Origin: Roseomonas sp. | GTDB lineage: Bacteria; Pseudomonadota; Alphaproteobacteria; Acetobacterales; Acetobacteraceae | Direction of reading: 5' to 3' | Assembly (NCBI GenBank): GCA_020249125.1 | Contig: JADCGG010000172.1 | Span: 1-32,957 of the forward strand | DNA length: 32,957 nt | In this document: positions 1 to 32,957 of the stretch, one piece after another | Numbering within the stretch: position 1 is the first letter of the stretch | Layout: each line of letters opens with the position of its first letter | Notes under the pieces: generated by a model | What the model was told of the DNA's origin: nothing | Database searches by the model: none | Seen by the model: the letters and a program-made list of their open reading frames with translations, nothing else | Program-made: the position numbers and the translations under genes

Positions 1-458
1 ACAATAATGTGGGCAGTTCCGTGCCTGTCGTGATTTGGCGCGATGGCAAGGAAGAAACTGTCACGGTGACGCTGGGCGAATTGCCGACAGAACAACGCCA
101 GGCGGGGGCTCCGGCGGCGCCTCCAGCCCAGGGGCCGGTGGAATTGACCGGGCTTGGGCTGCGGGTTGCGGCCATTACGGATGAGCTCCGCCAGCGCTTC
201 AACCTGAAGCCTGAACAGCGCGGCGTGGTGATTGTGGAAGTGATCCCCGGCACCCCGGCGGCGGAACGCGAGCTTCGCCCCGGTGACGTGATTGTGGAAG
301 TGCAGCAGAGCCGCGTGGCAACGCCGGCGGAAGTGCAGGAACAGATCGAACGCCTGCGCCGGCAGAACCGCAATGTCGGGCTTTTCGCGGTGGAAAATGC
401 CAGCGGGCAGCGCTTTGTCCCGCTACGGCTTAATGCGCGGGGCAATGCGCCGGGGTAA
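1..458 (+). CDS. DegP/DegQ-family periplasmic serine protease, C-terminal part (5' end outside the window)
   Basis: The reading frame is already open at the left edge and ends with TAA at 456-458, so only about the last 150 residues are present. The visible part begins with the end of a first PDZ domain (VVIWRDGKE..., then a beta strand). A proline/alanine linker follows, then a complete second PDZ domain (GLGLRVAAI through the GTPAAERELRPGDVIVEV core). This order matches the C-terminus of HtrA/DegP/DegQ (Do-like) proteases, which degrade or refold damaged envelope proteins; the PDZ domains bind substrate C-termini and control oligomerisation. The catalytic His-Asp-Ser domain lies upstream of the window and cannot be checked. 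A non-proteolytic PDZ protein is possible but less likely. Confidence 0.85.
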   Translation, partial: NNVGSSVPVVIWRDGKEETVTVTLGELPTEQRQAGAPAAPPAQGPVELTGLGLRVAAITDELRQRFNLKPEQRGVVIVEVIPGTPAAERELRPGDVIVEVQQSRVATPAEVQEQIERLRRQNRNVGLFAVENASGQRFVPLRLNARGNAPG

Positions 459-476
459 AATATTCCCGCGAACCAT

Positions 477-504
477 GGGATGATCCGTTCAGCCGGATCA
501 TCCC
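477..504. terminator. Perfect 11-bp stem-loop between convergent genes
   Basis: GGGATGATCCG (477-487) pairs with CGGATCATCCC (494-504) around a 6-nt loop. It lies between the convergent stops of the protease (458) and the SDR gene (514). No T-run follows on either strand, so it is a candidate bidirectional terminator or mRNA 3'-end stabiliser and not a textbook intrinsic terminator. Confidence 0.55.
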
Positions 505-513
505 AACCCCGTT

Positions 514-1266
514 TCAGGTCAGAAACGCGCCACCATTCACATGAATGGTCTGGCCGGTGATATAACCACCTTCCGGCCCGGCCAGCATCCGCACTACATC
601 GGCGATTTCGGCAACACTCGCGCGGCGGCGCATGGGGATGCCGTTATCAGCCAAGGTGCTCGGCATGGCGCCAGCCGAAGCGCCTCGCACCGTATCCACC
701 GCACCGGGGGCGACGCTATTGGCGCGAATGCCCTTGGGCGCCAATTCCACCGCAAGGGCGCGCATCAAGCCTTCAAGCCCCGCCTTGGAGGCCGAAACAT
801 GCGCCCGATTGGGCGTGCCGACATGGGTGGAAATCCCCGATAGCCCAATGATCGAACCGCCGCCCCGCGCGATCATCTGCGGCACGAAGGCCTGCGTGAC
901 GATAAAGGCACCATCCAAAGCGACCGAGAGAATTTCGCGCCATTCCGCAAAGGATATATCGAGAAAACTGGTCTGGCGGCGCAGCCCCGCATTGGTCACC
1001 AGAATATCCACGCCGCCCATTTGGGCAGCAACGGCGGCGGCCATGCCGGCCACTTCCTCGGGCTTGGAGATATCGGCACGATAGGCCATGGCGCGACCGC
1101 CAAAGGCGATGATTTCATCGGCCACGGCCTTGATGGCGCTTTCATCCGATCGGCCATTCACCACAATGGCGGCGCCATCGGCGGCGAGCCTCAGCGCAAT
1201 GGCGCGGCCGATATTCTTGCCGGCGCCCGTAACCAGCGCAACCTTGCCCGCAAGGGAAGCGTTCAT
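514..1266 (-). CDS. SDR-family oxidoreductase lacking the catalytic Ser and Tyr
   Basis: This 250-residue protein has the short-chain dehydrogenase/reductase fold. The NAD(P)-binding motif TGAGKNIG is at about 13-20, NAG is in the middle, and the C-terminal half contains ASKAG and a GG(Y)ITGQTIHVNGG end typical of FabG-like enzymes. Ungapped alignment to the E. coli FabG active site (Ser138, Tyr151, Lys155), from memory, puts Gly at 144, Val at 157 and Lys at 161. The codons are GGG, GTT and AAG, so both Ser and Tyr are replaced while Lys is kept. A Ser at 143 and a His at 156 lie next to the lost positions. It may use an unusual mechanism or bind without reducing. It is transcribed divergently from the FMO gene across a region with a long dyad. 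Family assignment is secure; substrate is unknown. Confidence 0.88.
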   Translation of the reverse strand: MNASLAGKVALVTGAGKNIGRAIALRLAADGAAIVVNGRSDESAIKAVADEIIAFGGRAMAYRADISKPEEVAGMAAAVAAQMGGVDILVTNAGLRRQTSFLDISFAEWREILSVALDGAFIVTQAFVPQMIARGGGSIIGLSGISTHVGTPNRAHVSASKAGLEGLMRALAVELAPKGIRANSVAPGAVDTVRGASAGAMPSTLADNGIPMRRRASVAEIADVVRMLAGPEGGYITGQTIHVNGGAFLT

Positions 1267-1292
1267 GAGTGATTCTCCATTCTCGTCCGCAG

Positions 1293-1328
1293 GATAGGCG
1301 AAAATTCCGATCAGCGAAATCGCCTATC
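1293..1328. promoter_or_regulatory. Long inverted repeat in the SDR/FMO divergent promoter region
   Basis: GATAGGCGA (1293-1301) is perfectly repeated in inverse orientation as TCGCCTATC (1320-1328), with an 18-bp spacer. The dyad lies between the SDR start (1266) and the candidate FMO promoter, a position that would suit a dimeric regulator controlling both genes. No cognate regulator gene is adjacent. Function is inferred. Confidence 0.45.
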
Positions 1329-1337
1329 GGGTGGGGT

Positions 1338-1366
1338 TTGCGGTGCGACGCCCTGGCGCCTAGACT
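1338..1366 (+). promoter_or_regulatory. Candidate sigma70-type promoter of the FMO gene
   Basis: TTGCGG (1338-1343) and TAGACT (1361-1366) are separated by 17 bp, giving a likely start near 1373 and a leader of about 56 nt. The boxes match the consensus only partly, so this is a weak call. Confidence 0.3.
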
Positions 1367-1428
1367 TCACCTCGGGAAGAAACTTTTCCGCACTCGGTTC
1401 GGGCGCGGTGGATCGAAGGCAGGAGCAG

Positions 1429-3195
1429 ATGCTCGTCATTTCCGAACAAGGCATTGGTCATATCATTGAAGCCTGGCTCAAGCGCTTCAATGCGGCGCTG
1501 GCGGCGAGTGACAAGGCAGCGCTCAGCGCGCTGTTCCGTAGCGACAGCCATTGGCGCGATATCGTGGCGCTGGGCCGGCGCATCCGTACCGTCAGCGGGC
1601 AGGGGGAGCTGGTGGAAGCGCTGTTGGCCGCGGTGCAGGAAGCCGGCGCCAGGGATTTCGCGATTGATGAGGAACGCGCCGCACCCCGCTTTGTGGAACG
1701 CGCCGGCGAAGACACCATCGAAGCCATCCTGCGGTTTGAAACCAAAATCGGCACGGGTGCCGCGCTGCTGCGCCTGAAGCGCGCCGAAGCCTCAGGCGAT
1801 GCGCCAATGGCCTGGGTGCTGACCACAGCGCTTGATAGCCTGCGCGGCTTTGATGTGGATGCCATGCGCGAAGCGCGCGAAGAACCCGCCTTTGAACGCG
1901 AATTCAACGGCCCGAATTGGCTGGATAAACGGCGCGAGGCCGCGCGTTTCGAAGGCCAAGATCCAGCAGTGCTGATTGTGGGTGGCGGGCATGCGGGCAT
2001 CACCGCCGCCGCCTGGCTTGGCGCGCTGAATATCGAAACCCTGATTGTGGATCGCATGGCGCGGATCGGCGATAATTGGCGGCTGCGCTACCATGGCCTC
2101 AAGCTGCACAACCAGGTGCACAGCAACCATCTGCCCTTCCTGTCCTTCCCGAAAACCTGGCCGAAATACATCCCGAAGGACAAGATCGCGAATTGGCTTG
2201 AATCCTATGTCGAGACGATGGAGATCAATTTCTGGACCAAAACAAGCTTCGAGGGCGCGGAATATGATTCAGCGGCGAAGTGCTGGGTGGCGCGGCTGAA
2301 GCTTGCTGATGGCAGCGAACGCATCATGCGCCCGCGCCATATCATCATGGCAACCAGCGTGAGCGGCACGCCAAACCTGCCCGATATCCCAACGCTGGAC
2401 CGCTTCAAGGGCAAGGTTGTGCATTCCTCCGGCTTCAAGAATGGCGCGGAATGGAAGGATAAGCCGGTATTCGTGTTTGGCACCGGCACCAGCGCGCATG
2501 ACATTACGCAGGATTTGCACGGCAATGGCGCCAAGGTGACGATGGTTCAGCGCAGCCCGACGCTGATTGTGAATGTCGAACCCAGCGCGCAGCTTTATGA
2601 TGGTGTCTATTACGGCAAGGGGCCAACGCTGGAAGACCGTGATCTGATCAATGTGTCCTTCCCGCTTTCGGTGATGAAGCAGGCGCATAAGATCCTGACG
2701 GACAAGACACGCGAATTGGACAAGCCCTTGCTGGATGGGTTGGAAAAGATCGGCTTCCGTCTGGAATTTGGCGATAATGGCACGGGCTGGCCGCTGAAAT
2801 ATCGCTCACGCGGCGGCGGATATTACTTCAATGTCGGCTGTTCTGAATTGCTGGTGCGGCGTGAAGTGGGGCTGATCCAGTATCACGACATTACTGAATT
2901 CACCGCGACCGGCATGAAGATGAAGGATGGCCGCGAATTACCGGCGGAACTGCTGGTGCTCGCCACCGGCTATAAGGGCCAGGATCATCTGGTACGCGGC
3001 TTCTTTGGCGATTCGGTGGCGGATCGTGTCGGCAAGGTCTGGGGCTTTGATGAGGCCGATCAGGAATTGCGCAATATGTGGATGGAAACGCCGCAGCAGG
3101 GCCTTTGGTTCACCGGCGGTTCGTTTGCGCAATGCCGGATGTATTCGAAATACTTGGCGATGCAGATCAAGGCGCAGGAAGAAGGGCTGGTCTGA
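1429..3195 (+). CDS. FMO/Baeyer-Villiger-like FAD-dependent monooxygenase with N-terminal NTF2-like region
   Basis: The protein has about 588 residues from ATG 1429, which is preceded by AGGAG (1421-1425); an in-frame GTG at 1408 would add seven residues. The first ~150 residues (WLKRFNAALAASDKAALSALF...) resemble an NTF2-like fold. An FAD-binding GGGHAG follows at about 185-190, with HGLKLH and PFLSFPKTWP after it. A second dinucleotide motif GTGTSAHD (about 351) would bind NADPH. FKGKVVHSSGF (about 326-336) resembles the FxGxxxHxxx(W/F) fingerprint of flavin-containing and Baeyer-Villiger monooxygenases. The likely reaction is NADPH- and O2-dependent oxygenation of a small organic substrate in the cytoplasm; the substrate cannot be read from sequence. 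It is divergent from the SDR gene, which may belong to the same pathway. Confidence 0.85.
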   Translation: MLVISEQGIGHIIEAWLKRFNAALAASDKAALSALFRSDSHWRDIVALGRRIRTVSGQGELVEALLAAVQEAGARDFAIDEERAAPRFVERAGEDTIEAILRFETKIGTGAALLRLKRAEASGDAPMAWVLTTALDSLRGFDVDAMREAREEPAFEREFNGPNWLDKRREAARFEGQDPAVLIVGGGHAGITAAAWLGALNIETLIVDRMARIGDNWRLRYHGLKLHNQVHSNHLPFLSFPKTWPKYIPKDKIANWLESYVETMEINFWTKTSFEGAEYDSAAKCWVARLKLADGSERIMRPRHIIMATSVSGTPNLPDIPTLDRFKGKVVHSSGFKNGAEWKDKPVFVFGTGTSAHDITQDLHGNGAKVTMVQRSPTLIVNVEPSAQLYDGVYYGKGPTLEDRDLINVSFPLSVMKQAHKILTDKTRELDKPLLDGLEKIGFRLEFGDNGTGWPLKYRSRGGGYYFNVGCSELLVRREVGLIQYHDITEFTATGMKMKDGRELPAELLVLATGYKGQDHLVRGFFGDSVADRVGKVWGFDEADQELRNMWMETPQQGLWFTGGSFAQCRMYSKYLAMQIKAQEEGLV

Positions 3196-3257
3196 TTAGA
3201 GTCTCGGTATGTTGCGGATCGTTGCCGATCCGCCCTTGGAGCCTCCTTTTTTTGAGC

Positions 3258-3301
3258 GCATTTTCCGAGTCGCCAAGCGTGTCCGCTTGGCTTGAAAATG
3301 C
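3258..3301. repeat. REP-like palindrome, copy 1
   Basis: This 44-bp element has outer arms GCATTTTC / GAAAATGC and inner arms GCCAAGCG / CGCTTGGC around a 4-nt loop. A second copy at 31361-31404 matches at 37 of 44 positions. It lies in the gap between convergent gene ends (3195 and 3399), where it could act as a terminator or mRNA stabiliser. No T-run follows. Confidence 0.7.
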
Positions 3302-3381
3302 TCCGGCGCCAGCACGCGCCTCCGCGCGCTTGGCTTCGCCGCATAAGCGGCGTCGCCCATTCGGGCTCGCGCCCACCTTTG

Positions 3382-3402
3382 GTAGGCGTTAGAATCGCCT
3401 AC
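3382..3402. other. Inverted repeat over the MFS stop codon; rest of the 3196-3398 gap has no gene
   Basis: GTAGGCG (3382-3388) and CGCCTAC (3396-3402) form a 7-bp stem with a 7-nt loop that includes the MFS gene stop. The rest of 3196-3398 holds the REP-like element and GC-rich sequence with a small GCCGC/GCGGC hairpin, but no coding sequence I can support. Confidence 0.4.
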
Positions 3403-4607
3403 TTGGCGTTTGTCTCACGAGCGCCGCGCAGCGCCCACATCAGGCTTGCCGCGAAACCCGCCAGCAATAGCCAGAAAACGGTAAGGGTGGCGCCAGCGCC
3501 AAAGGCATCCATGGCGAAGCCCGCCATCAGCGGCGGGATGCAAAAGCCGATATGCGCCACCAGGAAAACGCCCGCTGCCGCGCGGGCGCGGTCCAGCCCG
3601 GCCTTTTCCGAAACGCCAGCCAGCCCGCCGATATACAAAAACCCATAAGCCGCGCTGCCCACCAGGGCGCCGCCCAGCAGCAGCGCCGGCAATGCGGCAT
3701 GCAGCGTGCCCCACATCACCAGGCCCGCGCCCAATACCAGCACTGGCAAGCCAATCAGCACCAACCGGCGCGCGGCGATGCGCGCCATCAGCTGCTGGAC
3801 CAAAGCCCCCACCAGAATCATGAAGCACACCGCAAGCGGGCCCATACGCGGATAGCCGGCCTCGGTCAGGGCCGTCGGCACAGCCGTGATCACCGTGCCC
3901 GTCACCGCCCAGGCCGCCAGCATGCTAAGTGACAACGGCAAGGTGCTGCGTGGAAAGCTCGGCATGCGCAGCCACGCCACACGCGCCGGGGTTTTGGTTT
4001 CCGGCAGGAAGAACACCAGCAGGAAGATCGTCGCCAGCGCTGTCATATGCAGCCAGAAGGTCAGCGGTGGTTCGATGGCGCCGAAGATTTCAATCGCGAT
4101 CATGGTCGCCATGCCGCCGGCGGCAAAACCGCTTGCGCTTGCAAGCGTTGTCACTTGCGCGGCGCGCCGCCCGGCTTCCGGCCCCTCGGCCAATTCCGCC
4201 GCCCAGGCGGTCGCGCCACCGGCCAGCAAACCCACCGCCAAGCCCTGCATGCCGCGTGCAAAGGCCAACGCCGCAAGCCCCGGTGCCGTGATCAGCGCAA
4301 TCGTGCCGCAAATGGTCAGCGCCAGCGCCGCCAGAATGCAAGGCTTGCGCCCAATGCGGTCTGACATGCCGCCCAGCAGCGGCGCGGAGATGATCGCACT
4401 CGCCGCATAGGCGATGAAGGCCGCCGAAAGCCCACCCGCCCCCTGGCCATCCCGCGCCGCATAGGTGGTGAATAGCGGCATGGCGAGGGTTGTCGAAAAG
4501 CCAATGGTGAAGACCGCCGCGCCAATCACCCAAATACCGCGAGAACTTGCCAAGCCTGGCGCTCCTGAAACTTGTCCGATGTTCAGTGGCTTGCGCTGCC
4601 CCGTCAA
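3399..4607 (-). CDS. MFS transporter
   Basis: This is a roughly 402-residue, highly hydrophobic protein with about 12 predicted membrane segments. The loop between segments 2 and 3 carries GGMSDRIGRKP, the major facilitator motif A. A basic/polar central loop (FFLPETKTPARVAWLRMP) separates two six-helix halves. It should move a small molecule across the inner membrane by proton coupling, either as exporter or importer; substrate is unknown. The upstream end of the frame is a TGA directly before a TTG at 4607, and no ATG occurs before the first helix. The start is therefore either that TTG or a nearby in-frame TTG (around Leu20). It is divergent from the PBP gene with only about 40 bp between the chosen starts. 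Confidence 0.83.
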   Translation of the reverse strand: MTGQRKPLNIGQVSGAPGLASSRGIWVIGAAVFTIGFSTTLAMPLFTTYAARDGQGAGGLSAAFIAYAASAIISAPLLGGMSDRIGRKPCILAALALTICGTIALITAPGLAALAFARGMQGLAVGLLAGGATAWAAELAEGPEAGRRAAQVTTLASASGFAAGGMATMIAIEIFGAIEPPLTFWLHMTALATIFLLVFFLPETKTPARVAWLRMPSFPRSTLPLSLSMLAAWAVTGTVITAVPTALTEAGYPRMGPLAVCFMILVGALVQQLMARIAARRLVLIGLPVLVLGAGLVMWGTLHAALPALLLGGALVGSAAYGFLYIGGLAGVSEKAGLDRARAAAGVFLVAHIGFCIPPLMAGFAMDAFGAGATLTVFWLLLAGFAASLMWALRGARETNAK

Positions 4608-4647
4608 TCACTGTTTCGCCAAAGGGTCCGGCGTGATATGCACGCGC

Positions 4648-6522
4648 ATGGCCCGAGCATCGGCCAAATCCTCACAAGGTCGCGGCGCGCCCCCCCGCAG
4701 CCCGGCCAGAGAGGCTCTCGGCGCGCGTCTTTCCGCCCCCCCCTCTCGTCCTGCGGCGCGTCCGCGGCGGCGCTGGGCGCTGCTGCGCTTTGGTTTCCTC
4801 GCGATGATCTGGGGGCTGATCGCGGCGTCCTTGGTATTGCTGGCCCTGGCCTGGGATTTACCGCGCCCGGAAGCAGCGCTTGCCACAACGCGCCGGCCTT
4901 CCACCACGCTGCTTGCATCTGATGGCAAGCTGCTTGCGACCAATGGCGATTTGTATGGGGAAACACTCCGGCTGCGCGATATGCCGGCGCATCTGCCGGC
5001 GGCCTTCATCGCCATTGAGGATCGGCGCTTTCGCGACCATTGGGGGATAGACCCGATCGGCCTCGCGCGCGCTGTCTATGCCAATTTCACCTCGGGCCGT
5101 GTGGTGCAAGGGGGATCAACCCTCACGCAGCAATTGGCGAAAAACCTGTTCCTGACACCGGAACGCAGCCTGAAGCGCAAGGCGCAGGAAGCGATACTGG
5201 CCTTTTGGCTGGAACGCCGCTTCAGCAAGGATGAATTGCTGGAGATTTATCTGAACCGCGTTTACCTCGGCGCCGGCACCTATGGCGTGGATGCGGCGGC
5301 GCGGCTTTATTTTGGCGTCTCCGCACGGCGGCTGACGCCGGGACAGGCGGCGGTGCTCGCGGGGCTGCCGAAATCGCCCTCGCGCCTCAATCCGCGCGTC
5401 AATCAAGGGGCGGCAATGGCGCGCGCCTTGGAAGTGCTGACCGCCATGACAGAAATTGGCGCGCTGACAGCGACCCAGGCCCTGCGGGCGGCTGAGGCCA
5501 TAAGTTTCCCCCCTGCACCATCACGCGATGCCGGCTGGTTCGCCGATTGGGTGCAGGAAGGCATGGCGGGGCGCGCGCCTGGCAATGCTGACCTTGTCTT
5601 GCGCAGCACGCTTGACCCGGTGCTGCAAGCGGCTGCCGAGGCGCGGATTGACGCCATCCTGGCCGGGCCGGGCGCGCGGGCCGGGGTATTCCAGGGCGCG
5701 GTGGTGGCGATGGATGCCGCAACCGGCGCGGTGCGCGCCATGGCAGGTGGCAAGGATTACCGGAATAGCCCCTTCAACCGCGCGACCCAGGCGCGGCGTC
5801 AGCCTGGCAGCGCTTTCAAGCCATTCATCTTCCTTGCCGCCCTGGAAGCCGGGCTGGGTCCGCAGGATATGGTGGCCGATACCGCGCTTAATCTTGGCGG
5901 TTGGTCACCAAGCAACGGGCAATGGCGCGCGCGTGGTGAAATCACGGTGGAGGAGGCTTTGGCGCAAAGCGTGAATACCTCGGCCGTACGGCTGATGCAG
6001 CGCGCCGGCGGGCATCGCAAGGTGGCGGATGTGGCGCGCCGCGCGGGGCTTGATGGTCCTTTCCCGCGCGATGCGACAATCGCGCTCGGCACCGGCGAAG
6101 TGGCTTTGCTTGATCTGGTGGCGGCTTACGCGCCTTTTGCGAATGGCGGCTTTCGTGTGGAGCCTTTTGGCGTTGCGCAGGTGCAGGCCGAAGGGCGGCC
6201 ATGGCCCTTGCCGCGGCCACAGCCCGAACGCGCCTTTTCGCCGGAATATATGGAAGCCATGCGCAGCATGATGGCAGCCGTGGTGGCGCGCGGGACGGGG
6301 CGCGCAGCGGCCATCCCTGGCCGGAGCGTGATCGGCAAGACCGGCACCACCCAGGAATATCGCGACGCCTGGTTCATCGGCATCAGTGGCGGCCTTGTGA
6401 TGGGCGTTTGGCTTGGCAATGATGATGGCGTGCCGATGGATAATGTTGCGGGCGGCGGGCTGCCGGCGCGGCTGTTTCGCGAAATCCTGGAAAGCGCCAG
6501 TGTCGCCAGCCCAAGGGGATGA
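4648..6522 (+). CDS. Class A penicillin-binding protein (PBP1A/1C-like transglycosylase-transpeptidase)
   Basis: From ATG 4648 it has 624 residues; GTG 4633 is an alternative. A proline/arginine-rich cytoplasmic tail is followed by one membrane anchor (FGFLAMIWGLIAASLVLLAL). The GT51 glycosyltransferase domain shows EDRRFRDHWGID (catalytic Glu about 124) and GGSTLTQQLAKNL. The transpeptidase domain carries all three active-site motifs: SAFK (Ser about 388), SVN (about 441) and KTG (about 564). It polymerises lipid II and cross-links peptidoglycan in the periplasm. It lacks the C-terminal extension of E. coli PBP1c and is compact, ending about 60 residues after KTG. The open frame extends upstream antisense to the MFS gene, so the N-terminus is uncertain. 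Confidence 0.92.
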   Translation: MARASAKSSQGRGAPPRSPAREALGARLSAPPSRPAARPRRRWALLRFGFLAMIWGLIAASLVLLALAWDLPRPEAALATTRRPSTTLLASDGKLLATNGDLYGETLRLRDMPAHLPAAFIAIEDRRFRDHWGIDPIGLARAVYANFTSGRVVQGGSTLTQQLAKNLFLTPERSLKRKAQEAILAFWLERRFSKDELLEIYLNRVYLGAGTYGVDAAARLYFGVSARRLTPGQAAVLAGLPKSPSRLNPRVNQGAAMARALEVLTAMTEIGALTATQALRAAEAISFPPAPSRDAGWFADWVQEGMAGRAPGNADLVLRSTLDPVLQAAAEARIDAILAGPGARAGVFQGAVVAMDAATGAVRAMAGGKDYRNSPFNRATQARRQPGSAFKPFIFLAALEAGLGPQDMVADTALNLGGWSPSNGQWRARGEITVEEALAQSVNTSAVRLMQRAGGHRKVADVARRAGLDGPFPRDATIALGTGEVALLDLVAAYAPFANGGFRVEPFGVAQVQAEGRPWPLPRPQPERAFSPEYMEAMRSMMAAVVARGTGRAAAIPGRSVIGKTGTTQEYRDAWFIGISGGLVMGVWLGNDDGVPMDNVAGGGLPARLFREILESASVASPRG

Positions 6523-6582
6523 TGACCGGGCAGCACAGATCAGGCTATGCTTTTTTACAATAACAAGGGAAACAGCCACACC

Positions 6583-8016
6583 ATGCCGACCACCCTGATC
6601 CGCAAGGCCGATCTGATTGTCGCCTGGGATGCGTCCGAGAAATCCCACACCTATCTGCCCGATGCGGATATGGCCTTCACCGATGGCACGCTGCGCTTCG
6701 TTGGCCGGCATTATGAAGGCCCTGCCGATGAGGTGATGGATGGCAAGGGCCTGATGATCATGCCGGGCCTGGTGAATATCCATTCCCACCCTTCCAGTGA
6801 GCCGATGAATAAGGGTTTTCTGGATGAGATCGGCTCACCGGGCCTCTATAATTCCTCGCTCTATGAATACATGCCGATCTTCCGCGCAGATGCGGAAGCG
6901 GTGCCGCATTGCGTGCGTGTGGCGCTTTCCGAATTGCTGCTTTCCGGCGTGACGACGTTGGCTGATCTTTCCATGGCGCATCCGGGTTGGCTTGATCTGC
7001 TGGCGGAAGCGGGCATGCGCGTTTGTGTGGCGCCCATGTTCCGTTCCGCGCGCTGGTACACCAAGAATGGCCATGTGGTTGAATATGAATGGGATGAAAA
7101 AGCCGGCGAAAAGGCGATGGAAGAAGCGCTGCGCCTGGTGGAACGTGCGGAACAGCATGAATGCGGCCGGCTTTTCGGCATGGTGGTGCCGGCGCAGATT
7201 GATACCTGCTCGGCGGGTCTTTTGAAGGATAGCCGGGCAGAGGCGAATAAGCGCGGGCTTTCCTGGCAGGTGCATGCCGCGCAATCCGTGGTGGAGTTTC
7301 ACGAAATCACGCGCCGGCACGGCACAACGCCCATCGGCTGGCTTGATTCGCTTGGGCTGCTCGGCGAACGCGCCATTATTGGGCATGGGATTTTCCTGGA
7401 TGATCATCCCTCTACCCGTTGGCATATCGAAACAGATTTGAAGCGGTTGGCGGAAACCGGCACCACGGTGGCGCATTGCCCAACGGTTTTTGCGCGGCGC
7501 GGCATCGCCTTGCGTGATCTTGGGCGATATATGCGGGGCGGCGTGAATATGGGGATTGGTACGGATACCTATCCGCACAACATGCTGGATGAAATGCGGC
7601 TTGCCGCGCATATCGCGCGCACCCAGGCCAATTCGCCGCGCACGCTGCGCACCACGGATTTGTTCAATGCCGCCACCATCGGCGGCGCGCTGGCGCTGGG
7701 GCGCGACGATATCGGCAGGCTTGCCGTGGGCTGCAAGGCGGATTTCTCGCTGGTGGATATCACCCACCCCATGATCCGCCCGGCCTATGACCCCATTCGC
7801 AGCCTGATCTATGCCGCGGGCGACCGCGCGCTGAAGGCGGTTTTCGTGGATGGCCGTAAGGTGGTGGAAAATGGCGAGGTGCTGACGATGGATTACCGCC
7901 AGGCCGCCGAGCATTTGCATGAGGCGCAGAAGCGCTTGGTGGCCAAGGTGCCACAGCAGGATTGGGCGCATCGCCAGGCGGAACAGATTGCGCCCCCCAC
8001 TTTTCATTGGTCTTGA
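6583..8016 (+). CDS. Amidohydrolase-superfamily protein (chlorohydrolase/cytosine-deaminase-like)
   Basis: From ATG 6583 (MPTTLIRKADLIVAWD) it has 477 residues; an in-frame ATG at 6547 would add 12 residues that look non-conserved. AAGGGA lies upstream at a long spacing. It shows the subtype III amidohydrolase metal site: HSHP (HxH) after PGLVNI, a His in WQVHAAQ, a His in IIGHGIFLD and an Asp in GIGTDTYP. The TIM barrel is flanked by N- and C-terminal beta-sandwich strands (ADFSLVDI...). Such enzymes deaminate, dehalogenate or hydrolyse N-heterocyclic or guanidino compounds in the cytoplasm using one metal ion. It lies 63 bp upstream of a second amidohydrolase on the same strand, so the two may be co-transcribed. 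Substrate unknown. Confidence 0.87.
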   Translation: MPTTLIRKADLIVAWDASEKSHTYLPDADMAFTDGTLRFVGRHYEGPADEVMDGKGLMIMPGLVNIHSHPSSEPMNKGFLDEIGSPGLYNSSLYEYMPIFRADAEAVPHCVRVALSELLLSGVTTLADLSMAHPGWLDLLAEAGMRVCVAPMFRSARWYTKNGHVVEYEWDEKAGEKAMEEALRLVERAEQHECGRLFGMVVPAQIDTCSAGLLKDSRAEANKRGLSWQVHAAQSVVEFHEITRRHGTTPIGWLDSLGLLGERAIIGHGIFLDDHPSTRWHIETDLKRLAETGTTVAHCPTVFARRGIALRDLGRYMRGGVNMGIGTDTYPHNMLDEMRLAAHIARTQANSPRTLRTTDLFNAATIGGALALGRDDIGRLAVGCKADFSLVDITHPMIRPAYDPIRSLIYAAGDRALKAVFVDGRKVVENGEVLTMDYRQAAEHLHEAQKRLVAKVPQQDWAHRQAEQIAPPTFHWS

Positions 8017-8040
8017 AACGCGCCCCGGCAGGGGCTTCAA
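8013..8040 (+). terminator. Stem-loop between the two amidohydrolase genes
   Basis: GCCCC (8022-8026) and GGGGC (8031-8035) form a tight stem, extended by TTGAA (8013-8017) and TTCAA (8036-8040) with an internal bulge. It overlaps the upstream stop codon. No T-run follows, so it may attenuate or stabilise the message more than terminate it. Confidence 0.35.
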
Positions 8041-8079
8041 TAGTTATGAACTCACCCCTGGTGGAAAAGGAACCTGCGC

Positions 8080-9795
8080 ATGACCGATATCGTGATCCGT
8101 GGCGGCGTGGTGGTGGATGGCACAGGTGCCGCGCCGTTTGAAGCGGATGTCGCCATGGCCGGCGGGCGCATTACCGCCATTGGGAATGTGCCGGGGCGCG
8201 GTGCGACGGAAATTGACGCGCGCGGCAAGCTGGTGACGCCGGGCTTTGTTGATATCCACACGCATTATGATGGGCAGGCGGTATGGGATTCGCATTTGGC
8301 GCCTTCTGCCTGGCATGGCGTGACCACGGCGGTGATGGGTAATTGTGGTGTGGGCTTCGCGCCCTGCCGTGCGGCGGATCGCGACAAGCTGATCGAATTG
8401 ATGGAGGGCGTGGAGGATATCCCCGGCCCCATCCTGCATGAAGGGCTGAATTGGGCCTGGGAAAGCTTCCCTGAATATCTGGATGCCTTGGCTTCGCGCC
8501 CACGCGATATGGATATTTGCGCGCTGCTGCCGCATGGCGCGGTGCGCGTGCATGTCATGGGCGAACGCGCGCTGAATTTGGAGAACGCCAATCAGGCCGA
8601 TATTGCCGCCATGCGCGCCATCACCGCCGATGCGGTGCGCGCGGGCGCCTTTGGTGTTTCCACATCCCGCACCATCAGCCACAAGACTCTGAAGGGCGAC
8701 CCGACGCCGACACTCCGCGCGCAGGAAGATGAATTGCGCGGCCTGGCGCAAGGCTTGCGCGATGGCGGCGGCGGCTTGCTGGAATTGGTTTCGGACTGGA
8801 ATACGCCAGATCCCGCAACCGAATTCGCCATGGTGCGCCGCGTGGTGGAAGCGACCGGCCAGCCGGTGGTGTTTTCACTGACGGCGCGGCATGACCGCAC
8901 GGAAGCCTGGAAGGAATTGCTGGCGCTTTCGGATGGCGCGGCGGCTTCTGGCCTGCCGATCCGCCCGGTGTTTCCGCCGCGCCCGATTGGCATTCTGCTC
9001 GGGCTGGAAGGCAGCCAGAACCCCTTTTCCGGCTGCCCGAGCTATAAGGAAATTGCTCATCTCCCGGCGGCTGACCGCGCCGCCGCCATGGCGGACCCTG
9101 CACGGCGCGCGCGCATCCTTTCGGAAGATCGCATTACGGGCAGCAATTTCCCGCTGATCTCCAGGCTTGCTTTTGAACGCATGTTCCCCTTTGGCGATCC
9201 GCCGGATTACGCGCCGCCCGCTTCGGCTTCCATCGCCGCCATGGCGGCGCGGGAAGGGCGCCGCGCGGAAGAAGTCGCTTACGATCTGCTAATTGCCGAT
9301 GGCGGGCGCGGCTTTATCTTCGCGCCACTCACGAATTTCGCCGATTACACGCTTTCCGCAAGTGCCGAGTGTCTCCGCCACCCCAATGCCATTGCCGGGC
9401 TTTCCGATGGCGGCGCGCATGTTGGATTTATTTCGGATGGGTCCTTCCCGACCTTCCTGCTTTCCTATTGGGCGCGGGATGCGAAGGAAGCGGTGTTTCC
9501 GGTGGAAGAAATGATCCGTCGCCTGACATCTGACACCGCGCGCGCTGCCGGGTTGCATGATCGCGGCGTTTTGCGTGCGGGGATGAAGGCGGATCTCAAT
9601 GTGATTGATTTTGCCGCGCTCAAACTGAACGCACCGCGCATGGTGCGCGACCTGCCGGCGGGCGGGCGGCGCCTGCTGCAAAAGCCTGATGGTTATGTCG
9701 CCACCATCATGAATGGCGAAGTGACCTATCGCGAGGGTGTCGCGACAGGGGCGTTGCCGGGGCGGTTGTTGCGCTCGGCGGGGCGAGGCGGCTGA
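8080..9795 (+). CDS. N-acyl-D-amino-acid deacylase family amidohydrolase
   Basis: The 571-residue product begins after AAGGA (start ATG 8080) and opens with the family signature IRGGVVVDGTG....D. It continues with VDIHTHYDGQ (metal HxH), MGNCGVGFAP and EGVEDIPG. These are hallmarks of D-aminoacylase/N-acyl-D-amino-acid deacylases, which remove the acyl group from N-acyl-D-amino acids with one or two zinc ions. Length is slightly above the roughly 480-residue classic enzymes and fits the larger alphaproteobacterial subgroup. SDGGAHVGF near 440 supplies the conserved Asp. It ends only 14 bp from the convergent EVE gene. The exact substrate is not predictable, and many members of this clade are uncharacterised. 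Confidence 0.87.
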   Translation: MTDIVIRGGVVVDGTGAAPFEADVAMAGGRITAIGNVPGRGATEIDARGKLVTPGFVDIHTHYDGQAVWDSHLAPSAWHGVTTAVMGNCGVGFAPCRAADRDKLIELMEGVEDIPGPILHEGLNWAWESFPEYLDALASRPRDMDICALLPHGAVRVHVMGERALNLENANQADIAAMRAITADAVRAGAFGVSTSRTISHKTLKGDPTPTLRAQEDELRGLAQGLRDGGGGLLELVSDWNTPDPATEFAMVRRVVEATGQPVVFSLTARHDRTEAWKELLALSDGAAASGLPIRPVFPPRPIGILLGLEGSQNPFSGCPSYKEIAHLPAADRAAAMADPARRARILSEDRITGSNFPLISRLAFERMFPFGDPPDYAPPASASIAAMAAREGRRAEEVAYDLLIADGGRGFIFAPLTNFADYTLSASAECLRHPNAIAGLSDGGAHVGFISDGSFPTFLLSYWARDAKEAVFPVEEMIRRLTSDTARAAGLHDRGVLRAGMKADLNVIDFAALKLNAPRMVRDLPAGGRRLLQKPDGYVATIMNGEVTYREGVATGALPGRLLRSAGRGG

Positions 9796-9809
9796 TATCG
9801 GCGCATAAC

Positions 9810-10265
9810 TCACCCCTGCGGCGCGTCTGCTTTGGCGGCTTGTAGTATTGCCCCCATTGCACAGACGATTGCCGCCATATCTGCATCGCTCACCGCCAAG
9901 ACCCCGAAGCGTAACCGAAAGCCCCAGGCGGAACCGCGACCCGAGGTGAATTCCAGCTTTCCCAATAGAGGGCGGATATCCGCTGGCTGACTGACCAGCC
10001 AATCCACATTCCGCCGCCATGGCTGAAATCCCGCGCCCATATCGAAGCGATAGGGTTCTGAATCCCGAATAATGCCTATGGCGGTGAAGGCTTGTAGCGA
10101 TTGGCGAACTCGGAATGCTTGGGTAGGGGAATAATAGGCGACATATTCCCCGGCACGCATGCGGCGCAACGGCGCTGCCTTGCCGTGGCAGACCTGCATG
10201 AAGCCGCCCGCTACGCCCAAAGCGACATGATCGGCGCACGCCACGGCGATCCAACCACCATTCAT
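9810..10265 (-). CDS. EVE (PUA-like) domain protein, UPF0310 type
   Basis: I start this gene at ATG 10265, giving 151 residues that begin MNGGWIAVACADHVALGVAGGF. The open frame extends further but overlaps the VOC gene. The protein is a single EVE domain (HVALGVAGGFMQVCHGKAAPLRRM, YYSPT, FTAIGII, FQPWRRNVDW). This PUA-like fold is known or proposed to bind modified nucleobases in RNA or DNA and occurs fused to modification-dependent restriction enzymes, as well as alone. The start overlaps the stop of the VOC gene in an ATGA, so the two are translationally coupled and share the operator at 10666-10682. The operon role is unknown. Confidence 0.85.
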   Translation of the reverse strand: MNGGWIAVACADHVALGVAGGFMQVCHGKAAPLRRMRAGEYVAYYSPTQAFRVRQSLQAFTAIGIIRDSEPYRFDMGAGFQPWRRNVDWLVSQPADIRPLLGKLEFTSGRGSAWGFRLRFGVLAVSDADMAAIVCAMGAILQAAKADAPQG

Positions 10266-10624
10266 GGCTCGGCGAAGACCCGCAGCCGATGCCCATCCGG
10301 GTCGCATGCGAGAAAGGTAAAGCCAAAATCCATCTTGGCTGGCGCCAGAATGATGCTGATGCCGCGCGCCATCCATTCCGCATGCAACGCGATAACCGCC
10401 GACGGATCCGCTACCTGGAATGACAATTCGCTACCGCCCGGGTCGGCTGCTGGGGGCAGCACCTCCGAACGCCGCCAAAGGCCCAGCATCATGCCGTTTT
10501 TCAAGGCGAACAGGGCGAAACCAGGCGATGCTTCGACCGGCGGGCGACCCAGCAGTTCTGTGTAGAATTCTGTGCTCGCCGAAACATCCGTCACATAAAG
10601 CACGGTGAAATTGGGTTCAGCCAT
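10262..10624 (-). CDS. VOC-family (glyoxalase/bleomycin-resistance-like) protein
   Basis: ATG 10624 is preceded by AGGAG with 7-nt spacing and gives 120 residues (MAEPNFTVLYVTDV...); an upstream in-frame start would add 14 unlikely residues and overlap the operator. The sequence shows the paired beta-alpha-beta-beta-beta VOC fold: FYTELLGRPP in the first half, and the C-terminal FTFLACDPDGHRLRVFAEP typical of PhnB/glyoxalase-like proteins. Members bind a metal and isomerise, cleave or sequester small molecules; the ligand is not predictable. It follows a palindrome likely recognised by the adjacent WYL regulator, and it is coupled to the EVE gene. Confidence 0.87.
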   Translation of the reverse strand: MAEPNFTVLYVTDVSASTEFYTELLGRPPVEASPGFALFALKNGMMLGLWRRSEVLPPAADPGGSELSFQVADPSAVIALHAEWMARGISIILAPAKMDFGFTFLACDPDGHRLRVFAEP

Positions 10625-10665
10625 CGGGTTTCTCCTTTGATGGAGGACCAAACTAATCGCAGCCA

Positions 10666-10682
10666 CTGACAGATTATGTCAG
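10666..10682 (-). promoter_or_regulatory. Palindromic operator of the VOC-EVE operon
   Basis: CTGACA (10666-10671) and TGTCAG (10677-10682) form a perfect 6-bp dyad with a 5-bp spacer. On the minus strand it contains CATAAT, a plausible -10 box, about 42 nt upstream of the VOC start. It lies just 6 bp past the stop of the WYL regulator gene, so that protein is the natural candidate to bind it and block transcription. Binding is inferred. Confidence 0.5.
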
Positions 10683-10688
10683 CAGTCT

Positions 10689-11372
10689 TCAGAGCGGGCC
10701 TTTGCACTCAATTTCTTGCCATTTTTGCAGTAGCGCTTGGCGTCGCTGGGGATAGCGTTCCCCCGTTTCATTCAGGGCAGCGATGCGGTCAGCGCGGAAA
10801 TGACGGAAGTCGCCACGTAATTCGCACCACGCCGCCAGCAGGCGCACCTGATCGAAGTAAACCAACCCAAAGGGCCGAACGCGCCGCTCCGTTTCCCTGC
10901 CCTGTTCGTCGCGATAGCGCAGTACCAGGCATCGGCCAGCACGGATGGCGCGCCGCAATACCGGCAATAGATCAACCGCTGCCTGACCCGCCGGCGGCAC
11001 CACGAGGGATGACTCCTCAAGCGCGCTTTTTGCCGCGACAGGCAGAACCCCCGCGAGCTTCGCCAGCGCCACGCGGGAGGCTTCCGCCAATACCTCATCA
11101 CCCTGCTGCGCTACCCAACGCAGACCAAGCGCCAGGGCTTCGATCTCTTCTTCCTGGAACATCAGCGGAGGCAGCAGAAAGCCCGGACGCAAAACATAGC
11201 CGATGCCGGCTTCGCCGCTTATTTCAGCGCCTTGCCCCTGAAGGGTGGCGATGTCGCGATACAGGCTACGCAGGCTGATGCCGAGTTCGGCCGCCAGCGC
11301 CGCCCCACTGACCGGCCGCCGATGCTGCCGTAAAAGCTGTAGCAGTTCGAGCAGTCGGGCAGCGCGCGACAC
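10689..11372 (-). CDS. YafY-type HTH-WYL transcriptional regulator
   Basis: The 227-residue protein starts at GTG 11372 (SRAARLLELLQLLRQHRRPVSG). Residues 1-60 are a DeoR/HTH-11 winged helix (GAALAAELGISLRSLYRDIATLQGQG), and the C-terminal half is a WYL domain (VLRYRDEQGRETERRVRPFGLVYFDQVRLLAAWCELR). WYL domains sense small or nucleic-acid ligands, and the family includes repressors of stress, detoxification and some phage-defence genes. It starts 4 bp after the stop of the hydroxyacyl-CoA dehydrogenase gene and probably shares its transcript. The palindrome directly downstream, before the VOC-EVE genes, suggests control of that operon. Confidence 0.9.
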   Translation of the reverse strand: MSRAARLLELLQLLRQHRRPVSGAALAAELGISLRSLYRDIATLQGQGAEISGEAGIGYVLRPGFLLPPLMFQEEEIEALALGLRWVAQQGDEVLAEASRVALAKLAGVLPVAAKSALEESSLVVPPAGQAAVDLLPVLRRAIRAGRCLVLRYRDEQGRETERRVRPFGLVYFDQVRLLAAWCELRGDFRHFRADRIAALNETGERYPQRRQALLQKWQEIECKGPL

Positions 11373-11375
11373 GGG

Positions 11376-12302
11376 TCATTTTCCCCGCGCTTCCAACAGC
11401 CGCACTAGCGCCGCATCGCGCCACGCCGCCAGATCACGCGTGGAGGCACCCTTTGTGCCTTCCGCCACACCTTCCGCCAGCACGCGCTGCAAATCGGCAT
11501 CCACGCTGGGGTGGCCAAGATCATCCCACCAGCTTGTCACCGCCGGCAGCAAATGGTGCAGGAAATGCGCCATGCCGCCTTCGCCTCCCGCCAGATGGAA
11601 GGTGGTATGCGGCCCCATCAGCGCCCAGCGCAGCCCAGGGCCTTCGCTGATGGCGGCATCCACATCGGCGACACTCGCGACACCTTCCGCCACCAGATGC
11701 ACCGCTTCGCGCCAAAGTGCGGCTTGCAGGCGGTTCGCCAAATGGCCGGGTACTTCCTTCTTGATCTCGATTGGGTATTTGCCGATGGCACGATAGAATT
11801 CCATCGCCGCACGCACAGCTTCCGGGCTGCCCTTGGCGCCACCGACTACCTCAACCAAGGGGATCAGATGCGGCGGGTTGAAGGGGTGGCCGATCACGAT
11901 GCGTTCGGCATGCGCGCAATGTTCCGACAAACGGCTGGCCAACAAGCCGGAGGTGGAAGAAGCAATCACCACATCCGCCGGCAGTGCGGCATCAATCCGC
12001 GCCAACAAGGGCTGCTTCACCTCAAGCCGTTCCGGGGCACTTTCCTGCACGAAATCCGCGCCGGCAACGGCCGTCACCGGGTCCGCTTCAAAGCGCCAGG
12101 CATTGGGGTTGGCATCGGGCTTGCCGCCAAGGCGCATCAGGATGGGCCAGGCATTTTCCACCATGCGGCGGATCAGATCAGGCGCGCCGGGGGAAGGGTC
12201 GCTTGCCGTGACGCTTAAGCCGCGGCTCAGGAAATAGGCCGCCCAGGAAGCGCCAATAGTGCCCGCGCCAATCACCGCGACATGCTTGATATCCTGCCTC
12301 AT
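11376..12302 (-). CDS. 3-hydroxyacyl-CoA dehydrogenase family protein (L-carnitine/L-gulonate dehydrogenase type)
   Basis: ATG 12302 is preceded by GGAGG with 8-nt spacing and gives 308 residues; the longer frame upstream runs antisense to the next gene and is rejected. The Rossmann motif GAGTIG is at 12-17. SSTSGL, GHPFNPPHLIPLVEVVGG (catalytic His and Glu region) and GHLANRLQAALWREA follow. This is the short single-polypeptide form of the family, related to carnitine 3-dehydrogenase and lambda-crystallin/L-gulonate dehydrogenase. It is not the fused FadB type. It should oxidise a 3-hydroxy acid or acyl substrate with NAD+ in the cytoplasm. It is divergent from the serine hydrolase gene, and the WYL regulator follows 3 bp downstream. 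Confidence 0.86.
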   Translation of the reverse strand: MRQDIKHVAVIGAGTIGASWAAYFLSRGLSVTASDPSPGAPDLIRRMVENAWPILMRLGGKPDANPNAWRFEADPVTAVAGADFVQESAPERLEVKQPLLARIDAALPADVVIASSTSGLLASRLSEHCAHAERIVIGHPFNPPHLIPLVEVVGGAKGSPEAVRAAMEFYRAIGKYPIEIKKEVPGHLANRLQAALWREAVHLVAEGVASVADVDAAISEGPGLRWALMGPHTTFHLAGGEGGMAHFLHHLLPAVTSWWDDLGHPSVDADLQRVLAEGVAEGTKGASTRDLAAWRDAALVRLLEARGK

Positions 12303-12349
12303 GCTTCGATCCTCCATCTTTGGAGTCAGCCTAACCTGAAAAGCCGCGC

Positions 12350-12372
12350 CCTGGCCATGCTGCCCGGCCAGG
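12350..12372. other. Hairpin in the divergent intergenic region
   Basis: CCTGGCC (12350-12356) and GGCCAGG (12366-12372) form a 7-bp stem with a 9-nt loop, about 30 bp upstream of the serine hydrolase start. It could be an operator or a leader structure. The roughly 100-bp region must also hold both divergent promoters, which I cannot place with confidence. Confidence 0.3.
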
Positions 12373-12401
12373 ATTAGCGTAACGGGACAAGGAGAACGCC
12401 C

Positions 12402-13244
12402 ATGCAGGAATTGATCGCGCGGATGAATGCGCTGTGCGATGCGCAGCCCTTCACCACAAGCTGGTATGTGAAGGATCTGGCGACGGGGAAGGAAGCGGAT
12501 CGCGCTGGCGATATGGTGCTGCCATCGGCCAGCACGCGCAAAACCTCGATCCTCATGCATGCGCTATCCAAGGTGCATGAAGGGGTGCTGAAACTCGATG
12601 AGCCCTGCACCATTGAAGCGCGGCTGCAGGAAGGCGTGGATAGCGGGACCTATCAATACATGACGCCCGGGTGCGTCATTCCCCTGCGCGATGCTTTCGT
12701 GAATATGATCATCACCAGCGACAATGTTTGCACGCAGCTTGTGCTGGAAAGGCTGGATCGTGATGCGCTGAATGCCTGGTGCCGCCGTATTGGCATGAAG
12801 GGCACGACGCATCGGGTGAATTTCCCACCGCCGGGGCTGACATGGGATCACCCGATAGAAGCAGTCGCCAGCACCACGGCGCATGACCAGGGCATCCTTT
12901 TGGACAAAATGCTGAAGGGCGCTGAGGATGCCGACACCGCGGCGGCGCTTGGCGCCAGCCCCGCACTTTGCCAGCTTGGGCTTGATATCCTGTCTTGGCA
13001 AAGGTTGCGCAACCTCATTCCCTCCATGCTGCCGGGCAAGACCAAGGTTGCGCATAAAACAGGGCGCGGGCCGCGCGGGCGGATGGATGCGGGCATTGTC
13101 TATCGCGGCGACACACCGCGCTTCATCATCAGTGTCTTTACGGATCGGGTGCCAGAGACCTTGCAGGATGGCATGCCGGGCTTTACCGCTGCCTTCGCCA
13201 CCGCCGGGCGGCTTACGCGAATGTGTTGGGATGCAATGCCATGA
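12402..13244 (+). CDS. Class A beta-lactamase-related serine hydrolase without a signal peptide
   Basis: The 280-residue protein begins at ATG 12402 after AGGAG. All three motifs of penicillin-recognising serine hydrolases are present: SxxK (Ser44-Lys47 in ASTRK), SDN (106-108) and KTG (219-221). This fits the beta-lactamase2 family. No signal peptide or membrane helix precedes the catalytic domain, so the protein appears cytoplasmic and a role in antibiotic resistance is unlikely. Related cytoplasmic members hydrolyse esters, amides or beta-lactam-like metabolites. Its stop overlaps the hydratase start (ATGA), so it is the first gene of a coupled set and probably acts in the same catabolic route. 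Confidence 0.86.
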   Translation: MQELIARMNALCDAQPFTTSWYVKDLATGKEADRAGDMVLPSASTRKTSILMHALSKVHEGVLKLDEPCTIEARLQEGVDSGTYQYMTPGCVIPLRDAFVNMIITSDNVCTQLVLERLDRDALNAWCRRIGMKGTTHRVNFPPPGLTWDHPIEAVASTTAHDQGILLDKMLKGAEDADTAAALGASPALCQLGLDILSWQRLRNLIPSMLPGKTKVAHKTGRGPRGRMDAGIVYRGDTPRFIISVFTDRVPETLQDGMPGFTAAFATAGRLTRMCWDAMP

Positions 13245-14110
13245 ATGATGCAGAATTTGATGCGGCGATTGCCGCGCTGGCCCCCTGGGTGGGGCGCACG
13301 CGTATTGTGGAAGATGAAATCGGGCTGTCTTCCGCGCGCCGGATTGCCGGCATGCTGGATATGGACCCCGCCAGCATCACCCAGGGCATGGCGCTGCCGC
13401 CGCATTGGTTCAGCATGTTCTTTCCCGATATCGCCAAGCAAAGCGATATCGGCCCGGATGGCCACCCGCATAAGGGCGTGTTCCTGCCGCCGATTCCGCT
13501 GCCGCGCCGCATGGGGGCTGGGCGGCGTGTGACCATCAATGGCAATCTGATTGTCGGTGAACCTGCGATCAAAAAAGCGGAAGTCGCGGCAATTGTTCCA
13601 AAGCATGGCCGTACCGGGCGCATGGCGGTGCTGACCATGCGCCACACCATCGAAGCCCGCGGCCAGGTCATCGCCATTGAGGAATTTGACGCGATGTATC
13701 GTGAGGCAACGCCGCCCGGCCAGAAAACCACGGCAACGCCGCCAGTGCCAGCGCCTGACAACGCGTCTTGGGCGGATAAGGTGCTGCTCTCCTCACCCTT
13801 GGTGTTTCGCTATTCTTCCGTCACCTGGAACGCGCATCGCATCCATTACGATGCAGATTATGCGCGGGATGAGGAAGGCTATCAGGCAACCGTGCAGAAT
13901 GGCGGCCTGACGATGCAGCTGATCCTGGATGCGGCGCTGAAGCGCGCGCAAGGGCGGTTGGTGGGCTTCACCGCGCGGCTCGCGCGCCCGCTTTGGGTTG
14001 GCGATACCGTGACACTCTGCGGCGCCGCGCAGGCGGATGGGAAGATGGAATGCTGGGCCGCCGATAAGGATGGCTATCTCTGCGCCAAGCTGGAAGCGGA
14101 GTTTGCCTGA
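13241..14110 (+). CDS. FAS1-like dehydratase / mesaconyl- or itaconyl-CoA hydratase-type hotdog protein
   Basis: Start ATG 13241 overlaps the previous stop and gives 289 residues. The N-terminal half (APWVGRTRIVEDEI..., LPPHWFSMFFPD) and C-terminal half (PLVFRYSSVTWNAHRIHYDADYARDEEGY) form two hotdog units. The second carries the HxxHYD-like hydratase motif of the HTD2/mesaconyl-C4-CoA hydratase family. Members hydrate mesaconyl-C4-CoA or itaconyl-CoA to citramalyl-CoA. The next gene encodes a CitE-like lyase that could split citramalyl-CoA to acetyl-CoA and pyruvate, which supports a C5-dicarboxylate pathway. No CoA transferase or ligase is in the window. The exact acyl-CoA is uncertain. Confidence 0.84.
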   Translation: MNDAEFDAAIAALAPWVGRTRIVEDEIGLSSARRIAGMLDMDPASITQGMALPPHWFSMFFPDIAKQSDIGPDGHPHKGVFLPPIPLPRRMGAGRRVTINGNLIVGEPAIKKAEVAAIVPKHGRTGRMAVLTMRHTIEARGQVIAIEEFDAMYREATPPGQKTTATPPVPAPDNASWADKVLLSSPLVFRYSSVTWNAHRIHYDADYARDEEGYQATVQNGGLTMQLILDAALKRAQGRLVGFTARLARPLWVGDTVTLCGAAQADGKMECWAADKDGYLCAKLEAEFA

Positions 14111-14979
14111 TGGCCGCATCAAACCCGAATAGCTGGCGGTCCCTGCTGTTCATCCCGGCGGTGGCGGAACGCTTTGTCGCCAAGGCGCATACGCGCGGCG
14201 CGGATGTGATCATTCTTGATCTGGAAGATTCCATCCCGCCGAGTGAAAAGGATGCCGCGCGTGCGGCGCTGCCAGGTGCCGCGAAAACCATTGCCGCGCA
14301 TGGGCAGGAAATCTGCGTGCGCATCAATCGCCCGCTGGAATTGGCCGTGCCGGATATCGCCGCCGCCATCATGCCGGAAGTGTCATCGCTCATGCTGCCC
14401 AAGGTGATGGGCTCGGACCATATCAAGCTGCTGTCGGAAGTGGTGGCGGCGCGCGAAGCCGCCCTTGGCATGCGGATTGGCCATACGCGCTTCATCGGCG
14501 TTGTCGAAACGCCCGATGCGCTGCCCGCCTTGCACGCGATTGCCTTGGCTGATCCGCGCATGGCGGCACTTGGCGTTGGTTCGGAAGATCTTTCGACCGA
14601 ATTGGAAGCGGTGCCGGGCGCTGATTCGCTCTACGTCTATGGCATGATGGCGGTGGCCGCGGCGCGTGCGGCGCGCATCCTGCCGCTGGGGTCCATTGGC
14701 GTCTTTGCGGATTTTTCTGATCTTGATGCCTATCGCGCGTCACTCCGGCGGTCGCGTGCGCTGGGCTTCGGCTGCGCGGCCTGCATCCACCCCGCGCAAG
14801 TGGCCGTGGTGAATGACGAATACGGCCCGGCCCCGGCGGAAGTGGAACGCGCGCGCCGGCTGATTGCGGCCTTTGACGTAGCATTGGCCGAAGGCAAGGG
14901 CGCGGTCGCCTTTGAAGGCGCGATGATTGATTTGCCGGTGGTAGAACGCGCGCGGCGACTATTGGGAAGGGCGCGTTGA
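14110..14979 (+). CDS. HpcH/HpaI-CitE family lyase (citramalyl/malyl-CoA lyase-like)
   Basis: The 289-residue TIM-barrel protein starts in a TGATG overlap with the hydratase. SLLFIPA, the DVIILDLEDSIPPSEK motif with metal- and CoA-proximal acids, VRINRP, LPKV and GVVETPDAL match the citrate lyase beta/malyl-CoA lyase family. SLYVYGMMAVAAARAA and GCAACIHPAQV complete the CoA site. Such enzymes cleave (or form) malyl- or citramalyl-CoA with Mg2+. Pairing with a mesaconyl/itaconyl-CoA hydratase suggests citramalyl-CoA cleavage, as in itaconate or mesaconate degradation; that role is inferred from context. Free-standing CitE-like proteins of unknown substrate are common, so the specificity stays open. 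Confidence 0.87.
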   Translation: MAASNPNSWRSLLFIPAVAERFVAKAHTRGADVIILDLEDSIPPSEKDAARAALPGAAKTIAAHGQEICVRINRPLELAVPDIAAAIMPEVSSLMLPKVMGSDHIKLLSEVVAAREAALGMRIGHTRFIGVVETPDALPALHAIALADPRMAALGVGSEDLSTELEAVPGADSLYVYGMMAVAAARAARILPLGSIGVFADFSDLDAYRASLRRSRALGFGCAACIHPAQVAVVNDEYGPAPAEVERARRLIAAFDVALAEGKGAVAFEGAMIDLPVVERARRLLGRAR

Positions 14980-15671
14980 TGCGGACATGGCCTCGCCGTG
15001 GTGTGCTTTTCGCCCCTTGGCTGATTGGCGCTGCGGCGCAGGCGCAAGCCGCGCCGGAAGTGGATTTGCTGCTGGTGCTGGCGATGGATGCATCGGGTTC
15101 CATTGATGCGGATGAATTTCGCCTGCAACGCGAAGGCATTGCGGAAGCCATCATTCATCCTGCGGTGCTTGCCGCCATCGCCGCCAATCCGCGCCGCGCC
15201 ATTGCGGTTGCGATGACGGAATGGGGCAGCCCTGGTGGCGCTGCGCTGGTGGTGGATTGGCACCGCGTGCATGATGCTGCGTCAGCGCAGGTTTTTGCCA
15301 ATGCGGTGCTTGCCGCGCCGCGATCCCGGCAAAGCTACAACGCGATTGGCGATGCCATTGCCCATGCCGCCGCGCTGATCGCCGCCGCGCCGTTTCGCGC
15401 GAATGAACGCGTGATTGATGTCGCCGGCGATGGGCCGGATATGCGTTCCATCATATCAGCCCCCGATGCGCGCGATGCGGCGGTGGCGCAGGGCATCACC
15501 ATCAATGGGCTTGCGATTGAAGTCGCACCCGTCACACGCGGCAATGAACCGCTGCATGTGCATTATGAACGCAATGTGATGGGCGGGCCTGGCGCCTTTG
15601 TGATGGTTGCCGAAACGCGGCGCGATTTCGCCCGCGCGCTACGCGCGAAAATGCTACGCGAGATCGCCTGA
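14979..15671 (+). CDS. DUF1194 VWA-like secreted protein
   Basis: From ATG 14979 (TGATG overlap with the lyase gene) it has 230 residues. A Sec-type signal peptide with probable cleavage after AQA (MRTWPRRGVLFAPWLIGAAAQAQA) leads into a von Willebrand A-like domain. The metal-ion-dependent adhesion motif DASGS is at 37-41, followed by SRQSYNAIGDAI and VIDVAGDGPD. DUF1194 proteins are common in alphaproteobacteria and have no established function; the domain suggests metal-dependent protein binding in the periplasm. Overlap with a catabolic gene suggests co-expression, but the functional link is unclear. It ends 9 bp from the convergent M32 peptidase gene. Confidence 0.86.
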   Translation: MRTWPRRGVLFAPWLIGAAAQAQAAPEVDLLLVLAMDASGSIDADEFRLQREGIAEAIIHPAVLAAIAANPRRAIAVAMTEWGSPGGAALVVDWHRVHDAASAQVFANAVLAAPRSRQSYNAIGDAIAHAAALIAAAPFRANERVIDVAGDGPDMRSIISAPDARDAAVAQGITINGLAIEVAPVTRGNEPLHVHYERNVMGGPGAFVMVAETRRDFARALRAKMLREIA

Positions 15672-15680
15672 TCCGCGGTG

Positions 15681-17168
15681 TTACGCCACGAGATACCGCG
15701 CCTGCAAATGCTCCATGAAGTCCTGCGGGTCCAAGGGCTTCCCCGTCGCCGCGCGCAGCAAATCCTGAAAGCCGAGCAGCGATCCCTTGCCATGCACATG
15801 CGTACGCAGCCAGCCGAGCAAGGGCGCCATATTGCCTTCCGATAAAGCCTGATCCAGCCCCAGTGCCGCTGCGCGCGCCGCCTTCATCAATTGCGCCGCC
15901 GCCATCGCACCCAAGGTATAGGATGGGAAATAGCCAAAGGCGCCATCATGCCAATGGATATCCTGCAAGCAGCCCTTGGCATCATTGGGCGGGCGAATGC
16001 CAAGGAGTTTCTCCAAACTCTCATTCCAGGCTGCGGGCAGATCAGCCACCTGTAGCGCGCCTTCGATCATCGCCTTTTCAAGCCGGAAGCGCAGAATGAC
16101 ATGGGCGGGATAGGTGATTTCATCCGCATCCACGCGAATGAAACCGCGTGAGACGCGCCGCCATAACCGCGCGAGGTTTTCGGGTGCCACCACCGCCGCA
16201 TCACAGCCGAAACGCGCGCGCAATTCGCCCCCCAGGAAGCGCAAAAACGCGGCCGAACGGCAGGCCTGCATTTCGACAATCAGCGATTGGCTTTCATGCG
16301 CGGCCATCCCCGCAGCCTCGCCCACCGGCTGGCGCGCATAAGCCGCCGGCAGCCCGCGTTCATACAGCGCATGCCCGGTTTCATGCAGCACGCCGAGCAG
16401 CGCCTTCGCGACATCGCCCTCATCATAAAAGGTCGTGATGCGCACATCGGCAGGCGTGCCGCCGCAAAAGGGATGCAGCGATTCATCAAGCCGCGCGTGA
16501 TCATATTCCAAGCCAATCCGCGCCGAGAGCGCCTGGCACAGCGCCTTCTGCGCCGCGATGGGAAACACGCCATGCAGCGGCAGGGCAGCGCCGCGCTTCG
16601 CCTGAATTTCCTCAGCGCGCGGCAGGGCTTCAGCCAAAAACGCCTCATAGGCAGCGAAGACAGGTTCCACATCAGCCGCGGTGACACCGCGCTGATAGCC
16701 ATCCATCAGCGCATCATAAGGCGCCATGCCAAGGGCCGAGGAAAGCGCGGCGGCGGTTTCGCGTTGCAGGGCCACAACCTCGGTCAAGGCCCCGCGCACC
16801 ATGGCGAAATCCGCGCGTGCTTTCGCTTCCCGCCAGACTTTCTCACAGGCCGAATTGGCGCGGGTGGTGGCTTCCACCAGCGCGGTCGGCAGCGCCGTGG
16901 CGCGGGCATGGGTGCGGCGCATCAGGGCAAGGTTGGCGGCATCCCAATCGCCGGCCGCTTCGGCCTTGGCCAAATCCTCCGCCATCGCGGGCGTGGTCAG
17001 CATTTCATGCGCAAGGCCGGCAAGGGTTGCCAATTGCTCGCCCCGCGCCGCACCGCCGCCGGGTGGCATCATGGCGCTGGCATCCCAATGCAGCATGGCC
17101 GCGGCTTCATTCAGCGCGGCGATGCGCCCAAAACGGGTCTTCAGGCTTTCATAGGCGGAAGCGGACAT
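15681..17168 (-). CDS. M32-family metallocarboxypeptidase
   Basis: The 495-residue protein matches the thermostable carboxypeptidase 1 family throughout its length. The zinc motif HETGH is at 262-266, preceded by HPFCGG and DVRITTF and followed by HESQSL, IRVDADEITYPAHV and GCLQDIHW, which are the ordered M32 signatures. It removes C-terminal residues from peptides in the cytoplasm with broad specificity. No signal peptide is present. Its start codon overlaps the stop of SURF1 (TGATG on the minus strand), so it appears to be the last gene of the oxidase operon, an unusual partner for oxidase assembly genes. Confidence 0.93.
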   Translation of the reverse strand: MSASAYESLKTRFGRIAALNEAAAMLHWDASAMMPPGGGAARGEQLATLAGLAHEMLTTPAMAEDLAKAEAAGDWDAANLALMRRTHARATALPTALVEATTRANSACEKVWREAKARADFAMVRGALTEVVALQRETAAALSSALGMAPYDALMDGYQRGVTAADVEPVFAAYEAFLAEALPRAEEIQAKRGAALPLHGVFPIAAQKALCQALSARIGLEYDHARLDESLHPFCGGTPADVRITTFYDEGDVAKALLGVLHETGHALYERGLPAAYARQPVGEAAGMAAHESQSLIVEMQACRSAAFLRFLGGELRARFGCDAAVVAPENLARLWRRVSRGFIRVDADEITYPAHVILRFRLEKAMIEGALQVADLPAAWNESLEKLLGIRPPNDAKGCLQDIHWHDGAFGYFPSYTLGAMAAAQLMKAARAAALGLDQALSEGNMAPLLGWLRTHVHGKGSLLGFQDLLRAATGKPLDPQDFMEHLQARYLVA

Positions 17169-17839
17169 CAGGCGGCCTTTCTCATGCGCCAGGCGAAGGC
17201 TGCGAAAACACCCACCAAGGACAGCGCCAGCCCATACCAGGTGATGGCATAGCCAAGGTGGTTATTGCGGGGCCGCGGCAGGCTTTGCGCGGGCTCTGGC
17301 AGGCTGCCTGGCGGGCCGAGCACCACCACGCCGTAAGGCGCCACCCCGGGCAGGCCGAGTGCGGCGCCAATCGCCACCGGATCAAAGTGATAAAAGCGCC
17401 GCCCGGCGACATCATCCTGTGCCGCGAAGCGCCCGGCGGGTTCGCCAAAGCGCACATAGCCCACGATGCGCTGAGGGCCTTCGGGACGCGCCACCTCTCC
17501 AGCCCGCTCCAGCGGCACCCAGCCGCGATCCACCAGGATGGGCGGGCCATCATCACGGAGGAAAGGCACCATCAGCCGCGCGCCCATCCTGTTGGCGCGG
17601 ATTTCTACCCCCAGCAGGGCTTCGCGCGCATGGTCAAAGCGGCCTTGCACCTCCAGCTTCGCATAGGGCGCCGGCGGGTCGCGGAAGGGCGCGGGCGGTG
17701 CGGCCTCAGCCGCCGCGATGCGCGCCAGGATATCCGTTTTCCAGGCGAGGCGCTGCGCCTGCCAGGTGCCGAGGCCGAGCAAAATGATCAGAACAGGCAG
17801 CCCCGCCAAAGCGGGCCAGAGCAGACGGCGAGAGAACAT
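17168..17839 (-). CDS. SURF1-family cytochrome oxidase assembly protein
   Basis: ATG 17839 lies 7 nt after the DUF983 stop and gives 223 residues, the usual size. One membrane segment near each end (LLWPALAGLPVLIILLGLGTWQAQRL and ITWYGLALSLVGVFAAFAW) brackets a periplasmic domain with VDRGWVP and NNHLGYAITW, which identify SURF1/Shy1. The protein helps insert heme a into subunit I of the aa3 oxidase at the inner membrane. Position after ctaE and DUF983 fits this role. The longer open frame adds 14 residues overlapping DUF983 and is not used. Confidence 0.92.
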   Translation of the reverse strand: MFSRRLLWPALAGLPVLIILLGLGTWQAQRLAWKTDILARIAAAEAAPPAPFRDPPAPYAKLEVQGRFDHAREALLGVEIRANRMGARLMVPFLRDDGPPILVDRGWVPLERAGEVARPEGPQRIVGYVRFGEPAGRFAAQDDVAGRRFYHFDPVAIGAALGLPGVAPYGVVVLGPPGSLPEPAQSLPRPRNNHLGYAITWYGLALSLVGVFAAFAWRMRKAA

Positions 17840-17846
17840 CACCAAT

Positions 17847-18197
17847 TCAAGTCGTGCTGCGATGGCGCCATTGCAAGCCAAGCAGCATGGCCTTGGCGAT
17901 ACGCATCACTGTCAGCGACAGCGGCAGCACCACAGCGGGCCAGATAAGTGCATGAACCCAAAGCGCCGGTTCAAATCGCCGATCCACCCAAAGCGCCAGC
18001 GCAACGGCAATGGCACCAATCACGAAAATCCCTGCCATCGCCGGCCCATCGCCGGCATCATGCGCGCTGAAATCAAGCCCGCAATCGGTGCAGGCGGTGC
18101 GGATATCCAATAGCCCCGCAAAAATATGGCCGCGCCCACATTGCGGGCAGCGGCCAAAAAGGGCTGATTTCAGCAAGCCGGAAATATCCGGCGCCAA
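17847..18197 (-). CDS. DUF983 small membrane protein with two CXXC pairs
   Basis: The 116-residue frame begins with TTG 18197 directly after the ctaE stop; no ATG is available before the first cysteine motif. CPQC and CTDC form a probable zinc-ribbon near the N-terminus, followed by two membrane helices (MAGIFVIGAIAVALALWV and ALIWPAVVLPLSLTVM). DUF983 genes regularly accompany ctaE and SURF1 in alphaproteobacterial oxidase operons and are thought to support oxidase assembly. The mechanism is unknown. Confidence 0.87.
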   Translation of the reverse strand: MAPDISGLLKSALFGRCPQCGRGHIFAGLLDIRTACTDCGLDFSAHDAGDGPAMAGIFVIGAIAVALALWVDRRFEPALWVHALIWPAVVLPLSLTVMRIAKAMLLGLQWRHRSTT

Positions 18198-19061
18198 TCA
18201 GTGATGCGCGATTTCGCCCGCGCCCCACCAATAGATGCAGACAAACAGGAACAGCCATACCACGTCAACGAAGTGCCAATACCAGGCCGCCGCTTCAAAG
18301 CCGAAATGCTTTTCCGGCGTGAAGTGACCCTTGAGGGCACGGATCAGGCAGACGAACAGGAAGGTGGTGCCGACAATCACATGGAAGCCGTGGAAGCCAG
18401 TCGCCAGGAAGAAGGTCGAGGAATAAACCCCGCCGCCATAAAACTTGAACGGCGCAAGGCTGTATTCGTAAGCCTGCAAGGCAGTGAAAATCACGCCCAG
18501 CAGCACGGTCAGCGTCAGGCCCCTGATCAGCCCCTTCTGGTCATTATTCAGCAGCGCGTGATGCGCCCAGGTCACCGTGCAGCCGGACAGCAGCAGGATC
18601 ATGGTGTTCAGGAAGGGCAGATCGAAGGGATCGAATGTCAGCGTGCCCTTGGGCGGCCACATCGCCACCTCGGCGCCCGAAACATGTTCAGGGAACAGCG
18701 CAAAATGGAAATAGGCCCAGAAGAAGGCCACGAAAAACATGACTTCGGAAGCAATGAACAGCGTCATGCCATAGCGAAGGCCAATGCGCACAATCGGCGT
18801 ATGCAGCCCAGGGGTTTGGCTTTCCTTCACCACATCGCGCCACCAGAAGAACATGGTGGCCAGAATGCCGGCCAGGCCGATGAAGAAAACAGCGCGGCTG
18901 CCGTAATGCGCCCAAAGAATAATGCCCAGCACCAGCGCGCCGCCGGCGAAGGACCCAACCAAGGGCCAGGGTGAGGGGTCCACCAGGTGATAGGGATGCT
19001 TATGCAGCGGCGCTGCTTCGCCATCCGCTGTCTGTGCTGGTGCGTGAGATGTGCTTGCCAT
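18198..19061 (-). CDS. ctaE: Cytochrome c oxidase subunit III
   Basis: ATG 19061 (MASTSHAPAQ) with AGGA upstream gives 287 residues. Seven membrane helices and the family landmarks are present: HPYHLVDPSPWPL, ASEVMFFVAFFWAYFH (conserved Glu in the second helix), GCTVTWAHHAL, YSSTFFLATGFHGFHVIVGT and WHFVDVVWLFLFVCIYWW. Subunit III of aa3 oxidase stabilises the enzyme and binds lipid next to subunit I in the inner membrane. It lies downstream of ctaG after a 118-bp gap with a stem-loop and directly before DUF983. Confidence 0.96.
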   Translation of the reverse strand: MASTSHAPAQTADGEAAPLHKHPYHLVDPSPWPLVGSFAGGALVLGIILWAHYGSRAVFFIGLAGILATMFFWWRDVVKESQTPGLHTPIVRIGLRYGMTLFIASEVMFFVAFFWAYFHFALFPEHVSGAEVAMWPPKGTLTFDPFDLPFLNTMILLLSGCTVTWAHHALLNNDQKGLIRGLTLTVLLGVIFTALQAYEYSLAPFKFYGGGVYSSTFFLATGFHGFHVIVGTTFLFVCLIRALKGHFTPEKHFGFEAAAWYWHFVDVVWLFLFVCIYWWGAGEIAHH

Positions 19062-19133
19062 TGTCAGTCCTGGTGCCTTCCTCGGTTCCTTGTCTATGCC
19101 CGAACCGAACGCGCGCATCAATCCTGAAACCGT

Positions 19134-19175
19134 CCCTGAAATCAAGTCCGGGGGCGGAAAAACTGCGTTTCAGGG
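19134..19175 (-). other. Inverted repeat between ctaG and ctaE
   Basis: CCCTGAAA (19134-19141) and TTTCAGGG (19168-19175) are perfect 8-bp arms with a 26-nt spacer, starting 4 bp after the ctaG stop. In the operon mRNA this may be a processing or stabilising stem that tunes subunit levels, or a leaky terminator. No T-run follows. Confidence 0.4.
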
Positions 19176-19179
19176 GCGA

Positions 19180-19809
19180 TCAATTCTGCCGCGCGCCAGC
19201 ACGGCCCACATGCGGCCCGGCATTGGCCAGGGCGCCGGCCTTTTGCGCATCTTCCATGGTGCGGAAGAAACTATAGGAAAGCGTGATGGTGGTGATGTCG
19301 CGCGTATTGGGGTCTTCGGCGATTTTCGGGTCCACCCAGAAGGTGACCGGCATATCCGCCCGTTCACCGGGGTTGAGGGTTTGTTCGTCGAAGCAGAAGC
19401 AGGCGATCTTGTGGAAATAGCGCCCGACCTTTTCCGGCGTGACGTTGTAAAGTGAAACGCCGCGCACAGGGGTCTCAGCCCGATTCGTCGCCGAATAAAA
19501 GGCAAGGCCTTCCTCACCCAGGCGTAGCGTAATGCTCGGCTGTTCGGGGACGAAGCGCCAGGGCAGGCCTGGATGCGTGGTGGCGTTGAAACGAATGGTG
19601 ATCTGCCGATCACCCACCGCGCCAGGCGCGGCGGCGCTTCTTTGCGTGGTGCCGCCATAACCGGTGACACGGCAGAAAAGATCGTAAAGCGGCACCGCGG
19701 CGAAAGACAGCCCGACCATGAAGACAACCATGCCCGCCGCCGCCATGCCGGTACGCTTGTTCCGCCGAGTCAGTTCCGCCTTGCGCTGTTCCTGATCCAT
19801 GATGTTCAT
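19180..19809 (-). CDS. ctaG: Cytochrome c oxidase copper-insertion protein CtaG/Cox11
   Basis: From ATG 19809 it has 209 residues; ATG 19800 is nearly as likely. A cytoplasmic start is followed by one membrane helix (GMAAAGMVVFMVGLSFAAVPLYDLFCRVTGYGGT) and the periplasmic copper-binding domain with CFCFDEQTLNPGE, where the CFCF cysteines bind Cu(I). VTFWVDPKI and DITTITLSYSFF complete the Cox11 pattern. It delivers copper to CuB of subunit I. A longer open frame would start antisense to normal spacing and is rejected. Confidence 0.94.
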   Translation of the reverse strand: MNIMDQEQRKAELTRRNKRTGMAAAGMVVFMVGLSFAAVPLYDLFCRVTGYGGTTQRSAAAPGAVGDRQITIRFNATTHPGLPWRFVPEQPSITLRLGEEGLAFYSATNRAETPVRGVSLYNVTPEKVGRYFHKIACFCFDEQTLNPGERADMPVTFWVDPKIAEDPNTRDITTITLSYSFFRTMEDAQKAGALANAGPHVGRAGARQN

Positions 19810-19831
19810 GTGGGAAGCGCAGCGCTGCCGC

Positions 19832-19960
19832 TCAAGCCCGGAGCAGCCGCGCAACGCCGATGAAATAGAATAACACGGAAAGCCCAATCAGCAGCAGCAA
19901 TAGCGCGATATTGCGCCCACGGCGGCGCTTTTCGAAAAGGGCGCGTTCTTCAGGCGTCAT
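19832..19960 (-). CDS. Small single-pass membrane protein in the cta operon
   Basis: This 42-residue gene starts with ATG 19960, overlapping the ctaB stop in an ATGA, and ends at TGA 19832. A charged N-terminus (MTPEERALFEKRRRGRN) precedes one hydrophobic helix (IALLLLLIGLSVLFYFIGVA) and a short basic tail. A small membrane protein of this kind sits at the same place, between ctaB and ctaG, in many alphaproteobacterial oxidase operons, where it is often left unannotated or called CoxF-like; this recollection is unverified. Conserved position, coupled start and clean topology support a real gene. Its role, perhaps an assembly or accessory subunit, is inferred. Confidence 0.8.
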   Translation of the reverse strand: MTPEERALFEKRRRGRNIALLLLLIGLSVLFYFIGVARLLRA

Positions 19961-20910
19961 GGCGCCAACAACAGCTTATCCGCCGCCAGTACGGCGAAAA
20001 GCGCGAAGAGATAAGTCAGCGAAAAGCGGAAGCACTTCTTCGCGGCCTTGTCGCCCGCAAGGCTCCGCCCGGCTTCATCCTGCGCTTCCCGCAACACCAG
20101 CACGGCATGGCGGATGAAATTCAGCCCAAGCAGGGCGGCCACCGCGCCATAGACCGGCCCGGAAAAGCCGATCAGCCAAGGCACCATCCCAAGCGGGGCG
20201 AGCGCGAGTGTATAGACAAGGATCTGCTTGCGGGTTTCGCTCGCACCTGCCGTCACGGGCAGCATCGGGACGCCGGCCTTGGCGTAATCCTCATGCGCCC
20301 AAAGCGACAGCGCCCAGAAATGCGGCGGCGTCCAGATGAAGATGATGGCGAAAAGGATGATCGGCACCAGCGTGATATCGCCGGTCACCGCGGCCCAGCC
20401 GATCACGGGCGGAAAGGCGCCCGCCGCGCCGCCAATGACGATATTCTGCGGCGTGCGGCGCTTCAGCCACATGGTATAGACCAACACATAGAACAGGATG
20501 GAAAAGGCGAGCGCGGCAGCGGCAAGGTAATTGGTCGCAAAGGCCATCACCACCACGGACCCAATACCGAGCAGAATGCCAAAACCCAGCGCCGCATCCG
20601 GCGCGATGCGCCCGGCGGGAATGGGCCGGCGCGCGGTGCGGCGCATCACGGCATCAATATCGCGATCATACCACATATTGATGGCGCCAGACGCACCGGC
20701 GGCAATGGCGATGCAGAGAATCGCAATCACCGCCAGCACCGGATGCAAATGCCCGGGCGCGACCAGCAGCCCCGCAATGGCGCTGAAGACCACAAGCGAC
20801 ATAACGCGCGGCTTCAACAGCGCGACCCAATCGCTGACTTCGGAGATGTTATAGGAAACAGGAAGGGGGGCAGCGCCCCCCTTGCCGTTTTCGATGACCG
20901 AATCGCTCAT
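19957..20910 (-). CDS. ctaB: Protoheme IX farnesyltransferase (heme O synthase)
   Basis: ATG 20910 (MSDSVIENG) gives 317 residues; ATG 20925 is an alternative. The UbiA-family motif NMWYDRDIDAVMRRTARRP, which binds the prenyl diphosphate through Mg2+, is intact. The second acidic loop region (WTPPHFWALSLWAHEDYAKAGVPMLPVTAG) is typical of CyoE/CtaB. About eight to nine membrane helices are visible. It attaches farnesyl to heme B to make heme O, the precursor of heme A. It lies between ctaD and a 42-residue gene, overlapping the latter by 4 bp. Confidence 0.95.
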   Translation of the reverse strand: MSDSVIENGKGGAAPLPVSYNISEVSDWVALLKPRVMSLVVFSAIAGLLVAPGHLHPVLAVIAILCIAIAAGASGAINMWYDRDIDAVMRRTARRPIPAGRIAPDAALGFGILLGIGSVVVMAFATNYLAAAALAFSILFYVLVYTMWLKRRTPQNIVIGGAAGAFPPVIGWAAVTGDITLVPIILFAIIFIWTPPHFWALSLWAHEDYAKAGVPMLPVTAGASETRKQILVYTLALAPLGMVPWLIGFSGPVYGAVAALLGLNFIRHAVLVLREAQDEAGRSLAGDKAAKKCFRFSLTYLFALFAVLAADKLLLAP

Positions 20911-20934
20911 CGTGGTTCCATCCAATAACCCGCC

Positions 20935-22530
20935 TTAGCGCAGGCGCGGCAATTCCTCGAAGGTATGGAAGGGCGGCGGCGAAGACACCTGCCATTCCAG
21001 CGTGGTTGCACCTTCGCCCCAGGGATTGGCCGCAACCTTGGCCCCGGAACGCATGGTCACCCACACGATGTAGAAAAAGAAGACAAAGGACGCGACCGAA
21101 ATGATCGAGCCGATGGAGGCGATATAATTCCAGCCCCAGAAGGCTTCCGGATAATCCGGATAGCGGCGCGGCATGCCCTGATTGCCCGAGAAATGCATCG
21201 GGAAGAAGGTCAGGTTCACGCCGACAAAGGTCATCCAGAAATGGATTTTGCCCAGCGTTTCGGGATATTGCCGCCCGCACATCTTGCCGATCCAGTAATA
21301 GAAACCGGCATAGATCGAAAACACCGCACCAAGCGACAGCACATAGTGGAAATGCGCCACCACATAATAGGTGTTGTGCAGCACCTGATCAATGCCAGCA
21401 TTGGCCAACACCACGCCCGTCACGCCACCCACGGTGAACAGGAAGATGAAGCCAACGGCGAAGAGCATCGGCGTATCCATGCGGATTGAACCACCCCACA
21501 TGGTCGCGATCCAGGAGAAGATCTTCACGCCTGTAGGCACCGCGATCACCATGGTGGCCGCCATGAAGTAGGCGCGCGTGTCCACATCCATGCCGGAAGT
21601 GTACATGTGGTGCGCCCAGACAAGGAAGCCAACAAAGCCAATCGCCACCATGGCGTATGCCATGCCGAGGTAGCCAAACACTGGCTTACGGCTGAAGGTG
21701 GAAATGATGTGGCTGATGATGCCGAAGCCCGGCAGAATCATGATGTAGACTTCCGGATGGCCGAAGAACCAGAACAGATGCTGGAACAGCACCGGGTCCC
21801 CACCGCCCTCAGGCTTGAAGAAGGCCGTGCCGAAATTGCGGTCCGTGATCAGCATGGTGATCGCACCCGCCAGCACCGGCACCGCGAGCAGCAGCAGGAA
21901 GGCCGTGACGAGCATGGACCACACGAACAGCGGCATCTTGTGCAGCGTCATGCCCGGGGCGCGCATGTTGAAGATGGTGGTGATGAAATTCGCCGCGCCC
22001 ATGATGGACGAAGCACCCGCCAAATGCAGCGAAAACAGCGCAAGGTCCATCGCCGGGCTGGAATGGAATTGGTTGTCCGACAGCGGCGTATAGATGGTCC
22101 AACCCGCACCGGGGCCTTCGCCCACGAAAAGGCTCGCGGCAAGCAGCATGAAGGCCGGCACCAGCAACCAGAAGGAGATGTTGTTCATGCGCGGGAAGGC
22201 CATGTCCGGCGCCCCGATCATGATCGGCACGAACCAATTGCCGAAGCCGCCAATCAGCGCGGGCATGACCACAAAGAACACCATGATCAGCCCATGGGCC
22301 GAGATATAGGCATTCCACATCTGGCCGTCAGAGAAAATCTGCATGCCGGGATACATCAGTTCCAGGCGCATCAGCAGTGAAATGCCAATCCCCACCACCG
22401 CCGCAACCAGCGAGAAGATGATGTAGAGCGTGCCGATATCCTTATGGTTCGTGGAAAAGAACCAGCGGGAAACAAAGCCCGGCTTGTGATCGTGATGATC
22501 GTCGTGATGGGCGTGCGAAGCGGTTGCCAT
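20935..22530 (-). CDS. ctaD: Cytochrome c oxidase subunit I (aa3 type)
   Basis: The 531-residue protein starts at ATG 22530, with AGGGGAA upstream, and has a His-rich N-terminus ([12 protein letters not shown]). Key motifs include [19 protein letters not shown] (CuB His, the cross-linked Tyr and the D-channel Glu), WAHHMYTSG (CuB His pair), [19 protein letters not shown] and [20 protein letters not shown] (heme ligands). It houses heme a and the heme a3-CuB site that reduces oxygen and pumps protons. Twelve helices fit the family. It follows ctaC by 23 bp. Confidence 0.97.
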
Positions 22531-22553
22531 GTTGATTTCCCCTATGCCGCGCC

Positions 22554-23462
22554 TTACCGGCGGGCCTCCGCGATCTGAACAACTTCCTGGGCAGCGGGCG
22601 CTGCGGCCATGGCCGGCGCGCTGCCATCAGCTTGGGCGAAGCGCTTCTTTGCATCATTCACCCAGGAATCAAATTCCGCACGCGGCACGGCGCGCACGGC
22701 AATCGGCATGAACCAATGGTTGGTGCCGCAAATCTGGTTGCACTGGCCGTAGAAAATGCCAGGGCGATCCGCGCGCATCCAGGTTTCCAGTGTGCGGCCC
22801 GGAATGGTGTATTTCTGGATTCCCAGCGCCGGCACGAAGAAGGAATGGATCACATCATGCCCCGTGGTCAGCACGCGGATATTGGCGCCAACCGGGATCA
22901 CCAATTCATTATCCACCGAAAGCTTGAAAATCTGTCCCGGCTTCAGATCGGCTTCCTGGATCGGATAGCTATCGAAGGTGAAGTTCCCCTGATCTGAATA
23001 GGTGTAATTCCAATACCACTGACGACCCTGCACCGTGATGGTCATATCCGCATCCACCGCGCGATCCTGGAAATACAGCAGCCGGAAGGACGGGATGGCG
23101 ATGACGATCAGGATCAACACCGGAATCACCGTCCAGGCGATTTCCAGGCCTGTATGGTGGCTGGTCGTGGAAGGAACCGGGTTACGTTCCGCACTGAAGC
23201 GCCACACGCAATAGGCCAGCAGCACCAGCACGAAAATGGTGATGACCGTGATGATGACAAAGACCATGGTGTTGAAGGACGAAATGCGTTCCTTGATCAC
23301 CCCGCCCGAGGGCTGCAAGCCCATGCCCCAGGCCGCCGGCGCGCCCACCATGCTATCCGCAAGGGCCGGCATCGCGAATGCCAAGCCGATCGCCACCATC
23401 ACAAGGCCAGCGAGTAGCCGACCAAAGCCCAAAGCGTGGCGCTTTGCCATGAAAACCTTCAT
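22554..23462 (-). CDS. ctaC: Cytochrome c oxidase subunit II
   Basis: ATG 23462 gives 302 residues with a signal peptide (cleavage near ALA, about residue 35), two membrane helices and a periplasmic cupredoxin domain. [10 protein letters not shown] is the aromatic electron-entry region. CuA ligands are His206, Cys241, Cys245, His249 and Met252. The residue usually Glu between the two cysteines (CxEIC) is Gln243 here; its backbone carbonyl still can bind copper but its side chain would change the Mg site. First gene of the oxidase operon, preceded by a possible promoter. Confidence 0.96.
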
Positions 23463-23504
23463 CAACCCATCCCTTATCGGTCGTGAAAACCACGCCGTTT
23501 CAAG

Positions 23505-23533
23505 ATTTTAACCGTGTCACCCCAGGACCTTAA
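23505..23533 (-). promoter_or_regulatory. Candidate promoter of the cta operon
   Basis: Read on the minus strand, TTAAGG (23528-23533) and TAAAAT (23505-23510) are separated by 17 bp, giving a start about 36 nt upstream of ctaC. Only partial consensus matches, but it is the best pair in the 156-bp gap (23466-23621), which holds no gene I can support. Confidence 0.35.
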
Positions 23534-23621
23534 GCCCCGGAATCCCAATTGAGGCCGGACCATAATCGCGGCCCCCGCAGCGCACAAGAGCAGGGGCGTC
23601 GAAAAGCGGCAGAAATTGCGT

Positions 23622-23945
23622 TCATGCCTCGCCCTCGGCCGCGTCCTCCTCACTGATGTGGTCCACCATATCGGCCAGCATGGACCGGATATGCTCATCG
23701 CCGACCACATAAAACACCTGCCGCCCGCGCCGATCCGCCTGTACCAAACGCGCTGCCCGCAGAAGACGCAAATGGTGTGAGACGAGCGATGCGGAAATGC
23801 CCAACTTCTCAGCCATTTCATTCACTGCCGCCGGCGCGTCCCGGCAAGCCAGAATGATCTTCAAGCGTGTCGGGTCGCTCATCAGCCGAAAGGTTTCGGC
23901 CAATTCCACCACCAAATCATCACCAATCCGAAAACGCCCCCGCAT
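23622..23945 (-). CDS. ArsR/SmtB-family metal-sensing repressor with an alpha5 zinc site
   Basis: The 107-residue winged-helix protein has the family recognition helix in ISASLVSHHLRLLRAARLV (about 50-68) and a beta wing (DRRGRQVFYVV). The C-terminal helix carries Asp83, His85, His96 and Glu99, an exact DXHX10HXXE match to the alpha5 zinc site of SmtB. Members of this type release DNA when zinc (or cobalt) binds. It is transcribed away from a metal ABC importer operon, whose start carries a SmtB-type palindrome (24094-24107). Zinc-released repression usually controls efflux, so its link to an importer is unexpected. Regulation of that operon is inferred. Confidence 0.92.
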   Translation of the reverse strand: MRGRFRIGDDLVVELAETFRLMSDPTRLKIILACRDAPAAVNEMAEKLGISASLVSHHLRLLRAARLVQADRRGRQVFYVVGDEHIRSMLADMVDHISEEDAAEGEA

Positions 23946-24077
23946 GGGATAATCGCCCCTGTTACGCCTTCAACATGGCGTCGGCAGGTTGGATTCCGCA
24001 AGGCTTCGCCGCGCAAGGGCTTGACGAAGGGGCTTGCAGGACCAAGCTGTGTTACACGATAAGCCTCTGAAAAACAA

Positions 24078-25064
24078 GTGATATATGCAGAAGTGAACAG
24101 GTGTTCAGCCATTGGCAGGCGGGACCTTGGCCTCGGGCTTTTTGCGCTGACGCCTGCTTCCGCGCTGGCCCAGAACCGCGCCCAGCCGCGCGCGCTTTCA
24201 ACCATCGCCATGGTCGGCGATCTGGTGCGGGAGATCGGTGGGGGCAGCATTCGCGCCGAAACCCTGATCGGGGAGGGCGTGGACCCGCATCTGTTCCGCC
24301 CGACGCGGGCCGATACGGCGCGGCTGCTGGCCACCGATATCATCTTCGCCAATGGCCATAGGCTGGAAGGGCGCATGGGCGATGTGCTGGCCCGCGCCGC
24401 GGCCAATGGGAAGCCGGTGGTGATGGTGGCGGAAAGCCTGCCGCGCGCCCGGCTGCGCGCCAATCCGGAATACCCCGATGCCGCCGATCCGCATCTATGG
24501 ATGGACCCGGTGCTATGGGCCGAAGCCGCGGGCAGTATTTCGGTTGCCCTGGGCCGCTTGCTGCCCGATCAAGCGAATGGTTTCGCCGCCAACCTGGCCT
24601 TGTTGCGCAGCCGCCTTGCCGCCCTGCACGAATATGGCGCGCGGGTGATGGCCAGCATCCCGCCGCGCCAGCGCCTTTTGGTGACCGCGCATGACGCCTT
24701 TGGCTATTTCGCCGCGCGCTATGGCCTGGAAGTGGATAGCATCCAGGGGCTTTCCACCGAATCGGAAGCCAACCTCGCGCGCATTGAAGCAATTGTGCGC
24801 GGCCTGGTGGAACGCCGCATCCCGGCGGTCTTTGCCGAAACCTCGGTCCCTGATCGCGCCGTGCGTGCCTTGATTGAAGGCGCCGGGGCGCGCGGGCAGC
24901 GCGTTGCGCTCGGCGGCACGCTGTTTTCCGATTCCATGGGCAAGCCCGGCACCTATGAGGGCAGCTATATCGGCATGTTGGATCACAACTTCACCACCAT
25001 CGCCCGCGCCCTGGGCGGAGACGCTCCGGCGCGCGGCATGCAGGGCCGGCTTGCCACCGCATGA
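24078..25064 (+). CDS. TroA/MntA-type metal-binding lipoprotein-like ABC substrate-binding protein
   Basis: This cluster A-I solute-binding protein has 328 residues if started at GTG 24078; GTG 24093 is equally possible and no ATG occurs before the signal peptide. GRRDLGLGLFALTPASALAQ resembles a Tat or Sec signal; no lipobox Cys is seen, so it is probably soluble in the periplasm. Metal ligands match TroA: His71 (DPHLF), His139 (DPHLW), His205 (TAHDAFGYF) and Asp285 (FSDSMG), with nearly the same spacing as in Treponema TroA. It should bind Mn2+ or Zn2+ and deliver it to the permeases encoded downstream. The palindrome at 24094-24107 overlaps the start region. Its stop overlaps the ATPase start. 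Confidence 0.9.
   Translation: MIYAEVNRCSAIGRRDLGLGLFALTPASALAQNRAQPRALSTIAMVGDLVREIGGGSIRAETLIGEGVDPHLFRPTRADTARLLATDIIFANGHRLEGRMGDVLARAAANGKPVVMVAESLPRARLRANPEYPDAADPHLWMDPVLWAEAAGSISVALGRLLPDQANGFAANLALLRSRLAALHEYGARVMASIPPRQRLLVTAHDAFGYFAARYGLEVDSIQGLSTESEANLARIEAIVRGLVERRIPAVFAETSVPDRAVRALIEGAGARGQRVALGGTLFSDSMGKPGTYEGSYIGMLDHNFTTIARALGGDAPARGMQGRLATA
24094..24107 (+). promoter_or_regulatory. SmtB/ArsR-type palindrome at the start of the metal importer operon
   Basis: TGAACA (24094-24099) and TGTTCA (24102-24107) form a perfect dyad with a 2-bp centre, matching the core of ArsR/SmtB 12-2-12 operators as I know them. TATATG (24082-24087), with TG one base before it, could be an extended -10 just upstream, placing the start at about 24094. 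The dyad would then sit at +1, where a repressor blocks initiation. The adjacent SmtB-like protein is the obvious candidate to bind it. Confidence 0.5.
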
Positions 25065-25828
25065 GCCAGAGCATGACCGCCCCCGCGCCGCTTGCGATTA
25101 CGCATCTGACAGTCGCTTACGGCGACAAGACAGTGTTGTGGGACATCACCTGGCAGGCGACGCCGGGGCTTACCGCCATTGTCGGGCCGAATGGCGCGGG
25201 CAAATCCACGCTGCTGCGCGCCGCGCTCGGCCTGATCCCGAGCATTGCCGGCGATGCGCGCTTCTTTGGCCGCAAGCTGGAGGAAGTGCGCAACCGGGTC
25301 GGTTACCTGCCGCAGCGCGCTTCGGTGGATTGGGATTTTCCGGCCAGCGCGCTCGATGTCGTTTGCATGTCGCGCTATCCGCGCATGCGCTGGTGGGGCC
25401 GTGTGCCGAAGGCGGAACGGGATGCGGCGCTCGGCGCTTTGGAACAAGTGGGGCTGGCTGATCTCGCGGATCGGCAAATCGGGCGGCTTTCCGGCGGGCA
25501 GCAGCAGCGCGTCTTTCTGGCGCGTGCATTGGCGCAGGATGCTGACCTGTATTTGATGGATGAACCCTTCGCCGCGGTTGATGCGGCAACGGAACAGGCG
25601 ATTATCGCCGTGTTGCGCCGCGTGGTGGCAGCGGGGCGCAGCGTGATAGCCGTGCATCATGATCTGGCGACGGTGCCTGCCTATTTCGATCATGTCTTGC
25701 TGCTGAATGGCCGCGCCGTTGCGGCGGGCCATGTGAAAGCCGCCTTCACGCCGGATGCGATTGCGCGCGCCTATGGTGGGCGGCTCAATGTGCTGGAACA
25801 GGCAGTGGCTGAAGGCGGGCTCAGGTGA
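25061..25828 (+). CDS. Metal ABC transporter ATP-binding protein (TroB/MntB-type)
   Basis: The 255-residue ATPase starts inside the stop of the binding-protein gene (ATGA). Walker A GPNGAGKST is at 42-50, the signature LSGGQQQR at 143-150, Walker B LYLMDEP at 163-169 and the switch His near 200. The Q-loop reads LPQRASVDWDFP (83-94), characteristic of the manganese/iron/zinc SitB-MntB-TroB-PsaB group and unlike ZnuC. It powers import through the two following permeases. The stop overlaps the first permease start (GTGA). Confidence 0.94.
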   Translation: MSQSMTAPAPLAITHLTVAYGDKTVLWDITWQATPGLTAIVGPNGAGKSTLLRAALGLIPSIAGDARFFGRKLEEVRNRVGYLPQRASVDWDFPASALDVVCMSRYPRMRWWGRVPKAERDAALGALEQVGLADLADRQIGRLSGGQQQRVFLARALAQDADLYLMDEPFAAVDAATEQAIIAVLRRVVAAGRSVIAVHHDLATVPAYFDHVLLLNGRAVAAGHVKAAFTPDAIARAYGGRLNVLEQAVAEGGLR

Positions 25829-27117
25829 GTCTGGGCTATAACACGCTGGTTGTTTTGCTGGGCTGTGCCTTGCTGGGGCTGGCTTGCGGCACGGTCGGCG
25901 CTTTCGCGCTGTTGCGCGGGCGCGCCTTGATGGCCGATGCGGTCGGCCATGCTGCTCTGCCGGGGGTGGTACTGGCAGCGATGATCGTCGCCACGCTTGG
26001 CGGCAATCCGCGCGCGCTGCCGCCCTTGCTGGCGGGCGCCCTGGTCGCGGGCGTGTTGGGTGTGCTGGCGGTGCAGGCACTCACGCGCGGGCGACGCATT
26101 CGTGAAGATGCGGCCATCGCCATTGTGCTTTCAAGCTTCTACGCCCTTGGCGTTGCGCTGCTGTCCTATGTGCAGACCATGCCGCAAGCGGCGCAGGCAG
26201 GGCTTGGCAAATTCATCCTGGGTCAGGCGGCCGCAATGCGCGCAGAAGATGCGCTTTGGGCCGGCGGCATTGCGGCGTTTTCCGTGCTGATCTGTCTGGT
26301 ATTATTCCAGCGCCTGCGCGCCGCATGCTTCGATCCCGATTACGCGCGCGTCATGGGGCTCTCGGTGGCGCGCACCGATCTGATGCTGCTGGCGCTGATT
26401 GTGATTGTTGCGGTGGCAGGCTTGCAGGCGGTGGGGTTGGTCCTGGTGGTGGCCTTGCTTATTCTGCCGGCGGCGACGGCGCGGTTGCTCACGCATCGGC
26501 TGCCCGTGTTGTTGCTGGTCTCGGCCTTTCTGGGCGCTTTGGCAGGGGCTTTGGGCGCGGCGGCTTCCGCCTTTGAACCGGAATGGCCAACCGGCGCGGC
26601 GGTGGTGCTGGCGGGGGCGATTTTCTTCACCTTGGCTTTGCTGCTGGCGCCAGAGCGTGGCGTGCTGCCCGAAGCCTGGCGCCGCACGCGCCGACGCATT
26701 GCCGCGACCGAAAGCCATTTCCTCCGCGCCGCCTGGGAAGCGCAGGAAGCCGCTGGCGCCGGCCCCGGCACGGCGGGCGATCGCTGGACACCGATTGCCG
26801 CGCTGGCCGCCGCGCGCGGCTGGTCTGAGGGCCATGCATCGCGCTTGGCTCTTTGGCTTGGGCTACGCGGCTTGCTGGCGCGGGCGGATGGAGAAATTCA
26901 TCTGACACCGCGCGGTGCCGCAGCTGCGCGGCGCGCGGTGCGGGCGCATCGCGCGGTTGAGCTGCATCTGCTCGGTCTCGGGGCCACGGATATCGCGGGC
27001 GCGGATCGGCTGGCGGATTTGGTAGAACATGGCCTGCCGGCTGAAATGGCGACGCGGTTATTGGCAGAGCCTTCATCGCTGCCGGCATCGCCCCATGCGT
27101 TAGGTCCACGATCATGA
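25825..27117 (+). CDS. Metal ABC permease fused to a C-terminal DtxR/MntR-like domain (MntC/TroC-type)
   Basis: The 430-residue protein starts at GTG 25825. Residues 1-275 hold the ABC-3 permease domain of about eight helices (GHAALPGVVLAA, FDPDYARVMGL, GLQAVGLVLVVALLILPAATA). The remaining 150 residues are cytoplasmic: a winged-helix-like region (WTPIAALAAARGWSEGHASRLALWLGLRGLLA...) and a DtxR-like helical part. His375, Glu379, Asp398, Glu401 and His402 fall at the same spacing as DtxR H79, E83, C102, E105 and H106; an acid three residues before Glu-His also occurs in MntR. B. subtilis MntC has the same domain order, as I recall. The domain may sense cytoplasmic metal and gate transport. Confidence 0.92.
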   Translation: MSLGYNTLVVLLGCALLGLACGTVGAFALLRGRALMADAVGHAALPGVVLAAMIVATLGGNPRALPPLLAGALVAGVLGVLAVQALTRGRRIREDAAIAIVLSSFYALGVALLSYVQTMPQAAQAGLGKFILGQAAAMRAEDALWAGGIAAFSVLICLVLFQRLRAACFDPDYARVMGLSVARTDLMLLALIVIVAVAGLQAVGLVLVVALLILPAATARLLTHRLPVLLLVSAFLGALAGALGAAASAFEPEWPTGAAVVLAGAIFFTLALLLAPERGVLPEAWRRTRRRIAATESHFLRAAWEAQEAAGAGPGTAGDRWTPIAALAAARGWSEGHASRLALWLGLRGLLARADGEIHLTPRGAAAARRAVRAHRAVELHLLGLGATDIAGADRLADLVEHGLPAEMATRLLAEPSSLPASPHALGPRS

Positions 27118-28049
27118 CGGTGGTGGATTTTCTCAGGCTCGATCTGCCGGCCTTGCTGGCCGCCATTCTCGCCTGTGGCCTATGCGGCTTGCTTGGGTCT
27201 TTTCTCGTGCTCAGGCGCGATAGTTTGCTGGGTGATGCGCTGTCCCATGCGGTACTGCCGGGCATTATTGCGGGCTTTGCGATCACCGGCGCGCGGGCGG
27301 GCTTGCCGATGTTGCTGGGCGCTTTGGCGGCGGCCTTGCTGGCGGTATTTCTGATCAGCCTGGTGCGGCGCGTGGCGCGGCTGGAATCGGGCGCTGCAAC
27401 CGGTGCGGTCTTCACCAGCTTCTTCGCGCTCGGCCTGATGCTGATTGAAGCGACCGGCGCGCGCAGCGTTGACCTTGATTTGGATTGCGTGTTGTTCGGG
27501 CAGCTGGAAAGCCTGGTTTGGTTGGAAGCGCAGGGTTTTGCATCTTTGTTCGATCCAGCGGCGCTGGCTTCCCTGCCGCGCCAAATCTTCCTGTTGGCAG
27601 CGGTGAGCATTGTAGTGGCCGGACTTGTCGCGCTGCTATGGCGGCCCTTGCATTTGCTCTGTTTTGATCCCGATTACGCAGCCGCGATTGGCCTGCCCGC
27701 ACGCGGTTTGGAATTGGCGCTGAATCTGATGGTGGCGGCTGCGGCGGTGGCAGCCTTTGAAGCGGTGGGCAGCATTCTGGTGGTGGCGATGCTGGTGTGC
27801 CCGGCGGCGGCGATACGCTTACTGACGGATTCCTATCGCGCGCAGGTTTTGGGTGGCGCGGCGTTGGGGGCAGCGCTTGGCGCGCTTGGCTATGCTTTGG
27901 CGGGGCCTGTGCCGGCGGCACTCGGACAGGAATTTGCGCTGAATGCGGCGGGGGTCATTGGCACGCTGGGTGGGTTGATGGTCGCGGGCGCGATGGGGCT
28001 GCGCGAATTACGCGCAGCCTTCAGGAAACCCGAGATTATTTCAGGATAA
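27114..28049 (+). CDS. Metal ABC permease (MntD/TroD-type)
   Basis: The 311-residue membrane protein starts at ATG 27114, overlapping the previous stop by 4 bp. It shows the same ABC-3 permease pattern as the upstream gene (LGSFLVLRRDSLLGDALSHAVLPGIIAGF, CFDPDYAAAIGLPARGLELALNLMVAAAAVAAFEAVGSILVVAMLVCPAA) but no C-terminal extension. It should pair with the 430-residue permease as a heterodimer, giving the four-gene TroABCD/MntABCD layout. It overlaps the convergent OmpA-family gene by 14 bp at the 3' end. Confidence 0.93.
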   Translation: MTVVDFLRLDLPALLAAILACGLCGLLGSFLVLRRDSLLGDALSHAVLPGIIAGFAITGARAGLPMLLGALAAALLAVFLISLVRRVARLESGAATGAVFTSFFALGLMLIEATGARSVDLDLDCVLFGQLESLVWLEAQGFASLFDPAALASLPRQIFLLAAVSIVVAGLVALLWRPLHLLCFDPDYAAAIGLPARGLELALNLMVAAAAVAAFEAVGSILVVAMLVCPAAAIRLLTDSYRAQVLGGAALGAALGALGYALAGPVPAALGQEFALNAAGVIGTLGGLMVAGAMGLRELRAAFRKPEIISG

Positions 28050-29163
28050 TTTCCACGCGCCGGTTTTGCGGTTCGCGCACGCCATCGGCGGTCGCGACCA
28101 GGGGCTGCGTTTCACCCAGCGCCGTGATGGTGATGTCCTGGCGCGCAATGCCGCGCCTGACGAGTTCTTCCGCCACCGTGTCGGCGCGGCGGCGTGACAA
28201 TGCCAGATTATACTGCGGCGTGCCGGTGCGATCCGCATGTCCGGCCAATTCAATCCGCGTCGGTTGTGCGCGCGCGGCTTCCGCCGCTTCAACGATGATC
28301 TGGCGGGCACGCGCGGTCAGATCAGCGCGGTTCCAATCAAAGAATACCAGAAAGCTCCGCGCCGCGACGGGGGCCGCGACAGCGGCGGGCGCGGCAGCCG
28401 GCGCATTGAAGGCATAGCGCAGGCCAACAAGGAAGGATTGGTTACGGCTTTCCGTATCCGCCTTGCCCGACAGCACCGTGGCACCCGCAGCATTCACGTA
28501 GCTGACCGGAATGCTCGGCCCCAGGCTTTCGAGGTAACGATACTCGGCAGTAAGTGTCAGCCCCGGTACCTGGCTGATCTGCAAGCCAAGACCAACGATA
28601 CCCTGAAAGGCGAAGGCGCCGCCCGTATCATCCGCGCGGAGCCGCAGGGTGCCATTGCCGGGCCGTCCGGTCAGGTCATTGAAGCTGGTAACAAGATAGC
28701 CGGCACCAAGCCCGACATAGGGCAGGAAGGGGCCGATCCGCACCAGATCCACCAACGCATTGCCCATCAGCCCATAGCTATCCTGCCGCCCGCCATGCCC
28801 CCCGGGGCTGGCGAGGCCAGCGGCGCCATTGGCGCTATCAACTTCATTGCTGCGATAGCTGCCTTCGATTTCCAGGCGAATGCCATTGCTGAAGCCCCAG
28901 CCCAGGCTAAGCAGCCCAACCCCGCCATAATCAAAGCCAAGCTGCCCGCCATTGGGTTGGCCGAGCGCCGTCATGCTCTGGTTCAGCCGGCCATCCAGGC
29001 GGAATTTCGCGTCATCCAGGTAATTCATGCCAATCGCACCGGCGATATAGGGGCCTTCGATGAATTGCGCGCGCGCCGGCGCCGCCGCGCCAAGCCCCAG
29101 GGTCAGGGCGGTGGCGGTGGCGGTGAGAATGCCTCGGGATACGGAAAAAGACGTCATGGGCAT
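28036..29163 (-). CDS. OmpA-family outer-membrane protein
   Basis: From ATG 29163 it has about 375 residues; ATG 29157 is also possible. A signal peptide ends at ARA-QF. The next ~230 residues alternate as beta strands (YIAGAIGMNYLDDAKF, IRLEIEGSYRSNEVDS, LTLTAEYRYLESLG), forming an 8-stranded barrel like OmpA/Omp25-type proteins. The last ~110 residues are a peptidoglycan-binding OmpA domain with ELAGHADRTGTPQYNLALSRRRADTVAEEL and NRRVEIIL. It anchors the outer membrane to the wall. It probably has its own promoter, though none is obvious in the 29164-29212 gap. Confidence 0.93.
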   Translation of the reverse strand: MPMTSFSVSRGILTATATALTLGLGAAAPARAQFIEGPYIAGAIGMNYLDDAKFRLDGRLNQSMTALGQPNGGQLGFDYGGVGLLSLGWGFSNGIRLEIEGSYRSNEVDSANGAAGLASPGGHGGRQDSYGLMGNALVDLVRIGPFLPYVGLGAGYLVTSFNDLTGRPGNGTLRLRADDTGGAFAFQGIVGLGLQISQVPGLTLTAEYRYLESLGPSIPVSYVNAAGATVLSGKADTESRNQSFLVGLRYAFNAPAAAPAAVAAPVAARSFLVFFDWNRADLTARARQIIVEAAEAARAQPTRIELAGHADRTGTPQYNLALSRRRADTVAEELVRRGIARQDITITALGETQPLVATADGVREPQNRRVEIILK

Positions 29164-29212
29164 CAATCTAGCCGCGCTTCATTGACAAAAGAAGACCAGC
29201 GCATGGTTTTGT

Positions 29213-30355
29213 TCAGGAATTCTGCGCGGCGATGGCGTTTAGCGGGCCTAGCGCGGCCTCATCCGCCATGGCGGCCAGGCTGCCCAGCGGCAAAAGCCGA
29301 TTGGCATGGCCCATCTTCCGCCCTGGCCGGGCTTCCGCTTTGCCATAGAAATGCGGCGCGATGCCTGCCTGCCCTTGCAGCCCCGGCCAGGCGGCCATGC
29401 CTTCGGGGCCGATCAGGTTGCGCATCACGGCATCATGGTGCCGATCCGGGGCGCCAAGCGGCAGCCCGACCACAGCGCGGATATGCTGTTCGAATTGGGA
29501 AGCGGTGCAGGCATCCATGGTCCAATGCCCGGAATTATGCGGGCGTGGCGCGATTTCATTGCCGATCAGCCGGCCATCGGGCAGCAGGAACATTTCCAGC
29601 GCCACCAGCCCCACCAGATCAAGCCCGCGCGCCACGGCGGCCACATGTTCCCGCGCGGCGGCGGCGACCGCTGGCGCCACGCGCGCCGGGGCGTAGCTGA
29701 TATCCAGGATATGGTGGCGATGCGCGTTTTCCGTCGCGTCAAATACCGCAAGCGCCCCATCCGCGCCGCGCGCCGCAATGGCGGAGATTTCCAGCGTGAA
29801 AGGCACAAAGCCTTCCAGGATCAGCGGGCGCGGCGCCAGCCTGGCCCAGGCGGCGGCAAGATCATCGGGGTGCCTCAGCACCGCCTGGCCGCGCCCATCA
29901 TAGCCAAGCCGGGTGGTTTTCAGCACGGCGGGCAGGCCAAGCTCGGCCACCGCCGCCTGCAATTCGGCTTCCGTGCGCACCGCGCGCCAGGGGGCGACCG
30001 GCACGCCAATCCCCTCCAGAAACGCCTTTTCCTGCAAGCGATCCTGACAAATGGCCAGCGCCTTCAAGCCAGGGCGACAAGCGACGCGGCGGGAGAGGAT
30101 TTCCACCGTCTCGGCGGGGACATTTTCAAATTCGAAGGTGACGACATCCACCTGATCGGCGAAACGCGCCAGGGCTTCGGCGTATTCATAGGCCGCCACC
30201 GTGCGCGCCGTGGCCACCTGGATGCCGGGCTCATCGGCGCCAGGGGCGTAGATATGGCAGCGATAACCAAGCCGCGCCGCCGCCATGGCGGACATGCGCC
30301 CAAGCTGCCCGCCGCCCAGAATGCCCAGCATGGCGCCGGGCGGCAGGGGGTTCAT
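29213..30355 (-). CDS. purK: N5-carboxyaminoimidazole ribonucleotide synthase
   Basis: The 380-residue ATP-grasp enzyme starts in a 4-bp overlap with pur[12 protein letters not shown] at the N-terminus, [21 protein letters not shown] (ATP-binding loop), EISAIAARG and [14 protein letters not shown] are diagnostic for PurK. It carboxylates aminoimidazole ribonucleotide with ATP and bicarbonate in purine synthesis. Together with PurE it makes CAIR. Full length, no oddity. Confidence 0.97.
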
Positions 30356-30837
30356 ACCGGGCTCTCCGGCACATTCTCCGTCTGCGCTGCGCGCCAGGCG
30401 ATCAGGCGTGTGGCGAGCGCGCCATCTTCCAAGGCAAGGATCGAGGCCGCGAGCAAAGCCGCATTCACCGCCCCCGCCCGCCCGATGGCGAGTGTGCCCA
30501 CCGGCACACCCGCCGGCATTTGCACGATGGACAGCAGGCTATCCACCCCGGCGAGAGCCGCGCTTTGCACCGGCACCCCCAGCACCGGCAGATGCGTCAT
30601 GGAAGCAGCCATGCCCGGCAGATGCGCCGCCCCGCCAGCGCCAGCGATAATGACGCAAAGCCCCCGACCCGCCGCCTGCTTCGCGTAATCAAACAGGCGT
30701 TCGGGCGTGCGATGGGCTGAAACCACGCGGGTTTCATGGGCAATGCCCAGTTTTTCCAGGGTTTCCGCGGTATGGCGCAGCGTTTCCCAATCTGAACGGC
30801 TGCCCATAATGACGCCAACCAGCGCTTTCTCGGCCAT
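30352..30837 (-). CDS. purE: N5-CAIR mutase (phosphoribosylaminoimidazole carboxylase catalytic subunit)
   Basis: The 161-residue class I PurE starts at ATG 30837. [40 protein letters not shown] and [32 protein letters not shown] contain the conserved substrate-binding Ser/Asp and catalytic His. It rearranges N5-CAIR to CAIR. It lies 11 bp after the stop of a DUF465 gene and overlaps purK by 4 bp, giving a DUF465-purE-purK operon. Confidence 0.97.
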
Positions 30838-30848
30838 TTCTGCCCCCT

Positions 30849-31049
30849 TCAGGCGATGATATCGGGCAAAAGCTGGCTATCGAGCCAGGCGATTTCGTCC
30901 TTCAGCTTCAGCTTGCGCTTTTTAAGCCGCTGCAGCTGCAATTGGTCCACCGGCCCGGAATCAAAGCGCGCGATCACGGTATCCAAATCCCGATGCTCGG
31001 TTCGGAGTTCATGCAGGCGGCGGAGCAGGGCTTCTCGGTCAGCGATCAT
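30849..31049 (-). CDS. DUF465 (YdcH-like) coiled-coil protein
   Basis: ATG 31049 ([21 protein letters not shown]) gives 66 residues, the usual family size; a frame opening at 31091 would add 14 residues. Two amphipathic helices with [23 protein letters not shown] identify DUF465. These small cytoplasmic proteins are widespread in proteobacteria and have no assigned function. It heads the purEK unit and is divergent from a second member of the family. Confidence 0.87.
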
Positions 31050-31168
31050 CGCGGGGCCAGGTCGAAATCTCTTGATGCTTTTTAAGGGCAAGATGGATTA
31101 GCATGACTTGGCTGCCTGGGACAGGGCCAACCGGCCCCGGGTAGCATCACAGCAAAGGATGCCACGGT

Positions 31169-31345
31169 ATGCGCTTGGATGCCCGGATCGCTTCCCTCAA
31201 TCTGCGTCACGCTGCGCTTGAAGCGCAGATTTTTGAGGAGGATCAGCGACCGAAGCCCGATGCCGAGGCACTTGCCAAACTCAAGCGCGAAAAGCTGCGC
31301 CTGAAGGAGGAAATGGAGCGGCTACGCACCATAACGCCCCACTGA
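31169..31345 (+). CDS. Second DUF465-like small protein
   Basis: ATG 31169 has AAGGA upstream and gives 58 residues ending at TGA 31345. The protein is nearly all helical (MRLDARIASLNLRHAALEAQ, then AKLKREKLRLKEEMERLR), with the family ending of a basic-acidic helix followed by a short tail. It resembles the divergent neighbour at 30849-31049, especially in the KLKxxKLxLKxE segment, so the two are probably paralogues. The function is unknown. Confidence 0.83.
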   Translation: MRLDARIASLNLRHAALEAQIFEEDQRPKPDAEALAKLKREKLRLKEEMERLRTITPH

Positions 31346-31360
31346 ACGCCTTTTGGGGGC

Positions 31361-31404
31361 GCGTTTTCCGGGCGGCCAAGCGGTTCCGCTTGGCCTGAAA
31401 ATGC
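31361..31404. repeat. REP-like palindrome, copy 2
   Basis: Outer arms GCGTTTTC / GAAAATGC and inner arms GCCAAGCG / CGCTTGGC around a 4-nt loop. It matches copy 1 (3258-3301) at 37 of 44 positions, with all inner-arm bases kept and a G-T pair in the outer arm. Like copy 1 it lies between convergent gene ends (31345 and 31406), close enough to serve as a shared terminator. Confidence 0.7.
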
Positions 31405-31405
31405 T

Positions 31406-31954
31406 TTACGCCGCCGCGTCTTCTTCCGACTGTGTCGCAACGGCCAGGGTGCCGACCGCGGCGTTCAATTCAGACTGCGTGCACAGCCCCAGAATAACGG
31501 GATCGCGCGGCTTGATATTCGCGCTGTTCCAATGGGTCTTGTCGCGCACCTTGGCGATGGTTTCCTTGGTGGTGCCAAGCAGCTTCACAATGGTTGCTTC
31601 CTGCACCTGCGGGAAATTGCGGAGCAGCCAGGCAATCGCGTCCGGGCGGTCACTGCGCTTGGAAACCGGCGTATAGCGCCCGCCCTTCGCCTTGGATTTC
31701 GGCAAATGGCTGGCTTGCCGGACCATTTGCAGCCGCGCTTCACTATCCGCTTCACAGCGTTGGATTTCTTCGCGCGTCAATTGACCATTGGCAATCGGGT
31801 CATAGCCGAGAATGCCTTGCGCCACTTCGCCATCCGCGATGGCTTGGATTTCAAGCGGGTGCATGCCGACAAACTCGGCGATCTGGTCGAAAGTAAGCGC
31901 GGTCTTGTCAATCAGCCACACGGCAGTGGCCTTGGGCATCAAGGGCTGGTTCAT
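31406..31954 (-). CDS. trcR: Cell-cycle transcriptional regulator TrcR (DUF1013)
   Basis: The 182-residue protein starts at ATG 31954 (MNQPLMPKATAVWLIDKTALTFDQIAEFVGMHPLEIQAIADGEV) and matches the alphaproteobacterial DUF1013 family throughout, including LTREEIQRCEAD, KSKAKGGRYTPVSKRSDRPDAIAWLLRNFP and KLLGTTKETIAKVRDKTHWNSANIKPRDPV. Two helix-turn-helix-like segments are visible. In Caulobacter the TrcR protein associates with RNA polymerase and cell-cycle gene control, as I recall. This gene is almost restricted to alphaproteobacteria and supports the taxonomic call. Confidence 0.94.
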   Translation of the reverse strand: MNQPLMPKATAVWLIDKTALTFDQIAEFVGMHPLEIQAIADGEVAQGILGYDPIANGQLTREEIQRCEADSEARLQMVRQASHLPKSKAKGGRYTPVSKRSDRPDAIAWLLRNFPQVQEATIVKLLGTTKETIAKVRDKTHWNSANIKPRDPVILGLCTQSELNAAVGTLAVATQSEEDAAA

Positions 31955-32061
31955 GGCATAACCTCAAGGGGCGGGCGGGCGAGAGAAACCCCCGCCATGT
32001 TGCGGTTCCTATAGAGAGAGGCGCGGCCAGGGTCAAAACCCGCCCGCGTGAGGAGGTTTGG

Positions 32062-32256
32062 ATGGCGCTGATGGACGACGAAGAAAGGCCCCGGAGCGCG
32101 CCGCGCTTCAAGCCCATGGTGTTTGACGGCTGGGATGTGGCGCAACTCAAGGAGTATATCGAGTCCCTGAGGACCGAAATCAGCCGGGCCGAGGCCGCCA
32201 TTGGCGCGCGGGATGCCCAGCGCCTGGCGGCGGAGGCGTTCTTCAAGAAGGGGTGA
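32062..32256 (+). CDS. DUF1192 family protein
   Basis: The 64-residue protein starts at ATG 32062 after GGAGG with long spacing (GAGGAGGTTTGG). MDDEERPRSAPRFKPMVFDG followed by WDVAQLKEYIESLRTEISRAEAAI matches DUF1192: a short charged head and one amphipathic helix. Function unknown; it is typical of alphaproteobacteria and often adjacent to trcR-like genes. It is divergent from trcR with about 107 bp between starts. Confidence 0.88.
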   Translation: MALMDDEERPRSAPRFKPMVFDGWDVAQLKEYIESLRTEISRAEAAIGARDAQRLAAEAFFKKG

Positions 32257-32335
32257 GGCGGCGCTGTTCGCGTTTTGTTTTTTCTCTCCCCCTACCACTT
32301 GTCGGTGGCGCCCTGCCATGAAGTCAAGCAGATTC
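32257..32335 (+). other. T-rich region flanking the CRISPR array (candidate leader or terminator)
   Basis: A T-rich tract (TTTTGTTTTTT, from about 32274) lies directly after the DUF1192 gene and before the first repeat. A small stem-loop follows, CTACC (32292-32296) with GGTGG (32304-32308). It could be the array leader, the DUF1192 terminator, or both. No tracrRNA anti-repeat and no cas gene is present here. Confidence 0.4.
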
Positions 32336-32957
32336 GCCGTGGTTTCCCTACCGACTCCCATCGTGTAGGCTGACTGATCCTGCGAGCGCAGCAACCTTTG
32401 GGCCGTGGTTTCCCTACCGACTCCCATCGTGTAGGCTGAATCAACTGGATTGGAACCCCATCCTTGGGCCGTGGTTTCCCTACCGACTCCCATCGTGTAG
32501 GCTGGATTGTCGAGATTGATCAGGCGGAGCAATGCCGTGGTTTCCCTACCGACTCCCATCGTGTAGGCTGTTTGTGGTTCATCACCCGGACGGATGGACG
32601 CCGTGGTTTCCCTACCGACTCCCATCGTGTAGGCTCTGCGTCGGCGTAAAGCAATGTGTTGTGCGGCCGTGGTTTCCCTACCGACTCCCATCGTGTAGGC
32701 TGGCTGATCATTGATCCTTCATGCACGCTGAGCCGTGGTTTCCCTACCGACTCCCATCGTGTAGGCTGACTGAATTGCTGCGCCAACGTGGCGGGCAGCC
32801 GTGGTTTCCCTACCGACTCCCATCGTGTAGGCTCCGGCAGGAACGCGATGACGCCAACCGGGTGCCGTGGTTTCCCTACCGACTCCCATCGTGTAGGCTG
32901 CGCCTTCCGGCGGCAAATGGCGCGGCATCGCCGTGGTTTCCCTACCGACTCCCATCG
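32336..32957 (+). CRISPR. CRISPR array, type II-C-like, continues past the right edge
   Basis: Ten copies of a 36-bp repeat begin at 32336, 32402, 32468, 32534, 32600, 32666, 32732, 32798, 32864 and 32930; the last is cut at 28 bp by the window edge. All visible bases are identical. Nine spacers of exactly 30 bp lie between (period 66). The repeat begins GCCGTGGTTTCCC and ends CGTGTAGGCT. Within it, CCTAC pairs with GTAGG and CGA with TCG (one bulged T) around a 6-nt loop. The 36/30 geometry and the repeat ends resemble type II-C arrays; from memory, the Azospirillum sp. B510 type II repeat has the same start and TAGGCT end. No cas genes are in the window. Strand of transcription is unproven. 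Confidence 0.97.

Follow-up and report, generated by a model that had tools for sequence, protein, structure and literature searches.

A CRISPR array at the edge of a Roseomonas contig very probably belongs to a complete type II-C CRISPR-Cas locus divided by the assembly

The CRISPR array at the right end of the window, by which is meant the whole stretch of 32,957 nucleotides analysed here, almost certainly belongs to a complete type II-C CRISPR-Cas locus, of which it forms the half distal to the cas genes. The window is an entire contig (G000:C82) of a draft genome of 3,533,715 bp in 323 contigs, which is 93% complete with contamination given as 1.29%, and its right end falls inside the array. 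The remainder of the array lies with cas9, cas1, cas2 and a putative tracrRNA gene on another contig of the same genome, the 4,882-bp C52, and together they apparently make up an ordinary, intact type II-C locus that the assembly has divided. The elements that carry this reading, all demonstrated at the level of the sequence, are the array, the cas9-cas1-cas2 set, the predicted tracrRNA anti-repeat, terminator-like hairpins and conserved synteny.

The array is real, and a re-reading of the sequence returned the originally predicted coordinates, 32336-32957 on the + strand. It contains nine complete 36-bp repeats, mutually identical (0 mismatches), and nine spacers, each measured as 30 bp in agreement with the original prediction; repeats and spacers of these lengths fit type II-C. 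The predicted ten identical repeats are reduced to nine complete ones, as the tenth (32930-32957, +) stops after 28 bp at the end of the contig. Window and contig end at the same base, so it is a break in the assembly that cuts the array off. A genome-wide search allowing up to 3 mismatches recovered 14 full copies of the repeat, all exact, nine on the window contig and five on C52, and none on any other contig. Chance is excluded as the source of these copies because the repeat read backwards, used as a control pattern, had no match in the genome at the same threshold.

The genes to the left of the array are housekeeping genes, as had been claimed, among them those for TrcR, DUF1192, PurE, PurK and cytochrome oxidase subunits. 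The trcR gene (PF06242, Pfam E 2.2e-65; 31406-31954, - strand) serves below as a syntenic marker, and the small DUF1192 gene (PF06698, Pfam E 1.6e-13; 32062-32256, + strand) lies directly upstream of the array. The 5' flank of the array in the crRNA direction (32257-32335, +) is leader-like by its position only; it is partly conserved in the related locus L020 and, to the reach of the contig, in L019. Farther to the left, positions 25825-27117 encode a metal ABC-transporter permease (ABC-3), the C-terminal part of which weakly matches, below the cut-off, the metal-binding domain of iron-dependent repressors, so that the gene is perhaps a permease-regulator fusion.

C52 begins one base ahead of a repeat and carries five repeats and four spacers, followed on the opposite strand by the cas genes. 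Cas9 was found there by a search for RuvC_III. The cas2 gene (C52 358-687; TIGR01573, 82 bits; PADLOC Cas2_II), cas1 (C52 696-1586; TIGR03639, type II, 277 bits; PADLOC Cas1_II) and cas9 (C52 1562-4627; NCBIfam TIGR01865, 604 bits; PADLOC Cas9) adjoin one another as open frames, with cas9 unbroken; its length of 1,021 aa is counted from an ATG chosen inside a longer frame. Pfam HNH_4 and RuvC_III exceed their cut-offs in Cas9, and Cas9_a falls narrowly below its own (25.2 vs 26.9 bits). The best six matches among solved structures are Cas9 chains of 1,082-1,092 aa. Aligned with the top-ranking chain, 8ja0_A, the query retains GIDLG, IEMARD, VDHILPWSR and DDRHHALDA, RuvC and HNH stretches that we take to be catalytic.

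The type II-C reading of the original prediction is supported by this set of genes, their order, the putative tracrRNA and the direction of the array. Cas9 combines RuvC and HNH, a type II cas1 and a cas2 stand beside it, and the only Cas1 in the genome is of type II. No cas4 was detected in the 93% complete genome by a search that was positive in 8 of 14 control genomes. The genome-wide search for csn2 gave no match, in the controls as little as here; the absence of csn2 from the locus, as far as C52 reaches, is read instead from the adjacency of the cas genes and the array, because cas2 is only 56 bases away from the last repeat and a further gene has no room there. Near the related locus L020, 10 ORFs were scanned, of which seven belong to a Pfam family, none of them Csn2 or Cas4, and three to no family. 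Neither of the outcomes that the original prediction had named as contrary to it, neighbouring genes of another type, such as Cas12 or class 1, or a genome without cas genes, occurred.

The cas9-cas1-cas2 set and a tracrRNA-like element, which had been predicted to lie beyond the window edge, thus occur in this genome next to the second part of the array, and their adjacency to the window is deduced from the following observations. The window's terminal 29 bases, consisting of the cut tenth repeat and the base preceding it, are identical to the first 29 bases of C52. This identity alone proves nothing because 28 of the bases are repeat. The join is supported because the repeats occur only at these two contig ends and because L020, one of three loci in relatives of the same genus (L018, L019 and L020), is syntenic and unbroken. 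In all three relatives the same repeat lies beside a Cas9 that is 85-87% identical to that of C52. In L020, a single contig carries the anti-repeat, cas9, two ORFs of 296 and 109 aa, equated with cas1 and cas2 by their lengths, an array of six repeats and then TrcR. Positions 31439-32701 of the window, which include TrcR, DUF1192 and the first repeats, align with positions 11578-10311 of L020 at 83%. The two contigs therefore most plausibly carry, on the strength of this synteny, the halves of one locus separated by a gap of uncounted repeat units.

An orphan array, or one of a different CRISPR type, is extremely unlikely, as is the idea that goes with it, that the assembly is mixed and C52 has strayed in from a foreign organism. 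A draft of 323 contigs in which the junction falls between two contigs leaves some room for such an error, but the identical repeat confined to the two contigs, the same-genus genome in which a single contig bears a cas9 relative, this repeat and the TrcR of the window, the single type II Cas1 and the contamination value of 1.29% all argue against it and for a divided type II-C locus.

Four of the 35 genomes of the genus examined, our own included, carry this Cas9 (G000, G008, G013 and G023), and 14 of all 99 genomes have a Cas9 match. Another genome of the genus, G029 (contig G029:C60; L030/L038), encodes a distant Cas9 with 35% identity in the best piece, from which it follows that at least two kinds of Cas9 occur in the genus. 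The loci L018, L019 and L020 resemble that of C52 in Cas9, repeat and tracrRNA region. They differ in the DNA that follows the tracrRNA, and L018 and L020 have no spacers in common with the array studied here; L019 holds no complete spacer.

An anti-repeat complementary to the GCCGTGG end of the repeat, which had been predicted, is present on C52 at 4676-4701, where it forms with bases 1-26 of the repeat a predicted, uninterrupted helix of 26 bp. The predicted duplex of the repeat with C52 4670-4761 has an energy of -58.8 kcal/mol, whereas 300 base-shuffled repeats yielded a mean of -26.9 (sd 3.7) and a minimum of -39.1 kcal/mol. The anti-repeat is followed by a small stem and a GC-rich terminator-like hairpin with a T run, and all three elements are conserved in the four loci aligned (4/4). 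Rfam gave no tracrRNA match at E <= 1. Because of the pairing with the anti-repeat, the crRNA would be read from the + strand of the window, against the cas operon, which is the arrangement of type II-C according to PMC3936727. The array and the cas operon converge on a 14-bp hairpin between the last repeat and cas2. The hairpin is perfectly paired in three of the four loci, and a change from T-A in this genome to C-G in L018 and L019 preserves the pairing; the L020 version contains one bulged base besides a G-U pair, and its opposite strand folds more weakly. The hairpin may act as a two-way terminator for the convergent transcripts.

The final sequence of C52 (4763-4882) has 16 matches in the genome, itself included, several of them at contig ends, and eight of the 16 span at least 115 of its 120 bases. 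An insertion element probably ends here. The sequence starts immediately beyond the terminator-like hairpin, at a place where different DNA stands in the three relatives, and this raises the question of whether a true II-C system has ceased to work, with an insertion-element-like sequence after the tracrRNA and a promoter or array that may be silent. Such a loss of function is improbable: the repeated sequence begins only after the hairpin and so leaves the tracrRNA element intact, the frames of cas9, cas1 and cas2 are open, and the 14 full repeats are identical. In addition, a comparison allowing up to 7 mismatches found none of the 20 complete spacers of three genomes in another of the arrays, a sign of turnover.

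Of what is known of the family, the following sequence of events would apply to such a locus. The array would be transcribed towards cas2, and each crRNA repeat would pair with the tracrRNA. RNase III together with Cas9 would then make the guide complex, with which Cas9 would cut phage DNA carrying a 3' PAM. New spacers would be added by Cas1-Cas2, probably with Cas9.

Thirteen spacers are known, nine in the window and four on C52. The matching of spacers to phage data proposed in the original prediction succeeded in part, in that spacers 8 and 6 match the viral contig L041, but no perfect target was found for any spacer in the material searched, namely IMG/VR for 8 of the 13 by their last 20 bases, phage records for the nine window spacers and 39 genomes for 4 of the 13. 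In the IMG/VR scan, which covered spacers 1-4, 7-9 and 13, spacers 8 and 9 matched one contig each (L041 and L042) and the last 20 bases of the other six had no match. Spacers 6, 7, 8 and 9 matched only their own array in the 39 genomes. Among the matches listed for the nine window spacers against 50,697 phage records none was better than E 0.2, and those of spacers 2, 3, 8 and 9 (E 0.2-0.6) were dropped as chance. The repeat had no match at E 0.001 in 72,556 plasmid records.

Spacer 8 (32834-32863, +) differs from its target in L041 (6719+) by 5 mismatches, all within the first seven positions. The target gene is primase-like: its best match is a family of unknown function and its second a DNA primase family. 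Spacer 6 (32702-32731, +) matches the gene for the terminase large subunit (L041 8619+) on the same strand with 6 mismatches. Five of these fall on third codon positions, and the encoded residues are unchanged in 8 of 9 cases. Could these matches be chance in GC-rich DNA? L041 was chosen because spacer 8 matched it in a very large collection, and reversed-sequence controls reach 8-9 mismatches, so that spacer 2, with 9 mismatches in L041, is alone no evidence; it was rejected as a third match, as 17,046 of 401,999 dinucleotide-shuffled spacers reach 9 or fewer. Of the same shuffles, however, only 3 reach 5 mismatches and 52 reach 6 or fewer, and the chance of a second such match in L041 among the 12 other spacers is about 0.0016. 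Together with the codon pattern of spacer 6, these figures make a chance origin of the two matches very improbable. Spacers 6 and 8 point to one phage lineage, infections by which the locus probably recorded.

In phage records, the L041 terminase reaches at best 33.4% identity and the primase-like protein 34.0%, each with 23 records matched. Among 99 genomes, the L041 terminase has its best match, of 58%, in the same-genus genome G014; three other genomes match weakly and the own genome has none. By nucleotide matches, the G014 stretch (L050, on G014:C18) and L041, with its terminase, primase-like and head-tail connector genes, are collinear between about 4700 and 13300, and the G014 stretch appears provirus-like. 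The site in G014 that is homologous to the spacer 6 target has 9 mismatches. The last 21 bases of spacer 9 (32900-32929, +) match L042 (167+), a doubtful candidate target, with 7 mismatches in all, distributed over the codon positions as 2, 3, 2; of the 13 spacers, no other comes within 9 mismatches of L042.

On their 3' side, the two good targets in L041 are flanked by GCTGCAAGCG and CGCGCAAGGC, which have G-C-A-A-G in common at positions 4-8 (n=2). This motif is shared neither by the flank of the spacer 9 match, ATCGGGCGGT, nor by that of the homologous terminase site in G014, CGGCGCGCGC. As a weak guess from two diverged targets, GCAAG at positions 4-8 is put forward as a PAM candidate. A more far-reaching picture is conceivable but rather doubtful, in which a genus-level Cas9 group, found in 4 of 35 genomes and distinguished by a crRNA:tracrRNA helix that is unusual in its lack of interruptions and by a PAM not yet described, NNNGCAAG or part of it, repeatedly records one phage lineage related to the provirus-like region of its own genus.

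The locus illustrates how synteny can connect a CRISPR array at the end of a contig with the cas genes that belong to it. It adds a compact Cas9 (1,021 aa) and putative guide RNA parts that no paper title among the matches listed describes. No paper on the Cas9 of these bacteria was found by title in open-licence PMC, among the matches listed, nor any in open-licence PMC with 18 bases of the repeat, which weakly favours the original claim that this Cas9 is little studied. New here are the matches of spacers 8 and 6 to the primase-like and terminase genes of one viral contig, which would link an unnamed metagenome phage lineage to this bacterial genus.

In comparison with known systems, the locus is closest in kind to the type II-C system of Neisseria meningitidis. 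Two stretches of its Cas9, 10-741 and 761-1005 of 1,021, align with 8ja0_A, which we take to be NmeCas9; the protein has diverged. The 26-bp unbroken helix predicted here is presumably more even than that of N. meningitidis. The locus contains only cas9-cas1-cas2 and an array predicted to be transcribed against the cas operon, which agrees with the description of type II-C in PMC3936727. Type II-C arrays favour the gain of spacers at the 3' end, according to PMC12638026. PMC10281378 describes a second comparable system, EHCas9, which is a Cas9 from a wetland metagenome with its closest homologues in Alphaproteobacteria and a tracrRNA gene with an anti-repeat upstream of cas9; EHCas9 differs in its length of 1,070 aa and is likened to the Cas9 of C52 by its description.
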